Below, one piece after another: positions 1 to 64,000 of a DNA stretch of 64,000 nt. The stretch lies in assembly GCF_006547145.1 (NCBI RefSeq), contig NZ_CP041244.1, positions 2,108,001 through 2,172,000 on the forward strand, given 5' to 3'. The first letter of the stretch is position 1; the number at the start of each line of letters is the position of its first letter. Origin of the DNA: Actinomadura sp. WMMA1423. GTDB lineage: Bacteria > Actinomycetota > Actinomycetes > Streptosporangiales > Streptosporangiaceae. The notes under the pieces were generated by a model. The model did not search any database. It was not told the origin of the DNA and worked only from the letters and a program-made list of their open reading frames with translations. The translations under genes and the position numbers were made by a program.

Positions 1-202
1 CCGGGCCGAAGGCGAACGAGGCGTACCCGGTCCACGCGGCCATCACGGCGAGGACGGCCCACCCGCCGAGGGGATGGGCGTAGCCTCCGGAGTTCATGAC
101 GATCAGGATCGCGGCGTAGCACAGCGCGAGGCCGCGGTACACCGCGACGGCCCGCCACAGCGCGGTCTCCAGGCCCGTGCCGCGCGGCTCAGCCGCGGTC
201 AC
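1..202 (-). CDS. macS: MacS-type sensor histidine kinase, N-terminal part only
   Basis: Only the first 67 codons are in the window; the gene runs off the left edge. The visible part reads as two hydrophobic segments (LWRAVAVYRGLALCYAAIL and GWAVLAVMAAWTGYASF), the pattern of the membrane-sensor domain (DUF5931) at the front of actinobacterial MacS-family histidine kinases. The GTG start at 202 overlaps the end of the upstream acyltransferase gene by 14 bases, so the two are probably co-translated. The kinase domains are not visible, so the family call rests on the N-terminal pattern and gene position. Confidence 0.7.
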   Translation of the reverse strand, partial: MTAAEPRGTGLETALWRAVAVYRGLALCYAAILIVMNSGGYAHPLGGWAVLAVMAAWTGYASFAFGP

Positions 203-926
203 TCAGCCCTCCGTCGTCGTCCTCCACCGGACGCACCTCCTTGCCGGCCATCTCGGCCTTCACCTCGGCGCTGTAGCGGTCGACGTACTCCTGCCCGGAC
301 AGCGCCCGGATCGCCATCATGATCTCGTCGGTGATCTCGCGGAGCACCTCGTGGTCGTCCTCGCGGCCGTAGTGGCGGGAGAAGTCCATCGGCTTGCCGA
401 ACCGCACGCCCGGCCGGATCCCGAGCCGCGGGTAGGGCCTGCCCGGCGGCATCAGCTCGAAGGTGTTGACCATCGCCATCGGGATCACCGGCACCCGCGA
501 CTTCAGCGCCAGCCGCGCGACCCCCGTCTTGCCGCGGTAGAGCCGGTTGTCGGGCGCCCGGGTGCCCTCGGGGTAGATGCCGAGCAGCTTGCCCTCGCCG
601 AGGATGCGCAGCCCCGTCTGCAGCGCCGCCTCGGCCGCCGAGCCGCCCGTCCTGTCGACCGGCACCACCCCGACCCCGGTGAAGAACCCCTTGCTGATCA
701 GCCCCTTGATCCCCCGGCCGGTGAAGTACTCCTCCTTGCCGATGAAGAAGATCGGGCGCATCAGCGGCAGCGGGCCGAAGAAGTGGTCGGCGAACGACAG
801 GTGGTTGCTCACCATCAGCGCCGGCCCGCGCTTCGGGACGTTGCGGGCCCCCCGGTTCCGCGGCCACCACAGCAGGTACATGACCGGGGAGAGGACGATC
901 CTCAGCAGGATCCAGAACCAGAGCAT
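189..926 (-). CDS. plsC: 1-acyl-sn-glycerol-3-phosphate acyltransferase family protein (PlsC-like)
   Basis: 245 aa. Transfers an acyl group to lysophosphatidate or a similar acceptor at the inner face of the membrane during phospholipid synthesis. It opens with a hydrophobic anchor (LWFWILLRIVLSPVMYLLW). It carries the acyltransferase catalytic motif HLSFAD (H42 and D47, HX4D) and the glycerophosphate-binding motif PEGTR near residue 119. The ATG at 926 is chosen because GAGGAAAGG lies 12 bases upstream; longer in-frame extensions are low-complexity and lack a ribosome site. From memory M. tuberculosis Rv2182c holds the same position. Substrate specificity cannot be told from the sequence. 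Confidence 0.9.
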   Translation of the reverse strand: MLWFWILLRIVLSPVMYLLWWPRNRGARNVPKRGPALMVSNHLSFADHFFGPLPLMRPIFFIGKEEYFTGRGIKGLISKGFFTGVGVVPVDRTGGSAAEAALQTGLRILGEGKLLGIYPEGTRAPDNRLYRGKTGVARLALKSRVPVIPMAMVNTFELMPPGRPYPRLGIRPGVRFGKPMDFSRHYGREDDHEVLREITDEIMMAIRALSGQEYVDRYSAEVKAEMAGKEVRPVEDDDGGLSDRG

Positions 927-1130
927 CGTTCGCGGGCACCTTTCCTCGGACCGGACGCCTCCGGGCGGGACTGCCCGGCCCTGGCCGACGGGGGATGATG
1001 GGACATCCTCCCACTCTCCGTCCCACCGATCTACCGGCCGGTACCCGTCAGCGGGACCCGCGCACCGGCGGCGGGCCGGGAATGAACGTAGGCTCGGAGC
1101 GGTAAATCTCAATCGGGTGCGCCGGAGGGC

Positions 1131-1158
1131 TTGTCCCGGGCGGCGCAGCGAATACCGT
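1131..1158 (+). promoter_or_regulatory. Candidate promoter for the small ORF and membrane-protein gene
   Basis: TTGTCC at 1131-1136 and TACCGT at 1153-1158 are separated by 16 bases, a plausible sigma-70-type promoter. Transcription would start near 1165, leaving an 80-base leader with a strong hairpin before the small ORF at 1245. Found by eye. Confidence 0.45.
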
Positions 1159-1174
1159 GGGACACACGTTTCGG

Positions 1175-1215
1175 GGTGTCCGGGAGCGCCTCCGCGCGGG
1201 GCGCCACCGGACACC
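1175..1215 (+). promoter_or_regulatory. Leader hairpin upstream of the small ORF
   Basis: GGTGTCCGG (1175-1183) pairs perfectly with CCGGACACC (1207-1215), and GCGCC (1186-1190) pairs with GGCGC (1200-1204) inside it. That gives a nearly continuous stem of about 14 bp in the predicted 5' leader. No U tract follows, so it looks like a leader structure rather than a simple terminator. Confidence 0.45.
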
Positions 1216-1244
1216 ACATGTCAATGGGGGGAGCGGAGGCCGCC

Positions 1245-1295
1245 ATGCCGGTGCCGTCGTTCACGCCGGAGTCGTCGAAGGAGCCGGCCCCGTGA
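1245..1295 (+). CDS. Possible 16-residue leader ORF overlapping the next gene
   Basis: ATG at 1245 opens a 16-codon frame, MPVPSFTPESSKEPAP. A purine-rich ribosome site (GGGGGGAGCGGAGG) lies just upstream. Its TGA (1293-1295) overlaps the GTG start of the following gene (1292-1294) in a GTGA junction, the usual layout for translational coupling. The peptide matches no family I know. It could be a real small protein, a coupling or attenuation ORF, or chance; the ribosome site and exact overlap favour translation. Confidence 0.5.
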   Translation: MPVPSFTPESSKEPAP

Positions 1296-2152
1296 GTCGC
1301 CGTGGCAATGGACTGTCAGCGGACACCTACGCCCCACTGGTCGACCTCGCGCCGCATCTCGCGGACGCGATGCTGGCGGCCCTCGGCGAGGCGGGGGTCG
1401 CGGCCTACGCGGCGTCGCAGTCCGGTCTGCCGGAGATCGCCGAGACGGTCGCGGAGCCCGTCGCGGGCGACGTCCTCGACCGGCTCTACGTGGACGTCGA
1501 GATGAAGCCGGCCGCCGAGGGCATCCTGCGCGTCCACCTCGGGCGGCTGCGCGAGGCCTCCGCCCGCGGCTCCGACGGCGAGCTGGAGGGCCCCGGCGAC
1601 GCCGACCGCCCGGACGCCGACCGCCTGGACGCGCTGGAGCGCACCGAGACCGGCCTCGCCGACCCGCGGGCGGGCGCCGCCGAGCCGGGCGGCGCCGCCG
1701 AGCGCGACGAGGACGCCATCTGGGCCGAGATCGTCGCCGGGTTCGACACCGTCCCCGAGGGCGACGAGGTCCCGTGGCCCGACGAGGAGAACATCCGCGA
1801 GCCCGCCGACCCCCCGGGCGAGGGCGAGGACCGCACCGGGCGGCTCCCCCGCGCCCGCGTGATCAGGCCGGCCGAGGCGCCGGAGTTCCCCGCCGGCGGC
1901 GACGATGACGAAGAGGGCCACTACGTCCCGCCCCCTCCCCCGCCGCTGCCGAGCGCCGACCCGCTCACCAAGGGCGCCTGGATCGCGCTGATCGGCGGCC
2001 CCGTCTACCTGCTCGTCACCGTCATCCTCGACTGGGAGGTCCCCGGCTGGGCCGCCTTCCTCGCCGTCGCCGCGTTCATCGGCGGGTTCGTCACCCTCGT
2101 CCTGCGCATGGGCGACGAGCCGCGCGACCCCGACGACGGCGCCATAGTCTAG
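1292..2152 (+). CDS. Two-helix C-terminal membrane protein of unknown function (DUF308-like annotation class)
   Basis: 286 aa. The first 70 residues form a helical domain rich in Ala and Leu, followed by about 130 residues of acidic, proline-rich, probably disordered sequence. The C-terminus holds two hydrophobic segments (WIALIGGPVYLLVTVIL and GWAAFLAVAAFIGGFVTLVL), with the acidic bulk probably cytoplasmic. GTG at 1292 is preferred over an upstream ATG because GAAGGAG sits 8 bases before it. Similar actinobacterial proteins are often labelled DUF308, but function is unknown. The stop codon overlaps the stop of the convergent gene in a shared CTAG. Confidence 0.75.
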   Translation: MSRRGNGLSADTYAPLVDLAPHLADAMLAALGEAGVAAYAASQSGLPEIAETVAEPVAGDVLDRLYVDVEMKPAAEGILRVHLGRLREASARGSDGELEGPGDADRPDADRLDALERTETGLADPRAGAAEPGGAAERDEDAIWAEIVAGFDTVPEGDEVPWPDEENIREPADPPGEGEDRTGRLPRARVIRPAEAPEFPAGGDDDEEGHYVPPPPPPLPSADPLTKGAWIALIGGPVYLLVTVILDWEVPGWAAFLAVAAFIGGFVTLVLRMGDEPRDPDDGAIV

Positions 2153-2850
2153 AGCGGTTCGACGGCCAGTTCGGCGAGGACGGGCCGGTGGTCGGTGGCC
2201 CGGGGGTGGTCGCCGGCGCCGTCCGGCGGGACCCCGCACGCGGTGATCCGCACGGCCGGGTCGGCGAAGACGCCGTCGATGCGGCGCTTCGGGGCCCGCG
2301 AGGTGAAGGTGGGCTCGCCGCCCACCGGGGCGGCCGCGTAGGCGTCCTGGAAGCGTTCGGCGAGCAGCGTCCAGGACCGGCCGCCCGGCTCCTCGTTGAC
2401 GTCCCCCGCGAGGACCACCGGGGCGCCGTGGCGGCGGCGGGCGCGGTCCAGGTGGGAGAAGATCTCGTGGACGTGGCGCAGGCGCGGGCCGTCCACGAGA
2501 TCCAGGTGGGTGCTCGCGGCGATCAGGCGGGCGCCGCCCACCTCCAGGACGGCGATCGCGAGGGCGCGGCGGTGCAGGCCCCGCTCCGGGGTGAGCAGGT
2601 GGAACTCGCGGGCCACGCGGCGCACGTGCGGCACGGTGAGGACGGCGAGCCCGCAGGCCCGCCGCCCCGCCGCGACCCGCAGGCCGCAGGCGCGCGCGAG
2701 GCGCCGGCGCTGCCGCCGCCAGCCCCAGAAGCGCGGGACCTCCTGCACGCACACGACGTCGGGGGCGTTCGCCCGGACGACGCGGGCCACGGCGGCCGGG
2801 TCGTCGCGCAGCGACCGGACGTTGTAGGAGAGCAGCCGGACGGCGGCCAC
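2149..2850 (-). CDS. Endonuclease/exonuclease/phosphatase family protein
   Basis: 233 aa, a single EEP domain of the DNase I / sphingomyelinase superfamily. Visible motifs are LLSYNVRSL at the N-terminus (metal-binding Asn), VCVQE (catalytic Glu), LAGDVNEEP (Asp and Asn) and TDHRPV (Asp-His pair), in the right order. There is no signal peptide, so it is probably cytoplasmic. The GTG start at 2850 lies 2 bases after the stop of the ROK kinase gene, so both belong to one transcript. The substrate (nucleic acid, phospholipid or phosphoinositide) cannot be assigned. Confidence 0.88.
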   Translation of the reverse strand: MAAVRLLSYNVRSLRDDPAAVARVVRANAPDVVCVQEVPRFWGWRRQRRRLARACGLRVAAGRRACGLAVLTVPHVRRVAREFHLLTPERGLHRRALAIAVLEVGGARLIAASTHLDLVDGPRLRHVHEIFSHLDRARRRHGAPVVLAGDVNEEPGGRSWTLLAERFQDAYAAAPVGGEPTFTSRAPKRRIDGVFADPAVRITACGVPPDGAGDHPRATDHRPVLAELAVEPL

Positions 2851-2852
2851 GC

Positions 2853-3821
2853 CTAGACGACCACGTCCTGGAACGGGCGGACGCGGGCCAGGTCGGCGGC
2901 GCCGACGATGCCCGCCGCGGACCCCAGCTCGGCGATCCGGATGTCGGGCAGCGGGCGGTGGCCGCGGCCGGTCAGCGCGTCCTCGAACGCGGAGCGGATC
3001 GGGTCGAGCAGCAGGTCGCCGGCGTCCGACAGGCCGCCGCCGATGATGAAGGCGCCCGGGTCGAGGATCGCGCTGAGGTCGGCCAGGCCCTGGCCCGCCC
3101 AGTGCGCGATCGTCCGGAAGCACTCCAGCGCCGCCTTGTCGCCCTCCCGGGCCGCCTGCGACACCTCGGGGCCGCTGATGCCCTCGGGCCGCCCGCCGCC
3201 GAGCTCCAGGAGGCGGCCCGCCATCGCGGGCGCCACCCGGGCCAGGTCGCGCGCCTCGTGCACGAGGGCGTTGCCGCTGGCGTACTGCTCCCAGCAGCCG
3301 CGGTTGCCGCAGCCGCAGCGGCGCCCGTCCGGGACGACCCGGAAGTGCCCCATCTCCGCGCCGATGCCGAAGCGGCCCCGGTAGAGCTCGCCGTTGATGA
3401 TGATGCCGCCGCCGATGCCGGTGCCGAGGGCCACCAGGACGAGGAAGTTCTCGCCGCGCCCGGCGCCGAACCGCGCCTCGCCCCAGGCGGTGGCGTTGCC
3501 GTCGTTCTCCACCACGACCGGCAGCCCGACGAGGCTCTCCACCTTCTCCTTGATCGGCTCGTCGCGCCAGGCGAGGTTCGGCGCGAACAGCACGGTGGAG
3601 CGGGTCTCGTCGACGAAGCCCGCGGTGCCGAGCCCGACCGCCGCGACCTCCTCGTACTTGCCCTTGAGCAGTTCGACGACCTCGGCGATGGTCTCGGCGG
3701 TCTCCTTGGGGTTCGTCGAGGGAGTCGGCCGGCGGACCTTCTCCAGAATCGTCCCCCGGTCGTCGACGACCCCCGCGGCCACCTTCGTGCCGCCCACATC
3801 CACGCCGATGGTCAGGGTCAT
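2853..3821 (-). CDS. glk: ROK-family glucokinase
   Basis: 322 aa, the usual ROK length. It phosphorylates glucose with ATP in the cytoplasm. Visible are the N-terminal phosphate motif DVGGTK (residues 8-13), the catalytic Asp in ENDGN (D107), GTGIGGG (133-139), the ROK histidine in EMGH (156-159) and the zinc cluster CGCGNRGCWEQ (C169, C171, C176). ATG at 3821 follows a strong ribosome site AGGAGGAAGGG. Glucose is the most likely substrate by resemblance to actinobacterial ROK glucokinases; other hexoses are possible. Confidence 0.92.
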   Translation of the reverse strand: MTLTIGVDVGGTKVAAGVVDDRGTILEKVRRPTPSTNPKETAETIAEVVELLKGKYEEVAAVGLGTAGFVDETRSTVLFAPNLAWRDEPIKEKVESLVGLPVVVENDGNATAWGEARFGAGRGENFLVLVALGTGIGGGIIINGELYRGRFGIGAEMGHFRVVPDGRRCGCGNRGCWEQYASGNALVHEARDLARVAPAMAGRLLELGGGRPEGISGPEVSQAAREGDKAALECFRTIAHWAGQGLADLSAILDPGAFIIGGGLSDAGDLLLDPIRSAFEDALTGRGHRPLPDIRIAELGSAAGIVGAADLARVRPFQDVVV

Positions 3822-3870
3822 GTAACCCTTCCTCCTCCTCGCGTCGCCCCTGGCTGGAGCCACTCCCGCC

Positions 3871-4356
3871 CTACCCGATGTCGATGGGGCCGCCGCCGGT
3901 GGCGGCCGACCACGGGTCGCCCGGATCGGGACGTTCCGACCGATCGGACGTACCCGCCCTCGCCCCCCGCGACCCATCCGGCGGCCTGTCGGGGCGCGCG
4001 GCCGGGGGCCGGCCGGCGCCGCCCGTCCGGTCGAACGCCGCGGCCACGTCCAGCGCGGCGGCCAGCAGCGACCGCCCCGCCTCGCGCAGGTGGCGTCCCA
4101 CGTCGCCGCCGGACTCCCGCTTGATCGCGATGGCCCGGCAGATCGGGCAGTCGCGGCACTCCGGGGCGCCGGTGGCGATGTGCGGCCCGTGCCCGGCCGC
4201 GGACGGCCCCGCGGACGCCTCGTCGGCGATGGCACGGTCCCACACGTTTCCGGCCGGCTCCTCCCGGCCCGCGCGCCCGCCCCCGCCCACGCGCTTCATC
4301 AACGCGTCGAGGAGCTTGGCCGCCTCGTCCAGGACGTCGCCCGACTGGTCGCTCAT
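3871..4356 (-). CDS. Hypothetical protein with a CXXC motif (DUF5304-like position)
   Basis: About 161 aa from ATG 4356 (MSDQSGDVLDEAAKLLDAL), or 166 aa from an ATG at 4371; neither start has an ideal ribosome site. It has a short helical N-terminus, a Gly/Ala linker, the cysteine motif CRDCPICRAIA, a helix (HLREAGRSLLAAALDVAAAF), then a Pro/Arg/Gly-rich tail ending PIDIG. In Streptomyces a DUF5304 protein sits in the same slot between SRPBCC and ROK genes and has a similar tail, so it may be a divergent relative. The four-Cys-like cluster may bind metal. Function unknown. Confidence 0.65.
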   Translation of the reverse strand: MSDQSGDVLDEAAKLLDALMKRVGGGGRAGREEPAGNVWDRAIADEASAGPSAAGHGPHIATGAPECRDCPICRAIAIKRESGGDVGRHLREAGRSLLAAALDVAAAFDRTGGAGRPPAARPDRPPDGSRGARAGTSDRSERPDPGDPWSAATGGGPIDIG

Positions 4357-4450
4357 GACTCCATCTTCCATCCGTCGTCGGCGTGAACGGTATCGCCTCC
4401 GCGCCGTTATCGCCTCCGCGCCGTGATCGGGCGGCCACCAGCGGGCGGGC

Positions 4451-4885
4451 TCAGCCCTCCACGTGGCGCTTGAGGCCCTTGAGGGCCGAGTCGATGATCC
4501 GCTTCTCGCCCTTGCGCTTCACCATGCCGATCATGGGGATCCGCACGTCCACGGCCAGCTCGTAGGTCACCTCGGTGACGCCGTCCCGCTCCGCCAGGCC
4601 GTAGGCGCCGTGCAGCCCGGTGACGACCGTGCCCGGCTCCACCAGCTCCCACGTCACCCGGTCGTCGCCCTCCCAGGTGTAGGCGAGCCCGACGGTGTCG
4701 CTGAACGGGCCGCCGTCGAAGGTGAGCCGGGCGCGCGAGGCCCGCCCGTCCTCGCCCCTGTCCTGCACGGTGAACTCGCGGATGCCGCTCGCCCACCCCG
4801 GGTACGCCTCGAGATCGGCGATCACCGCCATGATCTCGGACTTCCCGGCCTTGACCGTGATGGAGGAACTCGTGCGGTCCGCCAT
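4451..4885 (-). CDS. SRPBCC-family protein (polyketide cyclase/START-like fold)
   Basis: 144 aa, the size of a single helix-grip SRPBCC domain. The start (SSSITVKAGKSEIMAVIADLEAYPGW) matches the conserved first strand and helix with the YPGW turn; the middle reads as the long beta sheet and the end as the C-terminal helix (KRIIDSALKGLKRHVEG). These domains hold hydrophobic ligands. The ATG at 4885 follows GGAGGGAG. From memory the M. tuberculosis counterpart is Rv2185c. Ligand unknown. Confidence 0.88.
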   Translation of the reverse strand: MADRTSSSITVKAGKSEIMAVIADLEAYPGWASGIREFTVQDRGEDGRASRARLTFDGGPFSDTVGLAYTWEGDDRVTWELVEPGTVVTGLHGAYGLAERDGVTEVTYELAVDVRIPMIGMVKRKGEKRIIDSALKGLKRHVEG

Positions 4886-4947
4886 CTGCGTCTCCCTCCG
4901 GCTCGCCCCGGGCCCCTGCGGGCCCGCTGTCCCTAGGAGAGTATGGG

Positions 4948-5715
4948 TCACACCGTCAGGACATAGGGCACACCGCGCGCGCGGAAGTGCCCCACGTTCA
5001 CGCATTCGGTGCGGCCGAGGCGGATCCGGCTCGCCAGCGGCTGGTGGACGTGCCCGAACAGCACGTACCTCGGCTGGGTGCGGTGGATCGCCTCCAGCAC
5101 CGCCTCGCTGCCGCGCTCGAACCTGCGCGCCACCGTGTCGTACAGCAGCTCGGGGACGGCGGGCGGGATGTGGCAGCAGAGCACGTCCACCTCGCCGACG
5201 GCCTCGACCTTGGCGGCGAACGTCTCGTCGTCCAGCTCGTTGGGGGTGCGGTACTCGGTGCGCAGTCCCCCGCCGACGAACCCGAAGCGCAGCCCGCCGA
5301 TCTCGGTGGTCTGGCCGTCCAGGACCCGGTGGCCGTCGCGCAGGTGCGCGTCCCAGAGGCGGGGGACGTCGACGTTGCCGTAGGTCAGGTACGCCGGGGC
5401 GGGCATCGCCGCGAACAGCTCGGCGTACTGCCGGTTCACGGCGCGCTCGATGTGCGGCCTGGCGTCCCCGTCCAGCGAGGCCCACAGGCCCCGGGAGAAC
5501 TCGCGGGCCTCGTCGAAGCGCTTCTCGGTGCGCAGGGCGATGAAGCGGTCGGCGTTGTCCTGGCCGAAGAGGTCGGCGAAGATCCCCTGCCCGTGGTCGT
5601 GGTAGTCGACGAACAGGATCAGGTCGCCCAGGCAGATGAGGGCGTCCGCACCGTCCGCCGCGCCCGCCAGCGCGTCCGCACGGCCGTGGACGTCGCTCAC
5701 CACATGGATCCTCAT
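4948..5715 (-). CDS. Metallophosphoesterase (calcineurin-like)
   Basis: 255 aa, one calcineurin-like domain. The five metal-binding blocks appear in order: SDVHG (Asp-His), GDLILF (Asp), YGNVD (Asn), CCHIPP (His) and FGHVHQP (His pair). No signal peptide, so cytoplasmic. ATG at 5715 begins the beta strand of the fold (MRIHVVSDVHG). It has no ribosome site but lies 6 bases below a TACATT box, so it is probably leaderless. Family members act on nucleotides, phosphoproteins or nucleic acids; substrate unknown here. Confidence 0.88.
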   Translation of the reverse strand: MRIHVVSDVHGRADALAGAADGADALICLGDLILFVDYHDHGQGIFADLFGQDNADRFIALRTEKRFDEAREFSRGLWASLDGDARPHIERAVNRQYAELFAAMPAPAYLTYGNVDVPRLWDAHLRDGHRVLDGQTTEIGGLRFGFVGGGLRTEYRTPNELDDETFAAKVEAVGEVDVLCCHIPPAVPELLYDTVARRFERGSEAVLEAIHRTQPRYVLFGHVHQPLASRIRLGRTECVNVGHFRARGVPYVLTV

Positions 5716-5721
5716 GAACCG

Positions 5722-5750
5722 AATGTAATCGCGCACCCCGCTCCGTTGAA
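5722..5750 (-). promoter_or_regulatory. Leaderless promoter of the metallophosphoesterase gene
   Basis: On the minus strand TTCAAC (5750-5745) and TACATT (5727-5722) are separated by 17 bases. The ATG begins 6 bases after the -10 box, so transcription would begin at or next to the start codon. Confidence 0.55.
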
Positions 5751-5808
5751 CGGGCGGGTCAAGGGAAAGGCCCGCCAAGGGGGAGGGCACGCCCGGCGGC
5801 GGGCACGG

Positions 5809-6504
5809 TCAGCCGGCGGCCGCCGCCACGAGGGTGCGCCACTCCCGGACCAGGACCGGGTCCACCTCGGCCTCCCAGTCGCCGTCAGGCCGCACGGCGG
5901 TGCCGACGTGGAACGCGCTGATCCCCGCGGCGGACAGGACGGCGACGTGCTTGCGGCGCAGCCCCCCGCCCGCCATGATCATCTCGGCCGCGGCGGGGTC
6001 GCCGGCGGCGCGCCGGACGAGGACGTCGACCCCGGCGTCCACGCCGCGGGCGGAGCCGGCCGTGAGCACCGTGTCGAGGCGGCCGCCGAACCCGCGGACG
6101 GCGCTCCAGGCCTGGGCGGGGTCCGCGGCGTGGTCGAGCGCCCGGTGGAACGTCCAGGGCAGCGGGTCGGTGTCGGCGGCGAGCTTGCCGGTGGCGCCCG
6201 CGTCGACGTGTCCCGAGGAGTCGAGGAAGCCGAGCACGAACCCGTCGGCGCCCGCGTCGGCGAGGCCGGCCGCGGCGCGCCGCAGCCGGTCGAGCTCGGC
6301 TCCGGTGGTGCGGAACCCCGCGTTGGCGCGCAGCATCACCCGCATCGGAAGCGACGTGGCGTCCCGCACGGCCGCCACCAGGTCGGGATCGGGGGTGAGC
6401 CCGTCCGCGGCCATGTCGGCGACGACCTCGATGCGGTCGGCGCCGCCCTCCTGCGCCGCGTGGGCGTCGGCCACGGTCAGCGCTATCACTTCGAGCAGCG
6501 GCAT
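5809..6504 (-). CDS. cutC: CutC-family copper homeostasis protein
   Basis: 231 aa, a single TIM-barrel CutC domain. Recognisable segments are LEVIALTVADAHAAQEGGADRIEV, the PMRVMLRANAGF strand, the HRALDHAADP motif, LTAGSARGVDAG and IMAGGGLR near the C-terminus. CutC proteins were linked to copper tolerance, but their biochemical role is unsettled. ATG at 6504 follows a GGGGGT run; upstream in-frame sequence is Arg/Pro-rich and not part of the family. Transcribed divergently from the acyl-CoA ligase gene. Confidence 0.88.
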   Translation of the reverse strand: MPLLEVIALTVADAHAAQEGGADRIEVVADMAADGLTPDPDLVAAVRDATSLPMRVMLRANAGFRTTGAELDRLRRAAAGLADAGADGFVLGFLDSSGHVDAGATGKLAADTDPLPWTFHRALDHAADPAQAWSAVRGFGGRLDTVLTAGSARGVDAGVDVLVRRAAGDPAAAEMIMAGGGLRRKHVAVLSAAGISAFHVGTAVRPDGDWEAEVDPVLVREWRTLVAAAAG

Positions 6505-6734
6505 GGCGACCCCCGGGACCCGCGTGCGTTGTGCGACCGGCCCAAGCGTAGGCGAACCGGCGGCGCGCCCCGGGGCCGGGCGGGCGGTCTTTGCCGGGCC
6601 GTTAACCGCCGCGGCTCGCGGCATTGTTCCTACTCGTGGGTATCATGCGGCTTCCAGGGACCCGCACGCCGCCGGCCGAGCGGCCGGTCCGCGCGGGCCC
6701 CGCCGACCTCGAAGACCTATTACAGGAGTGGGCC

Positions 6735-8525
6735 GTGCGCGAGTTCAGCGTCCCCGCGATGGTGGAGGTACCCGACTCCGCCACTCTGACCGACGCGCCC
6801 TTCACCCGGGCCGCGCAGGAGCCCGGCCGGATCGTGCTGCGCCGCAAGAGCGGCGACGCGTGGAGCGCCGTCACCGCGGCGGAGTTCGCGGCCGAGACGG
6901 CGGGGGTCGCCAAGGGCCTGGTCGCCGCCGGCGTCGAGCCCGGGGACCGGGTGTGCCTGCTGTCGCGGACCCGCTACGAATGGACCGTCCTGGACTACGC
7001 GATCTGGGCGGCGGGCGCGGTCTCCGTGCCGATCTACGAGACGTCCTCCGCCGAGCAGATCGAGTGGATCGCCGGCGACTCCGGGGCGAAGGCCGTGTTC
7101 GCCGAGACCGACGCGCACGTCGCGACCGTGGCGGAGATCCGGGACCGGCTGCCGGGGCTGGCGCACGTGTGGGGCATCGACGCGGGCGGGGTCGAGGAGG
7201 TCGCGAGGCTCGGTGCGGACGTCGGCGACGACGTGGTCGAGGAGCGCCGCCGCTCCCGCGGCGCGGCCGACATCGCCACGCTCGTGTACACCTCGGGCAC
7301 CACCGGGCGCCCCAAGGGCTGCGAGATCACGCACGGGAACCTGGTGTCCACCGCGCGCAACGCCGTGCAGGGGGCGATCGCGGAGGTCGCCGTCGAGGGC
7401 AGCTCCACGCTCCTGTTCCTGCCGCTGGCGCACGTGTTCGCCCGGCTGATCGAGGTCGCCACCATCGAGGGCGGCATCGTGCTCGGGCACAGCGACGTCC
7501 CGAACCTGCTGCCGGACCTCGCCTCGTTCCGGCCGACGTTCCTGCTGGCCGTCCCGCGCGTCTTCGAGAAGGTCTACAACGGCGCCGAGCAGAAGGCCGC
7601 GGCCGATGGCAAGGGCAAGATCTTCAAGGCGGCCGCCGAGACCGCGGTCGCCTACAGCCGGGCGCTCGACGAGGGCCGCCCCGGGTTCGGGCTGAAGGCC
7701 AGGCACAAGGTCTTCGACGTGCTCGTGTACCGCAAGCTGCGCGCCGCGGTCGGGGGCCGGGTCCAGTACGCGGTGTCCGGCGGCGCCGCGCTCGGCGAGC
7801 GCCTCGGGCACTTCTTCCGCGGCGTCGGCATCACGATCCTGGAGGGCTACGGCCTCACCGAGACGACCGCGCCCGCCGCCGTCAACCGGCCCTCCGCCCT
7901 CAAGATCGGCACGGTGGGGCCGCCGATCCCGGGCGTCGACGTGCGGATCGCCGAGGACGGCGAGGTCCTCGTGCGCGGCATCAACGTCATGGGCGGCTAC
8001 TGGAACAACGAGGCCGCCACCAAGGAGGCCCTCGAGGACGGCTGGTTCCACACCGGCGACCTCGGCTCCCTCGACGACGAGGGCTTCCTGAAGATCACCG
8101 GCCGGAAGAAGGAGATCCTGGTCACCGCGGCGGGCAAGAACGTGGCGCCCGCCCCGCTGGAGGACCGCCTGCGCGCGCACCCGCTGATCAGCCAGTGCCT
8201 CGTCGTCGGGGACGGCCGCAAGTTCATCAGCGCGCTCGTCACCCTCGACGAGGAGGCGCTCGGCCCGTGGAAGGCCCGGCACGGCAAGCCCGAGGCGATG
8301 ACGGTGGACGAGCTGCGCCGCGACCCCGACCTCGTCGCCGAGGTCGAGGCCGCGGTCGCCGACGCCAACAAGTCGGTCAGCCGGGCGGAGGCGATCAAGA
8401 AGCACGTCATCCTCGGCGTCGACTTCACCGAGGAGGCCGGCCACATGACGCCGAGCCTGAAGGTGAAGCGCAACGTGGTGATGAAGGACTTCGCCGACGA
8501 GATCGACGCCCTCTACACCGGCTGA
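6735..8525 (+). CDS. fadD15: Long-chain fatty acid-CoA ligase (AMP-dependent synthetase)
   Basis: 596 aa, the full length of this family. It activates a long-chain fatty acid with ATP and CoA through an acyl-AMP intermediate. Motifs are the phosphate loop YTSGTTGRPKG (residues 185-195), the adenine-side YGLTET, the GWFHTGDLG motif with the ribose-binding Asp, and GRKKE with the hinge. GTG at 6735 is chosen because AGGAG lies 6 bases upstream and because relatives begin at REFSVPAMVEVP. It occupies the slot of M. tuberculosis fadD15 (Rv2187, from memory). Chain-length preference cannot be inferred. Confidence 0.92.
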   Translation: MREFSVPAMVEVPDSATLTDAPFTRAAQEPGRIVLRRKSGDAWSAVTAAEFAAETAGVAKGLVAAGVEPGDRVCLLSRTRYEWTVLDYAIWAAGAVSVPIYETSSAEQIEWIAGDSGAKAVFAETDAHVATVAEIRDRLPGLAHVWGIDAGGVEEVARLGADVGDDVVEERRRSRGAADIATLVYTSGTTGRPKGCEITHGNLVSTARNAVQGAIAEVAVEGSSTLLFLPLAHVFARLIEVATIEGGIVLGHSDVPNLLPDLASFRPTFLLAVPRVFEKVYNGAEQKAAADGKGKIFKAAAETAVAYSRALDEGRPGFGLKARHKVFDVLVYRKLRAAVGGRVQYAVSGGAALGERLGHFFRGVGITILEGYGLTETTAPAAVNRPSALKIGTVGPPIPGVDVRIAEDGEVLVRGINVMGGYWNNEAATKEALEDGWFHTGDLGSLDDEGFLKITGRKKEILVTAAGKNVAPAPLEDRLRAHPLISQCLVVGDGRKFISALVTLDEEALGPWKARHGKPEAMTVDELRRDPDLVAEVEAAVADANKSVSRAEAIKKHVILGVDFTEEAGHMTPSLKVKRNVVMKDFADEIDALYTG

Positions 8526-8544
8526 ACCGGGGCGCCGCCCGCGC

Positions 8545-9231
8545 TCACGCGCCCGGCCCGCCTCCGGGGGCCGGGCGCAGGGCGGCGACGGCGTCCTCGA
8601 TCGGGGTGGAGCCGTTCAGCAGGTCCAGCGTGAGGCGGCGGACGCCGCCCGCGTCGAGCAGGGCGGCGATGACCGCGGCCACGTCGTCGCGGGTGACCGC
8701 GCCGTGCCCGATCGGCGGCTCCGCCAGCGCCACGAGCCCGGTGGGCGGGTCGTCGGTGAGGCGGCCCGGCCGCAGGATCAGCCAGTCCAGGGCGTCGCGG
8801 CGCCTCAGGTCGTCCTCGGCCTCGCCCTTGGCCCTGATGTAGGCCTCCCAGACCTCGTCGCGCCCGGGCGCGGGCGGCTCGCCGGCGCCCATCGCGGAGA
8901 TCTGCACGAAGCCGCGGACGCCCGCCCGCTCGGCCGCGTCCGCCGCCAGCACCGAGGCGGCCCGGTCGACGCTGTCCTTGCGGCTGACGCCGCTGCCCGG
9001 CCCCGCCCCCGCCGCGAAGACGACCGCGTCGGCCCCGGCCAGATGGCCGGCGACCTCGTCGGCGGTCGCCGACTCCAGGTCGCACACGACCGGTTCGGCT
9101 CCGGTGTCCCTGACGTCCCCGGCGTGGCCGGGGTTGCGGATGATGCTCAGCACGGTGTCCCCCCGTGCGGCCAGCAGCCGGGACAGCCGCAGCGCGATCT
9201 GCCCGTGCCCGCCCGCGATCACGATGTTCAT
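8545..9231 (-). CDS. NAD(P)-binding atypical SDR protein
   Basis: 228 aa. The N-terminus has the dinucleotide-binding motif of atypical short-chain dehydrogenases (IVIAGGHGQIALRLSRLLAARG), followed by VVCDLES (Asp for adenine), VVFAAGAG, the strand VQISAMGA, and YIRAKGEAEDDL with a Tyr-X3-Lys pair. It resembles the NAD(P)H-binding SDR_a5 group, whose members are reductases, epimerases or NADP sensors. ATG at 9231 lies 6 bases below TACGAT with no ribosome site, so probably leaderless. Convergent with the fadD gene, 19 bases apart. Substrate unknown. Confidence 0.85.
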   Translation of the reverse strand: MNIVIAGGHGQIALRLSRLLAARGDTVLSIIRNPGHAGDVRDTGAEPVVCDLESATADEVAGHLAGADAVVFAAGAGPGSGVSRKDSVDRAASVLAADAAERAGVRGFVQISAMGAGEPPAPGRDEVWEAYIRAKGEAEDDLRRRDALDWLILRPGRLTDDPPTGLVALAEPPIGHGAVTRDDVAAVIAALLDAGGVRRLTLDLLNGSTPIEDAVAALRPAPGGGPGA

Positions 9232-9247
9232 GCCGCGATCGTAGGAC

Positions 9248-9288
9248 GCCGGAGACCCGGACGCGCGGACGCGCGACCGGGTCCCGGC
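9248..9288 (-). terminator. Hairpin terminator after the DUF1996 gene
   Basis: GCCGGAGACCCGG (9248-9260) pairs with CCGGGTCCCGGC (9277-9288), giving about 12 bp with one bulged A. It sits just after the last gene of the five-gene minus-strand cluster. No U tract, which is common in GC-rich actinomycetes. Confidence 0.5.
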
Positions 9289-9302
9289 GGATCGGGTGGT
9301 GT

Positions 9303-10736
9303 TCAGCGGCGGCGCTTGATCCGCGTCCCGGCCTTGCCGTTGATCGCGTTGACCGCCTTCGCCATGAGCTGGTCGTCCATCACGTTGATGAGGTCGCCGT
9401 GGTCGGTCACGGGGTCGTGGCCCGACTCGGGGAAGCTGTCCAGCGCGAACGCCAGCGGCTTGGCCGGCAGGTTGTAGGCCAGCGTCATCCGCAGCTGCGG
9501 CACCGCCTTCGTGCCCTGCGGGCACTGCCCCGTCGCCTGGTCGGGGAACTTGATGTGGTCGCGGTGGTTGGCGCTGTCGGTGTTCTGGCCGTCCCAGCAG
9601 CTCGGGAAGTTCAGCACGCGCAGCACCTTGCTGCCCCGCGGGCACAGCGGGTACTTGTCGGCGAACGCCCGGTTCTCGAAGCCGCTGCACGTCCAGTTGG
9701 CGTGCGCGTTCGCCCGGCCGTTCACCACGGCCTTGGCGTCGCCGCTGACGACCCGGATGAACCGCGGCATCGCGGTGACCTTGCTGCGCGGGTTGCCGAG
9801 GAACTGGAGCTTCACGCTCGCCGGGGTGACGATGCTGCCGACGTTGCCGTCCGCCGTGCTCTGCTGCGCCCGGTCGGAGTTGTCCTGGCCGTTGCGGAGC
9901 CGGATCACCGGCCAGAAGTAGGCCGACTTGTCGCCGTTGGTGCAGGTCGTCCCCGCCGCGGCGAAGGTCTCGTCGGTGGAGAACGCGTTGGTGTCGAGGT
10001 TGCCGACGTAGTCGTGGATGTGGTGCGCGCCGTTGACGACGCCGGGGGCCGCGAGCACGTTGTCGGGGTTGCTGTGGGCCTGGCCCTCGTTCACACCGCA
10101 GCTGGACGCGAACACGCCGGTCGAGGCCTGGCGGCTGCGGCGCGGCTGCCGCACGCGCGGCGCCTTGCGGATGTCGACGAACTGGTCCGCGCGCAACTCC
10201 GGATTCGCCGGTGCCTGCCCGCCGTTCTGTCCGCCATTCTGGCCGCCATTCTGCCCGCCGTTCTGCCCGCCGTTCTGGCCCCCGTTCTGGCCGCCACCGG
10301 GCTGCTGGCCGCCCTGCGGGTCGGCCGGCGGGGTCGTCTGGCCGCCGTCGATCGGGCCGCCATCGCCCATCTGACCGCCGTCACCCATCTGACCGCCGTC
10401 GCCCATCTGACCGCCATCGCCCATCTGGCCACCGTCACCCATCTGGCCACCGTCGCCCATCTGGCCGCCATCACCCGTCTGGCCACCGCCGGGCTGCTGG
10501 CCACCGGGCTGCTGACCGCCCTGCGGGTCGGTCGGCGGGGTCGTCTGGCCCGCACCCTGAAGCTTCGGGATGCCGGAGCCGTCGGCGGGCCGAGCCGGGT
10601 AGGCGGCCGGGTTCGCCGCCTTCGTGGTCACCGGGGTGTACGGCTGCGCCGCCGCGCCGGGGGTCCCCGCGCAGGCCGTCGCGACCAGGGCGAACGCCGG
10701 GATCACCGCGGCGAAGGCTTTCTTCTTTCGTCCCAT
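9303..10736 (-). CDS. Secreted DUF1996 protein with repetitive linker
   Basis: 477 aa. A signal sequence (KKKAFAAVIPAFALVATAC) ends in a cysteine that may be a lipid attachment site, though Ala at -3 makes the lipobox weak. Residues of roughly 60-185 are low-complexity with GGQMGD hexapeptides and GGQN tetrapeptides. The C-terminal half is a DUF1996 domain with paired cysteines and the HHIHDYVGN, HRDHIKFPD and SFPESGHDPVTDHGD motifs, known from secreted actinobacterial and fungal proteins of unknown function. The His/Asp-rich motifs suggest metal or carbohydrate binding, but this is inference. ATG at 10736 follows GGGAG. It begins 30 bases after the DUF4142 gene. Confidence 0.85.
   Translation of the reverse strand: MGRKKKAFAAVIPAFALVATACAGTPGAAAQPYTPVTTKAANPAAYPARPADGSGIPKLQGAGQTTPPTDPQGGQQPGGQQPGGGQTGDGGQMGDGGQMGDGGQMGDGGQMGDGGQMGDGGQMGDGGPIDGGQTTPPADPQGGQQPGGGQNGGQNGGQNGGQNGGQNGGQNGGQAPANPELRADQFVDIRKAPRVRQPRRSRQASTGVFASSCGVNEGQAHSNPDNVLAAPGVVNGAHHIHDYVGNLDTNAFSTDETFAAAGTTCTNGDKSAYFWPVIRLRNGQDNSDRAQQSTADGNVGSIVTPASVKLQFLGNPRSKVTAMPRFIRVVSGDAKAVVNGRANAHANWTCSGFENRAFADKYPLCPRGSKVLRVLNFPSCWDGQNTDSANHRDHIKFPDQATGQCPQGTKAVPQLRMTLAYNLPAKPLAFALDSFPESGHDPVTDHGDLINVMDDQLMAKAVNAINGKAGTRIKRRR
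10220..10470 (-). repeat. Coding tandem repeats in the DUF1996 gene
   Basis: Two adjacent arrays: a 12-base unit encoding GGQN, six or seven copies at about 10220-10290, and an 18-base unit encoding GGQMGD, about six copies at 10357-10470. Units differ mainly at synonymous positions. Both lengths are multiples of three, so copy-number change would alter linker length without breaking the frame. Confidence 0.85.
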
Positions 10737-10766
10737 GGAAAAAGTGCTCCCTTTGCGGGGTGTACG

Positions 10767-11399
10767 TCAGTGCAGGGCGCGCCTGGGAACCAGGCCCGTG
10801 CTCTCCAGCAGCGACATGTGCGTGTTGACGAATTTCAAGCACCGCTCGGCGAAGGCGCGGATCTCGGTGTTCTCGGACGCCGCGCGCACCTTGGCGATGA
10901 TCGTGAAGACCTGGCCGTGGGCGGCACGCAACCGCAGCACGAACGTCTTGTCCCAGTCGGCGCCGTATTTGCCCGACATCTCCCTCAGCCAGCTCTTCTG
11001 GCTCCCGTTGGGCTCGTTGGGAAGGAGCACGCCGAGTTTCTGGGCTTCGGCGCGGACGTCGGCGTCCAGCTGTATGTGCTGGCGCATGATGATCTCGCCG
11101 ACCTGCTTCACCCGGGGGCTCGAGGCGCGCTGCGAGGCCTGCTGGCCGGCGGGTATCTCCCACAGGCCGGCCTGCCGGACCTTGACCAGAAGCTGCCGGT
11201 CGAGGGTGCTGAGCCGGCCCCAGCGCGTGTTCACGGTGCCACCGAGGTTCGCCGCGCCGCTGGCGGGCACGCCGACCGGGTTCATGATGACCGCGAAGGC
11301 CGCCACGACGGCGGCCGCGGCCGCCAGGACCAGGATCAGGCGTCCCTTGCCGAGGCGCGGGAGCGTGCGCTTTCCGGCGATTCCGTAGGATTTCCTCAA
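10767..11399 (-). CDS. DUF4142 membrane-anchored protein
   Basis: 210 aa. A basic N-terminus precedes one hydrophobic segment (LILVLAAAAAVVAAFAVIM), a signal anchor or uncleaved signal. The rest is helical and matches the DUF4142 four-helix (ferritin-like) domain: LSTLDRQLLVKVRQAGLWEI, SSPRVKQVGEIIMRQHIQLD, and a C-terminal helix with TEIRAFAERCLKFVNTHMSLLE. The start is a TTG at 11399, supported by AAGGAGGGA 9 bases upstream and no better ATG or GTG. DUF4142 proteins are often envelope or spore associated; function unknown. Probably co-transcribed with the DUF1996 gene. Confidence 0.85.
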   Translation of the reverse strand: MRKSYGIAGKRTLPRLGKGRLILVLAAAAAVVAAFAVIMNPVGVPASGAANLGGTVNTRWGRLSTLDRQLLVKVRQAGLWEIPAGQQASQRASSPRVKQVGEIIMRQHIQLDADVRAEAQKLGVLLPNEPNGSQKSWLREMSGKYGADWDKTFVLRLRAAHGQVFTIIAKVRAASENTEIRAFAERCLKFVNTHMSLLESTGLVPRRALH

Positions 11400-11455
11400 G
11401 GGCTCTCGTCCCTCCTTTCAAGGATCTCTCGACGGACCCGGCGCGGGTTCTTCCT

Positions 11456-11486
11456 TAGATACGCACCGCCCCGCTCGCGGGTTCAA
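11456..11486 (-). promoter_or_regulatory. Candidate promoter of the DUF4142-DUF1996 pair
   Basis: On the minus strand TTGAAC (11486-11481) precedes TATCTA (11461-11456) with a 19-base gap, slightly long. The stretch is conspicuously AT-rich for this chromosome. A start near 11449 would leave about 50 bases of leader containing the AAGGAGGGA ribosome site. Confidence 0.4.
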
Positions 11487-11524
11487 CGAAGTCCACCTGT
11501 TGTCATTTTTTCCGCGCGGCGGAA

Positions 11525-13036
11525 TCAGCGCCGAGTGGGCGCTCCGGGGATCCCGCCGACGACGCGCAGTGCCAATGCGGGGCACATCGCGACCGCCTTC
11601 TGGACGTCCTTCTCCATCCACGAGGGGATGTCGGTGCCGAGCACGACGGGAAAGCCGTACCGGTCGAGCTGGATCAGCTCGGGCACGAGGTAGGCGCACA
11701 GGCCGTGCCCGTCGCACCGGCTCCAGTCGATCGCGACCCGCCCCTCCGTGCCGTCCGGCACCGGGAGCGGCAGGACCCCGTAGGTCGACTGGCCGCACCC
11801 CCCGCCCCAGCGGTGCGCGTCGATGTCGGCGGTGAAGGCCTCCATCGCCGACAGGACGAACTTCGCCGTCCCGTCGGGGTGGGTGCAGGCGCCGCGGCCC
11901 CGGCCGACGCCGGCGGCGCGGCGGACGTCCTCCACCGTCCCGGCCCCCTCGGTGAGCGCCATGAGGGAGCGGACGACGTCGGGCAGCCCGAGCCGGCAGG
12001 GCCCGCACTGCCCGGCGGACTGGGCGGCCAGGTAGGAGGCGATCCGCGTGACCTCGCCCAGCGGGCAGGTGCCCTGGGTGAGCGGCAGGATGATCCCGGC
12101 GCCCACCGTCCCGCCGACGCGCCGCATCCCGGCGCGCGACAGCACCGCCCGCGACACCGCGGCCTGGTCGAGCCACATCCCGTGGTACCCGCCGACGAGC
12201 ACCCCCGGAGACGCGGGCACGTCGCAGTGGTCGAGGACGGCCCGCAGCGGCGTGCCGAGGGGGGCCTCGACGACCTGGGTCCCGCCGATGGTCAGCAGCG
12301 TGGTGCCCGGCTCGTCGTCGGTCCCGGCCGAGGCGTACAGGTCGGGGCCGAGGGAGACGAGCACCGCGAGCTGCGCGAACGTCTCGGTGTTGGACAGCAG
12401 CGTGGGGTAGCCGTCCACCCCGGAGTCGGACGCGCGGACCTTGACGCCCGGCGGGATCGGCGTCTCCCCGTTGATCGCGCGGATCACCGCGCCGCTCTCC
12501 CCCGAGATGAACCGCTCGGTCAGCCGGACGACCCGGGCCGGCATCCGCCGCTCGCTGATCGCGGCGCGCACCGACCGGGCGGCCTCGTCGCTCTCGACGG
12601 CCAGCACGATCCGCTGGGTGCCGAGCGCGTTCGCCGCGATCTGCGCGCCGTCGAGCACCAGGTGCGGGGCCCGGCCGAGCAGGACCTTGTCCTTGGAGCT
12701 GCCGGGCTCGCCCTCGGCGCCGTTCACCACCACGACGACGTCCTCGCTGGACCCGCGCTCGTCGCCCCGCTCGCCGGGCAGCAGCGCGGTCTGGTCGGCG
12801 GTCGGGTAGTTGACCCGCGCCGCGACCGCCATCAGCTTGCGGGCGAACGGGAAGCCCGCGCCGCCGCGTCCCCTCAGGTCGACCTGCTCCGCCATCTGGA
12901 CCAGGTCGTCCAGCGCCGGCGCGCGGAGCCTGCCGTGCACCGCGAGGTGCCGGTCGAGGTCCAGCCGGTCGAACCGGTCGAACCCGAGCGTCAGCCTGGG
13001 GCCGCCGATGTTGGAGACGGTGACGGTCGAGGTCAT
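11525..13036 (-). CDS. NuoF-like NADH/FMN flavoprotein fused to a ferredoxin domain
   Basis: 503 aa. Residues 1-410 match the soluble NuoF/SLBB flavoprotein: FMN/NADH loop RGRGGAGFP (55-63), NGAEGEPGS (105-113), and the C-terminal iron-sulfur region SAGQCGPCR with distal C384. The usual first ligand (SCGXCXXCR) is Ala341 here, so only three of four cluster cysteines remain. Residues 430-495 form a small ferredoxin with C441, C447 and C485, a [3Fe-4S]-type pattern. It lacks NuoE and the NuoG partners. The ATG at 13036 overlaps the ferric-reductase-like gene by 4 bases (ATGA), so the two are coupled and probably pass electrons between NADH and the membrane haems. Confidence 0.85.
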   Translation of the reverse strand: MTSTVTVSNIGGPRLTLGFDRFDRLDLDRHLAVHGRLRAPALDDLVQMAEQVDLRGRGGAGFPFARKLMAVAARVNYPTADQTALLPGERGDERGSSEDVVVVVNGAEGEPGSSKDKVLLGRAPHLVLDGAQIAANALGTQRIVLAVESDEAARSVRAAISERRMPARVVRLTERFISGESGAVIRAINGETPIPPGVKVRASDSGVDGYPTLLSNTETFAQLAVLVSLGPDLYASAGTDDEPGTTLLTIGGTQVVEAPLGTPLRAVLDHCDVPASPGVLVGGYHGMWLDQAAVSRAVLSRAGMRRVGGTVGAGIILPLTQGTCPLGEVTRIASYLAAQSAGQCGPCRLGLPDVVRSLMALTEGAGTVEDVRRAAGVGRGRGACTHPDGTAKFVLSAMEAFTADIDAHRWGGGCGQSTYGVLPLPVPDGTEGRVAIDWSRCDGHGLCAYLVPELIQLDRYGFPVVLGTDIPSWMEKDVQKAVAMCPALALRVVGGIPGAPTRR

Positions 13037-14028
13037 CGCAGGACCTCGGTGTCATTGCCCAGACCGGTGACGGGCATGCCGCGCGGGTCGGCGACGGTCT
13101 GGCGGGAGGCCCGCCGGCCGCCGTAGTCGCGGGCGTCGTCGTAGCTGCGGGCGTCGTCGTAGTCGCGGGCGTCGTCGTAGTCGCGGGCGTCGTCGTAGTC
13201 GCGGGCGTCGTCGTAGTCGCGGGCGTCGCCGGAGTCGCGCGGGTCGTCGAACCCGGCCTCCCGCGCCCGGGCGCGGGCCAGCGCGGCGGCGCGCCCCTCC
13301 TCGTGCTCGCGCGCCGCCATGGCGCGCCGGTCGCGGCGGCGGCCCGCGCCGTCCGGCAGCGAGAACGACTCGACCTCCTCGCCCGCCAGGTGCACGTCCC
13401 GCGGCTTGATCACCACGACCATGCGGGTGACCAGCGCGAGCGCGACGAACACCACGCTCATCACGTAGCTGAGCACGACCCACGGCGCCGCGGACCGCCC
13501 GGTGATCAGGCCGTGCACGATCGCCATCGGCCAGGACACGTAGGCGATCGCGTGCATCGACCGCCACACCCAGGCCTTGCCGCGGATCGCGAACCGCGCC
13601 CGCATCAGCCCGGTGATCACGATGAGGATCATCAGGTCGAAGGCGATGGTGCCGAGGCCGATCGCGCCGCCGTCCGGCACCACGATCTGGACGGGCAGCG
13701 CGAGGCCGCTCATCACCTTCACCGTGATGTGCGCCACCAGCATCGCGGTCGCGATGACGGCGGAGGCGCGGTGCACCGCCTGGGCGAGCACCCGGTGCCG
13801 GATCTTCAGGATGAGGCGCTCGGTGGCCAGCACCCCGCTCATCACGGCGGTGGTCAGCGACACCAGCGCGAAGACGCCGGCGTAGAAGCTGAGGAAGTAC
13901 TGCACGTTCGCGACCGCGACGGCGCCCTGCGGGGTCGCCGCGCCGACCAGTACCAGCACCGCGCCCGCGAGGACCAGGCGCAGCGCCCAGGCGGGCACCG
14001 CGGGATCATCACTGTTGCGAATTCGCAC
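13033..14028 (-). CDS. Ferric reductase-like transmembrane protein, two-haem type
   Basis: 331 aa. Six hydrophobic segments fill residues 13-210. Two His pairs, H86/H100 and H159/H172, lie 13 and 12 residues apart in two helices, the haem b ligand pattern of ferric-reductase/NOX/MsrQ-type proteins. There is no FAD or NADPH domain; the neighbouring NuoF-ferredoxin protein could supply that part. The C-terminal 110 residues are charged and cytoplasmic, with six DARDYD-type repeats. GTG at 14028 follows GGAG by 8 bases; the start lies 16 bases after the upstream gene. The electron acceptor is unknown. Confidence 0.85.
   Translation of the reverse strand: MRIRNSDDPAVPAWALRLVLAGAVLVLVGAATPQGAVAVANVQYFLSFYAGVFALVSLTTAVMSGVLATERLILKIRHRVLAQAVHRASAVIATAMLVAHITVKVMSGLALPVQIVVPDGGAIGLGTIAFDLMILIVITGLMRARFAIRGKAWVWRSMHAIAYVSWPMAIVHGLITGRSAAPWVVLSYVMSVVFVALALVTRMVVVIKPRDVHLAGEEVESFSLPDGAGRRRDRRAMAAREHEEGRAAALARARAREAGFDDPRDSGDARDYDDARDYDDARDYDDARDYDDARSYDDARDYGGRRASRQTVADPRGMPVTGLGNDTEVLR
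13123..13230 (-). repeat. 18-base coding minisatellite, six units
   Basis: Six consecutive 18-base units of GTAGTCGCGGGCGTCGTC, with single-base differences in two units, encode the repeating hexapeptide DDARDY in the C-terminal tail of the ferric-reductase-like protein. Two units are identical to their neighbours at every base, so the expansion is recent or is being homogenised. Confidence 0.9.
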
Positions 14029-14044
14029 CGCTCGGACTCCACTT

Positions 14045-16267
14045 CTAGGTTGCGGCCGGCGTCGGGACGCCGGCCGATCCGGCGCCGTCCTTCTTCGGCT
14101 TCTTGCCGGGGGACGGCGATGACGACGGGGAGTCGTCCGCAGCGGGGACCGGGCCGAGGTTGGCCAGCAGGCCCCCGGGAAGAACCTGGAGGACGCCGCG
14201 CTGGGCGAAGCCGAGAAGCGGCTTGGCCCGCTCCTGGAACGTCCAGCCGCCGATCGCGGCGCCGTCGAGCGGGACCGCGCCGCCGCCGCGCCGCAGCCCG
14301 AAGCCCACCTCGGCGCGGGGCGCGGCCGCGCCGCCGCAGGGACGGGCCGTGCCGGTGCGTCCGAGCGTGTCGCCCTGCTCGACGACGCTGCCGTCGCGCA
14401 GTTCGGTCACGCCGCGCATCCCGTAGTACGTGGACGCGAGGCCGCTCGGGTGGATCACCATGACGACCGCGCCCGCCTCGCTGGAGCAGAACCGGTAGAG
14501 GCGGCCGGCGCCCGCGGCGAGGACGCGGCCGTCGCCGCCGGAGAAGGCCAGCGACGCCAGCGGGCGCGAGGTGGTGGCGTCGTCGGAGGTCGTCATCGAC
14601 CACGCCTGGCCGATCTTCCAGGGCAGCATCAGCCGGTCGCCCGCCCGCGTCCCGTTGAGCAGGGTGGTGGCCTGCGCGGAGCTCAGCGCGCCGTACTTGC
14701 GCACGAGGCGCGACTCCGACGCCGACATGAGGTTCGCGGGGGCGGTTCCGAGGAGCGTGGCGAACGCCGTCCCGCCCGACAGCGCGGTCTGCCACCGCCC
14801 GCCCGTCCAGTGCGCGGCGTAGAAGGCGAGCTCGGGGGCGGCCGCGCTGGTCGGCGGGACGGGGATCGCGCTCGTGCCGAAGACCCAGGTCTTGTCGGCG
14901 CTCTGGCGGGTGACGCCGACGAACGGCTGCCGGGTCAGCGCCGCCCCGTAGGCCTGCCGCGCGGCCGCGCCCCGCTGCGCCAGCGTCAGCTTCCGCACCT
15001 GCGTGGCGAGGACCCCGAGGTCGGGGCTCGCCGGCGGGGCGGCCGCGCCGCCGGTGCCCGGGGGCTGCTGCTGCGGCTGCCGCGGCTGCGCGGGCGTCCC
15101 GGTGCCGGGCCGCGGCGGCTTGATCGCGCGCTGCGAGCCGACCGGGCCGGAGGACCCGCCGACCGGTCCGCCGTCGAGCAGGGCGCGCTCGGCGATGCCC
15201 AGCAGGGACAGGCCGACCGCGGTGGACAGGACGATCGCGCCGATGCTCAGCCGGTCCGTGGGCCGCCTGCCGCGGCGCGGCGTCGCCTTCGGGCCGGGAC
15301 GCGGAGGCGACTGGCGGCGCCGCGGCTCCGGGCGCGCCGGACGCGCGGGCCGGCGCTCGGGCCGCCGTTCCGCGCGGGGACCCGGCCGCGGCCCTTCCGT
15401 GCGGCGGGACCGCCCGCCGCGCGGGGGGAACTCGCGGGACCGGTCCCGGCCGGACCGTGCGGCCGGCCCGCCGAGCCCCTCGCTCCTGGCGTCGAACCGC
15501 TCGCTCCTGGCGTCGAACCGCTCGGTGCGGGCGTCGAACCGCTCCGTCCGCGCGTCCCGCCGCTCGGCGCGGGCGTCCCGCCCGCCGTTGCGCGCGTCGA
15601 ACGCCTCGGTGCGGGCGTCCCGGCGCCCGGTGCGCGCGTCGAACGCCTCCGTCCGCGCGTCCCGGCGCCCGGTGCGCGCGTCGAACGCCTCCGTCCGCGC
15701 GTCCCGCCGCCCGGTGCGCGCGTCGAACGCCTCCGTCCGCGCGTCCCGCCGCCCGGTGCGCGCGTCGAACGCCTCCGTCCGCGCGTCCCGCCGCCCGGCG
15801 CGGGCGTCCCGCCCGCCGTTGCGCGCGTCGAACGGCTCCGTCCGGGCGTCCCGCCGCTCGGTGCGGGGGTCCCGCCTCGTGCGGGCGTCGTAGCCCGCGG
15901 GGTCGTAGCCGCCGCGCGCGTCGAAGGGCTCGCTCCCGCCGCCGCGCCGTTCGGGCGGCTCGGGCCACTGCGCCCGCGGCCGGGGACGCGGCCGCTCGGA
16001 GCCCTCGGCCGAGCGGCGGTCGCGGGCCTTGGCCTCGCGCCGCTTCGTCTCGCGCCGCGCCGGCCTCGGCTCGCGCCGGGACGCCTTGCGCCCCCGCTCG
16101 GCCCCGTCCGGCTGCTCCGACCACCAGGAGCCTTCCGGCCACTGGGGGTCCTCGGACCAGAGCCCGCGCCTGGGCTCAGGTCCCGAGGACGGGCGCGCGG
16201 ACGTCTCCGCCCACGGTGAAGCATGCGTTTGGCTCCGGGACGCATGCCCGTAATCGCGTCGCGCCAT
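14045..16267 (-). CDS. Membrane-anchored M23 (LytM)-like protein with lost metal ligands
   Basis: 740 aa. The N-terminal 340 residues are Arg/Asp/Pro-rich and carry the 14-residue repeat EAFDARTGRRDART. One transmembrane helix follows (LSIGAIVLSTAVGLSLLGIAE), then a Pro/Gln linker and an extracytoplasmic M23 fold: SRPLASLAFSGGDGRVLAAGAG, HPSGLASTYYGM and VVEQGDTLGRTGTARPCGG. Metal ligands of active M23 enzymes are absent: the SSLDFSGG Asp is Ala (SLAFSGG), HLHF is RAEV, and the first His is missing. It probably binds or regulates peptidoglycan enzymes rather than cutting. ATG at 16267 follows AGGAG by 5 bases. First gene of the redox cluster. Confidence 0.8.
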   Translation of the reverse strand: MARRDYGHASRSQTHASPWAETSARPSSGPEPRRGLWSEDPQWPEGSWWSEQPDGAERGRKASRREPRPARRETKRREAKARDRRSAEGSERPRPRPRAQWPEPPERRGGGSEPFDARGGYDPAGYDARTRRDPRTERRDARTEPFDARNGGRDARAGRRDARTEAFDARTGRRDARTEAFDARTGRRDARTEAFDARTGRRDARTEAFDARTGRRDARTEAFDARNGGRDARAERRDARTERFDARTERFDARSERFDARSEGLGGPAARSGRDRSREFPPRGGRSRRTEGPRPGPRAERRPERRPARPARPEPRRRQSPPRPGPKATPRRGRRPTDRLSIGAIVLSTAVGLSLLGIAERALLDGGPVGGSSGPVGSQRAIKPPRPGTGTPAQPRQPQQQPPGTGGAAAPPASPDLGVLATQVRKLTLAQRGAAARQAYGAALTRQPFVGVTRQSADKTWVFGTSAIPVPPTSAAAPELAFYAAHWTGGRWQTALSGGTAFATLLGTAPANLMSASESRLVRKYGALSSAQATTLLNGTRAGDRLMLPWKIGQAWSMTTSDDATTSRPLASLAFSGGDGRVLAAGAGRLYRFCSSEAGAVVMVIHPSGLASTYYGMRGVTELRDGSVVEQGDTLGRTGTARPCGGAAAPRAEVGFGLRRGGGAVPLDGAAIGGWTFQERAKPLLGFAQRGVLQVLPGGLLANLGPVPAADDSPSSSPSPGKKPKKDGAGSAGVPTPAAT
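15630..15797 (-). repeat. 42-base coding minisatellite, four units
   Basis: Units start at 15630, 15672, 15714 and 15756 with an exact 42-base period and very few mismatches, encoding EAFDARTGRRDART in the M23-like protein. Shorter, diverged DAR-type repeats flank the array on both sides (about 15480-15890). There is no spacer structure. Confidence 0.92.
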
Positions 16268-17203
16268 GTCGTCTCCTGTGGAGGAGACGGAGAGCACGGC
16301 GAACGCCGAGAGGTTCCGTGCCGCCGGGCGCGTCGCCCGGCGGCCGTCCTGCTGAGACATTGCGGGAACGCGGCGTCGGAGCCCGCTCGCTCCCACCGCG
16401 ATCCCCGGACGGATTCTCGCGAACCCGCCCGATCACTCCGGGAGCATACGCCCCTGAAGCCGGTTAGATGTTAATCGGTGCCAAAAAAGGCCAATCTCCC
16501 TTGTCCCGCACGGCGCTTCCGCTCTCCATGAATACGCGCGGAGGGCCTCCTCCCGTTCACCCGTCCGGGGCAGGGGCGGGAGCTCGAGCCCCTGCGGGGA
16601 CGGCACCGAGCGCTCCCCGCGAAGGGCCCGGGTGCCGGACGAGGCACCGCCCGCGCCCCCCTTCCCCACCCGCCGATCGGCCCTCCGGCGGACGACGGCT
16701 TAGCGATGGCTGATCCGCTCATTAAGTGCGCATTAATGGCGTCGCGGGCGGGCCGCGAACGGCTCTAGCTTCGGAAACGTCAGCGACCGCGGACGCAAGC
16801 AGCGGCAGGAGGTGGGCTCCGATGGCACGATCACCGCGACACGGGATCTCCCCGGGAGCCGTCCACGCCTCCTGCGCGTCCGCGGCCGGGCATCGTCGCG
16901 GGGCCGGGCCCCACGGTGCCGGACGCCGGGGCCGTGCCCCGCGCTCCCGTCCACGCGGACCCGATCCGTTCCCGCCGGCCGTCCCGCACGGCGTGCCCGA
17001 CTCCAGGTTCTCTCCCACGAGGGCACCGGGACGGGCGGTGGCGGATCACACCCACCCCACCTCGGCAGGGGCGGTCCGCGTGGAGTCGGTCTCCGGGGGC
17101 GGGGCATGCGCCCAGGGCGCGGTTCCGGGCTCGGGCACCCGCGGGTGCCCGGGCCCGGGACGGCGCACTCGCGGGCCCGGCGCGACCGGGCGCCACTGAG
17201 CCG
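16268..17203. other. Long intergenic region, leader of the M23-like gene and possible small transcript
   Basis: No convincing gene. On the minus side it would hold the promoter and leader of the M23-like gene, including an 11-bp GC hairpin (about 16319-16345) and an AT-rich patch around 16455-16490. On the plus side, an AT-rich stretch with two CATTAA repeats (16720-16740) is followed by a strong ribosome-site sequence AGGAGGTG and an ATG at 16822. That opens a 125-codon frame ending at 17199, just before the hairpin at 17204. The predicted peptide is Gly/Pro/Arg-rich with less biased third positions than neighbouring genes, so coding is doubtful. Confidence 0.4.
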
Positions 17204-17262
17204 CCGTCCCCGGGGCGAGGGCCCGCCTACGGCGCGGGGGCGGGCCCTCGCCCCGGGGACGG
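17204..17262 (-). terminator. Strong hairpin terminator after pimB
   Basis: A perfect 24-bp GC-rich inverted repeat: 17204-17227 pairs with 17239-17262 around an 11-base loop. It begins 6 bases beyond the pimB stop codon. Lacking a U tract, it could act in both directions. Confidence 0.8.
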
Positions 17263-17268
17263 TCACGT

Positions 17269-18396
17269 TCAGGGGGTGAGCAGCCTGTCCAGGCGGCCCG
17301 CCTGGACGTCCCACCGCCACTCCCGTTCGATCCAGGCCCGGCCCTTGTCCCCCATGGCGCGGGCCCGCCGCGGATCCCGGAGAAGGCCCGTCACCGCCTC
17401 GGCGACGCCGGGAACGGAGCGTCCCGGCACCACGAGGCCCGTCTCACCGTCCAGGACGGCGTCGGGGGCCCCGCCCGAGTCGCCCGCGACGACGGGGAGG
17501 CCGGTGGCGGACGCCTCCAGGTACACGATGCCGAGGCCCTCCACGTCCAGGCCGCGGCGGCGGGTGCGGCACGGCATGGCGAAGACGTCGCCCGCGTCGA
17601 AGTGCGCGGGCAGCTCCTCCCAGGGGACGCCGCCGGTGAAGACGACCGAGCGGTCGACTCCGAGGGACGCGGCGAGTCGTCCCAGGTCGCCGCGGTAGGG
17701 GCCGCCGCCGACGAGGAGCAGGGCGGCGTCCGGCAGGGACTCCAGGACGCGGGGCCAGGCGCGGATGAGCGTGTCCTGCCCCTTGCGCGGGACCAGCCGG
17801 GACACGCACACCGCCACCGGGCGGTCCGCCAGCCCGTGCCGCGCCCGGATCCGCTCGCCTCCGGCTCCGCGGTGGAAGAGCGCCTCGTCGACGCCGGGGG
17901 CGAGCCGGGCCATCCGCGCCGCCGCCTCGGGCGACAGCGCGCGCGCCATCCGGGACCGGGTGTACTCGCCGAGGTAGGTCAGGACGTCGACGCCGTCACC
18001 GATGCGGCCGAGCAGGTTGCGCGCCACCGGCAGCGACGCCCAGCCCGCCTCGTGCCCGTGCGTGATGCCGACCAGCCGCTCCGCGCCGCGGCGGCGCAGC
18101 GCCGGGGCCAGCAGGCCGAGCGGCGCCGCCGCCCCGAACACGACCGTGTCGCAGCGCTCGGCGCGCAGCACGTCGGCGGCGCGCCGCAGCACCCCCGGCT
18201 CCGGCAGCATGAGGGTCCCCGGGTGCCGGACGACCGGGAAGGGCTGCCTCGCGTCGAACTCCGCCGCACCCTTCCAGGACGGGGCGTAGACGACGACCGA
18301 ACCGGGCGGGCGCCGCACGGCGAGGCCGTGGACGAACGCCTGGATGCCGCCCGGCCGCGGCGGGAAGTCGTTGGTGACGAACAGCGTCCTGGTCAT
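17269..18396 (-). CDS. pimB: GT4 mannosyltransferase, PimB-like
   Basis: 375 aa, a complete GT-B glycosyltransferase of family GT4. It begins RTLFVTNDFPPRPGGIQ with the Gly-rich donor/acceptor loop. It contains SRLVPRKGQDTLIRAWP (phosphate-binding Arg and Lys) and the EX7E motif in VEGLGIVYLEASATGLPVV. Its closest recognisable relatives are actinobacterial PimB enzymes, which add the second mannose to phosphatidylinositol monomannoside from GDP-mannose at the cytoplasmic face of the membrane. From memory it sits where Rv2188c does, next to the bc1 operon. Acceptor specificity is inferred from family and context only. Confidence 0.85.
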   Translation of the reverse strand: MTRTLFVTNDFPPRPGGIQAFVHGLAVRRPPGSVVVYAPSWKGAAEFDARQPFPVVRHPGTLMLPEPGVLRRAADVLRAERCDTVVFGAAAPLGLLAPALRRRGAERLVGITHGHEAGWASLPVARNLLGRIGDGVDVLTYLGEYTRSRMARALSPEAAARMARLAPGVDEALFHRGAGGERIRARHGLADRPVAVCVSRLVPRKGQDTLIRAWPRVLESLPDAALLLVGGGPYRGDLGRLAASLGVDRSVVFTGGVPWEELPAHFDAGDVFAMPCRTRRRGLDVEGLGIVYLEASATGLPVVAGDSGGAPDAVLDGETGLVVPGRSVPGVAEAVTGLLRDPRRARAMGDKGRAWIEREWRWDVQAGRLDRLLTP

Positions 18397-18442
18397 CGCC
18401 GACCGCCCCGCGGGCCGTGCCGCCGCCCCCGCGGCACGCGGA

Positions 18443-18476
18443 GGGGCCCGCCACCGGCTGCGCGGTGACGGGCCCC
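18443..18476 (-). terminator. Hairpin terminator of the ctaE-qcrCAB operon
   Basis: GGGGCCCGCCACCG (18443-18456) pairs with CGGTGACGGGCCCC (18463-18476) with one mismatch and a 6-base loop. It follows the qcrB stop by 15 bases and precedes pimB on the same strand. Confidence 0.65.
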
Positions 18477-18490
18477 CGATGCGCGGACGG

Positions 18491-20125
18491 TCAGTGCCGG
18501 ACCTCGTGCGACGCGGCGCCGCCCTCGATCTCCGCCTGCTCGCCGTGCGGGTGCTCGTGCTCCTCGACGGGGATGTCGTCGAACGTCCACGCCCGGTTGA
18601 GGCGCGAGCGCAGGTGCCCGATCGGGCCCTTGGTGCCGGGCGCCGGGATGCCCCGGGCGTCCCGGGCCGGGGCCTCGGGCCGGGCGTTCTCCTTGGAGAG
18701 CAGGACGTGCCGCTCCTCGTCGCGCGGCGCCTCGTGCCGCTCGGAGAACTTCCCGTCCGGCGACATCATGATCACGCCGCTCTCCACGCCGTGCCCGACG
18801 ACGTCGGCGTCCCGGCGCTGCAGGCCCAGGCAGATCCGCTTGGTGACGATGAACGCCACGATCGGCCCGAGGAAGAACGCGGCCCGGAAGAACCACGTCG
18901 TCGCGAAGAGCGACACATGGAACTTCTCCGCGATGACGTCGTTGGCGCCGGCGAGCCACAGCAGCCCGTAGAAGGCGACCGCCGCCATGCCCGTCGCCGT
19001 GCGGACCGGGGCGTTGCGCGGCCGGTCGTTCACGTGGTGGTGGCGCTTGTCGCCCGTCACCCACTGCTCCACGAACGGCCAGGCCGCCGCGCCGCCGAAC
19101 ACGATGCCGAGCGGCACCAGCGCCGGGATCAGCACGTTGAAGCTGACCGTGTGGCCCCAGGCGGAGACCTCCCAGTTCGGCATGATGCGCAGCGCGCCCT
19201 CCAGGACGCCCATGTACCAGTCGGGCTGGGAGCCCGAGGAGATCGCGCCGGGGTCGTACGGGCCGAACAGCCAGATCGGGTTGATCTGCGCGAACGCGCC
19301 GAGCAGCGCGAGGACGCCGAAGGTGAACAGGAAGTAGGCGCCCGTCTTGGCCATGAAGACCGGGTAGAAGGGGTAGCCGTACACCTGGTGCTCGCTCTGG
19401 TGCTTGACCGGCATCGCCGTGTGCTTCTGCACCCACATGATCATCATGTGCGCGGTGACCATGCCGAGCAGCAGGCCCGGGATCAGCAGGATGTGCAGCA
19501 TGTACAGGCGCGGGACGATGTCCTGGCCGGGGAACTCGCCGCCGAACAGGAACATGTAGATGTAGGTGCCGACCACCGGGATCGACTCCGCCACGCCCTG
19601 CGTGATGCGCAGGCCGGTGCCCGACAGCAGGTCGTCGGGCAGGGAGTACCCGAACAGGCCCTCCAGCATGCCCAGCGTGAACATGCCGATGCCGATCAGC
19701 CAGTTGAGCTCGCGCGGCTTGCGGTAGGCGCCGGTGAAGAACACGCGCAGCATGTGCGCGAGGATCGACGCCATGAACAGGACCGCGGCCCAGTGGTGGA
19801 TCTGCCGCATGAGCAGGCCGCCGCGCACGTCGAAGCTGATGTGCAGCGTCGAGGCGTAGGCCTCGGACATCGTCACGCCCTGCAGCTTCGTGTACGAGCC
19901 GTCGTACACGGTCTCCGTCATGCTCGGCTGGAACCAGAGCGTCAGGAACGTCCCGGTCAGCAGCAGGATGATGAAGGAGTACAGGGCGATCTCGCCCAGC
20001 ATGAAGGACCAGTGGTCCGGAAAGACCTTCTTCATGTTCCGCTTGAAGAAGGTGGTGGAGCCGAGGCGGTCGTCGAGGAACGTCAGCGGCGCCTCGACCG
20101 CCTTCGGGGCTGTCGCCTCGCTCAT
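18491..20125 (-). CDS. qcrB: Cytochrome bc1 complex cytochrome b subunit
   Basis: 544 aa. Membrane subunit that oxidises menaquinol and passes electrons to the Rieske centre and through two b haems. It has about nine hydrophobic segments; haem-ligand His residues are visible in LLMRQIHHWAAVLF and LYMLHILLIPGLLLGMVTAHMMIMW. The Qo-site loop is PDWY, in SGSQPDWYMG. The long C-terminal cytoplasmic extension is typical of actinobacterial QcrB. ATG at 20125 overlaps the qcrA stop by 4 bases (ATGA). Actinobacterial bc1 forms a supercomplex with the aa3 oxidase encoded at 41.9-44.8 kb. Confidence 0.97.
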   Translation of the reverse strand: MSEATAPKAVEAPLTFLDDRLGSTTFFKRNMKKVFPDHWSFMLGEIALYSFIILLLTGTFLTLWFQPSMTETVYDGSYTKLQGVTMSEAYASTLHISFDVRGGLLMRQIHHWAAVLFMASILAHMLRVFFTGAYRKPRELNWLIGIGMFTLGMLEGLFGYSLPDDLLSGTGLRITQGVAESIPVVGTYIYMFLFGGEFPGQDIVPRLYMLHILLIPGLLLGMVTAHMMIMWVQKHTAMPVKHQSEHQVYGYPFYPVFMAKTGAYFLFTFGVLALLGAFAQINPIWLFGPYDPGAISSGSQPDWYMGVLEGALRIMPNWEVSAWGHTVSFNVLIPALVPLGIVFGGAAAWPFVEQWVTGDKRHHHVNDRPRNAPVRTATGMAAVAFYGLLWLAGANDVIAEKFHVSLFATTWFFRAAFFLGPIVAFIVTKRICLGLQRRDADVVGHGVESGVIMMSPDGKFSERHEAPRDEERHVLLSKENARPEAPARDARGIPAPGTKGPIGHLRSRLNRAWTFDDIPVEEHEHPHGEQAEIEGGAASHEVRH

Positions 20126-21231
20126 CCGCGCTCCCAGAAGCTCGGTCCGACGGGTTCGTGGTAGTCGCTCGTGGCGACGAGGTACCCGTCCTCGACGGCC
20201 AGCGGCAGCTGCGGCAGCGACCGGGCCGCCGGCCCGAAGATGACCTTCGCCGCGTCGGTGGCGTCGAAGGTCGACTGGTGGCACGGGCACAGGATGTGGT
20301 GCGTGGTCTGCTCGTACAGGGCCGCGGGGCAGCCGACGTGCGTGCACACCTTGGAGTAGGCGACGATCCCGTTGACGTGCCAGTTCTCGCGCCCCTTGGC
20401 GGGCTTGAACTGGTCGGCGGGAACGTTGATGAGGATGGTGACGGCCTTGGCCTCCTGCGTCAGCACCTGGTCCTCGGGGACCTCCTCCTCGATCCCCTCG
20501 GGCAGGACGGTGATCATCGAGCCCGGGGAGGAGAAGTCGCTGACGAGCAGCGGCTTGTTGGTGCCGTCCACGACCAGGCGGACGCCCTTCTTGCCCTCCG
20601 CCTGCGCCTTCTTGACGGCCTCGCCCCAGTAGGTGTGGCGGAGCCGCTTCTCCGGCAGCGGGCCGAGGTCGCGCAGCAGCACCAGCGGGGCCAGGCCGAG
20701 CGGCGCGGCGGCCAGCAGCAGCGTGCGGCGCAGCAGGGGCCGCTTGGTGATGCCGCTGTCGTCGGCGCCTTCCAGGAAGTCCTCGGTGAAGGCCGCCCGG
20801 GTCTCCTCGTCGGCGGCCATCTCGTGCCGCTCCTGGACGATCGGCTTGCTCGTCATCAGGCGGCGCACCCAGATGGTGACACCGAAGGCCAGCGCGAGGA
20901 ACGACAGCGCCATCAGGCCGCCGAGCCACAGGTTGGACTCGCGGGCCCTGGTGACGCCGTGCATGCCGCCGTCGCGGCCGCTCCAGCCGATGAAGTAGGC
21001 GATGAACGCCACGCTGGAGGCGAACGCGACCAGGAAGAGCGTCGCGACGATCCGCTCGGCCCGCTTGGCCGACGCCTCGTCGAGCTGCTCGCCCACGCCC
21101 GCGGGCGCCGAGATGTCGTCCTCGGCCAGCAGCGCCTTCTCCCGCGCGGGGGACGGCGTGCCGATCACGCGCTCGCGCGGGCCGGGCCGGCCCGCCGCGC
21201 CGTTGTTGTCGTCCTTGTTGTCGTCGCTCAT
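20122..21231 (-). CDS. qcrA: Cytochrome bc1 complex Rieske iron-sulfur subunit
   Basis: 369 aa. The Rieske [2Fe-2S] centre is plain: CTHVGC and CPCHQS supply two Cys and two His ligands, with the disulfide-forming Cys in each box. Unlike single-anchor Rieske proteins it has a long N-terminal part with three hydrophobic segments (near residues 60-80, 100-120 and 165-190), as in other actinobacteria. ATG at 21231 overlaps the qcrC stop by 4 bases. It shuttles electrons from quinol to the dihaem cytochrome c subunit. Confidence 0.97.
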   Translation of the reverse strand: MSDDNKDDNNGAAGRPGPRERVIGTPSPAREKALLAEDDISAPAGVGEQLDEASAKRAERIVATLFLVAFASSVAFIAYFIGWSGRDGGMHGVTRARESNLWLGGLMALSFLALAFGVTIWVRRLMTSKPIVQERHEMAADEETRAAFTEDFLEGADDSGITKRPLLRRTLLLAAAPLGLAPLVLLRDLGPLPEKRLRHTYWGEAVKKAQAEGKKGVRLVVDGTNKPLLVSDFSSPGSMITVLPEGIEEEVPEDQVLTQEAKAVTILINVPADQFKPAKGRENWHVNGIVAYSKVCTHVGCPAALYEQTTHHILCPCHQSTFDATDAAKVIFGPAARSLPQLPLAVEDGYLVATSDYHEPVGPSFWERG

Positions 21232-22160
21232 GACTTCTTCAGCTTCTTCGGCTTCTTCGCGGTGATCCACATGGCGGCCAGGACCAGCAGGCCGATGCCG
21301 ACCAGCCAGCCGGCCAGCCCCTCGGTCACCGGGCCGATGCGGCCGAGGCCGTTGCCGCCGGGGTTCGGCTCCTCGCGCGTCTGGACGAGGTAGGCGATGA
21401 TCGCCTGCTTGTCCTTCGGCGTGAGCGTGGTGTCGTTGAACACCGGCATCGCCTGCGGGCCGGTCAGCATGGCCTCGTACATCTGGGTGGGCGTGACGTC
21501 GGAGTTCGACAGCGAGGGCGCGTACTTGCCGCCGGTCAGCGCGCCGCCCTGGCCGGTGAAGTTGTGGCACTGCGCGCAGTTGGTGCGGAACAGCTTCCCG
21601 CCGAGCGCGACGTCGCCGGTCTTCGGGTCCACGGCCGACGCCGGGGGGACCGCCGGGCCGCCGCCGAGCGAGGCGACGTAGGCGCTGAGGTCGGACAGGT
21701 TCTTCTCGGCCTGCGCCTTCTGCTTCTCGGCCGCCTCCCGCTTGTCCTTCTCCTCGTAGTCGGTCTTGATCGAGGTGTTGAACTCGGGGATCGGCGTCTT
21801 GCGCGGCATCTGCGCGCCGGGGTTCGCCGCGGGCATGCGGCCGGTGCCGACCTGGAAGTCGACGGACGCCGCGCCGACGCCGATGAGGCTCGGGGCGATC
21901 GGGTTGCCCTTGGCGTCCTTGGTGCCCTCGGCGTTCAGCCCGTGGCAGCTCGCGCAGTTCTTGTTGAAGAGCTGCTGGCCGTTCTTCAGGTCCTGCGCCG
22001 CCTGGGCGGTGGTCTGCGCCTCGGCTCGGTCAGTCCGCGGCGAGAAGCCGGCGTAGATCGCGCCGATCGCCGCCAGGGCCGCCAGCACGACGGCGTAGCC
22101 CGCCCACGGGCGCCGTCGCCATGCGGTGATCCTTTTCACGGAAGTCCCCGTTCGGGTCAT
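21228..22160 (-). CDS. qcrC: Cytochrome bc1 complex dihaem cytochrome c subunit
   Basis: 310 aa. Two CXXCH haem-attachment sites, CASCH near residue 70 and CAQCH near residue 200, each begin a c-type cytochrome domain; distal Met ligands are likely in GRMPAANPGAQMP and QAMPVF. An N-terminal hydrophobic segment (YAVVLAALAAIGAIYAGF) and a C-terminal helix (GWLVGIGLLVLAAMWI) anchor it outside the membrane. The dihaem form replaces a soluble cytochrome c and feeds the aa3 oxidase directly. Start taken at ATG 22160, 19 bases after ctaE; a GTG at 22139 is possible. Confidence 0.96.
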   Translation of the reverse strand: MTRTGTSVKRITAWRRRPWAGYAVVLAALAAIGAIYAGFSPRTDRAEAQTTAQAAQDLKNGQQLFNKNCASCHGLNAEGTKDAKGNPIAPSLIGVGAASVDFQVGTGRMPAANPGAQMPRKTPIPEFNTSIKTDYEEKDKREAAEKQKAQAEKNLSDLSAYVASLGGGPAVPPASAVDPKTGDVALGGKLFRTNCAQCHNFTGQGGALTGGKYAPSLSNSDVTPTQMYEAMLTGPQAMPVFNDTTLTPKDKQAIIAYLVQTREEPNPGGNGLGRIGPVTEGLAGWLVGIGLLVLAAMWITAKKPKKLKKS

Positions 22161-22179
22161 GTCGGGTGGGTCGGGTCGG

Positions 22180-22827
22180 TCAGAGGTCGAGCAGGTAGAC
22201 GACCGAGAACAGGCCGATCCACACCACGTCGACGAAGTGCCAGTAGTACGAGACGACGATCGCGCTCGTCGCCTGCTCGTGCGTCCACCGCTTGGCGGCG
22301 TAGGTGCGCCCGAGAAGGAACAGGAACGCGACCAGGCCGCCGATGACGTGCAGGCCGTGGAAGCCGGTGGCCAGGTAGAAGACCGAGCCGTAGGCCGAGG
22401 ACGAGAAGGTGAGACCGTCCTTGGTCACCAGCTGGGAGTACTCGTAGCCCTGGCCGGCGACGAAGTAGGCGCCCATGAGGAAGGAGAGCACGTACCACTC
22501 GCGCAGGCCCCAGCGCGACACGTTCAGCAGGCTCCCGTCGCGCCCGACCTTGCCCGCCTCGGCCTTGAACACGCCCATCTGGCAGGTCACGGAGGAGAGC
22601 ACGAGGACGGTCGTGTTGATCGCCGAGAGCGGCAGGTCCAGCGGGGCGCCGGGCCACGCGTGGTGGCCGGACTGGCCGATCGTCACAGAGCGGATCGTGA
22701 AGAACATCGCGAACAGCGCCGCGAAGAACATCAGCTCGGACGACAGCCAAACGATCGTCCCCACGCTGACCAGATTGGGACGGTTCGCCCGTGCGTGAGG
22801 TGTTGTCTCTATCGCGGATGCTGTCAC
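22180..22827 (-). CDS. ctaE: Cytochrome c oxidase subunit III
   Basis: 215 aa, five to six transmembrane helices, the short actinobacterial form. Family motifs include [32 protein letters not shown] and FHGLHVIGG. First gene of the ctaE-qcrC-qcrA-qcrB operon. GTG at 22827 has no ribosome site and lies 6 bases below AATAAT, so it may be leaderless. Subunits I, II and IV are encoded about 20 kb away. Confidence 0.96.
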
Positions 22828-22927
22828 GCCAGCATTATTGCGCCCCTATCCAGTGACTGACGCATGACCCCCCATCTAGGGTTCCCCGAGCGTGTCACCG
22901 GCGCCGCGACCCGGTACCCTCACGTCC

Positions 22928-23350
22928 ATGAGCACCGCCCCGGAGAGCCCGATGAAGGTCCTCGTCTACAGCGACGACGCGAACACGCGCGCCGAGATCC
23001 GGATGGCGATCGGGCGCCGTCCCGCCGCCGGCCTCCCGAAGGTCGAGTTCGAGGAGTGCGCCACCCAGCCGGCCGTCGTGGCCCGGCTCGACAAGGGCGG
23101 CGTCGACGTCCTGATCGTCGACGGCGAGGCGCAGCCCGCGGGCGGCCTCGGCGTGTGCCGGCAGGCCAAGGACGAGGTGTACGACTGCCCGCCCGTCCTG
23201 GCGATCATCGGCCGCCGCGACGACGGCTGGCTCGCCACCTGGTCGGGCGCCGACGCCGTGGTGGGCCTGCCGATCGACCCGATGGGCCTCGCGAACGCTC
23301 TCGCCGGCCTCATGCGGCAGCGGGTCCAGAACCGCCTTCCGGCCCTGTGA
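22928..23350 (+). CDS. Atypical response-regulator receiver-like protein
   Basis: 140 aa, a stand-alone receiver-type fold: MKVLVYSDDANTRAEI supplies the acidic pair, DVLIVDGEAQ the candidate phospho-acceptor Asp, and VVGLPIDPMGLANAL the last strand and helix. The conserved Lys (normally KP) is Leu, and the Thr/Ser switch position is Gly in AIIG, so normal phospho-signalling is doubtful. No output domain. ATG at 22928 lies 7 bases below TACCCT, with GTGTCA 17 bases further up, so it is probably leaderless. Divergent from the oxidase operon and just upstream of trpD. Confidence 0.75.
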   Translation: MSTAPESPMKVLVYSDDANTRAEIRMAIGRRPAAGLPKVEFEECATQPAVVARLDKGGVDVLIVDGEAQPAGGLGVCRQAKDEVYDCPPVLAIIGRRDDGWLATWSGADAVVGLPIDPMGLANALAGLMRQRVQNRLPAL

Positions 23351-23430
23351 CCCCCGCACCGTAGCCCGCGGCACCACCTCTCCGACGGCACCACCTCCAC
23401 GACGCTGACCACCACGACCCTGTAGGCGAC

Positions 23431-24480
23431 ATGGACGCGCGCACCAGCTGGCCCGCACTGCTCAACGCCCTCGTGTCGGGCGACTCGCTGTCCAGCGAGG
23501 AGACCTCCTGGGCCATGAACAGCATCATGTCCGGCGAGGCCACCGACGTGCAGATCGCGGGCTTCGCCGTGGCGCTGCGCGCCAAGGGCGAGACGGTCGA
23601 GGAGGTCACCGGGCTCGCCGAGGGCATGATGGACAACGCCACCCCCATCGACGTGCCCGGCGACATCGCCGACCTCGTCGGGACGGGCGGCGACCGCGCC
23701 CACACCGTCAACGTCTCCACGATGGCCGCCGTGGTCGCGGCCGCGTCGGGCGTGCGGGTCGTCAAGCACGGCAACCGCGCCGCGTCGTCCTCGTGCGGCG
23801 CGGCCGACCTGCTGGAGCACCTCGGCGTCGCGATCGACCTGTCCCCCGAGGCCACCGCGCGGGTCGCCGACGAGGTCGGCATCACCTTCTGCTTCGCTCC
23901 GCTCTACCACCCGGCGCTGAAGTACGCCTCGCGCACCCGCAGCGAGCTGGGCACGCCCACGGTCTTCAACTTCCTCGGCCCGCTGACGAACCCGGCGCGC
24001 CCCCTGGCCCAGGCGGTCGGGGTGTTCCACCCGCGGATGGCGGGCGTGATGGCGGGCGTGTTCGCCGCGCGCGGCTGCTCCTCGCTGGTGTTCCGGGGCG
24101 ACGACGGGCTCGACGAGCTGACCACCACGGGCACCTCCACGGTGTGGGTCGTCCGCGACGGGACGGCGACGGAGACGACCTTCGACCCGTCCGACCTCGG
24201 CATCCCGCCGGCCGAGCCGGAGGACCTGCGCGGCGCCGACGCGGCCTTCAACGGGCGGGTGGCGCGCGAGACGTTCGCGGGGCGGCCGGGGCCCGTCCGC
24301 GACATGGTGCTGCTGAACGCCGCCGCGCTCATCACCGCCTACGAGGGGGCGCCGGCCGCCGCCGACCTCACCGCGACGCTGCGGGAGGCCTACGGGCGCG
24401 CCGCGGCCGCGGTCGACTCCGGGGCCGCGAGCGCCCTGCTCGACCGCTGGATCGAGGCCTCCCGGCGCCTGCGCGGCTGA
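23431..24480 (+). CDS. trpD: Anthranilate phosphoribosyltransferase
   Basis: 349 aa, complete. Transfers phosphoribosyl from PRPP to anthranilate in the second step of tryptophan synthesis. Motifs include the PRPP loop [24 protein letters not shown], and [10 protein letters not shown]. It stands alone, not in a trp operon, beside the ctaE-qcr genes as in M. tuberculosis (Rv2192c, from memory). ATG at 23431 has no clear ribosome site. A 12-bp hairpin overlaps its stop codon. Confidence 0.95.
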
Positions 24481-24495
24481 CGCCCGCGCAGGCGC
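24465..24495 (+). terminator. Hairpin terminator overlapping the trpD stop codon
   Basis: GCGCCTGCGCGG (24465-24476) pairs perfectly with CCGCGCAGGCGC (24484-24495) around a 7-base loop containing the TGA. It lies between convergent trpD and potC and could end both transcripts. Confidence 0.65.
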
Positions 24496-24528
24496 TCACA
24501 CGGCTCCGCGGGCATGCGGGCGCACGGC

Positions 24529-25338
24529 TCACGTGACGCCGCGGGCCCCGCTGGACAGCCGCTGCGCGAGGTAGATCGGGATCACCGACAGCACGATCAG
24601 GGCCGCGGCCAGCACGTTGACGACCGGGGCCTGGTTGGGCCGGAACAGGTTGTTGAAGATCCAGATCGGCAGGGTCTGGGCGCCCGGCCCGGCGGTGAAC
24701 GTGGTCACGATGATCTCGTCGAAGGACAGCGCGAACGACAGCAGCGCCCCGGCCAGCAGGGCCGAGCGCAGCGCCGGGAACGTGACGTGCCAGAACGTCT
24801 GGAACGTGTCGGCGCCGAGGTCGGCGGACGCCTCCTCCAGGTTCGTGCCGGTGCGCCGCAGCCGGGCGAGCACGTTGTTGAAGATCGTGACGACGCAGAA
24901 CGTGGCGTGCCCCACGATCACGGTGAACAGGCCGAGCCCGATCCCGAGCGGCTTCAGCACGACCTGGAAGGCGTTGCTGAGCGCGATGCCCGTGACGATG
25001 CCGGGCAGCGCGATCGGGAGGACCACGACCAGCGACACCGTCTCGCGCCCGAAGAACCGGTGGCGCGCGACCGCGAAGGCCGCCATGGTGCCGAGGACGA
25101 GCGCGGCGGCGGTCGCGCCGAGGCCCGCCTTGAGGCTGGTGAGGACGGCCTGCCGGGCGCCCTCGTTGTCCAGGGCCTGCGACCACCAGCGCCCGGTGAA
25201 CCCCGAGGGCGGCCAGCCGAACGTCGTGTCGGCGTTGACGGAGTTGACCAGCACGACCAGCAGCGGCACGTAGATGACGGCGAGGCCGAGGGACATCATG
25301 ACGCGCAGCGCGATCCGCGCGGCGGGGGAGAGGGTCAT
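24529..25338 (-). CDS. potC: Polyamine-type ABC transporter permease, PotC-like
   Basis: 269 aa, six transmembrane segments. The cytoplasmic EAA loop reads EEASADLGADTFQTFWHVTFPAL, contacting the ATPase. It begins ALRVMMSLGLAVIYVPLLVVLVNS, the usual PotC/PotI start. ATG at 25338 overlaps the potB stop by one base (TGATG), so the permeases are translated together. Likely imports spermidine, putrescine or a related cation; the exact ligand cannot be told. Confidence 0.9.
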   Translation of the reverse strand: MTLSPAARIALRVMMSLGLAVIYVPLLVVLVNSVNADTTFGWPPSGFTGRWWSQALDNEGARQAVLTSLKAGLGATAAALVLGTMAAFAVARHRFFGRETVSLVVVLPIALPGIVTGIALSNAFQVVLKPLGIGLGLFTVIVGHATFCVVTIFNNVLARLRRTGTNLEEASADLGADTFQTFWHVTFPALRSALLAGALLSFALSFDEIIVTTFTAGPGAQTLPIWIFNNLFRPNQAPVVNVLAAALIVLSVIPIYLAQRLSSGARGVT

Positions 25339-26252
25339 CACAGCTCCCTGAGCGCGCCGGTGCGGCGGGCCGCGGCGAGGTAGCCGAGCATCACCACCAC
25401 CGGGATCGTGGCGACCGCCGCCGCGAACGGCAGGTTGTTGGCGGCGCCGATGTTGTCGTAGACGACGTTGCCGAGCAGCTGGCTGCGCCCGCCGACGATC
25501 TTCACGGTGATGTAGTCGCCGAGCGACAGCGAGAACGTGAAGATCGACCCGGCCACCAGGGAGGGGAACACCAGCGGCAGCACGACCGAGCGGAACGTGC
25601 GCAGCGGGTGGGCGCCGAGGTCGCCGGAGGCGTCCAGCAGCGAGTCCGGGAGCCGCTCCAGGCCCGCGTAGACCGGCAGGATCATGTACGGCAGCCACAG
25701 GTAGGCCAGCACGACCACGGTGGCCGTGAGGCCGTAGCCGGGCCCGGAGAGCCCGAACGGCCCCAGCACCTCGTCGACCAGGCCGCCCTCCGCCAGCATG
25801 ACCCGCCACGCGTACGCCTTGACGAGGTAGGCGGCCCACAGCGGCGCCAGGATCGCGATCACCAGGTACGGCCGGTACCGCGGCCTGGCGACCTTGGCCA
25901 TGTACAGCGCCATCGGGAGGCCGATCGCGGTGTCGATGAGGGTGACGGCGGCGGCGACGCCGAGGCTGCGCAGCGCGACCGTCCGGTACACCGGCTCGTC
26001 GAGCAGCGTCTGGAAGTTGGCGAGCGTGAACTGCCGGACGACGTCGCCGGTGAACACGTCGGTCGTCCAGAACGCGGTCAGGAAGATCGCGGCGAGCGCG
26101 CCGAGGTAGACGACGACCAGCCAGGCGAGCGGCGCCGACAGCAGCAGCGACAGGCGCAGCCGGGGGCGGCGGTACAGCAGGGCCGCCGCCCGGCGCCGGG
26201 TCCCCGGCGCCGGGCGGCCGTCCTTCCCGCCGGTCGCGGCGGGGGCGGTCAT
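25338..26252 (-). CDS. potB: Polyamine-type ABC transporter permease, PotB-like
   Basis: 304 aa, six transmembrane segments after an Arg-rich cytoplasmic start. The EAA loop is visible as LLDASGDLGAHPLRTFRSVVLPLVFP. Other PotB features are VKAYAWRVMLAEGGLVDEVL and SLGDYITVKIVGG. ATG at 26252 overlaps the stop of the binding-protein gene by 4 bases. It forms the membrane channel with PotC, driven by the ATPase at 27494-28525. Confidence 0.9.
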   Translation of the reverse strand: MTAPAATGGKDGRPAPGTRRRAAALLYRRPRLRLSLLLSAPLAWLVVVYLGALAAIFLTAFWTTDVFTGDVVRQFTLANFQTLLDEPVYRTVALRSLGVAAAVTLIDTAIGLPMALYMAKVARPRYRPYLVIAILAPLWAAYLVKAYAWRVMLAEGGLVDEVLGPFGLSGPGYGLTATVVVLAYLWLPYMILPVYAGLERLPDSLLDASGDLGAHPLRTFRSVVLPLVFPSLVAGSIFTFSLSLGDYITVKIVGGRSQLLGNVVYDNIGAANNLPFAAAVATIPVVVMLGYLAAARRTGALREL

Positions 26253-27457
26253 CCCTTGATCGTGGTCCACGCCTGGGTCCACTTGGAGTAGTCGACGCAC
26301 TTGACGTCCTTGCGCCCGTCGAGGCACTGGGCGATCGGCGTCGTCCAGAAGTGCACCTTGGAGAAGTAGCTCTCGTCGGTGGCGTGGAAGGTGTCGCAGA
26401 ACTTCTTGTCCGCGGTCTCCGCGCACGCCTTGGCGTTGGCCGGGGCCTCACCGAACCACTCGGCGACCTGCGCGTTGGCCTTCGGGGAGACGATCCAGTC
26501 CATCCACTTGTAGGCGCAGTTGGGGTGCTCGGACTTCGCGCCGACCATCCAGGTGTCCGACCAGCCGGTCGAGCCCTCCTTGGGCAGCGTGACCTCGACC
26601 GGCGCCTTCTCGCCCTGCGCGAGGTTGGCGATGACCTGCCAGGTCGTCCCGAGGACCGAGTCGCCGCTCTTGAACGCCTGGACCTCCTTGGTGTAGTCGG
26701 ACCAGTACTCGCCCACGAGCCCGCGCTGGGTCTTCAGCAGCTCGACGGCCGCGTCGAACTGCTTCTGGTCGAGCGCGTAGGGGTTCTTGATGCCGAGTTC
26801 GGGCTTGGCCGACATCAGGTAGAGCGCGGCGTCGGCGATGTAGATCGGCGAGTCGTAGGCGGTGATCTTCCCCTTGTACGGGGAGTTCGCGTCGAACACC
26901 GCGCCCCACGAGTCGGGGGCGGTCTTGACCTTGTCGGTGCGCCACATCAGCAGGTTGGCGCCGCGGCCGTGCGGGATGCCGTAGGCGGTGCCGTTCACCG
27001 AGTTCCAGGGCTTGCCCTTCAGCCCGGCGAACACGTCGGCGTAGTTGGGCACGAGCTTGGTGTTGACCGGCGCGACCGTCCCGGAGGCGATCAGCCGGAG
27101 CGAGGCGTCGCCGGAGGCGGAGACCGCGTCGTACTCGCCGGTCTTCATGAGGGTCACCATCTCGTCGGACGTGCCGGCGACCTTGGTGTTGACCTTGCAT
27201 CCGGTCTGCTTCTCGAACGGGGTGACCCAGTCGACCTTGGGGTCGTTGGAGCCGTCCTCGGCGTACCCGGCCCAGGCGACCAGGTTGACCTGGCCCTCGC
27301 CCTTGCCGAGCGACTGCTGCATGGGCACCTTGGGGACCGTGAAGCCGCCCTGCCCGGCCGCGGTCGCCTTGCCGCCCGAGTCGCCGCCGCAGGCGGCGGC
27401 CGCCAGTCCGATCGCCAGCGTCGCCGCGGTGGCGAGCGCCATGCGCGTGGACCACAT
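26249..27457 (-). CDS. potD: Polyamine-type ABC transporter substrate-binding lipoprotein
   Basis: 402 aa. Signal peptide with lipobox LAAAAC, so membrane-tethered outside the cell. The mature part is a periplasmic-binding fold of the PotD/PotF group: GQVNLVAWAGYAEDG, a central YGIPHGRGANLLMWRTDKV strand, and YKWMDWIVSPKANAQVAEWFG. Six cysteines in the mature protein may form disulfides. ATG at 27457 follows TAAGGAG by 6 bases. The ligand is inferred from family and operon. Confidence 0.88.
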   Translation of the reverse strand: MWSTRMALATAATLAIGLAAAACGGDSGGKATAAGQGGFTVPKVPMQQSLGKGEGQVNLVAWAGYAEDGSNDPKVDWVTPFEKQTGCKVNTKVAGTSDEMVTLMKTGEYDAVSASGDASLRLIASGTVAPVNTKLVPNYADVFAGLKGKPWNSVNGTAYGIPHGRGANLLMWRTDKVKTAPDSWGAVFDANSPYKGKITAYDSPIYIADAALYLMSAKPELGIKNPYALDQKQFDAAVELLKTQRGLVGEYWSDYTKEVQAFKSGDSVLGTTWQVIANLAQGEKAPVEVTLPKEGSTGWSDTWMVGAKSEHPNCAYKWMDWIVSPKANAQVAEWFGEAPANAKACAETADKKFCDTFHATDESYFSKVHFWTTPIAQCLDGRKDVKCVDYSKWTQAWTTIKG

Positions 27458-27493
27458 GGGGAACTCCTTATTGTGGGGGTTTTTCGGGGGTTT

Positions 27494-28525
27494 TCAGGGG
27501 GTGGGGGCCGGCGCGGCGCCGGCCCCCGACACGTGGAACTCGTGCGCCTCGTGCCAGCTGATCCGGACGCGCGCGCCGCGCCGGCCCAGCACGTCCATGG
27601 AGGAGGTCCGCAGGTTCTGCTCCAGCGCGACGACCCGGTCCCCCGACTCCAGGTCGATGACGAAGCGGGTGACCGCGCCCGCGTAGACGACCTCGGCGAC
27701 CGTGCCGAGCGCCTGCCGGTCCCCCGTGTCCGGCGCGCCCGGCTCGTCCGCGCCGCCGGCGTGGACGTGGATCTTCTCCGGCCGCACGCAGACCTCGCCG
27801 ATGCGGTTGGTCGTGCCGACGAAGCCCGCGACGAACTCGGTGGCGGGACGCTCGTACACCTCGGCGGGCGTGCCCACCTGCTGGACCCGGCCGCCGTCGA
27901 GGACCGCGATCCGGTCGCTCAGGGTCAGCGCCTCCTCCTGGTCGTGGGTGACGAACACGAAGGTGATGCCGGCCCTGCGCTGGATGCTCTTCAGTTCGAC
28001 CTGCATCTCCTCGCGCAGCTTCAGGTCGAGCGCGCCCAGCGGCTCGTCGAGCAGCAGCACCTTCGGCTCGTTCACCAGCGCGCGGGCGAGCGCGACCCGC
28101 TGGCGCTGCCCGCCCGACAGCTCGGCGGGACGGCGCGACCCGAGCCCGTCGAGCCGGACGCTGCGCAGCGCCTCCAGCGCCCGCTCGCGGCGCTCGGCCT
28201 TCGGCACCCGCCGCACCTTGAGGCCGTACTCGACGTTGCGGAGCACGTCCAGGTGCGGGAAGAGCGCGTAGTCCTGGAAGACGGTGTTGACGTCACGGTC
28301 GAACGGCGCGAGCGACGTCACGTCCCTGCCGCCGAGCTCGATCGTTCCAGAGGTCGGCCGCTCGAAGCCCGCGATGAGCCGCAGCACGGTCGTCTTCCCC
28401 GACCCGGACGGGCCGAGCATGGAGAAGAACTCGCCGTCCCCGATGTCGAGGTCGACGCCCGCCACCGCCTCGACGGGGCCGAAGGTCTTGCGCAGATCGC
28501 GGATCCTCACCGCTGAAGCCGGCAT
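27494..28525 (-). CDS. potA: Polyamine-type ABC transporter ATP-binding protein
   Basis: 343 aa. Complete ABC ATPase: Walker [10 protein letters not shown]-loop VFQDYALFP, signature LSGGQRQR, Walker B VLLLDEP, switch His in VTHDQ. A C-terminal TOBE domain ([10 protein letters not shown] onward) follows. ATG at 28525 is preferred over one at 28537 because it lies 7 bases below TATGTT with TTGAAC 17 bases further up, a leaderless promoter. First gene of the transporter operon; potD follows after 36 bases. Divergent from the GntR regulator. Confidence 0.92.
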
Positions 28526-28532
28526 GACCGAA

Positions 28533-28561
28533 AACATATGGATTCATAGGTTTAAGTTCAA
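28533..28561 (-). promoter_or_regulatory. potA promoter
   Basis: Minus-strand TTGAAC (28561-28556) and TATGTT (28538-28533) have an exact 17-base spacer, and the potA ATG begins 7 bases after the -10 box. It overlaps the outward promoter of the GntR gene, so the two may compete. Confidence 0.7.
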
Positions 28562-28580
28562 GTGATGTTCCGGTATCACT
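28551..28580 (+). promoter_or_regulatory. gntR promoter with overlapping candidate operator
   Basis: Plus-strand TTTAAG (28551-28556) and TATCAC (28574-28579) have a 17-base spacer. A perfect inverted repeat AGTGAT-N8-ATCACT (28561-28566 and 28575-28580) touches the -35 of potA and covers the -10 of the regulator gene. That is a good position for a GntR-type repressor to control both directions. Confidence 0.55.
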
Positions 28581-28603
28581 GTGTCAACACCGGGAGGGGG
28601 CCC

Positions 28604-29320
28604 ATGGACAGCGCGCACCTCGTCGTGTTCGCTCCCGTAGACAACACCGCGCGGGTGCACGCGGTCGTACGGCGCCTCAGCGACGCGATCGCGCTCGGCC
28701 TCCTCGGCGACGGCGAGCAGCTGCCCAGTGAGACCGATCTGTCGGCATATCTCGGTGTATCAACGGTCACCCTACGCGAAGCGCTGATGGCCTTGCGTCA
28801 ACAGGGGCTCATCGACACCCGCCGTGGACGCGGGGGCGGCAGCTTCGTCCGGGCCCCTGCCAGGGCGTTCGACCTCGACGAGCGGCTGCGTTCGCTCAGC
28901 GCGGAAGAACTCCGCGACCTCGGCGACCACTACGCCGCCATCGCCGGGGCCGCCGCCCGCCTCGCCGCCGCGCGGTCGCTGCCCGGCGACGTCCGGCGGC
29001 TGCGGCGCTCGCTCGAGGAGATCGCCGGGACCGGCTCCGCCGCCTCGATGTGCAGGCTCGACGGCCGGCTCCACCTGGAGGTCGCCGCCGCCTCCCAGTC
29101 CGGCCGGCTCACCCGGGAGGAGATCCGGCTCCAGGCCGAGATCGGGCCGCTCGTCTGGGCCGTGCACGACCTGCCCGACCGGCGCGGCGCGGTCGACGCC
29201 GAGCACGCCGCGCTCGTCGGGGCGATCGAGGCCGCCGACGAGGGCCGGGCCCGCGATGTCGCTGAAAGTCACGTCCTGAATGCGGTAGAACGTCTGATTG
29301 AACGACGGCTCGCACTCTGA
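28604..29320 (+). CDS. GntR-family transcriptional regulator (FadR-like)
   Basis: 238 aa. The N-terminal winged helix-turn-helix reads AIALGLLGDGEQLPSETDLSAYLGVSTVTLREALMALRQQGLIDTRRGRGGGSFV, with the GntR signature. The C-terminal part is all-helical, as in FadR-type ligand domains, with HLEVAAAS and AEHAALVGAIEAADEGRARDVAESHV. ATG at 28604 follows GGGAGGGGG. It faces the polyamine-type importer and shares its promoter region, so it probably controls the importer and itself. Ligand unknown. Confidence 0.9.
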   Translation: MDSAHLVVFAPVDNTARVHAVVRRLSDAIALGLLGDGEQLPSETDLSAYLGVSTVTLREALMALRQQGLIDTRRGRGGGSFVRAPARAFDLDERLRSLSAEELRDLGDHYAAIAGAAARLAAARSLPGDVRRLRRSLEEIAGTGSAASMCRLDGRLHLEVAAASQSGRLTREEIRLQAEIGPLVWAVHDLPDRRGAVDAEHAALVGAIEAADEGRARDVAESHVLNAVERLIERRLAL

Positions 29321-29337
29321 GACCCCGAGGGGGACCC

Positions 29338-30039
29338 ATGCCCGCCGAGCCACCGGCCGTCGGCGCGGCGGCGGCCCACGTCCGCGCGACCCTGGACGGC
29401 GTCTTCACGACCGTGGCGCAGGTGCGCGACGCCGCGCAGCGGTGCCTGGAGGACGTCCGGCGCGCCGGCCGCGCCCCGGCCCGCGACGACCTCGCCGGGC
29501 TGCGCCCGCTGCTGCACGCCCGGCTCGGCCCGCTGGTCTGCGGCCTCGGCTTCATCGCCGCGCCGCGCCTGCTCGCCGACGCCGCCTGGTACATGGAGTG
29601 GTGGCAGACCGGCCCGGCCGGGCGGCCGTCCCAGCTGCTGCGCGATCTGAACCCCGAGAGCAGCGCCCTGTACGACTACACCGCCTGGGAGTGGTTCACC
29701 GGCCCCGAGGACGGCGCCGAGCGGACCGTCTGCGGCCCCTACGTCGACTACCTGTGCAGCGACGAGTACGTCCTCACCCTGTCGGCGCCGGTGCGCGTCG
29801 GCGGGGCGTTCGCCGGGGTCGCGGCCGCCGACGTGTTCGCCCGGACGTTCGAGAACGAGGTCGTCCCGGCGCTGCGGAAGATCCCCGCGCCCGCGTTCGT
29901 CGTCAACGCCCCCGGCCGGGTCATGGCGTCCAACACCGCGAGCTGGCCCCCGGGGGCCGTCTACCGCGAGTCGCCCGGCTACGCCGCCCGCCCCTGCGGC
30001 GCGGGCATCGACCGCGTAGCCCTCGTCGTCGGCCCCTAG
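29338..30039 (+). CDS. Cache (PDC)-type sensor-domain protein
   Basis: 233 aa, no transmembrane segment and no output domain. The sequence resembles the Cache fold of extracellular sensors: LVCGLGFIAAPRLLADAAWYMEWW, then SSALYDYTAWEWFTGPEDG, CGPYVDYLCSDEYVLTLSAPV and GGAFAGVAAADVFARTFE. Similar Cache proteins in actinobacteria sit beside GntR regulators and amine or polyamine uptake genes. ATG at 29338 follows GAGGGGGA and starts 17 bases after the GntR gene, so they share a transcript. It may act as a cytoplasmic ligand binder; that is inference. Confidence 0.75.
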   Translation: MPAEPPAVGAAAAHVRATLDGVFTTVAQVRDAAQRCLEDVRRAGRAPARDDLAGLRPLLHARLGPLVCGLGFIAAPRLLADAAWYMEWWQTGPAGRPSQLLRDLNPESSALYDYTAWEWFTGPEDGAERTVCGPYVDYLCSDEYVLTLSAPVRVGGAFAGVAAADVFARTFENEVVPALRKIPAPAFVVNAPGRVMASNTASWPPGAVYRESPGYAARPCGAGIDRVALVVGP

Positions 30040-30044
30040 GCCGG

Positions 30045-30332
30045 TCAGTCGGCGTCGGGGAGGCCGAGGGCGAAGGCCTGCTCCAGGTCGTGCTGGGAGT
30101 AGGTGCGGAACGCGATGTGGGTCTCGGTGCCGACGATGCCGGGGACCTTGTTGAGGCGGCCCGGGATCACGTCGTTGAGCTCCTCGTGGCGGCGCACGCG
30201 GACCATCACCATGAGGTCGTGGTCGCCGGTGATGGAGTACACCTCGCTGACGCCGTCCAGCGCGGCGATCGTCTCGGCCACCTCGTGGATGCGCGCGACG
30301 TCGGCCTTGACGAACACGATCGCAGTGACCAC
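30045..30332 (-). CDS. Stand-alone Lrp/AsnC ligand-binding (RAM) domain protein
   Basis: 95 aa, a single RAM domain without the DNA-binding part: AIVFVKADVARIHEVAETIAALDGVSEVYSITGDHDLMVMVRV, with the GDHDL turn. Such proteins form oligomers that bind amino acids or partner with full Lrp proteins. GTG at 30332 follows GGGGAGGG. Conserved near trpD in many actinobacteria (general recollection). Convergent with the Cache gene, 5 bases apart. Confidence 0.9.
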   Translation of the reverse strand: MVTAIVFVKADVARIHEVAETIAALDGVSEVYSITGDHDLMVMVRVRRHEELNDVIPGRLNKVPGIVGTETHIAFRTYSQHDLEQAFALGLPDAD

Positions 30333-30417
30333 TGCACCCTCCCCACAGATTCGGACGCTCCGACCCTACCGGGGGCCGGCCGCGCGGCCGCGAGGGGACG
30401 CCCGCGCGGGGGCCGGG

Positions 30418-31167
30418 TCAGCCGCGGCTGAGCGCGGCCAGGCGCCGGGCCGGGCCGGCGCGGCGGGCCAGGAGCGCGAACACCACGCCCGCCACGAAGC
30501 CGTAGATGTGCGCGGTGTAGGCCACGTTGCTCTTCTCGTCCCCGAGGGAGAGCCACTGCAGGACGAACCAGTAGCCGAGGACCACCCACACCGGCAGCCG
30601 GATCACGATGACCGGCGGCACCCAGCTGACGACGCGGCCCCGCGGGTTGAGGATCACGTAGGCGCCCATCACCCCGGCGATCGCGCCGGACGCGCCGATG
30701 AGCGGGACGGTGGAGTCGGGCGACGTCCACGCGAACCCGTAGACGGCGACGAGCCCGAACACCAGGTAGGCGAGCAGGAAGCGCCATCGGCCGAGGCGGT
30801 CCTCCACCCCCATGCCGACGACGAACAGGAAGACGAGGTTGCCCAGCAGGTGCAGGGCGCTGGAGTGCAGGAACATCGAGGTGAACGCCGTCGTCCAGGG
30901 CGCCTTGCCGAACTTCTCGGGGCCGCATTCGTGCACGACCCCGGTCGGCACCGGCTGCTGGTCTCCGGTGGTCAGCTCCTTCGGCACGGCGCCGTACTCG
31001 AACGTGAAGTAGGTCGCCTTGCACTCGCGGACCGAGCCCGTGCCGTACCAGGCGGCGAAGTTCGACATCGGGGTGAGCAGGAAGACGACCACGTTGACCG
31101 CGATCAGCAGGTACGTCACCCAGGGGACGCGCCGCGCAGGCTGACTGTCATAGAGAGGCAGTGCCAT
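30418..31167 (-). CDS. Rhomboid-family intramembrane serine protease
   Basis: 249 aa, six transmembrane segments. Catalytic Ser lies in GASGAIAG and catalytic His in HIYGFVAG; HLLGNLVFLFVVG gives the conserved His/Asn oxyanion region. An extra loop between helices 1 and 2 carries two Cys (SVRECKATY and VVHECGPE) that could form an external disulfide. ATG at 31167 follows GGAGGAC. It cleaves membrane proteins within the bilayer; substrate unknown. Confidence 0.92.
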   Translation of the reverse strand: MALPLYDSQPARRVPWVTYLLIAVNVVVFLLTPMSNFAAWYGTGSVRECKATYFTFEYGAVPKELTTGDQQPVPTGVVHECGPEKFGKAPWTTAFTSMFLHSSALHLLGNLVFLFVVGMGVEDRLGRWRFLLAYLVFGLVAVYGFAWTSPDSTVPLIGASGAIAGVMGAYVILNPRGRVVSWVPPVIVIRLPVWVVLGYWFVLQWLSLGDEKSNVAYTAHIYGFVAGVVFALLARRAGPARRLAALSRG

Positions 31168-31201
31168 GCGGGGTCGTCCTCCGGTTGCCGGGTGTACACG
31201 G

Positions 31202-33082
31202 TCACCTTAGTGGGCGGCGAGGCCCGCGATGGGGCGCCTCGGGGCGCGCGTACGACCTGTCGTAGGCCTTGTCGATCCACTCGCGCAGCCCCTCGGCGCC
31301 GTGCAGCGGGCACGTCCACGGGCCGTCGACCTCGACCAGGCGGACGCCGGGCAGGTCGAGCCAGCGCAGGACGCACTCCATCTCCTCGGCGGTCGCGCCC
31401 TGCGAGGGGGGCGCGCCGAGGGCGACGCCGCCGGGCGCCTCGCCGGAGGGCGGGAACACCGTCTCGGCCGTCGCGATGAGCGCGTCGACGTAGGGGCGGG
31501 GCCGGGCGTTCGCCGGGACGGTGCCGGCGGCGGCGAGCCTGCCGTACCGCACGACCGACAGCTCCCAGCCGCCGTCGAAGGCGGGACGGGCCGCCACGAG
31601 CTGGGGCAGCCGGGCCAGCGCGGCGAGCCGCTGCCCCCGCGCGGCGGCCCGCACGAACGCGGCGAGCCGGTCGCGCTGGGCGGCGGCCTCCTCGTAGCGC
31701 AGCTCGGAGGCCAGCCGGTCGATGCGGACCTGCGCGGCGGCGACGACGGGCCGCACGTCGCCCTCCATGACCGAGCGGGCCGTCCCGGCGTGGACGGCGT
31801 AGGCGTCGGCGGACTCGCGGCCGTCGCAGGGCGCGCCGCAGCGGCCGAGCTCGGCGAGCGCGCACGCGCGCGTCCTGCCGCGCTCGATCAGGCGGAGCGT
31901 CATCCGCTGGGTGCACTGGCGCAGCGGCACGGCCTCGTGCAGCGCGGCGCGCGCCTCCTCGGCCTGCCGCCGCGAGGAGATCGGCCCGAGGTAGCGGGCG
32001 CCGTCGGCGCGGCACTCCCGCACGATCGACAGCCGCGGGAACGGCTCCACCGTCAGCTTCAGCCAGATCGCCCGCTCGGGGAACTTGGAGCGGCGGTTGT
32101 AGCGCGGCTTGTGCTCGGCGATCAGCCGCAGCTCGCGGACCTCGGCCTCCAGCCCCGTCGAGCACACGATCGTGCGGACGTTCTCGGCGAGGCCGACCAT
32201 CTCGCGGACGCGCCACCGCGTCTCCGAGCCGGTGAAGTAGCTGCGCACGCGCGAGCGCAGGTCGCCGCTCTTGCCCACGTAGAGGACCTCGCCGGCGTGG
32301 TCCTCGAACAGGTAGACGCCCGGGGTGGACGGGACGTCGTCGGCGAGGTGGCGCTTGCGGCGCTGCTCTGGGGTGGGCGCCTTGGCGAAGCCGCGCATCT
32401 CCTCCAGCGAGGTGACGCCGAACGAGCCGAGCCGCTCGATCAGGCCGTGCAGGACCTCCACGGTGGCGCGGGCGTCGGCGAGGGCCCGGTGCGTCGGCTC
32501 GTTGGAGGTGCGGAAGAAGCGGGCCAGCGTGCCGAGCTTGCAGTTGGGCACCTCGTCGCGGGACAGGACGCGGCGCGCGAGGTCGACCGTGTCGACGACC
32601 GCGAAGGCGGGCCAGGCGTAGCCGTTCGCGGCGCACGCCGCCTTGAGGAACCCGATGTCGAACGAGGCGTTGTGCGCGACGAGGACGCAGCCGCGCGCGA
32701 ACTCCAGGAACGCCGGCAGCACCGACTCGATGCGCGGCGCGGCGGTCACCATCGCCGTGGTGATGCCGGTCAGGGCGGTGATGAACGGCGGGACGGGCCC
32801 GCCGGGGTCGACCAGCGTGCCGAGCTCGCCGAGCTCCTCTCCCCCGCGCACCTTCACCGCGCCGATCTCGGTGATGGCCGAGTCGGCGGCCGAGCCGCCG
32901 GTGGTCTCCAGGTCGACCACCACGAAGGTGACGTCGCGGAGCGGGGTGCCGAGATCGTCCAGGGTGCCCTGGACGCCGTGGCCCCGGACCCCGTGGCCCC
33001 GGTCCCCGCGCCCCTGGAGGCCGGGCTCCTGGACGCCGGATCCCTGACCACCGTGCCCGTGGACACCGTGCGCAGCCGTCAT
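31202..33082 (-). CDS. DEDDh exonuclease fused to a GIY-YIG/UvrC-like region
   Basis: 626 aa. An N-terminal Gly/His-rich tail is followed by a DnaQ-type exonuclease: VVVDLETTGG (Asp, Glu), VAHNASFDIGF (Asp) and THRALADARAT (His, Asp). Then comes a GIY-YIG nuclease domain (PGVYLFEDHAGEVLYVGKSGDLRSRV) and a UvrC-like middle with CTQRMTLRLIERGRTRACALAELGRCGAPC and a UVR-type helix (YEEAAAQRDRLAAFV). The UvrC RNase H and HhH domains are missing. Known in many actinobacteria (Rv2191 in M. tuberculosis, from memory); role in repair or proofreading is inferred. ATG at 33082 lies 7 bases below TACGGT; an ATG at 33106 is possible. Confidence 0.9.
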   Translation of the reverse strand: MTAAHGVHGHGGQGSGVQEPGLQGRGDRGHGVRGHGVQGTLDDLGTPLRDVTFVVVDLETTGGSAADSAITEIGAVKVRGGEELGELGTLVDPGGPVPPFITALTGITTAMVTAAPRIESVLPAFLEFARGCVLVAHNASFDIGFLKAACAANGYAWPAFAVVDTVDLARRVLSRDEVPNCKLGTLARFFRTSNEPTHRALADARATVEVLHGLIERLGSFGVTSLEEMRGFAKAPTPEQRRKRHLADDVPSTPGVYLFEDHAGEVLYVGKSGDLRSRVRSYFTGSETRWRVREMVGLAENVRTIVCSTGLEAEVRELRLIAEHKPRYNRRSKFPERAIWLKLTVEPFPRLSIVRECRADGARYLGPISSRRQAEEARAALHEAVPLRQCTQRMTLRLIERGRTRACALAELGRCGAPCDGRESADAYAVHAGTARSVMEGDVRPVVAAAQVRIDRLASELRYEEAAAQRDRLAAFVRAAARGQRLAALARLPQLVAARPAFDGGWELSVVRYGRLAAAGTVPANARPRPYVDALIATAETVFPPSGEAPGGVALGAPPSQGATAEEMECVLRWLDLPGVRLVEVDGPWTCPLHGAEGLREWIDKAYDRSYARPEAPHRGPRRPLR

Positions 33083-33243
33083 GTGCGCGACCGTAGAGGA
33101 CCCCACCGACAGAACTTCGTGCCGCTAGGGTTGGGGGGCGCCGGGACGTCCCGCCGGTCGGGGGCCGCGGGGACGGGCGGGAGGCATCCCGCCGCGGGTT
33201 CGGCGCGATCCGTCCGATCACACGTTCGTCCTGGTTAGGGCGG

Positions 33244-34650
33244 ATGCGCTCGGGAACACACAGCCCACCGGCGGCGCAGCCCGGAAGGAGCGGGATCATC
33301 GACAGCGGCCCCGAAGCGACCCCCGGTGGCGGGGCTCCCGCGGAGAAGCTGGCCCGCCCGCTGCCCGAGGCGGTGCGGCAGGGCGTGGTGGAGGCCGCCG
33401 CCGAGCTGATCGGGGCGCTGCCGGCCGACGAGGTCCCCGCGCCGCTGCGCCGGTTCGCGCGGTTCGAGCGGCGCAAGCGCGCCAAGCTCGCGGGCCAGCA
33501 CATCGCGGCGGCCCTGGAGAAGGACGAGGAGTTCCGGCGGCGGGTCGCCGTGCCGCTGCGGGAGGCGCAGGCCGACCTGGTGGAGGCGGTCGAGGGCGGG
33601 GACGTGCCGCCCGCGGCCGACCCGGTGCGCATCGCGGTGCTGGCCTACCTGCTGCGCCCCGCGGGGTGGACCGGGCTCGTCGAATCGGCGCGCGAGGAGC
33701 TGGCGCGCTCGGCGACCGCGTCCGAGGAGGAGCAGGCCGAGCGCCGCATCGACGCGCTGCGGGCCGAGCTGGCCGCGACCCGCGAGGCCCGCGGCGCCGA
33801 GCTGGCCAAGCTGCGCGCCGAGCTGCGCGACGCCAAGGCCGAGGTCGCGGAGCTGCGCCGCAAGCTGCACGACGCGCGCACCCGGTACCGGGCCGCGGAG
33901 GAGCGCGCCCACACGGTCGCCGCCGACGCCGACCGCGAGCTCGCCGCGGCCCGCGAGTCGACCGCCGCCGCCGACAAGGAGCTGCGCAGGCTGCGCGCCC
34001 GCGCCGCGCGGGCCGAGGAGGCGGCCGAGGCCGCCAGGCGTGCCGCGCGCGAGGGCCGCAACGTCGACGACGTCCGGCTGCGGATGCTGCTCGACACCCT
34101 TGTGGACGCCGCGCAGGGCGTCCGCCGGGAGCTGGCCCTGCCCTCCACCATCGGCCGTCCCGCCGACGCGGTCGGCGGGCTGGAGCCCGACCGGCTCGCG
34201 CACCGCGCGCTGCCCGGCCGGGCCCTGTCCGACAGCGACCCGCAGCTGCTGGACCGGTTGCTGACGCTTCCGCAGGTGCACCTGGTGGTGGACGGCTACA
34301 ACGTCACCAAGACGGGGTACGGGGAGCTGCCGCTCGCCGACCAGCGCAGCCGGCTGCTGTCGGGGCTAGGCGGGCTTGCCGCGCAGACGCGCGCCGAGGT
34401 GACGTGCGTGTTCGACGGCGCGGAGCTGGAGGCCCCGGTCGCCATCGCGGCGCCGCGCGGCGTGCGGGTGCTGTTCAGCCATCCGGGGCAGACGGCGGAC
34501 GAGCTGATCGGCGAGCTCGTTCGCGCCGAGCCGCCGGGACGGTCGGTGGTCGTGGTGTCCGCCGACCGGGAGGTCGCCGACGCCGCCCGGCGCGCCGGCG
34601 CGCGCCCCTGCCCGTCCTCCCTGCTGCTGCGGAGGCTGGGCCGCTCCTAG
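33244..34650 (+). CDS. NYN-domain (YacP-like) RNA-binding protein
   Basis: 468 aa from ATG 33244. The first half includes a long coiled coil (about residues 155-270, EEEQAERRIDALRAELAATR onward). The C-terminal 150 residues are a NYN/PIN-like nuclease domain: LVVDGYNVTK with the first Asp, CVFDGAEL, and VVVSADREVADAARRAGA. Such domains cut or bind RNA. The start is uncertain: ATG 33244 has no ribosome site, whereas GGAAGGAG at 33283-33290 precedes in-frame ATC codons at 33295 and 33298 with good spacing. Divergent from the exonuclease fusion gene. Confidence 0.85.
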   Translation: MRSGTHSPPAAQPGRSGIIDSGPEATPGGGAPAEKLARPLPEAVRQGVVEAAAELIGALPADEVPAPLRRFARFERRKRAKLAGQHIAAALEKDEEFRRRVAVPLREAQADLVEAVEGGDVPPAADPVRIAVLAYLLRPAGWTGLVESAREELARSATASEEEQAERRIDALRAELAATREARGAELAKLRAELRDAKAEVAELRRKLHDARTRYRAAEERAHTVAADADRELAAARESTAAADKELRRLRARAARAEEAAEAARRAAREGRNVDDVRLRMLLDTLVDAAQGVRRELALPSTIGRPADAVGGLEPDRLAHRALPGRALSDSDPQLLDRLLTLPQVHLVVDGYNVTKTGYGELPLADQRSRLLSGLGGLAAQTRAEVTCVFDGAELEAPVAIAAPRGVRVLFSHPGQTADELIGELVRAEPPGRSVVVVSADREVADAARRAGARPCPSSLLLRRLGRS

Positions 34651-34680
34651 CGCCGGGCGTGTCGTGGCGGCGGTTCCCCC

Positions 34681-34709
34681 ATAAGGCGACCATAAGGCTC
34701 TCATAAGGC
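34681..34709 (+). repeat. Three ATAAGGC direct repeats, 11-base period
   Basis: ATAAGGC starts at 34681, 34692 and 34703, exactly one helical turn apart, about 115-140 bases upstream of the predicted transcription start of the NlpC/P60 gene. This looks like a binding site for a regulator using direct repeats on one DNA face. Confidence 0.6.
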
Positions 34710-34722
34710 AAGGCTCGCCGTA

Positions 34723-34740
34723 CGTGATCATGACGTCACG
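34723..34740 (+). promoter_or_regulatory. Inverted repeat CGTGA-N8-TCACG
   Basis: Perfect 5-base arms at 34723-34727 and 34736-34740, with TGACGTCA inside. Arms resemble half sites of CRP-family regulators, though the spacing of 8 rather than 6 differs from the usual actinobacterial CRP site. Confidence 0.4.
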
Positions 34741-34787
34741 CAAAGTGGACATTCTTCATAGATGTCAATCAAAGAGTGATGAATCGG

Positions 34788-34816
34788 TTGTGACGGCTGT
34801 TGCCCCTCGCTAATGT
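34788..34816 (+). promoter_or_regulatory. Promoter of the NlpC/P60 gene
   Basis: TTGTGA (34788-34793) and TAATGT (34811-34816) with a 17-base spacer. A start near 34823 gives a leader of about 33 bases with GAGAGGGG before the GTG start codon. Confidence 0.6.
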
Positions 34817-34855
34817 CGTCCGCTGACGTCGTGGACGAGAGGGGCGAAACCGACC

Positions 34856-35914
34856 GTGGCCAAAGATCTCATCGGGGCACCGGCGCAGCGGCCTGGCCGC
34901 AGGGCAGGCTCTGCGGGCCGAGGCGTCTCCCGGCGCCTGGCGGCCGTCGCCGGCCTGACCGTGACGGTCTCCCTGACCTGCTCCCCGGTGGTGGCGCACG
35001 CCGAGCCCAAACCGACCCGGGCGCAGGCTCAGAAGACGCTCGACAAGCTCAACGAGAAGATGGACCAGAAGGTCGAGCAGTTCAACCAGAACCGCGAGAA
35101 GCTCAAGGTCGCCAAGAAGAAGTTCGACGCCGCGACCAGGGCGAGCAAGCAGGAGCAGGCCAGCTTCGAGGAGCAGCGGTCCAAGATCGCCCAGATGGCG
35201 GCGACCGCCTACAAGAACGGTGACTCGACCGACGTCACCGGCTTCGTCGGCAGCAACGACCCGCAGTCGATCCTCGACCAGGCGGCCGTCTTCTCGCACC
35301 TGTCACAGGAGCGCAGCTCCCAGCTCACCCAGTTCCTCGCGACGGCCCAGCGGCTCCGCCGCGAGCAGTCCCAGGCGAAGACCGCCTACGACGAGGTGAA
35401 GTCGAAGCAGAACGAGCTGAAGAAGCAGAAGCAGGAGCTGGACAAGCAGGTCCAGAAGCAGAAGTCGCTCGTGCGGCGGCTCGGCGGGGGCACGAACTCC
35501 GGCGGCGGCGGCGGCAACGGGCGCGGCGGCACCGGCGGCACCTACAACGGCCCGGCCAGCGGGTCGGCCCGCAAGGCGCTCGACTTCGCCTACGCCCAGC
35601 TCGGCAAGCCGTACTCCTACGGCGCCACGGGCCCGGGCACCTACGACTGCTCCGGCCTGACCATGAAGTCCTGGGGCGCCGCGGGCGTGGGCATCACCCG
35701 CACCACCAACACCCAGTACGCCGCGACGAAGCGGGTGGACAAGAGCAACCTGCAGCCGGGCGACCTGGTGTTCTTCAGCAACCTCGGCCACGTCGGCATG
35801 TACGTGGGCGGCGGCAAGATGATCCACGCTCCGAGCACCGGCGACGTCGTCAAGATCAGCGACATCACCTCCGGCTACTACCTGAGCAACTACTACGGCG
35901 CCGGGCGCCCCTGA
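34856..35914 (+). CDS. Secreted NlpC/P60 peptidoglycan hydrolase with coiled-coil domain
   Basis: 352 aa. Signal peptide (RRLAAVAGLTVTVSLTCSPVVAHAEP), then a long coiled coil (about residues 55-205, rich in Lys/Gln), a Gly-rich linker and a C-terminal NlpC/P60 domain. Catalytic triad: Cys in YDCSGL, His in LGHVGMYVG, and His in MIHAPSTGD. It cleaves stem peptides, probably the D-Glu to diamino acid bond, as in the RipA group. The coiled coil may hold the enzyme inactive until partner binding. GTG at 34856. Rv2190c is the positional equivalent, from memory. An intrinsic terminator follows. Confidence 0.93.
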   Translation: MAKDLIGAPAQRPGRRAGSAGRGVSRRLAAVAGLTVTVSLTCSPVVAHAEPKPTRAQAQKTLDKLNEKMDQKVEQFNQNREKLKVAKKKFDAATRASKQEQASFEEQRSKIAQMAATAYKNGDSTDVTGFVGSNDPQSILDQAAVFSHLSQERSSQLTQFLATAQRLRREQSQAKTAYDEVKSKQNELKKQKQELDKQVQKQKSLVRRLGGGTNSGGGGGNGRGGTGGTYNGPASGSARKALDFAYAQLGKPYSYGATGPGTYDCSGLTMKSWGAAGVGITRTTNTQYAATKRVDKSNLQPGDLVFFSNLGHVGMYVGGGKMIHAPSTGDVVKISDITSGYYLSNYYGAGRP

Positions 35915-35963
35915 CGCGGCGCCCTGACACCCCCGCCGCGCGGGTGTGACAGAGCCCTCACCG

Positions 35964-36003
35964 ACAACGGACCAGGCTTGACCTGGTCCGTTGTTGATTT
36001 TGT
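35964..36003 (+). terminator. Intrinsic terminator after the NlpC/P60 gene
   Basis: ACAACGGACCAGG (35964-35976) pairs perfectly with CCTGGTCCGTTGT (35982-35994), loop CTTGA, followed by TGATTTTGTG. A 13-bp stem with a T-rich tail, the clearest rho-independent terminator in the window. Confidence 0.9.
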
Positions 36004-36420
36004 GGGGGTTTGCCTTCTCTTGGGGCTTTGGTACCTTGTCACCACTCACGGCGCCCTCCAGACGCCGTGGCCCCAGGGCGCCCCCCAGGCGCCCCGGTCC
36101 CACGCGGCGCATCCAGCACCCGCGTGACGGCGGCGCGATCCACGCGTCGCTCCCCCAGGACGGCGCGCCCCACGTGCCGTCCCGCGGCGCCCGAAGGCGC
36201 CGCACGGTCTCGACGCAGACCGGGCCGACCCCGCCCACCGTGCGCACGCCCGCAGCGTGCATGGCGCTGAGAGCGCTGCCGCGGTGAACCGCGCGGGGCA
36301 GGCCCCGGACGGCCCCCGGAGACGGGCCGCCGTCCGCGCACAACATCAGGCGCCGCTCGTTCGCACGCGGGAGACAGGTCCCGCGCCGGGCCCCATATCG
36401 CCCCCAGGATCGCAGCGGCA
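36004..36420. other. Gene-free stretch upstream of the riboswitches
   Basis: About 400 bases between the terminator and the first riboswitch. Open frames on both strands are Gly/Pro/Arg-rich and have no ribosome site, so no gene is called. It must hold the promoter for the riboswitch transcript; CATATC near 36391 and CCATAT near 36454 are weak -10 candidates, neither convincing. Confidence 0.5.
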
Positions 36421-36606
36421 GCGCCGAATCCGCCCGAACGCGGAACCGGGGACCCATATCCGCCGGAGTCCGGAGAGTCTTCTCCGGACGGGCATTCCGG
36501 CACCGGGGTGAATCGGCGCGTCTCTCCCGAAGTTCCGGTGAGAGCCGCCGTAGGGCCACTTCCACGCCCGAACCCGTCAGCTAACCCGGTAGGCGTCTGG
36601 AAGAGA
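36421..36606 (+). ncRNA. c-di-AMP riboswitch (ydaO/yuaA type), copy 1
   Basis: The conserved blocks of the ydaO family appear in order: GCCGAATCCG, GGAACCGGGGACCCA, GGGGTGAATCGGC, GTAGGGC and CCCGAACCCGTCAGCTAACC followed by CGGTAGGCG. Between the second and third blocks is an extra hairpin, GTCCGGAGA and TCTCCGGAC around GTCT, absent from copy 2. A GAAGGAG follows at 36605-36611 but no usable start codon is spaced for it. Instead a 12-bp hairpin (36632-36660) follows. The aptamer binds cyclic di-AMP and in actinobacteria usually lowers expression of wall-hydrolase genes. Confidence 0.88.
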
Positions 36607-36631
36607 AGGAGTGAATCCCGCAGCGGTACCT

Positions 36632-36660
36632 GGGGCGTGGCCGCCACCCGGCCACGCCCC
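36632..36660 (+). terminator. Hairpin after riboswitch copy 1
   Basis: GGGGCGTGGCCG (36632-36643) pairs perfectly with CGGCCACGCCCC (36649-36660), loop CCACC. Its place 26 bases after the aptamer fits a terminator-type expression platform, although no U tract follows. Confidence 0.55.
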
Positions 36661-36739
36661 GGACCCCCTGTGCTCCGCGGGCGCCCCCGCCCGCCGAGCT
36701 CCCCCATCCGAACCGGCGTGCCCGCCCCCGGGCACGTCA

Positions 36740-36899
36740 CCGCCGAGTCCGCGCACCGCCGTGCCCCGCACGGTCGGCCGACGCGGAGCCGGGGACCCAC
36801 TGTGTCCTTTTCGGGGTGAATCGGCCTGCCTCCGCGCGGCCGTAGGGCGGCTTCCACGCCCGAACCCGTCAGCTAACCCGGTAGGCGGCATGGAAGGAG
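36740..36899 (+). ncRNA. c-di-AMP riboswitch (ydaO/yuaA type), copy 2
   Basis: The same blocks recur: GCCGAGTCCG, GGAGCCGGGGACCCA, GGGGTGAATCGGC, GTAGGGC and the 37-base core from CTTCCACGCC to GGTAGGCG (36851-36887), identical to 36559-36595 in copy 1. The loop between blocks two and three is short here. The aptamer ends only 4 bases before GGAAGGAG (36892-36899), the ribosome site of the CHAP gene, whose GTG is 7 bases further. Ligand binding could therefore act on translation as well as transcription. Confidence 0.9.
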
Positions 36900-36906
36900 A
36901 ACCCCC

Positions 36907-37737
36907 GTGCCCCGTGCACACCGCAAGAAATCCCATGGCAAGCACCGCAGGCCGCGCTCCCTGGCCGTCACGTGGCGGACCACCGGCGGCGTCGTCGTCG
37001 GCGCCGCCGTGCTCGGCACCGCGGCCGCGACCGCGCAGGCGTCGGTCCTGCCCTTCGGTCCCGCCCCGGTGAGGTCCGCCGCCGCGGCCGACCTCGCCCC
37101 CGGCCTGACGGCGCCCGGCGCACCGTCCAGCCGCCCGTCCGGGCACAAGCCCGCGAGCGCCGCCCCGAAGGCCCCGAAGAGGGAGCGGTCCGCGCGGCCG
37201 TCGCCCAGGGCCACCGGTGAGCCGTCCGGCGAGGCGGCCGCGAAGTCGCGGCCCACCGCCGCGCAGGCCATCAGGCTCGCCCGCTCGCAGGTGGGGATCG
37301 AGGAGGACGGCGCCGGCGAGACCAAGTTCCAGGAGTGGTACATGTCCACGTCCCGCGCGCGGGAGACGCTCGCGCGCGACGGCGGCTCCCTCGACGGCTA
37401 CAGCGACGCGAACTGGTGCGACATGTTCGTCTCCTGGGTCGGCGAGCAGATCGGCTTCGGCGACCAGATCGGCAGCGACGCCTGGACGATCGCGCACGCC
37501 CGCTGGTTCGCCGAGCACGGACGCTGGGGCACCGAGCCGAGGCCCGGCGCGATCGTCTTCTACGCGTGGGACGGCGGCAAGTCCTTCGACGACATCCAGC
37601 ACGTCGGCATGGTCGTCGAGGAGATCGACGACGGCACGATCGAGGCCGTCGAGGGCAACACCGACAACGCCGTCCGCGTAAAGGAACGTTCCAAAGACAG
37701 TGTCGTCGGCTACGGCTACCCGGACTACCGGTCGTGA
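36907..37737 (+). CDS. Secreted CHAP-domain peptidoglycan hydrolase under riboswitch control
   Basis: 276 aa. A basic start and hydrophobic segment (GGVVVGAAVLGTAAATAQA) form a signal peptide, followed by a Pro/Ala/Lys linker and a CHAP domain from about residue 115. Catalytic Cys lies in ANWCDMFVSWVG, His in QHVGMVVEEI, and the following acid/Asn in VEGNTDN. CHAP enzymes cut peptide or amide bonds in peptidoglycan. GTG at 36907 follows GGAAGGAG by 7 bases. Directly downstream of two c-di-AMP riboswitches, matching the known role of that signal in wall homeostasis. Confidence 0.9.
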   Translation: MPRAHRKKSHGKHRRPRSLAVTWRTTGGVVVGAAVLGTAAATAQASVLPFGPAPVRSAAAADLAPGLTAPGAPSSRPSGHKPASAAPKAPKRERSARPSPRATGEPSGEAAAKSRPTAAQAIRLARSQVGIEEDGAGETKFQEWYMSTSRARETLARDGGSLDGYSDANWCDMFVSWVGEQIGFGDQIGSDAWTIAHARWFAEHGRWGTEPRPGAIVFYAWDGGKSFDDIQHVGMVVEEIDDGTIEAVEGNTDNAVRVKERSKDSVVGYGYPDYRS

Positions 37738-37776
37738 TGCCGTCTCCCTCGCCGCTCCCTGCATAGGATCGCGCCC

Positions 37777-39045
37777 ATGGAGGAAGGCCCCGGGCAGGAC
37801 GCCCCCGTGACGCGGCGCAAGGTCCTCGCCCTGGGCGCGGGCGGGGCCGCCGTCCTGCTCGCCGGGGGCGCGGGCCTGGCCGGCTCGCGCTCCGGCGGCG
37901 GGACGGCCGGCGCGGGCGCGCCCGGCGGGCCCACCGCCCGCGTCGCCGGGACGTTCAGCCCGGAGTCGGCAGCCGCCGTCCTCGCCAACCGCGCCCGCGC
38001 CGTCCGCGACGGCGACCGCACGGCGTTCCTCGCCACCGTGGGCGACGCGCCCGCCGCCTTCCAGGACGCCCACACCCTCATGTTCGACAACCTGCGGAAG
38101 CTTCCCCTGGAGGGCTGGAGGGAGCGCGTCGCCGGCACCGAGGCCATGGACGGCGGCAGCGCCGTCGTCCGGGTCGAGGTGCGCTACAGGCTGCGCGGCT
38201 TCGACAGGAGCGACGTGGCCCGCACCCGCTACCTCACGCTGGCCCCGCGGGGCGGGACGTGGACGATCGTCGGCGACGGGACCGCCCGCGGCCTCACCGA
38301 CGACGCCGACATCTGGGACAGCGGCCCCCTGACGGTGGTCAGGGGCCGCGCCGGGCTCGTCATCGGCGACGGAACCGGCCTCGCCCGCATCGCCGAGCGG
38401 CTGGACGCGGCCGTCCCGGTCGTCACCTCCGTGGTCGGCAAGGGGTGGGCGCAGCGGGTCGTCGCGCTCGTCCCCGCCGACGCCTCCCTCGCCTCCGCGC
38501 TCGCCGGCCCCGGGCAGAGCCTCGGCCAGATCGCCGCGCTCGCCACCATCGCCCCCGGGGACGGCCGCGGCGAGGACCGCGTCATCATCTCCCCCGGCAC
38601 CTTCGGGCGCCTCAACGAGCTCGGCCGCAACGTGGTCCTCACGCACGAGCTGACCCACGTCGCCACCGGCGGCGCCCGCGACCGGCGCACCCCGCTGTGG
38701 CTGATCGAGGGCTTCGCGGACTACGTCGGCTACCGGCGCGTCAAGATCAGCACGCGGTCGGCGGCGGGCGAGCTGCGCCGCGAGGTCTCCGCCGGGCGGG
38801 CGCCGTCCGCGCTCCCCGCCGCCGCCGCGTTCGCCGGCGGCTCCCCCCGCCTCTCCCAGTCCTACCAGGAGGCCTGGCTCGCCTGCCGGATGGTCGCCGA
38901 CCGGTACGGTGAGGCGGCGCTCGTCCGGCTCTACCGGGCCGCCGGGCGCGCCCCGGAGGCCGCGGCGCTGCGCGACGTGCTGGGCCTCACGCGGGAACGC
39001 TTCACCGCACTTTGGCGCGACTACGTGAAAGAGGAGCTCGCATGA
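37777..39045 (+). CDS. Secreted zinc metalloprotease (HEXXH, gluzincin type)
   Basis: 422 aa. A twin-arginine-like signal (TRRKVLALGAGGAAVLLAGGAGLAG) suggests Tat export. Residues 60-180 resemble a small NTF2-like domain. The protease domain has HELTH in VVLTHELTHVATGG and the third ligand Glu in LIEGFADYVGY, 20-odd residues later, then a helical C-terminus. ATG at 37777 lies 7 bases below TAGGAT, so probably leaderless. Its stop overlaps the next gene by 4 bases, pairing a secreted with a membrane protease. Substrate unknown. Confidence 0.87.
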   Translation: MEEGPGQDAPVTRRKVLALGAGGAAVLLAGGAGLAGSRSGGGTAGAGAPGGPTARVAGTFSPESAAAVLANRARAVRDGDRTAFLATVGDAPAAFQDAHTLMFDNLRKLPLEGWRERVAGTEAMDGGSAVVRVEVRYRLRGFDRSDVARTRYLTLAPRGGTWTIVGDGTARGLTDDADIWDSGPLTVVRGRAGLVIGDGTGLARIAERLDAAVPVVTSVVGKGWAQRVVALVPADASLASALAGPGQSLGQIAALATIAPGDGRGEDRVIISPGTFGRLNELGRNVVLTHELTHVATGGARDRRTPLWLIEGFADYVGYRRVKISTRSAAGELRREVSAGRAPSALPAAAAFAGGSPRLSQSYQEAWLACRMVADRYGEAALVRLYRAAGRAPEAAALRDVLGLTRERFTALWRDYVKEELA

Positions 39046-40505
39046 GCGAGGCGGAGACGGACGAGGGCCGCGCCGAGGACACCGCGGGCGAGGCGCGCGG
39101 CCCCGCCCCGGCCCGCCGGCCCCGGATTGCCGCCGCCGCCACCGCCGCCGTGCTCTTCGCCGGGGTCGCGGCCGTCCTCGCCCAGACCACGCCGTGGACC
39201 CCGCTGCCCGGGCACGTCCCCGGCGGACGTGTGAAAGCCGACCCCGCGCTCGACTTCACCCCCGCCGAGATCGCCCGTTCCAAGGCGTTCGACTCGGCCG
39301 TCAACCCGCCCGCCTACACCGGGCTCGCCGTGGGCCTCGCCCTGGTCCTGCTCCTCGGCTTCACCCCGCTGGGCGCGCGCTTCATCGGCTGGGCCACCGT
39401 CAGAACACGCCGACGGCCGTTCTCTTCGAGGGGGGGCGACCCCCCACACCCCCCGGAGCGCCTCCGGCGCCGACCATTGCGCGTCATCGTCGCGACCTTG
39501 GCCCTCACCACGCTGTTGCGCGTCGCCGGGCTGCCGTTCGACATCTGGGGCGAGTCGGTGCTGCGCCGCTACGGGCTCTCCACCCAGAGCTGGCCCTCGT
39601 GGCTCGTCGACCAGGTGAAGTCCCTCGCGGTCACGTGGGTCATCTACACGATCGCCCTGCTGCTCCTCTACGCCCTCGTACGCCGCTTCCCGCGCTACTG
39701 GTGGACCGGCGCCGCCGCGGGCGGGTTCGTCCTCGTCGTCTTCGTCTCGTTCGTCTACCCGCTCGCCGTCGAACCGGTGTTCAACAGGTTCCACCCGCTG
39801 CCGGCGGGCGAGCTGCGCAGCGACCTGCTGGCGATGGCCCGGCGGGACGGCGTGCCCGTCAAGCAGGTCCTCGTCGCGGACGCCTCCCGCCGGACGACGT
39901 CGCTGAACGCCTACGTGTCCGGGTTCGGCTCCACGCGCCGCATCGTCCTGTACGACACGCTGCTCAAGTCGCCGCCCGCCCAGATCGAGTCGATCGTCGG
40001 GCACGAGCTCGGCCACGCCAAGCGCGACGACGTGCTGTGGGGCACGCTCGTGGGCGCGCTCGGCGTGGCCGGGGCCCTCTGCCTGCTGTACCTGCTGATG
40101 ACGTCCCCCGGCCTCCTGCGGCGCGCCGGGCTCGATCCCGCCGGGGCCGGCCCCGGCGGGGCGGCCCCGGACGCGCGCCGCGGCGGCGGGGCGGCCGACC
40201 CGAGGTCCATCGCGCTCCTCCTCGCACTCGTGACGGCCGGGACGACGCTCGCCGCCCCCGTCCAGAACCTCGTGAGCCGCCGCATCGAGGCCCGCGCCGA
40301 CGTCCACGCGCTGGACCTCGCCCGCGACCCCTCGACGTTCGTGTCGATGCAGCACGCGCTGTCCGTGCGCAACATCTCCGACCTGGACCCCGACGCGGCC
40401 GAGTACCTGCTGTGGCTCACCCACCCCTCGGGCCCCGACCGGATCGCCATGGCCCGCGACTGGGCGCGCCTGCACCGCGTCCGGGTCCCGCCGCCGCTGC
40501 GCTAG
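39042..40505 (+). CDS. M48-family membrane metalloprotease (CAAX protease-like)
   Basis: 487 aa, about six transmembrane helices. The catalytic motif is HELGH in IVGHELGHAKRDD and the third ligand Glu is in RRIEARADVHAL, as in Ste24-type proteases; SLNAYVSGFGSTRRIVLYDTLL is also typical. ATG at 39042 follows GAGGAG and overlaps the upstream stop (ATGA). A cytoplasmic loop between the second and third helices contains TVRTRRRPFSSRGGDPPHP, encoded by a palindrome-rich stretch (39400-39472) that looks inserted. Substrate unknown. Confidence 0.9.
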   Translation: MSEAETDEGRAEDTAGEARGPAPARRPRIAAAATAAVLFAGVAAVLAQTTPWTPLPGHVPGGRVKADPALDFTPAEIARSKAFDSAVNPPAYTGLAVGLALVLLLGFTPLGARFIGWATVRTRRRPFSSRGGDPPHPPERLRRRPLRVIVATLALTTLLRVAGLPFDIWGESVLRRYGLSTQSWPSWLVDQVKSLAVTWVIYTIALLLLYALVRRFPRYWWTGAAAGGFVLVVFVSFVYPLAVEPVFNRFHPLPAGELRSDLLAMARRDGVPVKQVLVADASRRTTSLNAYVSGFGSTRRIVLYDTLLKSPPAQIESIVGHELGHAKRDDVLWGTLVGALGVAGALCLLYLLMTSPGLLRRAGLDPAGAGPGGAAPDARRGGGAADPRSIALLLALVTAGTTLAAPVQNLVSRRIEARADVHALDLARDPSTFVSMQHALSVRNISDLDPDAAEYLLWLTHPSGPDRIAMARDWARLHRVRVPPPLR

Positions 40506-40512
40506 CCGGCGC

Positions 40513-41784
40513 TCAGTTGCCCTCGGCCCGGCCGCCGGGGGCCTGCGCCCCCCGCTGCGCCGACAGGGTCGCCGCGTCCACGTGCGGAGCCGTCGTGACC
40601 GACCGCTTCAGCGCGCTGCCCTTCACCCAGTTCTGCCACTTGACCTGCCAGTAGCCCCAGCCGTTCTCCGGCTCCAGCTGCCGGCTGCTCCCGGTCACCG
40701 TGATCGGGTCGCCCCGCTGGGCGAGGTTGTAGAACCACTTCGCGTTGGACGGGCTGATGTTGATGCAGCCGTGGCTGACGTTCTCGCTCCCCTGGGAGCC
40801 CACCGACCACGGCGCGCTGTGGACGTACTCGCCGCTGTCGGAGATCCGCACCGACTTGTAGACGGTCAGGCTGTAGTACCCGGCGCAGCCGGGACCGCAG
40901 CCGTCCCACTCCGACGTCATGACGGTCGGGTCCTCCTTGCCCATCGCGAGGTGGACGCCGTTGGTGGTGGTGTACTTGCGGACCCCACCGCGTCCCATGC
41001 TCGTCGGGACCGTGCGGGCCTTCCTCCCGTTGATCTTCACGACCATCTTGTGGCTGTCCTCGCCGGCCGTCGACACGTGGGAGTCGCCGACCTTGAAGTC
41101 GACGCCGTAGTCCTTCCCCCCGTACACGCCCTGGCCGGTGCGCACGCCGCTCAGGTGCGCCTTGAACGACACCTTCGTGTGGGCGGGCCAGTACTGCCTC
41201 GTCCGGAAGACCGCCTCCTGGGCGCCGAACCAGCTCCAGGCGCCCTCGACGGTCTTGTCGGCGGTGACCTCCAGGGCCCGCTCGACCGCCGCCCGGTCCT
41301 GCACCGGACGCGTGAAGTGGACGATGATCGGGATGCCGACGCCGACGGTCTCCCTGTTGAACGGCGCCTCGATCGTGACGCCGTTGGTCTTGTCCGCCTT
41401 GGCCGTCGTGAAGGCACTGCGGACCGTACGGGTCCGGCCGTCCTTTCCGAGGGCGGTGGCGGCGACCGTGTACGCCGTGCCCGGCTTCAGCGACCACCGG
41501 GACCGCCACCTGGTCCTGTCGGCGTTCAGGTCCCCCTCGACCACGCCGCCCTTCGCCGACACCGTCACGTCCTCGATCGTGCCCTGCCGGACCTCGACGG
41601 CGATGGGGCTTTCCGGACTCAGCCTCCCGCCGCCCCCGCCCGGGGACACCGCGAGCTTCACCTCGTTCCCGGCGTCCGGTCCGACGCCTCCCGAGCACGC
41701 CGCGGCACCCGCCACCACGCCCGCGCCTACGAGGACGGCCGTACACCGCCCCCGGCCTCCCGGTCTCGAGCCACCCACCCGCAT
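40513..41784 (-). CDS. L,D-transpeptidase lipoprotein with Ig-like domains
   Basis: 423 aa. Lipobox AGAAAC after a hydrophobic signal marks a lipoprotein. Two Ig-like domains (about residues 40-240) precede the YkuD catalytic domain, whose active site is SHGCINISPSNAKWFY. The C-terminal tail is Trp-rich (GWGYWQVKWQNWVKG), as in mycobacterial Ldt enzymes. These make 3-3 peptidoglycan crosslinks and are targets of carbapenems. ATG at 41784. Convergent with the M48 gene and separated from ctaF by a terminator. Confidence 0.94.
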   Translation of the reverse strand: MRVGGSRPGGRGRCTAVLVGAGVVAGAAACSGGVGPDAGNEVKLAVSPGGGGGRLSPESPIAVEVRQGTIEDVTVSAKGGVVEGDLNADRTRWRSRWSLKPGTAYTVAATALGKDGRTRTVRSAFTTAKADKTNGVTIEAPFNRETVGVGIPIIVHFTRPVQDRAAVERALEVTADKTVEGAWSWFGAQEAVFRTRQYWPAHTKVSFKAHLSGVRTGQGVYGGKDYGVDFKVGDSHVSTAGEDSHKMVVKINGRKARTVPTSMGRGGVRKYTTTNGVHLAMGKEDPTVMTSEWDGCGPGCAGYYSLTVYKSVRISDSGEYVHSAPWSVGSQGSENVSHGCINISPSNAKWFYNLAQRGDPITVTGSSRQLEPENGWGYWQVKWQNWVKGSALKRSVTTAPHVDAATLSAQRGAQAPGGRAEGN

Positions 41785-41861
41785 GGGACCCCCCGGTCGC
41801 TCCCCTGGACGATCGGTCCGCTGCCCAGCCCCATCGCTGGAGCGGCGTCCAGTATGTGTGA

Positions 41862-41899
41862 AAGGGCCGGTACCCGCTAAAAAGCGGACACCGGCCCTT
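41862..41899 (-). terminator. Terminator of the ctaC-ctaD-ctaF operon
   Basis: AAGGGCCGGT (41862-41871) pairs with ACCGGCCCTT (41890-41899), and inside it CCGCT pairs with AGCGG around AAAA. It follows the ctaF stop by 19 bases. Confidence 0.75.
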
Positions 41900-41918
41900 G
41901 ATGGGGTTCTTTTACTGA

Positions 41919-42329
41919 TCAGTGGGCGAAATGGCCCCGATAGTACTCAAAGACCATACCGATCGAGGTCAGGATCGCGGCGGCGGCGCCGAGGATGACC
42001 AGCCACCAGCCGAACACGACGCCGAGCGCCACGGCCGTGGCCGACAATCCCACGAACAGCGGCCACCAGCTGTGCGGGCTGAAGAAGCCCAGCTCGCCCG
42101 CCGCGTCCGCGATCTCGCCCTCGGGGTCGTCCTCGTACAGCGGGCCCGCGTTGGCGCGCTCGAGGCGCCGGACCGTGAAGTGGACGTAGAACCCGATGAG
42201 CCCGGCGAGGCCGACGGCGAGCCCGAGCGCCGTCGTGCCGGTCCAGTCGTTGGACCAGAGCCAGTACACGACGTCGGTGGCGAGGAAGAACACCGCGCAC
42301 CCGTAGAACATGAACGCCTGGACGCGCAT
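41919..42329 (-). CDS. ctaF: Cytochrome c oxidase subunit IV
   Basis: 136 aa, four transmembrane helices, typical of the actinobacterial small subunit. Starts MRVQAFMFYGCAVFFLATDVVYWLWS and ends GMVFEYYRGHFAH, both family hallmarks. ATG at 42329 follows GGGGAG and lies 3 bases after the ctaD stop. Probably stabilises the oxidase within the bc1-aa3 supercomplex. Confidence 0.95.
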   Translation of the reverse strand: MRVQAFMFYGCAVFFLATDVVYWLWSNDWTGTTALGLAVGLAGLIGFYVHFTVRRLERANAGPLYEDDPEGEIADAAGELGFFSPHSWWPLFVGLSATAVALGVVFGWWLVILGAAAAILTSIGMVFEYYRGHFAH

Positions 42330-42332
42330 CGG

Positions 42333-44000
42333 CTACTCCCCCTTCGTCCCGGCCAGCTCGCCCTTGGCACCCACGTGCGGGTGGTGCAGGTCGAACGCCG
42401 GCCGCTCGGAACGGATCTTCGGGATCGAGTTGAAGTTGTGCCGCGGCGGCGGGCAGGAGGTCGCCCACTCCAGGGAGTTGGAGTAGCCCCACGGGTCGTC
42501 GACCTCGACGCGCTTGCCCCGCTTCCACGTGATGTAGAGGTTGTAGAAGAACGGCAGCATCGACGCGCCGAGCACGAACGAGAAGATGCTGGAGATCTCG
42601 TTCAGCCCGTGGAACTCGCTCGGGTAGTCCGCGTACCGGCGCGGCATGCCCGCGGCGCCCAGCCAGTGCTGGAGCAGGAACGTGCCGTGGAAGCCGATGA
42701 ACAGCAGCCAGAAGTGGATCTTGCCGAGCGTGTCGTTCAGCATCTTGCCGGTGAACTTCGGCCACCAGAAGTAGAAGCCCGCGAACATCGCGAACACCAC
42801 GGTGCCGAAAACGACGTAGTGGAAGTGCGCCACGACGAAGTAGGAGTCCGAGAGCTGGAAGTCCATCGGCGGCGACGCCAGGATGACGCCGGTGAGCCCG
42901 CCGAACAGGAACGTCACGAGGAAGCCCAGCGACCACAGCATCGGCGACTCGAACGTCAACTGCCCTCGCCAGATGGTCCCCACCCAGTTGAAGAACTTCA
43001 CCCCCGTGGGAACGGCGATGAGGAACGTCATGAAGGAGAAGAACGGCAGCAGCACCTGGCCGGTGACGAACATGTGGTGCGCCCACACGGTGATCGACAG
43101 GCCGGCGATGGTGATGGTCGCGAAGACCAGGCCGATGTAGCCGAAGACGGGCTTGCGGCTGAACACCGGGAGGATCTCGGTCACGATGCCGAAGAACGGC
43201 AAGGCGATGATGTAGACCTCCGGGTGCCCGAAGAACCAGAACAGGTGCTGCCACAGCAGCGCGCCGCCGTGCGCGGCGTCGAAGATGTGCGCGCCGAGCT
43301 TGCGGTCGGCCTCCAGCGCCAGCAGCGCGGCGGCGAGGACCGGGAACGCCAGCAGGACGAGGATGGAGGTCAGCAGCGCGTTCCAGGTGAAGATCGGCAT
43401 CCGGAACATGGTCATGCCCGGCGCCCGCATGCACAGGATCGTCGTGATGAAGTTGACCGCGCCCATGATGGTGCCGAAGCCCGACATCGCCAGGCCCATC
43501 ACCCACATGTCGCCGCCGACGCCCGGCGAGCGGACCGCGTCCGACAGCGGCGCGTAGGCGAACCAGCCGAAGCTGGCCGCGCCGCCCGGGGTCAGGAAGC
43601 CCGCGATGACGATCAGGCTGCCGAACAGGAACAGCCAGTACGCCAGCATGTTCAGCCGGGGGAACGCCACGTCGGGCGCCCCGATCTGCAGCGGCATGAT
43701 GACGTTGGTGAAGCCCGCGAACAGCGGCGTCGCGAACATCAGCAGCATGATCGTGCCGTGCATGGTGAACAGCTGGTTGTACTGCTCGTTGCTGACGAAC
43801 TGCAGGCCCGGCTCGAACAGCTCCATGCGGATCAGCAGCGCGAGCACGCCGCCGAACAGGAACATCACGAACGAGGTGATGAGGTAGAGGTAGCCGATCA
43901 CCTTGTGGTCGGTGGACGACATCCAGGAGGCGATGATGCGCCCCTTGCTCGTCCGCGGCGCGGCGATCGGCGCGCTCGGTGCGTGACTCGTCGCGGTCAC
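42333..44000 (-). CDS. ctaD: Cytochrome c oxidase subunit I
   Basis: 555 aa, twelve transmembrane helices. It carries low-spin haem a, haem a3 and CuB, and reduces oxygen with proton pumping. Ligands and signatures: FTMHGTIM (haem a His), [15 protein letters not shown] (CuB His and the His-Tyr crosslink), [10 protein letters not shown] (CuB His pair), and VVAHFHYVV (both haem His). GTG at 44000 overlaps the ctaC stop (GTGA) with GGGAGGTG upstream. Confidence 0.97.
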
Positions 44001-44824
44001 TTGGCACCTCCCGCGGCCAGTGCTTGCTTCGAATCGGCGATGAACTTCTGGTACTGCTCGGGGGTCACGACCTTCAGCTGGAACAGCATCCGGCTGTGGT
44101 CGACGCCGCAGAGCTCGGCGCAGCGGCCCTCATAGGTGCCGAGCTTGTTCGCCGTGAACTCGAACTCGTTGGTGTAGCCCGGCATGACGTCCTTCTTGTA
44201 GATCAGTGCCGGCACCCAGAACGAGTGGATGACGTCGTTGGCGTGCAGCCGGACCCGCACCGTCTGGCCCGAGGGGATCGTCATCACCGGCTTGGCGGCG
44301 GCGGGCCCGTTCGGGGCGACGGGCTGGCCGACGACGGAGGCGACCGTCTTCTCCTTGCCCGCGGTGTCCTTCTCCTTGTAGTCGAACTGCCAGCTCCACT
44401 GGAACCCGGTCACGTCGACGACCACCGCGGGATCCTTGGTGGTCTTCTCGACGAAGTTCTCGTCCCTGGCGGTGAAGTAGAACAGGACCGCGATGATGAC
44501 GAACGGGACCGCCGTGTAGAGGATCTCGATCGGCATGTTGTAGCGGACCTGCGGCGGCAGGTCGTCGGAGCGCTTGCGGTGGAACAGCACCGCCCAGATG
44601 ATCAGGCCCCAGACCACGGCCCCGACCGCGAACGCCGCGATCCAGGAGCCCTGCCAGAGCTTCAGCATGCGCTCGCCCTGGACGCTGATCGGCTCGGGCA
44701 TGCCCAGGCGGCTGCCGCTGCACGCGGTCGCGGAGAGCGCCAGCAGCCCTAGCGCGCCGGCGCTTTTCAATGCGCGGCGACTGCGCACAGGCGTACGCCG
44801 CTCCCTAGAGCGGGTCGGACTCAC
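43997..44824 (-). CDS. ctaC: Cytochrome c oxidase subunit II
   Basis: 275 aa. Lipobox LSATAC after the signal suggests a lipid-modified N-terminus; two transmembrane helices follow, then the external CuA domain. The CuA ligands appear in [12 protein letters not shown] (two Cys, His, Met), with an earlier His in VIHSFWVP. The Trp/aromatic entry strip is [11 protein letters not shown] at 44824 follows GGGGAAGG. It takes electrons from QcrC and passes them to CtaD. Confidence 0.97.
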
Positions 44825-44951
44825 GGAATGCCTTCCCCACGGATGAAAGCCCGGTCGGCCGGGCGGAGAGATCGGTGTTTACACGTGTGGTGGACACCCT
44901 AGCGCGAGGGTCGCGCGAACCCCCGATCGGGTGCCCGGTTAGTGTTCTCAC

Positions 44952-46130
44952 GTGGCACGACCGAGCACCGCGGGCGGGTACTTCGACGCCGCGTCCACCG
45001 AGCCGCCGCACCCGGCGGCGCGCGCCGCCCTGCTCGAGGCGCTGGACGAGGCGTGGGCCGATCCCGCCCGGCTGTACGGGACGGCCCGCGGCGCCCGGCT
45101 GCTGCTCGACCGCGCCCGCGCGCGTGTCGCCGGCGTCCTGGGCGCCCGGTCCGACGAGGTGTTCTTCACCTCCTCGGGCACCCAGGCGGTGCACCTGGCG
45201 GTCCTCGGGGGGCTCCAGGCGCGCCGGCGCGCCGGGCGGCACATGGTGGCGGGCGCCGTCGAGCACTCCAGCGTCCTGCACGCCGCCGAGCTGCACGAGC
45301 GCGACGGCGGCGAGGTCACCCTCGTCGGCGTCGACCGGACCGGCCGCGTCGACGCGGCGGAGTTCGCCGCCGCCCTGCGCCCGGACACCGCGCTGGCCTG
45401 CCTGCAGTCGGCCAACCACGAGGTCGGCACCCTCCAGCCCGTCGCCGAGGCCGCCGAGGCCTGCCGCGCCGCGGGCGTGCCCCTGTTCGTCGACGCCGCG
45501 CAGTCCCTCGGCCGGGCCGACGTCCCCGGCGGGTGGTCGCTGCTGGCCGGCAGCGCCCACAAGTGGGGCGGCCCCGCCGGCGTGGGCGTGCTCGCCGTCC
45601 GCAAGGGCACCCGGTGGCGCTCGCCGCTGCCGGGCGACGAGCGCGAGGGGCGCCGCGTCCCCGGGTTCGAGAACGTCCCGGCCATCGCGGCGGCCGCGGC
45701 CGCGCTGGTGGCCTACCGCGCCGACATGGCGGCGGACGCGCCGCGCGTCTCCGCCCTGGTGGACCGCATCCGGACGGAGGTACGGCGGAGCGTCCCCGAC
45801 GTCGAGGTGGTCGGCGACCCGGTCCGGCGCCTCCCGCACCTGGTCACGTTCTCGTGCCTGTACGTGGAGGGCGAGGCGCTGCTGACCGAACTGGACCGGC
45901 TGGGTTTCGCGGTTTCCTCCGGCAGCTCGTGCACGGCGGATACGCTGCGTCCAAGCCATGTGCTGGAGGCGATGGGAGTGATTACGCATGGGAACGTGCG
46001 GGTATCGCTGCCGCGAGGCGTCGGTTCGGAGGACGTCGACCGCTTCCTCACGGTGCTTCCCGATGCCGTCGCCCGCCTCCGCCAGGCGACGATGAACACT
46101 CTCGAGACAGGGAGGCGGTCGCGCCCATGA
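44952..46130 (+). CDS. Cysteine desulfurase-like PLP enzyme (NifS/class V)
   Basis: 392 aa. PLP enzyme of aminotransferase class V: the Schiff-base Lys is in GSAHKWGGPAGVGVLAVR, the cofactor His in VEHSSVLHAA, and the Asp/Gln pair in VDAAQSLG. The active Cys is in SSGSSCTADTLRPSHVLEAMG, as in IscS/NifS desulfurases. It releases sulfur from cysteine. GTG at 44952 lies 6 bases below TAGTGT, leaderless. It overlaps the TusA-like gene by 4 bases, so that protein is the likely sulfur acceptor. Confidence 0.92.
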   Translation: MARPSTAGGYFDAASTEPPHPAARAALLEALDEAWADPARLYGTARGARLLLDRARARVAGVLGARSDEVFFTSSGTQAVHLAVLGGLQARRRAGRHMVAGAVEHSSVLHAAELHERDGGEVTLVGVDRTGRVDAAEFAAALRPDTALACLQSANHEVGTLQPVAEAAEACRAAGVPLFVDAAQSLGRADVPGGWSLLAGSAHKWGGPAGVGVLAVRKGTRWRSPLPGDEREGRRVPGFENVPAIAAAAAALVAYRADMAADAPRVSALVDRIRTEVRRSVPDVEVVGDPVRRLPHLVTFSCLYVEGEALLTELDRLGFAVSSGSSCTADTLRPSHVLEAMGVITHGNVRVSLPRGVGSEDVDRFLTVLPDAVARLRQATMNTLETGRRSRP

Positions 46131-46435
46131 GGTTCCGAGGCCGCACCAAGACCGGCCCCCCGACCGGCGCCCCGGCGCCGCCCCCCGCGGAGCCCGAGGG
46201 CCCGCCGCCCGTGCTCGTCATCGACGCGCTGGGCCGCAAGTGCCCCATCCCGATCATCATGCTGGCCGAGCGGATCCGGGAGGTCCCGGTCGGCCAGGTC
46301 GTCGCGGTCCTCGCCGACGACGCCGCCGCCCGCACCGACGTCCCCGCCTGGTGCCGCATGAAGTCCCAGGACTTCGTCCGCGAGGAGACGCTCCAGCAGG
46401 GCGGCTGGGGCTTCCACATCCGCCGCACCTACTAA
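46127..46435 (+). CDS. TusA-like sulfur carrier protein
   Basis: 102 aa. After a proline-rich N-terminal tail, one TusA/SirA domain: VLVIDALGRKCPIPIIMLAERIREVPVGQVVAVLADD, with the sulfur-carrying Cys in CPIP, then DVPAWCRMKSQDF and WGFHIRR. ATG at 46127 overlaps the desulfurase stop (ATGA). It probably carries persulfide sulfur from the desulfurase to tRNA modification, cofactor synthesis or cluster assembly; target unknown. The Pro-rich tail is unusual for TusA. Confidence 0.9.
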   Translation: MRFRGRTKTGPPTGAPAPPPAEPEGPPPVLVIDALGRKCPIPIIMLAERIREVPVGQVVAVLADDAAARTDVPAWCRMKSQDFVREETLQQGGWGFHIRRTY

Positions 46436-46514
46436 GGCGTGTTCCACACTCCCGGCCCACTTCTCGACAGGTCCTAGGCCCCGCGAAGGCGGGGGCACCG
46501 AAGCCCGAAGAAAC

Positions 46515-46548
46515 GCAGAGGGCCGCGCCTTCCGGCGCGGCCCTCTGC
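46515..46548. terminator. Bidirectional terminator between tusA-like gene and adoK
   Basis: A perfect 15-bp stem: 46515-46529 pairs with 46534-46548 around a TTCC tetraloop. It sits between convergent genes and could end both transcripts. Confidence 0.85.
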
Positions 46549-46581
46549 GCACGCCCCGGTCACGGGGCCGCTACGCGTGGG

Positions 46582-47568
46582 TCACGGGGTCGGGCAGACG
46601 ACGTGGGGCTCGATGTCGGCCGCGGCGTCGGCGCCGTAGGCGGCCGCGAAGCGGTCGAGGAACGCCCGGCGGCCGAGGGTGTACTCCTGCGGGCCGGCGG
46701 CCTCGAGGGCGTGCGCGGCGATGGCGTTGCCGACCTGGGCGGCGCGCTCGAGCGGCAGGCCCCAGGCGGTCGCCGACAGGAACCCGGCGCGGAAGGCGTC
46801 GCCGACGCCGGTCGGGTCGACGACCGAGTCGACCGGGACGCACGGGACGTGCACGCCCTCCTCGCCCTCCCGGTCGATGACGACGCCCTTGGCGCCGAGG
46901 GTCGTGACGCGGACGTCGACCCGGGACAGGATCTCCTCGCCCGACCAGCCCGTCTTCTCCTCGGCGAGCGCCTTCTCGTACTCGTTGCTGAACAGGTAGG
47001 CGGCGCCGTCGATGAGGCGGCGGACCTCCGGGCCCCCCATCCGGGCGAGCTGCTGGGACGGGTCGGCGGCGAACGGGATGCCGCGGCCGCGGCACTCGTC
47101 GGTGTGCCGGAGCATCGCCTCGGGGTCGTTCGGGCTGATGACGACCAGTTCGAGGCCGCCGACCCGGTCGGCGACGGGCCCGAGCTCGATGGAGCGGGCC
47201 TCGCTCATCGCGCCGGCGTAGAAGCTGGCGATCTGGTTCTGGTCCTGGTCGGTGGTGCACAGGAAGCGCGCCGTGTGGTGGATCTCGGACACGTGCACCG
47301 AGGCGGTGTCGACCGCGTGCCGTTCGAGCCAGGAGCGGTAGTCGGCGAAGTCGTCGCCGACGGAGCCGACGAGGATGGACTCCTTGCCGAGGCTGCCCAT
47401 GCCGAAGCAGATGTTGGCGGCGATGCCGCCGCGGCGGATGTCCAGCTCGTCCACCAGGAAGGACAGCGACACCCGGTCGAGCTGGTCGGGCAGGAGCTGG
47501 TCGGTGAACCTCCCGGGGAAGGACATCAGATGGTCGGTCGCAATGGAACCGGTCACGGCGATGCGCAC
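46582..47568 (-). CDS. adoK: Adenosine kinase (PfkB family)
   Basis: 328 aa. Closely resembles the mycobacterial adenosine kinase: RIAVTGSIATDHLMSFPGRFTDQLLP, RGGIAANICFGMGSLG, FAADPSQQLARM, and the anion hole with catalytic Asp in DPTGVGDAFRAGF. It phosphorylates adenosine to AMP with ATP, salvaging purines. GTG at 47568 is preferred because GGAG lies 8 bases before it and the protein then starts where the mycobacterial one does; the upstream in-frame extension is unrelated to the family. Confidence 0.92.
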   Translation of the reverse strand: MRIAVTGSIATDHLMSFPGRFTDQLLPDQLDRVSLSFLVDELDIRRGGIAANICFGMGSLGKESILVGSVGDDFADYRSWLERHAVDTASVHVSEIHHTARFLCTTDQDQNQIASFYAGAMSEARSIELGPVADRVGGLELVVISPNDPEAMLRHTDECRGRGIPFAADPSQQLARMGGPEVRRLIDGAAYLFSNEYEKALAEEKTGWSGEEILSRVDVRVTTLGAKGVVIDREGEEGVHVPCVPVDSVVDPTGVGDAFRAGFLSATAWGLPLERAAQVGNAIAAHALEAAGPQEYTLGRRAFLDRFAAAYGADAAADIEPHVVCPTP

Positions 47569-47698
47569 GGCGTCGCTCTCCTCGTCGTGGTCGTCCGGCT
47601 GTTTCACCGGCTGTTCGAACCCGTCAGGCTACTCACCATCGCACCACAGACGGCCGCCCTGCGACACTTCGCCGCGTCCTCGGCCGAGGGCAGCCGAA

Positions 47699-47732
47699 AG
47701 GGGCGGCCCGGACCATCGGCCCGGCCGCCCCT
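47699..47732 (-). terminator. Hairpin terminator after erpA
   Basis: AGGGGCGGCC (47699-47708) pairs perfectly with GGCCGCCCCT (47723-47732) around a 14-base loop, 21 bases beyond the erpA stop. Confidence 0.65.
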
Positions 47733-47753
47733 CGCGCACGCCCGGTGGGCGCG

Positions 47754-48116
47754 TCAGTTGAAGGAGTCGCCGCAGGCGCAGGAACCCGACGCGTTCGGGT
47801 TGTCGATCGTGAAGCCCTGCTTCTCGATCGAGTCGACGAAGTCGATGGTGGCGCCCGTCAGGTAGGGCGCGCTCATCCGGTCGACGCGCACCGAAAGGCC
47901 GCCGAAGTCCTGGATCTGGTCGCCGTCCATCTCCCGCTCGTCGAAGAAGAGCTGGTAGATCAGACCTGAGCAGCCGCCCGGCTGCACGGCGACACGCAGC
48001 GCAAGGTCGTCGCGGCCCTCCTGCTCGAGCAGGCCCTTGGCCTTCTCGGCGGCGGCGTCGGTGAGGATGACGCCCTGCTGCGTGGTCTCCTGCGTGGTCT
48101 CGCCTGAAACCGTCAT
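47754..48116 (-). CDS. erpA: HesB/IscA/ErpA-type iron-sulfur cluster insertion protein
   Basis: 120 aa. A-type carrier domain with the three cluster cysteines: PGGCSGLIY near residue 49 and SCACGDSF at the end. It passes assembled clusters to target enzymes; candidates nearby are quinolinate synthase, the Rieske protein and the NuoF-ferredoxin fusion (inference). ATG at 48116 follows GGGAG. M. tuberculosis has the equivalent (Rv2204c, from memory) in the same order after adoK. Divergent from nadA. Confidence 0.95.
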   Translation of the reverse strand: MTVSGETTQETTQQGVILTDAAAEKAKGLLEQEGRDDLALRVAVQPGGCSGLIYQLFFDEREMDGDQIQDFGGLSVRVDRMSAPYLTGATIDFVDSIEKQGFTIDNPNASGSCACGDSFN

Positions 48117-48309
48117 GTGTTCAGCTCCCGGGTCTCGCTGCGCCGCGGTCGCGGCGGACTGTCGCTTGTCCTCGAAGACGTCTCACGCCTCTTCCCGTAG
48201 GACAACGTACCTCGCTACATGGCCATTCCGCTTCTCGGCGATGTTTAACGCCAAGGGCGGGTGCGGTCTACGTCACACCGCCGGCATCCCGGGGATGTGC
48301 CATCATTAG

Positions 48310-48324
48310 TCGTCAAAGCGACGA
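48310..48324 (+). promoter_or_regulatory. Candidate operator upstream of nadA
   Basis: Inverted repeat TCGTC-N5-GACGA (48310-48314 and 48320-48324) inside an AT-richer stretch, ending 27 bases before the nadA start. Biosynthetic nad genes in actinobacteria are often controlled by NAD-responsive repressors such as NrtR; whether this is such a site is not known. Confidence 0.4.
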
Positions 48325-48351
48325 TAAGTCCCGTCGCGAAGGGAGACCGCC

Positions 48352-49506
48352 GTGACCACCCCAGTGCGCGACCTTCCGCTGCTGCTGCTCGGCAGCGGCG
48401 CCGACCCCGCGAGCGAACGCGGCGTGGACTGCCCCGGCGACCTGCCGCCGGCGTCCGACCCCGCCCTGGTCGAGCGGGCCCGCGCCGCCAAGGAGTCGCT
48501 CGGCGACCGGGTGTTCGTGCTCGGCCACCACTACCAGCGCGACGAGGTCATCCAGTTCGCGGACGTCACCGGCGACTCGTTCAAGCTGGCCCAGCGGGCC
48601 GCCGCCCGTCCCGAGGCGCCCTACGTCGTCTTCTGCGGCGTCCACTTCATGGCCGAGTCGGCCGACATCCTCACCGCCGCCCACCAGCGGGTGATCCTGC
48701 CCGACCTCGGCGCGGGCTGCTCGATGGCCGACATGGCGACCTTCGACCAGGTCGAGGAGTGCTGGGAGGTCCTGGAGGACGCGGGGGTGGCCGACGACGT
48801 CGTCCCCGTCACCTACATGAACTCCTCGGCCGACATCAAGGGGTTCGTCGGGCGGCACGGCGGAGTGGTGTGCACCTCGTCCAACGCCAGGCGCGCCCTC
48901 GACTGGGCCTACGCCAAGGGCAAGAAGGTCCTCTTCCTGCCCGACCAGCACCTCGGCCGCAACACCGCCGTCCTGGAGATGGGCTTCTCGCTGGACGACT
49001 GCGTCGTCTACAGCCCGCACCGCCGCGAGGGCGGCCTCACGCACCGGCAGGTGCGGGACGCCAAGATGATCCTGTGGCGCGGCCACTGCTCGGTGCACGG
49101 GCGGTTCAGCAAGGAGTCGGTGGACGACGTCCGCGCGCGGGTGCCCGGGGTGAACGTCATCGTGCACCCCGAGTGCAGGCACGAGGTCGTCACGGCCGCC
49201 GACCGGATCGGCTCGACCGAGTACATCATCAAGGCGATCGAGGCCGCCGAGCCCGGATCGTCCTGGGCCGTCGGGACGGAGCTGAACCTCGTGCGGCGGC
49301 TCGCGAACGCCCATCCGGACAAGAACGTCATGTTCCTCGACAAGACCGTCTGCTACTGCTCGACGATGAACCGGATCGACCTGCCGCACCTGGTGCTGTC
49401 GCTGGAGTCGCTGGCGGCCGGGAGGGTCGAGAACGTCATCGAGGTGGACGAGGAGACCGCGCACTACGCCCGCATCGCCCTCGACCAGATGCTCGCCCTG
49501 CCCTGA
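48352..49506 (+). CDS. nadA: Quinolinate synthase A
   Basis: 384 aa. Condenses iminoaspartate with dihydroxyacetone phosphate to quinolinate in de novo NAD synthesis, using an oxygen-sensitive [4Fe-4S] cluster. Motifs: VLGHHYQRDEVIQFADVTGDS, VHFMAESADIL, GCSMADM, VYSPHRREGG, VHPECRHEVV and KTVCYCSTMN, supplying the cluster cysteines. GTG at 48352 follows GAAGGGAG. Not followed by nadB or nadC in this window. Confidence 0.96.
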   Translation: MTTPVRDLPLLLLGSGADPASERGVDCPGDLPPASDPALVERARAAKESLGDRVFVLGHHYQRDEVIQFADVTGDSFKLAQRAAARPEAPYVVFCGVHFMAESADILTAAHQRVILPDLGAGCSMADMATFDQVEECWEVLEDAGVADDVVPVTYMNSSADIKGFVGRHGGVVCTSSNARRALDWAYAKGKKVLFLPDQHLGRNTAVLEMGFSLDDCVVYSPHRREGGLTHRQVRDAKMILWRGHCSVHGRFSKESVDDVRARVPGVNVIVHPECRHEVVTAADRIGSTEYIIKAIEAAEPGSSWAVGTELNLVRRLANAHPDKNVMFLDKTVCYCSTMNRIDLPHLVLSLESLAAGRVENVIEVDEETAHYARIALDQMLALP

Positions 49507-49533
49507 CCGGGCGCGGGCGGAGGCCGGGAGGGA

Positions 49534-50103
49534 CTACAGGCCGGGGGCGCCCCAGACGGGGAACCAGCGGCCGAGGTCCTGCTCGAACCGCAGGTCGGCG
49601 CCGATCGCGCCGCGCACCTGGAGTTCCAGCGCGTTGTCGCGCTTGTCTCCGGGGAGCGGCGCGAACGGGTAGAAGGTGCCGCGCTTGTAGAGGTAGACGA
49701 GCGCGAGGCGCTGCCCGTCCGGCCCCTTGAAGCCGGCGAGGGAGCACAGCAGGTGCGGGCCGAAACCGCCGCCCTCGAGCGTGGCGTTCACCGCGTGCAG
49801 GTCGGTGACGAGGTCGGGCAGCTCCTCGGGCCGGTGCTCGGCGAGCAGCCAGGTGTAGCCGTAGCCGTCGGTGCTGATCTGGACCTTGGGGCCCTCGTCG
49901 GCGTCCAGCAGCTCCTGGACGTCCGACTGGAGCCGCGCGAACGCGCCGCCCTCGGCCGCGCGGAAGCACACCGAGCCGAGCCCGGTCGGGGTGAACCCCG
50001 TCGCCGCCTCCAGGGTGACGGCCGCGGTCGACAGCCCGAAGATCTGGTCGAGGTCGGGCTTGGCCGGCTTGGACCGGCCGAGCAGGGTGTCCAGGAACCC
50101 CAC
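49534..50103 (-). CDS. pspAB: PspA-associated protein PspAB
   Basis: 189 aa. Begins GFLDTLLGRSKPAKPDLDQIFGL and contains VCFRAAEGGAFAR, both hallmarks of the actinobacterial PspAB family that accompanies PspA. No signal or transmembrane segment. GTG at 50103 follows AGGGGAG and lies 3 bases after the htpX stop. Function unknown beyond association with the phage-shock envelope response. Confidence 0.92.
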   Translation of the reverse strand: MGFLDTLLGRSKPAKPDLDQIFGLSTAAVTLEAATGFTPTGLGSVCFRAAEGGAFARLQSDVQELLDADEGPKVQISTDGYGYTWLLAEHRPEELPDLVTDLHAVNATLEGGGFGPHLLCSLAGFKGPDGQRLALVYLYKRGTFYPFAPLPGDKRDNALELQVRGAIGADLRFEQDLGRWFPVWGAPGL

Positions 50104-50106
50104 GGA

Positions 50107-51024
50107 TCACACTCCCCTGCTGAGCTGCTCGGAGATCTTCGACAGCTGCGCGAGCCGCCGGTCCAGGGAGGGGTGGGTGGAGAACAGCGAGGACACGCTG
50201 AAGCCCCTGCCGAGGGCCGGGGTGAAGAAGAACGCGTTGAACGCCTGCGAGGACCGCAGGTCGTTGGTCGGGATCCGCGCGATCTCGCCGCTGACCTTCG
50301 TCAGCGCGCTGGCCAGGGCCGAGGGGCGGCCGGTCAGCAGCGCGGCGGCGCGGTCGGCCGACAGCTCCCGGTAGCGCGACAGGGCCCGGGTGAGCAGGAA
50401 GCTGACCGCGTAGGCGAGCGCGCTGGCCGCCACGACCGCGAGCAGGATCAGCCCGGTGTTCTGGTCGTTGCTGCGGCGCCCGAACCCGCCCCACAGACCC
50501 CACTGGAGCCCGAACCGCGTGATGAGGCCGGCGAGGATGCCGAGGAACGAGGCGATCGTCATGACCGCGACGTCCTTGTGCGCCACGTGCGCCATCTCGT
50601 GCGCGAGCACGCCCTCCAGCTCGACCGGGTCGAGCCGGCGCAGCAGGCCGGTCGTCACGCAGACGACGGCCTTCTTCTGGTTGCGGCCGGTGGCGAACGC
50701 GTTCGGCACGTCGGTGTCGGCGATCGCGACCCGCGGCTTCGGGGCGTCCGACATCGCGCAGATGCGGTCGATGACGCCGTGCAGCTCGGGCGCCTCCTCC
50801 GGGGAGACGACCCGGCCGTGCATGGCGAACAGCGTCATCCGGTCGGAGAAGAAGTACTGGGCGAGAAGGAACAGCACCGCGAAGACCAGCGCGACTACGG
50901 CCCATTGCGGTACGAAAACGAAAAAAGCCCCCACGAAGACGACGTACACCAGCCCCAGCAGGAACATCGTCACGAGCATCCGCGATGTCAGCCCCCGGTC
51001 GGAGGCGTAGCGCGTCCTGGCCAT
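50107..51024 (-). CDS. htpX: Zinc metalloprotease HtpX
   Basis: 305 aa. M48-type membrane protease: two N-terminal helices, HEMAH in VLAHEMAHVAHKD, two further helices, and the third ligand Glu in RYRELSADRAAALL. It degrades misfolded membrane proteins from the cytoplasmic side. ATG at 51024 follows GGGGGTGG. Located between PspAA and PspAB as in many actinobacteria, linking it to envelope stress. Confidence 0.94.
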   Translation of the reverse strand: MARTRYASDRGLTSRMLVTMFLLGLVYVVFVGAFFVFVPQWAVVALVFAVLFLLAQYFFSDRMTLFAMHGRVVSPEEAPELHGVIDRICAMSDAPKPRVAIADTDVPNAFATGRNQKKAVVCVTTGLLRRLDPVELEGVLAHEMAHVAHKDVAVMTIASFLGILAGLITRFGLQWGLWGGFGRRSNDQNTGLILLAVVAASALAYAVSFLLTRALSRYRELSADRAAALLTGRPSALASALTKVSGEIARIPTNDLRSSQAFNAFFFTPALGRGFSVSSLFSTHPSLDRRLAQLSKISEQLSRGV

Positions 51025-51162
51025 GCGGCCACCCCCAGTCCTTGCTCCTATTCACTTGTATGAACGCCCAGGGCGCGGGTTTTGTGCCCGGATGTCCATA
51101 ACACCGCCTCCCGTTCGCGCGCAGGTCGGCCCGGGAGGGGACGGCCCGCGGCCGCGGCCGGG

Positions 51163-51441
51163 TCAGTCCGGGATGAGGCCCTCGTCCCCCAGCATGGAGC
51201 GCACCTCGTCGATGTGCGCGTCGGCCGGGGGCAGGATCAGCTCGGACGGCTCCAGGCTGTCCGGCGGCAGCGGCCTGCCCACCTTGCGGACGTTGTCCAG
51301 CAGGGCGTGCAGCGCGGCACGGAACGCGGTCTCGTCACCCGACTCGATCGCCGCCTCCAGCTCGGCGTCGAGGGTGTTGAGGGAGGACAGCTCCTCCTCG
51401 GCCACGTCCAGCTGGCCCTCGCCCATCAGGCGGACGATCAC
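51163..51441 (-). CDS. pspAA: PspA-associated protein PspAA
   Basis: 92 aa. Family features: IVRLMGEGQLDVAEEELSSLNTLDAELEAAIESGDETAFRAAL and LPPADAHIDEVRSMLGDEGLIPD. GTG at 51441 overlaps the PspA stop by 4 bases (GTGA), so the pair is translationally coupled. Probably regulates or binds PspA. Confidence 0.93.
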   Translation of the reverse strand: MIVRLMGEGQLDVAEEELSSLNTLDAELEAAIESGDETAFRAALHALLDNVRKVGRPLPPDSLEPSELILPPADAHIDEVRSMLGDEGLIPD

Positions 51442-52244
51442 TGGGCACCCCCGGGGTTCTGCGGCCACGGCGCCTGCTGGGGGGTGTCCTGCTGCTGGTG
51501 CGGCTGCGCGGTCGGCGTGCCCTGGTTCAGCTCCTTGGGCGCGGGGCCCTGGCCGAGTTCGGCCTTGAGGCGCTCGAGCTCCATGTCGACGCCGGGACCG
51601 GAGCCCATCCGGTCGAGCTCGGCCTGGATGTCGTCCTTCGGCCCGGAGAAGTCCTCCAGGGCGCCGGAGGCCAGCAGCTCGTCGATCGCGCCGGCGCGGG
51701 CCTTCATCGTGTCGGTCTTCTCCTCGGCGCGCTGGATCGCCAGGCCGACGTCGCCCATCTCCTCGGAGATGCCGGAGAACGCCTCGTTGATCTTGGTCTG
51801 CGCCTCGGCGGCCGTGTAGGTCGCCTTGATCGTCTCCTTGCGGGTGCGGAAGGAGTCGACCTTGGCCTGCAGCCGCTGGGAGGCGAGCGTGAGCTTCTCC
51901 TCCTCGCCCTGGAGCTGCTGGTACTGCCCGCGCAGATCGTTGAGCTGGCTCTCCAGGCCGGAGCGGCGGGTCAGCGCCTCGCGGGCGAGGTCCTCGCGGC
52001 CCACCTGCAGCGCCTTCTTGCCCTGGTCGGTCAGCTTGCTCTGCTGCTGCTCGAGCTGGTTGATCTGCAGCTCGAGACGCTTGCGCGAGGTGGCGACGTC
52101 GGCGACCCCGCGACGGACCTTCTGCAGCATCTCCAGCTGGCGCTGGTAGGAGTAATCGAGGGTCTCCCGAGGGTCTTCCATCCGGTCCAGGGCCCTGTTC
52201 GCCTTGGACTTGAAGATCATCGACATTCGCTTCATCACGCTCAT
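51438..52244 (-). CDS. pspA: PspA/IM30 family membrane-stress protein
   Basis: 268 aa. Almost entirely coiled coil (residues 20-220), starting with the amphipathic helix MSMIFKSKANRALDRMEDP that binds stressed membranes, and with SYQRQLEMLQKVRRGVADVATSRKRLE typical of IM30. The last 45 residues are Pro/Gln-rich and disordered. It forms ESCRT-III-like assemblies that stabilise the membrane. ATG at 52244 has only a weak upstream GGGA. Confidence 0.95.
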   Translation of the reverse strand: MSVMKRMSMIFKSKANRALDRMEDPRETLDYSYQRQLEMLQKVRRGVADVATSRKRLELQINQLEQQQSKLTDQGKKALQVGREDLAREALTRRSGLESQLNDLRGQYQQLQGEEEKLTLASQRLQAKVDSFRTRKETIKATYTAAEAQTKINEAFSGISEEMGDVGLAIQRAEEKTDTMKARAGAIDELLASGALEDFSGPKDDIQAELDRMGSGPGVDMELERLKAELGQGPAPKELNQGTPTAQPHQQQDTPQQAPWPQNPGGAQ

Positions 52245-52377
52245 CGCGCGGCGCCGGTCCCTTCGTGCTGTCGCCTCAGTCGTGAACTGGGCTCAATGAC
52301 CACTGCTGGGGTTCTTATCACCCTACGCGTTAACGCGCGAGGCAGCCACGATGTTCGCAGCCGGTAGGCTGATCCCT

Positions 52378-52953
52378 GTGTTCAAGCGTCGTACCCCGGA
52401 GGCCCCGCCGGATCCTCCTCAGGTAGTAAAGCCCGGCGGCAAGGGCCGTCCCACGCCCAAGCGGAGCGAGGCCGAGAAGCGGCGCCGCCAGCCGATCACG
52501 GCGCCGTCGACCCGCAAGGAGGCCTACCGCAAGGTGCGGGAGCGGCAGGCCGCCGACCGCGCCAGGGCCCGCCAGGGAATGGCCAAGGGCGACGAGAAGC
52601 ACCTGCTCAAGCGGGACAGGGGCCCCGTCCGGCGGCTGGCGCGCGACTACGTCGACGCCCGCCGCACGTTCGGCTCCTACCTGATGTACGTCATGTTCGC
52701 GCTGGTGCTGCTGAGCATGCTGCCGATCCCGGCGGCCAAGCTGCTGGTGCTGTTCGTGCCGCCGCTGCTGCTCGTCGTGGTGTTCGGCGAGGGCCTGATG
52801 CTGAGCCGCGGCATCAAGCGGCTGGCCGCCGAGCGCTACCCCGACGAGGACCCCAAGGGGGTCGGCATGTACGCCGCCATGCGCGCGATGCAGATCCGCC
52901 GGCTGCGGATCCCGAACCCGCGGGTGCGGGTCGGTGAGAAGGACAAGGTCTGA
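52378..52953 (+). CDS. DUF3043 membrane protein
   Basis: 191 aa. A basic, Arg/Lys-rich N-terminal half (KRRTPEAPP, PKRSEAEKRRRQPI, RKEAYRKVRERQAADRARARQG) precedes two hydrophobic helices around residues 110-150, then IKRLAAERYPDEDPKGVGMYAAMRAMQIRRLRIP. This is the actinobacterial DUF3043 pattern, function unknown (Rv2206 in M. tuberculosis, from memory). GTG at 52378 lies 7 bases below TAGGCT with no ribosome site, so it is leaderless; an upstream in-frame ATG would extend into the promoter. Confidence 0.92.
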   Translation: MFKRRTPEAPPDPPQVVKPGGKGRPTPKRSEAEKRRRQPITAPSTRKEAYRKVRERQAADRARARQGMAKGDEKHLLKRDRGPVRRLARDYVDARRTFGSYLMYVMFALVLLSMLPIPAAKLLVLFVPPLLLVVVFGEGLMLSRGIKRLAAERYPDEDPKGVGMYAAMRAMQIRRLRIPNPRVRVGEKDKV

Positions 52954-53081
52954 GGGCAGGGACTGAGGGCCGGTCCCGAGGTCCGGCCTGAGGTCAGGGC
53001 CTTGGGGCCGGGGTCGGACGCGCCCCGGGCGTGGCCGTTCTCCGCTCACCGCACGATCGCCCCGGGGCTAGGGTCGGGAAC

Positions 53082-54083
53082 ATGGAGTTCCGAAACCTGG
53101 GCCGGAGCGGTCTGAAGATCAGCGAGATCGCGTACGGCAACTGGCTCACCCACGGCTCGCAGGTCGAGGAGGACGCGGCGCGCGCGTGCGTGCGGGCGGC
53201 CCTCGACGAGGGCGTCACCACGTTCGACACCGCCGACGTCTACGCCGGGACGCGCGCGGAGGAGGTCCTCGGGCGCGCGCTGAAGGGGCAGCGCCGCGAG
53301 GGGCTGGAGATCTTCACCAAGGTCTACTGGCCCACGGGTCCCGGCGTGAACGACCGGGGGCTCTCGCGCAAGCACGTGTTCGAGTCGATCCACGGCTCCC
53401 TGCGCCGCCTCGGGACCGACTACGTGGACCTCTACCAGGCGCACCGGTTCGACTACGAGACCCCGCTCGAGGAGACGCTGCGCGCCTTCGACGACCTCGT
53501 CCGGCAGGGCAAGGTCCTCTACGTCGGCGTCTCGGAGTGGCGGGCCGAGGAGATCGAGCGCGCCCTGAAGATCGCCGACGAGATGGGGTTCGACCGGATC
53601 GTCTCCAGCCAGCCGCAGTACTCGATGCTGTGGCGGGTCATCGAGGAGGAGGTCGTCCCGCTCTGCGAGCGCGAGGGCGTCGGGCAGATCGTCTGGTCGC
53701 CGATCGCGCAGGGCGTCCTGACCGGCAAGTACAAGCCGGGGCAGCCCCTGCCGGAGGGGTCGCGCGCCACCGACGACAAGGGCGGCGCCGACATGATCAA
53801 GCGCTACCTGGACGACGACCTGCTGACCCGCGTGCAGAACCTGCGGCCGGTCGCGGACGACCTCGGCCTGTCGATGGCGCAGCTCGCGATCGCCTGGACG
53901 CTGCAGAACCCGAACGTCTCGGCGGCGATCGTCGGCGCGTCCCGGCCCGAGCAGGTCGCCGACAACGTGAAGGCGGCCGGGGTGAAGCTCGACGCCGACG
54001 TGATGAAGCGGATCGACGAGATCCTCGGCGGGAGCGTCATCCGCGACCCGGCCAAGACCGTCAGCCCGCGCAGGCGCCCCTGA
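53082..54083 (+). CDS. Aldo/keto reductase (Kv-beta-like)
   Basis: 333 aa, a TIM-barrel NADPH reductase. Catalytic tetrad visible: Asp and Tyr in FDTADVYAG, Lys in IFTKVYWP, His in LYQAHRFD. The C-terminal NADPH-binding region SAAIVGASRPEQVADN is intact, and GLSRKHVFESIHGSLRRLGTDYVDLY matches the voltage-gated potassium-channel beta-subunit group. ATG at 53082 lies 7 bases below TAGGGT, leaderless. Substrate unknown. Confidence 0.93.
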   Translation: MEFRNLGRSGLKISEIAYGNWLTHGSQVEEDAARACVRAALDEGVTTFDTADVYAGTRAEEVLGRALKGQRREGLEIFTKVYWPTGPGVNDRGLSRKHVFESIHGSLRRLGTDYVDLYQAHRFDYETPLEETLRAFDDLVRQGKVLYVGVSEWRAEEIERALKIADEMGFDRIVSSQPQYSMLWRVIEEEVVPLCEREGVGQIVWSPIAQGVLTGKYKPGQPLPEGSRATDDKGGADMIKRYLDDDLLTRVQNLRPVADDLGLSMAQLAIAWTLQNPNVSAAIVGASRPEQVADNVKAAGVKLDADVMKRIDEILGGSVIRDPAKTVSPRRRP

Positions 54084-54090
54084 GCACGGC

Positions 54091-54121
54091 AGGGCCGCGG
54101 AGCGCGACGCTCCGCGGCCCT
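54091..54121. terminator. Bidirectional terminator after the aldo/keto reductase gene
   Basis: Perfect 14-bp stem, 54091-54104 with 54108-54121, loop CGA. Lies between convergent genes. Confidence 0.85.
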
Positions 54122-54150
54122 CGCCGTCTCCGGCCCTTCAGCCCTGCCCG

Positions 54151-54348
54151 TCACTCGGGGTCGTGCAGGCTCATCCCGTACACGACGGTGTCGCCGTCCA
54201 GCAGGGCGACCTTGTCGACCTCGTCCGCGCGCAGCCCCCGCCAGTTCTCCCCCAGCCAGCTCTCCGCGTCGGCCTGGGTGGAGAAGGTCTCCTCCGACAT
54301 GCCGATCATGTGCCCGTCGGCCTTCTCCAGCCGCCAGCTCCACGCCAT
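54151..54348 (-). CDS. Small conserved hypothetical protein
   Basis: 65 aa. Sequence begins AWSWRLEKADGHMIGMSEETFSTQADAESWLGENW and ends VALLDGDTVVYGMSLHDPE. Proteins with this WSWR...QADAESWLGE pattern recur in actinobacteria but have no known role. It looks like a compact mixed alpha/beta fold with four Trp. ATG at 54348 follows GGAGG. Third positions are strongly G/C, supporting real coding. Confidence 0.85.
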   Translation of the reverse strand: MAWSWRLEKADGHMIGMSEETFSTQADAESWLGENWRGLRADEVDKVALLDGDTVVYGMSLHDPE

Positions 54349-54385
54349 CGCCCTCGACCTCCCTCGTCGCGGTGAGACTAGCCGG

Positions 54386-55279
54386 TCAGGAGGCCGCCTC
54401 TATGGCGCGGCGCAGCGCGTCCGGGGATTCGGTGTCGGACGAGCCCAGACCCCGGCCGTTGACGCGCACGGTGGGCGTGCCGCTCACATTGGACGACGAC
54501 ACGTAGCCTGCGCTGACGACCTTCACGCTCTCCGCATACCGCTGGCTCCGCACGCACGACGTGAAGTCGTCGCTCGTCAGCCCGAGCGGCGCCGCGTAGG
54601 AGACCAGCTCCTCGATCCGGTAGCCCGTAGTGTTCTCGGAGGCGGGCTGGTGGGCGTAGAGGGCGTCCTGGTAGGACAGCCAGTGCGCGCCGTCGGTGAC
54701 GCATCGCAGGGCCGCCGCGGCCCGCAGCGAGTTGCCGTGGGTCGGCTCCTGCCCCGCGGTGAAGATCAGCATCGGATGGAAGACGACCTTGGCGCGGCCC
54801 TCGACGGCCAGCCGCTTGAGCATCGGGTCGTGCATGCGGTCGAAGGCGCCGCACGGCGGGCAGGCGAAGTCCTCGTAGATGTCGACGACCGGGGCCGTGA
54901 CGCCCGGGCGGGCCATGACGAGGCTCCCGTCCGCGAGCGGCGTGGCCTCCGCACCGCCGGCGATCTTGCCGACCCGCAGCGGCTGGGCCCCGCCGCCGTC
55001 GTCTCCGCCGTCCCCGTCCCGGACGACCAGGGCGAACACCCCGCCTGCGACCAGCAGCAGGACGAGCCCGGCGCCGACCAGCGCGATCACCAGACCGCCG
55101 CCGCCCCGGCGTCCGGGCGGCGGCGTCCCGGGCGGCGGGTACGGCCCCGGCTGCCAGCCGGGCCCGGGAGGCGGTCCCGGCGCGGGTCCGCCCGGCGGGA
55201 CTCCGGGCGGACCGTAGGGCGGCTGCTGCCCGCCCCGGCCGGGTTGCGGGGGCCAGGGCGCGTTCGGGGGGTTGCCCAC
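54386..55279 (-). CDS. Membrane-anchored DsbA-like thioredoxin
   Basis: 297 aa. About 70 residues of Pro/Gly-rich cytoplasmic tail, one transmembrane helix (GGLVIALVGAGLVLLLVAGGVFALVV), then an external DsbA-type thioredoxin fold with active site FACPPCGAF and the cis-Pro in SGTPTVRVNG. A second Cys pair (RCVTDG and TSCVRS) is likely structural. GTG at 55279 follows GGAGGAG; an ATG at 55306 has poor spacing. Such proteins make or isomerise disulfides in exported proteins. Divergent from cobU. Confidence 0.9.
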   Translation of the reverse strand: MGNPPNAPWPPQPGRGGQQPPYGPPGVPPGGPAPGPPPGPGWQPGPYPPPGTPPPGRRGGGGLVIALVGAGLVLLLVAGGVFALVVRDGDGGDDGGGAQPLRVGKIAGGAEATPLADGSLVMARPGVTAPVVDIYEDFACPPCGAFDRMHDPMLKRLAVEGRAKVVFHPMLIFTAGQEPTHGNSLRAAAALRCVTDGAHWLSYQDALYAHQPASENTTGYRIEELVSYAAPLGLTSDDFTSCVRSQRYAESVKVVSAGYVSSSNVSGTPTVRVNGRGLGSSDTESPDALRRAIEAAS

Positions 55280-55346
55280 CGGACTCCTCCAGAGGGGGGA
55301 CGTCATGATCCTTCGAACCGAGCGTAACCGTAGAGTTCCGGACGGG

Positions 55347-56291
55347 ATGAACATCGAGCTTCGCGGCATCGCCGCCGCACAGGGCTGGCCGGCGCCGGGG
55401 TGCCGGTGCGCCTCGTGCGGCCGGCTGCGCGCGGCGGGCGTCCGGCACGGGCCGCTCGCCGCCGTGGTCGACGGCGTCGCGCTGGAGGACCTGCCGCGCA
55501 CGGACGTGCCCGGCGGGTACGAGGTCCTCGCGCCCGGCGGAGGGCGCGCGCTGGTGGCGGCGGGCCCGGGGACGAGGCCGGAGCCGCCCCCGGGCGCCGA
55601 GTACGAGGCCGTACTGCTGGACCTGGCCGGCTCGCCGGAGCACCTGGGGTACCTGCGCCGGACCGGGGCCGTGACACCCGGGACCCGGATCGTGGCCGTC
55701 CACGTCGACCACCGCTTGCCCTCGCCGTCCGAACTGGACCGGTGCATGGCCTTCTGGAAGCGCCCGGAGCACGGCCCGTTCCGGACGCTGCTGCTCGGCG
55801 GCGCCCGGTCGGGCAAGTCGGCCGAGGCGGAGCTGCGCCTGGCCGCGTGCCCGGACGTCCTCTACGTCGCGACCGGCCCGGTGCGCGACGACGACCCCGC
55901 ATGGGCCGAGCGCGTCGCCGCGCACCGGCTCCGCCGCCCGGCGTGGTGGCGCACGGTGGAGACGGCCGGCCTCGCGGAGGTGCTCGCGTCGGCGACGGGC
56001 CCGGTCCTAGTGGACGGCGTCGGCACCTGGCTCGCGGCCGCGATGGCGGAGACGGACGCCTGGGAGGAGCCGTCGCGGGTGCTGCCGCTGGTGGACGAGC
56101 TCGTCGCGGCCTGGCGGGGCACGGCGGCGCGGGTCGTCGCGGTGAGCGACGAGGTCGGGCTCTCACTGGTGCCGACGACCGCGTCCGGGCGCGCTTTCCG
56201 CGACGTGCTCGGCCTCGCCAACCAGCGGCTCGCCGCCGAGTCCGAGGAGGCCGCGCTGGTCGTCGCGGGCCGCGTCATGGAGCTCGGATGA
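55347..56291 (+). CDS. cobU: Adenosylcobinamide kinase/guanylyltransferase with degenerate N-terminal domain
   Basis: 314 aa. The C-terminal 175 residues are CobU: P-loop LLLGGARSGKSAEAE, the His for GMP transfer in VAAHRLRRPAWWRT, and VVAVSDEVGLSLVPTTASGRAFRDVLGLANQRLA. It phosphorylates adenosylcobinamide and adds GMP in B12 assembly. The N-terminal 135 residues (GWPAPGCRCASCGRLRAAG, then GVALED, then TRIVAVHVDHRLPSPSELDR) resemble the metallo-beta-lactamase domain fused to some actinobacterial CobU, but the HXHXDH metal site is gone. ATG at 55347 has TAGAGT 10 bases upstream. Overlaps cobS by 4 bases. Confidence 0.9.
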   Translation: MNIELRGIAAAQGWPAPGCRCASCGRLRAAGVRHGPLAAVVDGVALEDLPRTDVPGGYEVLAPGGGRALVAAGPGTRPEPPPGAEYEAVLLDLAGSPEHLGYLRRTGAVTPGTRIVAVHVDHRLPSPSELDRCMAFWKRPEHGPFRTLLLGGARSGKSAEAELRLAACPDVLYVATGPVRDDDPAWAERVAAHRLRRPAWWRTVETAGLAEVLASATGPVLVDGVGTWLAAAMAETDAWEEPSRVLPLVDELVAAWRGTAARVVAVSDEVGLSLVPTTASGRAFRDVLGLANQRLAAESEEAALVVAGRVMELG

Positions 56292-57046
56292 CCGCGGGCC
56301 TGCGGCTGGCGGTCACGCTGCTCACCGTCGTCCCGCTGCCGGCCGGGCGCGTCGACCGGGAGGCCGCGCGCCGGGCGATGCTGCTCGCCCCCGCCGCCGG
56401 GCTGATCCCGGGCGGCGCGGCCGCGCTGGTCCTGCTCGCCGGCGACGCGCTCGGCCTCTCCCGGCTGCTCGCGGCGGCGCTCGCGGTGGCCGCCACGGCG
56501 GCCGCCACCCGCGCCCTGCATCTGGACGGACTCGCCGACCTCGCCGACGGGCTCGGCAGCGGGCGCCCCGCCGCCGAGGCGCTGGCGGTCATGAAGCGGT
56601 CCGACATCGGCCCGTTCGGCGTCGTCACCCTGCTGCTGGCCCTGCTGGTCCAGGCGGCGGCCCTGGCCTCGGCGCCGCACCCGGCGGCCGCCGCGCTGGT
56701 CGCGGCGGCCGCCGGCCGGCTGACGCTCGCCTGGGCCTGCCGCCGGGGCGTGCCGTCCGCGCGCCCCGGCGGGCTCGGCGCCCTGGTGGCGGGCACGGTG
56801 CCGACGCGCGCGGCGATCGCCGTCACGGCCGCCGTCCTCGCCGCCTGCGCGGCCGCGGGCGCCGCCGCCGGCGGCCTCGGCGGCGCCCTGCACGGCGCGG
56901 CGGCGGTGGCCGCCGGGCTGGCCGCGGCCCTGCTGACGCTCCGCCGCGCCGTCCGCCGCCTCGGCGGGGTGACCGGCGACGTGCTCGGCGCCCTCGTCGA
57001 GGTCGCCGCGACGGCCGCGCTGGTCGCCCTCGCGGCGCTCCCCTGA
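56288..57046 (+). CDS. cobS: Adenosylcobinamide-GDP ribazoletransferase
   Basis: 252 aa, six or so hydrophobic helices, an integral membrane enzyme joining adenosylcobinamide-GDP to alpha-ribazole in the last step of B12 synthesis. Motifs: LTVVPLPAG near the start, RALHLDGLADLADGLGS (metal-binding Asp cluster) and MKRSDIGPFGVV. ATG at 56288 overlaps the cobU stop (ATGA) with GGAG five bases upstream. Confidence 0.95.
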   Translation: MTAGLRLAVTLLTVVPLPAGRVDREAARRAMLLAPAAGLIPGGAAALVLLAGDALGLSRLLAAALAVAATAAATRALHLDGLADLADGLGSGRPAAEALAVMKRSDIGPFGVVTLLLALLVQAAALASAPHPAAAALVAAAAGRLTLAWACRRGVPSARPGGLGALVAGTVPTRAAIAVTAAVLAACAAAGAAAGGLGGALHGAAAVAAGLAAALLTLRRAVRRLGGVTGDVLGALVEVAATAALVALAALP

Positions 57047-57050
57047 GGGC

Positions 57051-57074
57051 GCGGCGGCCGGGGGGAGCCGCCGC
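57051..57074 (+). terminator. Possible terminator after cobS
   Basis: GCGGCGGC (57051-57058) pairs with GCCGCCGC (57067-57074) around an 8-base loop, 5 bases beyond the cobS stop. Short, no U tract. Confidence 0.45.
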
Positions 57075-57171
57075 CGGGCCGCGGGGAAGCGCAGGCCGGG
57101 GGGCGGCCGGGCGGGCAATGCTTGATCCAAAAGGGCGAAACCGGTCACCAGGAGGACTAACATCGGGCTAC

Positions 57172-58650
57172 GTGACGAGCATCAGCCTTGACAGCGCAGA
57201 CCTGGCCGGCCTCGACGTCGACGCGATCGTGATCGGCGTCGCCCCCGCGGAGGCGGGCGCCGCGCCGGCAGCCGGTGCCGAAGCCCTCGACCGCGCGATG
57301 GACGGCGGACTCGCCGGCGCGCTGGACGCGCTCGGCGCCACGGGCAAGGCCGGCGAGGTGACCAGGCTGCCGTCGCTCGGCGCCGTCCCCGCCAAGGTCA
57401 TCGTGGCCGCCGGGCTGGGCGGGAGCCCGACCGCCGAGGACCTGCGCCGCGCCGCGGGCGCCGCCGTCCGCTCCCTCGCCGGCACCGCCCGGGTCGCGGT
57501 CGCGCTCCCCGCCTCGGGCGCCGAGGACGTCGAGGCCGTCGCGCTGGGCGCGCTGCTCGGCGCCTACTCCTTCGACTCCTTCCGCACCGGCGACGGCCGC
57601 AAGAGCCCGGTCGAGGAGATCCGCCTGATCGCGTCCGGGTCCGAGGAGGCCGCCGTCGGGCGCGCCCGCACCCTCGCCGCGTCCGTCAAGCTCGTCCGCG
57701 ACCTGGTGAACACTCCGCCGTCCCACCTGTCCCCCGAGGACTTCGCCGGCGAGGCCGAGCGGGTCGCCGCCGAGACCGGCCTCGCCATCGAGGTGCTGGA
57801 CGAGAAGGCCCTCGTCGAGGGCGGGTACGGCGGCATCGCGGGCGTCGGGCAGGGATCGGTGAACCCGCCGCGCCTGGTCCGGCTCGCCTACACCCACCCC
57901 GAGGCGTCCAAGACCCTCGCCCTCGTCGGCAAGGGCATCACGTTCGACTCCGGCGGCCTGTCCCTCAAGCCCAGCGAGGCGATGGACTGGATGAAGTCCG
58001 ACATGGGCGGCGCCGCCGCGGTGCTCGGCGCGCTCGCCGCCATCGCCGAGCTGCGTCCCGCGGTCAACGTCGTCGGCTACCTCGCGATCGCCGAGAACAT
58101 GCCGAGCGGCACCGCGCAGCGCCCGTCCGACGTGCTGCGCATCTACGGCGGCAAGACCGTGGAGGTCCTCAACACCGACGCCGAGGGCCGGCTCGTCATG
58201 GCCGACGCCCTCGTCCGCGCCGGCGAGGACTCCCCCGACCTCATCGTGGACGTCGCCACCCTGACCGGCGCGCAGCTCGTCGCCCTCGGCACGCGGACCG
58301 CCGGCGTCATGGCCAACGACGACGGCGTGCGTGAGAAGGTGGTCGCGGCGGCCGAGCGCGCGGGCGAGCCCTCCTGGGGCATGCCGCTCCCCCCGGAGCT
58401 GCGCAAGGGCCTCGACTCGGCGGTGGCCGACATCGCCAACATCAGCGGCGAGCGCTGGGGCGGCATGCTGGTAGCCGGGACGTTCCTCAAGGAGTTCGTG
58501 CCGGACGGCGTCAAGTGGGCGCACCTCGACATCGCGGGCCCGGCCTTCCACAAGGGCGAGCCGTACGGGTACACGCCGAAGGGCGGTACCGGTGCGGCGG
58601 CCCGCACGCTGGTCCAGATCGCCGAGGACGTCGCCGCGGGCGTCCTGTAA
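57172..58650 (+). CDS. pepA: Leucyl aminopeptidase (M17)
   Basis: 492 aa. The N-terminal macro-like domain is followed by the M17 catalytic domain: KGITFDSGGLSLKP (Lys and Asp metal ligands), MKSDMGGAAAV (Asp) and NTDAEGRLVMADAL (the family signature with Asp, Glu and Arg). Removes N-terminal residues from peptides, hexameric, two metals. GTG at 57172 lies 8 bases below TAACAT, suggesting a leaderless start; an ATG at 57118 would extend into the promoter. Rv2213 is the positional equivalent, from memory. Confidence 0.93.
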   Translation: MTSISLDSADLAGLDVDAIVIGVAPAEAGAAPAAGAEALDRAMDGGLAGALDALGATGKAGEVTRLPSLGAVPAKVIVAAGLGGSPTAEDLRRAAGAAVRSLAGTARVAVALPASGAEDVEAVALGALLGAYSFDSFRTGDGRKSPVEEIRLIASGSEEAAVGRARTLAASVKLVRDLVNTPPSHLSPEDFAGEAERVAAETGLAIEVLDEKALVEGGYGGIAGVGQGSVNPPRLVRLAYTHPEASKTLALVGKGITFDSGGLSLKPSEAMDWMKSDMGGAAAVLGALAAIAELRPAVNVVGYLAIAENMPSGTAQRPSDVLRIYGGKTVEVLNTDAEGRLVMADALVRAGEDSPDLIVDVATLTGAQLVALGTRTAGVMANDDGVREKVVAAAERAGEPSWGMPLPPELRKGLDSAVADIANISGERWGGMLVAGTFLKEFVPDGVKWAHLDIAGPAFHKGEPYGYTPKGGTGAAARTLVQIAEDVAAGVL

Positions 58651-58760
58651 GGCGCCGGGGAATCCCGCGGGGGCCCCGCACGCTGTGAGCGGGCGGAGAA
58701 CAGAATAGGTTTTCTTGTGGCGGTGGGGGCCCGGGTACCGGTGCGCCCCGCCCCGCCCAG

Positions 58761-58783
58761 GGCGCCGCGATCCACGCGGCGCC
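58761..58783 (+). promoter_or_regulatory. Hairpin in the lpdA leader
   Basis: GGCGCCGCG (58761-58769) and CGCGGCGCC (58775-58783) form a perfect 9-bp stem around ATCCA, 24 bases before the lpdA start and 12 before its AAGGGAG. With TAGGTT at about 58707 as a -10 candidate, the leader would be near 95 bases. Possible control element or simple RNA stabiliser. Confidence 0.4.
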
Positions 58784-58807
58784 ACAACCGGGGAAAGGGA
58801 GCGTCCA

Positions 58808-60199
58808 GTGGCCAACAACGGCCCCTTCGACATCGTCGTCCTAGGTGCCGGCAGCGGCGGGTACGCGTGCGCGCTGCGCGCCGCCGAGCTCGGCAAGTCC
58901 GTCGCGCTCGTCGAGCGGGACGAGTCGCTCGGCGGAACGTGCCTGAACCGCGGCTGCATCCCCACCAAGGCGCTGCTGCACGCGGCCGAGGTGGCGGACC
59001 AGTCCCGCGAGGCGGCGAAGTTCGGGGTGCGGACCACCTTCGAGGGCATCGACGTCGCCGGAGTGAACGCCTACAAGGACAAGGTCGTCTCGACGACCGT
59101 CAAGGGCCTCACCGGGCTGATCAAGTCCCGGGGCATCGAGGTCGTGCACGGCACCGGGCGGCTGGCCGGCCCCACGGCGGTCGAGGTCGACACCGCCGAG
59201 GGGACCCGCCGGATCGAGGGCGCGCACATCGTGCTCGGCACCGGGTCCGCGCCGAAGTCGCTGCCCGCCCTGGAGATCGACGGCGAGCGCGTCATCTCCA
59301 GCGACCACGCCCTGCGGCTGGAGCACGTCCCCGGCTCGGTCGTCATCCTCGGCGGCGGCGTCATCGGCGTCGAGTTCGCCAGCGTCTGGCGCTCGTTCGG
59401 CGCCGAGGTCACGATCGTCGAGGCGCTGCCGCACCTGCTCCCGCTGGAGGAGGAGTCCAGCTCCAAGCGACTGGAGCGCGCCTTCCGCAAGCGGGGCATC
59501 AAGTTCGAGCTCGGCACCCGGTTCCAGAGCGCCAAGACGACCCAGGGCGGCATCTCGGTCACCCTCGAGGACGGCAAGACGATCGACGCGGAGCTGCTGC
59601 TGGTGGCGGTGGGCCGCGGGCCGGTCTCCGACGGGATCGGCCTGGCCGAGGCCGGGGTCGAGACCGAGCGCGGGTTCGTCAAGGTCGACGAGTACTGCCG
59701 GACGAGCGTCCCGACGATCTCCGCGGTCGGCGACCTCGTCCCCACCCCGCAGCTGGCGCACGTCGGCTTCGCCGAGGGCATCCTCGTCGCCGAGCGGCTG
59801 GGCGGGCTCACCCCGCCGCCGATCGACTACGACGGCGTCCCTCGCATCACCTACTCCGACCCCGAGGTGGCCTCGGTCGGCATCACGTCCGCCGTGGCCC
59901 GCGAGCGCGGGTACGAGATCAAGGAGGTCACCTACGACCTCGCCGGCAACCCCAAGAGCAAGATCCTGGGGACGCAGGGCGAGGTCAAGGTGATCGCGGC
60001 CGCGGACGGCCCCGTCCTCGGCATCCACATGGTCGGCGCACGCGTCGGCGAGCTCATCGCGGAGGGGCAGCTCATCTACAACTGGGAGGCCCTGCCCGGC
60101 GAGGTCGCCCAGCTGATCCACCCCCACCCGACCCAGTCCGAGGCGGTCGGCGAGGCGCATCTCGCCCTCGCCGGCAAACCACTGCACGTGCACGGCTGA
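58808..60199 (+). CDS. lpdA: Dihydrolipoyl dehydrogenase (E3)
   Basis: 463 aa. FAD motif VLGAGSGGYACALRAAELG, redox disulfide GGTCLNRGCIPTKALL, NAD motif VILGGGVIGVEFASVWRSFG, and the active-site His-Glu pair in HPHPTQSE. Reoxidises the lipoyl group of the E2 protein encoded 36 bases downstream, feeding electrons to NAD. GTG at 58808 follows AAGGGAG; the leader contains a stable hairpin. Confidence 0.96.
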   Translation: MANNGPFDIVVLGAGSGGYACALRAAELGKSVALVERDESLGGTCLNRGCIPTKALLHAAEVADQSREAAKFGVRTTFEGIDVAGVNAYKDKVVSTTVKGLTGLIKSRGIEVVHGTGRLAGPTAVEVDTAEGTRRIEGAHIVLGTGSAPKSLPALEIDGERVISSDHALRLEHVPGSVVILGGGVIGVEFASVWRSFGAEVTIVEALPHLLPLEEESSSKRLERAFRKRGIKFELGTRFQSAKTTQGGISVTLEDGKTIDAELLLVAVGRGPVSDGIGLAEAGVETERGFVKVDEYCRTSVPTISAVGDLVPTPQLAHVGFAEGILVAERLGGLTPPPIDYDGVPRITYSDPEVASVGITSAVARERGYEIKEVTYDLAGNPKSKILGTQGEVKVIAAADGPVLGIHMVGARVGELIAEGQLIYNWEALPGEVAQLIHPHPTQSEAVGEAHLALAGKPLHVHG

Positions 60200-60235
60200 C
60201 AAGCCGCACAAGTATTCCGAAGGAGTCGCTGAGAC

Positions 60236-61756
60236 ATGCCGGTCTCCGTCACCATGCCCCAGCTCGGCGAGAGCGTCACCGAGGGCACCGTCACCCGCTG
60301 GCTCAAGAAGGAGGGCGAGCGCGTCGAGACCGACGAGCCGCTCCTGGAGGTGTCCACCGACAAGGTCGACACCGAGATCCCCTCGCCCGCCTCGGGCATC
60401 CTCACGAGCATCACCGTCGCCGAGGACGAGACCGTCGAGGTCGGCGCCGAACTGGCCGTCATCGGCGACGAGGGCGAGGCGCCGTCCGGCGGCGGCGCCC
60501 CCGCCGCCGAGGAGCAGGAGGCGGAGCCGCAGCAGGAGCCCCAGCAGGAGGCCCCGCAGCAGGAGGAGGCCCCGCAGCAGGCCGAGCAGCCGCAGCAGGC
60601 CCAGCAGCAGCAGGCCCCGCCGCCCGCCGCGTGGCCCCCGCCGGCGCAGCAGCAGCCCGCGGCCCCGCCGTCCCCGGCGCCCGCCCCGGCACCGCAGCCG
60701 CAGGCCCAGCAGCAGCCCGCCCCGGAGCAGCAGCCGGCGCCCCAGCAGCCCGCCCAGCAGGCGGAGCCGGGCGACGGCCCGTACGTCACGCCGCTGGTGC
60801 GCAAGCTGGCGGCCGAGCACAACGTGGACCTCGGCACGGTCAAGGGCACCGGCGTCGGCGGCCGCATCCGCAAGCAGGACGTCCTGGAGGCGGCCCGCGC
60901 CGCCCAGCAGGCCGCCCAGCGTCCGGCCGCGCCCGCCGCCCCGGCGGCCCCCGCCCCGGCCCAGGCCCAGGCCCCCGTCGGCCGCCACGCCGCCCCGGCG
61001 CCCGCCGGCGCCCCCGCCGAGCAGATGGCGCTGCGCGGCCGGACCGAGAAGATGTCGCGCATGCGGCAGACGATCGCCCGCCGCATGGTCGAGTCGCTGC
61101 AGGTGTCCGCGCAGCTCACCACCGTGGTCGAGGTGGACATCACCAAGATCGCGCGGCTGCGGGAGCAGGCCAGGGCCGACTTCCAGGCCCGCGAGGGCGT
61201 CAAGCTGTCGTTCATGCCGTTCTTCGCGCTGGCGGCGGTCGAGGCCCTCAAGGCGCACCCGAAGCTGAACGCGGTCATCAACAGCGAGACCAACGAGGTC
61301 ACCTACCACGAGGTGGAGAACCTCTCCATCGCGGTCGACGTCCCCGAGCGCGGCCTGATGGTCCCGGTCGTGCACAACGCGGGCCAGCTCAACCTGGGCG
61401 GCCTCGCGCAGCGGATCGCCGACGTCGCCGAGCGCACCCGCACCAACAAGGTGAGCCCGGACGAGCTGGCGGGCGGCACGTTCACGCTGACCAACACCGG
61501 CAGCCGCGGCGCCCTGTTCGACACCCCGATCCTCAACCAGCCGCAGGTCGCCATGCTCGGCACCGGCGCCGTCGTCAAGCGCCCGGCCGTCATCGACGAC
61601 CCGGAGCTGGGCGAGGTCATCGCGGTCCGGTCGATGGTCTACCTGGCGCTGACCTACGACCACCGCCTGATCGACGGCGCGGACGCGGCCCGCTTCCTCG
61701 CCACGGTCAAGCACCGCCTGGAGGAGGGCAACTTCGAGGCCGAGCTCGGCCTCTGA
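60236..61756 (+). CDS. sucB: 2-oxoglutarate dehydrogenase E2 (dihydrolipoyl succinyltransferase)
   Basis: 506 aa. One lipoyl domain with the modified Lys in [10 protein letters not shown] (K43), a very long Gln/Pro/Ala linker (about residues 85-180), a peripheral-subunit-binding domain ([34 protein letters not shown]), a second linker and the catalytic domain ending [16 protein letters not shown]. Actinobacterial relatives serve both pyruvate and oxoglutarate complexes (DlaT, Rv2215), so the exact oxoacid is uncertain. ATG at 60236 follows GAAGGAG. Co-transcribed with lpdA and near lipB, which provides its lipoyl precursor. Confidence 0.94.
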
Positions 61757-61774
61757 CCCTCCCGCGCGTCCGCC

Positions 61775-61808
61775 GGACCCCGCCGCGCCCGCACGGGCGG
61801 CGGGGTCC
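61775..61808 (+). terminator. Hairpin terminator after sucB
   Basis: GGACCCCGCCGC (61775-61786) pairs perfectly with GCGGCGGGGTCC (61797-61808), 18 bases beyond the sucB stop. Confidence 0.75.
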
Positions 61809-61882
61809 CGCGCGTTCCGGGGAAACGCGGGACCCGCCGCGGAGTCCGCCACAGGGCGCCACCCTCCCTCTACGCTGGGGGT

Positions 61883-62770
61883 ATGAGGGTCACCGTCACG
61901 GGCTCGTCGGGTCTCATCGGCTCGGCGCTGGTGCAGTCGCTGCGGGAGGACGGCCACGACGTCGTCCGGCTGGTGCGCAGGGAGCCGTCCGGGCCCGGAG
62001 AGGCGCGCTGGTCCCCGGCCGACGGCTGCGTCGACAAGCAGTCGCTGGAGGGCGCGGACGCCGTGGTGCACCTGGCGGGCGCCGGGGTCGGCGACCGGCC
62101 GTGGACCAAGGCCTACAAACAGAAGATCCGCGACAGCCGGCTGGTCGGCACCCGCACGCTCGCCGAGGCGATCGCGACCGCCTCGCCCCGGCCCCGGGTG
62201 CTGGTGTGCGGCTCGGCGATCGGGTTCTACGGCGACACCGGAGACCGGGAGGTCGACGAGGACTCCCCCGCCGGGCAGGGGTTCCTGTCCGACCTCGTCC
62301 GCGACTGGGAGGCCGCCGCCGCGCCCGCGCGCGACGCGGGGGTGCGGGTCGTCCATCCGCGGACGGGCGTCGTGCTGGCCCGCGAGGGCGGCATCCTCGG
62401 GCGCACCCTCTCGCTCTTCAAGCTCGGCCTCGGCGGCGACCTCGGCGACGGCCGCCAGTGGACGAGCTGGATCTCCCTCCCCGACGAGATCGCCGCGCTG
62501 CGGTTCCTCATCGACGCCGACATCGCCGGGCCGGTCAACCTGACCGCGCCGAACCCGGTGACCAACGACGCCTACACCAAGGCGGTCGGCCGCGCCCTGC
62601 ACCGGCCCGCCCGGCTGTCGGTCCCGAAGTTCGCGCTGCGCGCCGCCCTGGGCGGCTTCGCCGACGAGGGTCCGCTGGTCAGCCAGCGGGTCCTGCCGCG
62701 CCGGCTGCTGGACGCCGGGTTCGGGTTCGCGCACGAGGACGTCGACTCGGCCCTCGCGGCCGTGCTGTGA
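61883..62770 (+). CDS. TIGR01777-family epimerase (SDR39U1/SulA-like)
   Basis: 295 aa. Extended SDR fold: VTVTGSSGLIGSALVQSL, VVHLAGAGVGDRPWTKAYKQKIRDSRLVGTRTL, VCGSAIGFYGDTGDREVDE, FLSDLVRDWEAA, and a C-terminal DUF1731-type region (SVPKFALRAALGGFADEGPLVSQRVLPRRLLDAGF). Enzymatic role unknown. ATG at 61883 lies 6 bases below TACGCT, leaderless. Rv2216 in M. tuberculosis sits identically between the E2 gene and lipB (from memory). Confidence 0.93.
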   Translation: MRVTVTGSSGLIGSALVQSLREDGHDVVRLVRREPSGPGEARWSPADGCVDKQSLEGADAVVHLAGAGVGDRPWTKAYKQKIRDSRLVGTRTLAEAIATASPRPRVLVCGSAIGFYGDTGDREVDEDSPAGQGFLSDLVRDWEAAAAPARDAGVRVVHPRTGVVLAREGGILGRTLSLFKLGLGGDLGDGRQWTSWISLPDEIAALRFLIDADIAGPVNLTAPNPVTNDAYTKAVGRALHRPARLSVPKFALRAALGGFADEGPLVSQRVLPRRLLDAGFGFAHEDVDSALAAVL

Positions 62771-62868
62771 CTCCCAAGAAACGTCAAAGTCCCGGGCGGC
62801 CTCCTTCGATGGCCATACGGTGGCGATGAGACGGACGGCCTACCCGGGACGGCCTACTAGGGGGATGC

Positions 62869-63606
62869 ATGAGCACCGACGGACAGCCGCACATCCTCGC
62901 CATCGGCGGCGGCAGCTTCGTGCCCGACGGCAGGGAGGGGCTCGCCCCGAGCCCGCTGCTGCGCTACGCCTTCGACCTGACCGGCCAGGACCGCCCGAGG
63001 GTGTGCTTCCTGACGACCGCCGTCGGCGACGACGCGGGGTGCGTCGCCCGCTTCTACGCCGCGTTCTCCTCGATGGACGCCGAGGTCAGCCATCTCGCGC
63101 TGTTCCCGATGCCGAACGTCCCCGACGTCCGGGCGCACCTGCTCGGCCAGGACCTGCTGTACGTGTCGGGCGGCAGCGTCGCGAACCTGCTGGCCCTGTG
63201 GCGGCTGCACGGCCTCGACGAGATCATGCGCGAGGCGTGGCTGGAGGGCGTCGTGCTGTCCGGGCAGAGCGCGGGCGCGCTGTGCTGGCACGTCGGCGGC
63301 AACACCGACTCGTTCGGGCCGCAGCTGCGGCCGCTGACCGACGGCCTCGGCCTCCTGCCGTACTCGTGCGGCGTCCACTACGACAGCGACCCGCAGCGTC
63401 GCCCGCTGCTCCAGCAGCTCGTCGGCGAGGGGACCCTGCCCGGCGGGTACGCGGCCGACGAGGCGGTGGGCCTGCACTACGTCGGCGCCGAGTTCGTCCA
63501 GGCCGTCTCCTACCGGCGGGACGCGGGCGCCTACAGGATCGAGCCGGACGGGCCGGGGACGGCGAAGGAGTACCGGCTGGAACCCCGGCTGCTCGCCTCG
63601 TTCTGA
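62869..63606 (+). CDS. Peptidase E-like serine hydrolase (S51)
   Basis: 245 aa. Class I glutamine amidotransferase-like fold of the peptidase E family: nucleophile Ser in [13 protein letters not shown], His in [14 protein letters not shown], and [24 protein letters not shown]. Family members cut Asp-X dipeptides or cyanophycin-like material. No signal peptide. ATG at 62869 follows AGGGGG. Upstream, GGACGGCCTAC occurs twice within 20 bases (about 62832-62854), meaning unknown. Confidence 0.88.
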
Positions 63607-63643
63607 GGAGCGGCTCGGGCGGTCACGGCATAAGCTTGCCCGT

Positions 63644-64000
63644 GTGAGCGATGTGGACGTACGCGAGCTGGTAGTGGTGCATGCGGGGTTCGGCTCGGCG
63701 GCCGTCCCCTACGAGGACGGCTGGGAGCTGCAGAAGCGCACCCACGCGCTGCGGGTGGACGACGCCATCCCCGACACCGTCCTGCTGCTGGAGCACCGGC
63801 CCGTCTACACGGCGGGCAAGCGGACGGAGGCGCTCGACCGCCCGTTCGGCGACCCCGGCGCCCCGGTCGTCGACGTCGACCGCGGCGGGAAGATCACCTG
63901 GCACGGCCCGGGGCAGCTCACCGGCTACCCGATCGTCCGGCTTCCCGACCCGGTGGACGTCGTCGGCTACGTGCGGCTGCTGGAGCGGATGATGATGGAC
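63644..64000 (+). CDS. lipB: Lipoyl(octanoyl) transferase, 5' part
   Basis: 119 codons are visible; the gene runs off the right edge and has no stop in the window. The sequence includes [16 protein letters not shown] (conserved His) and [20 protein letters not shown], the LipB signature. It moves octanoate from acyl carrier protein to lipoyl domains, for example that of the E2 protein at 60.2 kb. GTG at 63644 lies 7 bases below TAAGCT, leaderless. The catalytic Cys-Lys region is outside the window. Confidence 0.95.

Follow-up and report, generated by a model that had tools for sequence, protein, structure and literature searches.

A tandem pair of c-di-AMP riboswitches before an Actinomadura wall-hydrolase gene, possibly formed by loss of the gene between them

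In the chromosome of Actinomadura sp. WMMA1423, a gene encoding a CHAP-domain wall hydrolase is preceded by two riboswitch aptamers of the c-di-AMP-binding ydaO type, with nothing between them in the list of open reading frames beyond purely mechanical ORFs. How might such a pair have come about and, if the first sensor once had a gene of its own, why has it been kept now that this gene is gone? We approached these questions by comparing a 64-kb stretch of the chromosome (the window) with related genomes. The explanation that we favour, with slightly more confidence than doubt, is that this is a true tandem pair that arose by deletion of an intervening gene, and that its two members would now switch off the hydrolase in two successive stages.

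Two aptamers before one hydrolase gene

Infernal cmscan of the entire 64-kb window found two matches to Rfam family RF00379, each spanning model positions 1-134 and each well above the gathering score of 38 bits: copy 1 at 36412-36610 (78.7 bits, E 1.3e-16) and copy 2 at 36766-36901 (71.7 bits, E 1.1e-14). No other family reached its gathering score in the window. The whole genome of 9.53 Mb contains eight RF00379 matches, so that two on the same strand within 490 bp are not the work of chance; it also encodes a diadenylate cyclase domain (E 7.6e-26).

The two copies share a 52-nt direct repeat (36544-36595 and 36836-36887, 94% identity, spacing 292) that includes a 37-base identical core, and the core is equally identical when compared between genomes. 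In both copies the loop sequence CTTCCA can pair with a tail sequence TGGAAG (36559-36564 with 36598-36603 in copy 1, 36851-36856 with 36891-36896 in copy 2), a loop-tail pseudoknot being part of the known c-di-AMP aptamer fold. Across 124 distinct loop/tail pairs the longest loop-tail helix averages 5.99 bp, against 5.22 bp when the tails are re-dealt among the loops (sd 0.08, maximum 5.45), a comparison that ignores kinship among the sequences. The Rfam start of copy 2 has probably slipped because of the long loop of the stem that follows. Its 5' end is better placed at about 36740, where CCGCC (36740-36744) pairs perfectly with GGCGG (36884-36888) to form P1; the sequence GCCGA(G/A)TCC, sought at this position, is present in all 18 aligned genomes, the window's included, 25 bases ahead of the Rfam start.

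Much of this anatomy had been read from the letters alone in an earlier note, and it holds up: two segments, not one, score as ydaO aptamers, the spacing and identical core of the repeat are as described, copy 1 does carry an extra hairpin (at about 36468-36489), its GAAGGAG is followed by no usable start codon, the 12-bp hairpin beyond it is perfect and the downstream gene does encode a CHAP-domain protein. Coordinates are collected in Table 1.

Table 1. Features of the locus, in window coordinates
Feature	Position	Strand	Basis
NlpC/P60 hydrolase gene (gene A), constant neighbour of the locus	34856..35914	+	Pfam NLPC_P60, E 1.9e-26
TTTGCC-N17-TACCTT, candidate promoter of the leader and copy 1	36009..36037	+	Candidate, from sequence
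Structured leader, a row of hairpins 5' of copy 1	36041..36411	+	Fold and alignment
Copy 1 aptamer (ydaO) with extra hairpin	36421..36603	+	RF00379, 78.7 bits
GAAGGAG, probable relic of the ribosome site of a lost NlpC/P60 gene	36605..36611	+	Relatives
12-bp hairpin, probable inherited terminator	36632..36660	+	Arms 36632-36643/36649-36660, perfect
Hairpin immediately 5' of copy 2	36715..36738	+	Fold; hairpin seen there in relatives by eye
Copy 2 aptamer (ydaO)	36740..36896	+	RF00379, 71.7 bits; 5' boundary from relatives
GGAAGGAG, ribosome site of the CHAP gene	36892..36899	+	Overlaps copy 2 pseudoknot strand 36891-36896
CHAP-domain wall hydrolase gene, GTG start	36907..37737	+	Pfam CHAP, E 1.2e-10
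TAGGAT, candidate -10 element for leaderless transcription of the next gene	37764..37769	+	Candidate, from sequence

The tail strand of copy 2 overlaps GGAAGGAG, and ligand binding should therefore hide the ribosome site of the CHAP gene; copy 2, at least on paper, can act in this way. In the aligned relatives additional bases separate the pseudoknot strand from GGAG, so the two overlap more closely in the window.

Upstream, the TTTGCC-N17-TACCTT sequence is found, allowing up to three substitutions, in 61 of the 63 loci of the genus (a raw count of occurrences at any position in the locus); the two exceptions are G001, which has no aptamer, and G011. A sigma-70 scan did not flag the candidate at 36009..36037. 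The leader that follows is strongly structured (fold z -5.4) and conserved across a 24-genome alignment, with a predicted consensus of 78 pairs, 12 of which show two-sided changes in at least one sequence. It consists, over its 370 bases, of short hairpins with CCA in several of the loops. A cmscan of 35900-36920 at E up to 10 placed the leader in no Rfam family; apart from RF00379, its four matches all fell far short of their cut-offs. Pieces of the leader recur before another c-di-AMP switch locus in two genomes, G006 and G058 (L144, L145).

No clear promoter is found ahead of copy 2. A block 5' of it, CCATCCGAACCGG (36704-36716), is mostly conserved in 18 near relatives and may belong to a promoter of the CHAP gene. 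The gene beyond CHAP (37777-39045) has a Pfam BSP match below the cut-off, and TAGGAT lies seven bases ahead of its ATG, as in leaderless genes; TAGGAT-N-ATG is present in 32 of the 34 genomes that have this gene in the fetched locus.

Relatives with and without a gene between the aptamers

The locus was surveyed in 65 genomes of the genus, including the window's own, the first search drawing on genomes among the matches listed. An orthologue of the upstream NlpC/P60 gene was taken as present in 63; G013 and G023 gave distant matches only, lie outside the 63 loci and may have the pair elsewhere in the genome. Scanning the 63 loci for aptamers (cmscan) and genes (tblastn) revealed several states. 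Two aptamers with no gene between them occur in 36, with a core spacing ranging from 287 to 515. In ten, a short NlpC/P60 gene (gene B; E 9.9e-23 for the NlpC/P60 domain in L093) lies between the aptamers, although in G064 only copy 1 scores above the cut-off. Twelve have one aptamer: in 11 of them it is copy 1 or a fusion, and in G055 it is a copy-2-like aptamer before CHAP. One (G001) has none, and in four the contig is too short, copy 1 still being visible in G049 and G050.

Looking outwards from the hydrolase itself, relatives of the CHAP protein are encoded at 13 named loci. Six of these are from Actinomadura, the closest at 84% identity, and all four that have sufficient upstream sequence carry both aptamers; L040, with 206 bases upstream, has one and L043, with 12, has none. 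The other seven, from Microbispora, Sphaerimonospora and Sphaerisporangium, each have one aptamer before CHAP, and none of the seven shows the window's neighbour genes in the flanks fetched (up to 3 kb). A search for gene B at family level, across 120 genomes, gave 30 loci, of which 20 were scanned for RF00379 (L186-L195 were left out). Seven of these loci of other genera (L166-L171, L173) have the order aptamer, gene B, aptamer, CHAP. The remaining 13 have a single aptamer before a gene-B-like NlpC/P60 gene, with no CHAP match and no second aptamer in 1.5-kb flanks.

To read direction from these states, a tree of the upstream protein was built from 62 genus rows (G044 was too short and was left out) and rooted on L166-L171 and L173. 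Genus genomes with gene B fall on several early branches. The window's own clade comprises 42 rows (SH-aLRT 95) and gene B is seen in none of them, three of the 42 contigs being too short; in a concatenated, midpoint-rooted tree the clade has 43 rows and support 99. The best tree has four changes of gene B presence, of which the starred branches force one, with SH-aLRT as the sole measure of support. We therefore conclude, with moderate support, that the ancestor carried gene B, that the window's clade lost it in a single event and that other lineages probably lost it as well. The best match to gene B anywhere in the window's genome is 49% identical, so the gene has not simply moved.

Leftovers of the lost gene can be followed through the relatives. 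In nine of the ten gene-B genomes the tail of copy 1 runs into GGAG-N-CTGTCC, the likely start of gene B, and a CTG after the copy 1 GGAG persists in 18 of the 36 gene-less pairs, where the frame stays open for 21-68 codons. Gene B itself appears to start at CTG in L093 (L093:1000-1035) and other gene-B loci; in the loci of other genera the start is CTG or TTG, with TTG in three loci of genus g50. The window represents a further step: the CTG remnant has been deleted too and GAAGGAG stands alone. Since relatives have gene B between the two switches, with the same GAAGGAG ahead of its CTG/TTG start, the GAAGGAG after copy 1 is probably the lost gene's ribosome site and the 12-bp hairpin its terminator.

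The case for the hairpin as the terminator of gene B comes from its resemblance to hairpins that follow gene B in relatives (L096 and L143, for example), and it too is graded as probable. The hairpin is present in all 37 clade genomes examined by pattern search (fused and cut-off genomes were left out). Across 32 distinct rows 99.5% of cells are paired, four of the 12 pairs show two-sided changes, and none of 500 shuffles reached the covariation score. It lies 36-39 nt past the aptamer core in 22 of the 37 genomes and 65-194 nt past it in the other 15. In the window just two of the next 12 bases are T, with no T run, and a terminator scan of the window did not flag it.

An earlier suggestion that the pair was a duplication that had lost its first gene is thus half upheld. 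The loss is supported by gene B in the genus and beyond it, but duplication is doubtful: the two units look to have been brought together and not copied in place, because aptamer/gene-B-like loci exist without CHAP (13 of 20) and single-aptamer CHAP loci exist without the window's neighbours (seven of seven).

Retention and possible output of copy 1

On the reading that we favour, the ancestral order would have been gene A, promoter, leader, copy 1, gene B, terminator, copy 2, CHAP, and once gene B was lost the promoter, leader and copy 1 would have come to stand directly before the terminator, copy 2 and CHAP, the promoter being a guess from sequence. RNA polymerase would start near 36040. 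At high c-di-AMP, copy 1 would fold and the transcript would stop at the inherited hairpin; in any transcripts that read through, the ligand-stabilised pseudoknot strand UGGAAG of copy 2 would cover GGAAGGAG and block translation. Both stages would be off at high c-di-AMP, giving jointly a tighter off state for the hydrolase. As far as anatomy goes such a two-stage switch is plausible, and termination at the downstream hairpin is the natural output to propose for copy 1.

This part of the earlier note's proposal fares unevenly. Conservation and covariation of the hairpin speak for it; the inherited look of the hairpin speaks against it, as does the absence of an antiterminator beyond chance. 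The best duplexes between copy 1 and the 5' arm of the hairpin range from -24.2 to -30.8 kcal/mol in 18 genomes, and in all 18 they are weaker than the mean for shuffled arms (mean z +0.82, range +0.20 to +1.58). In gene-B genomes the same test gave z from -1.48 to +0.31 (eight of ten testable). An 8-bp match between aptamer and hairpin arm, CCACGCCC:GGGCGTGG, recurs in most of the duplexes predicted for the 18 genomes. We rejected it as an antiterminator: it is broken on the aptamer side by CCTCGCCC in six genomes (G029, G053, G047, G043, G057, G034) and on the arm side by GGGCGCGG in seven (G030, G031, G035, G037, G056, G060, G002). An inherited hairpin may stop transcription regardless of ligand. 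Two further points weigh against the two-stage reading: a separate promoter before copy 2 is possible, and the pair is dispensable, copy 2 having gone from seven clade genomes and the copies having fused in two.

The same genomes bear on whether copy 1 is maintained. It is found in all 41 reachable genomes of the window's 43-row clade (30 pairs, nine singles, and G049 and G050). Seven of the singles have lost copy 2 and keep copy 1 (G006, G058, G014, G057, G034, G059, G021), and the other two, G048 and G009, have one fused aptamer comprising the 5' half of copy 1 and the 3' half of copy 2 (L073:1958-2165, L078:1896-2110). Recombination between the two identical cores would give just such aptamers. 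Across 18 of the clade's 30 pairs, those with core spacing 287-310, copies 1 and 2 have mean pairwise identities of 0.880 and 0.882, the leader 0.857 and the spacer 0.797; coding sequence gives 0.883 at the end of the upstream gene and 0.718 at the start of CHAP. Copy 1 is no better conserved than the first of these two coding stretches.

Among the other explanations, the one that survives best is that promoter, leader, copy 1 and hairpin make up a self-contained, c-di-AMP-binding non-coding RNA, with CHAP having a promoter to itself and copy 2 as its sole control. We regard this as possible, though a good deal short of likely. Its main support is a set of six genomes in three lineages (G057/G034, G059/G021, G061/G018) that lack gene B, copy 2 and CHAP at the locus. 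In all six the copy 1 core is exact, the promoter-like sequence and the hairpin remain (the hairpin of G061 and G018 being identified by eye) and the next gene has its TAGGAT-N-ATG. Within the window's clade copy 1 has changed more slowly than fourfold sites in one orphan pair (11/189 against 51/463, one-sided p 0.025) and in the other (6/186 against 55/456, one-sided p 0.00017), and the four window-clade orphans carry 3-6 T in the 12 bases past the hairpin. The conserved, strongly structured leader and the failure to find an antiterminator beyond chance also fit. On the other side, little time may have passed since the losses: in G057/G034 identity over the 108 aligned bases that follow copy 1 (92.6%) is close to that of copy 1 itself (94.2%). 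Orphan copy 1 scores low in G061 (51.7 bits) and G018 (45.4 bits), there is no clear promoter before copy 2 in the window, and the orphan genomes were examined at this locus only.

Because six genomes keep copy 1 although no evident target gene is left to it, a broader version of the free-standing c-di-AMP RNA is also allowed, in which the riboswitch has outlived its gene and a unit of promoter, leader, aptamer and terminator is kept across the clade as a c-di-AMP-responsive RNA in its own right. This we put forward tentatively, as unlikely on present evidence. If true, the same unit would serve in some genomes as the leading member of a tandem switch and in others without any gene at all.

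Might copy 1 instead be a useless remnant whose decay is still to come? Its gene has gone and its ribosome site lacks a start codon, but the clade-wide presence of copy 1 described above, extending to the two genomes where it forms half of a fused aptamer, its identity close to that of copy 2 and above that of the spacer, and its retention in the seven genomes without copy 2 make this improbable. The earlier note had allowed that relatives might reveal a decayed first copy; by these comparisons copy 1 is no decaying remnant.

Less probable again is that the aptamers cooperate as a unit that takes up four c-di-AMP molecules and has a single output at the ribosome site, as PMC9481103 suggests for doublets without a strong terminator between them. 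Both aptamers are intact and on one strand, and no T run follows the hairpin in the window; a strong, conserved hairpin nevertheless separates them, and the core spacing varies from pair to pair over the range given above. Least credible of all is a local duplication of a single riboswitch before CHAP with later insertion of gene B in some lineages, for although the 37-base core is identical in the two copies it is just as identical between genomes, half of the gene-less pairs keep a remnant of the gene B start, and most scanned loci of other genera have an aptamer and gene-B-like gene without CHAP.

Known tandem and single switches

The earlier note had called a tandem pair unusual, which is true, but it is not new: PMC9481103 reports 77 tandem c-di-AMP riboswitch doublets, most of them with a terminator between the aptamers. 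Like these, the window's pair places two c-di-AMP aptamers in one leader with no gene between them. As far as the doublets are described there, the window's pair differs in that an origin by gene loss can be read from relatives, in that its hairpin lacks a T run and in that its last copy lies on the ribosome site. The tandem c-di-AMP architecture is therefore already known; the history of this pair is new. In the literature searched, mainly open papers, we found no account of the locus, of a tandem riboswitch originating by loss of an intervening gene, or of a c-di-AMP riboswitch retained without its gene in this group, and no word beginning 'gene loss', 'deletion' or 'operon' appears in the main text of PMC9481103.

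Either stage of the proposed switch has a counterpart among single ydaO switches. In PMC10117811 and PMC9960051, the rpfA switch of Streptomyces coelicolor is described as turning expression off by termination, without a canonical terminator, and the nlpC switch of C. glutamicum as acting on translation. RNA class and kind of target gene are common to these and to the window, but rpfA and nlpC each have one switch per gene, whereas the window may have both stages in one leader. A parallel in layout is the SAM-II/SAM-V tandem presented in PMC9481103 as a bi-mechanism arrangement, in which the first switch stands before a terminator, as is probable for the window too, and the second over the ribosome site, as in the window; there the two aptamers are of different classes, while the window's are of one class and their two-stage action is conjectural.

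Riboswitches also occur as part of non-coding RNAs, Rli55 and EutX being examples. The likeness extends to the alternative reading of copy 1 as a non-coding RNA, and there without a known target.

Tandem riboswitches have mostly been discussed for the computation they might perform and less for their origin. PMC9481103 argues that a tandem arrangement which brings no added value should be lost. Relatives of the window preserve a whole series of states, from two switch-gene units through a pair with a leftover start codon, a clean pair and a fused aptamer to an orphan, and this natural series lends itself to testing whether an additional sensor makes the response steeper or simply does no harm.

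The window's genome has six other c-di-AMP switches. Two of these (L001, L005) lie before NlpC/P60 genes and a third (L007) before a second CHAP gene, and each of the three is single.
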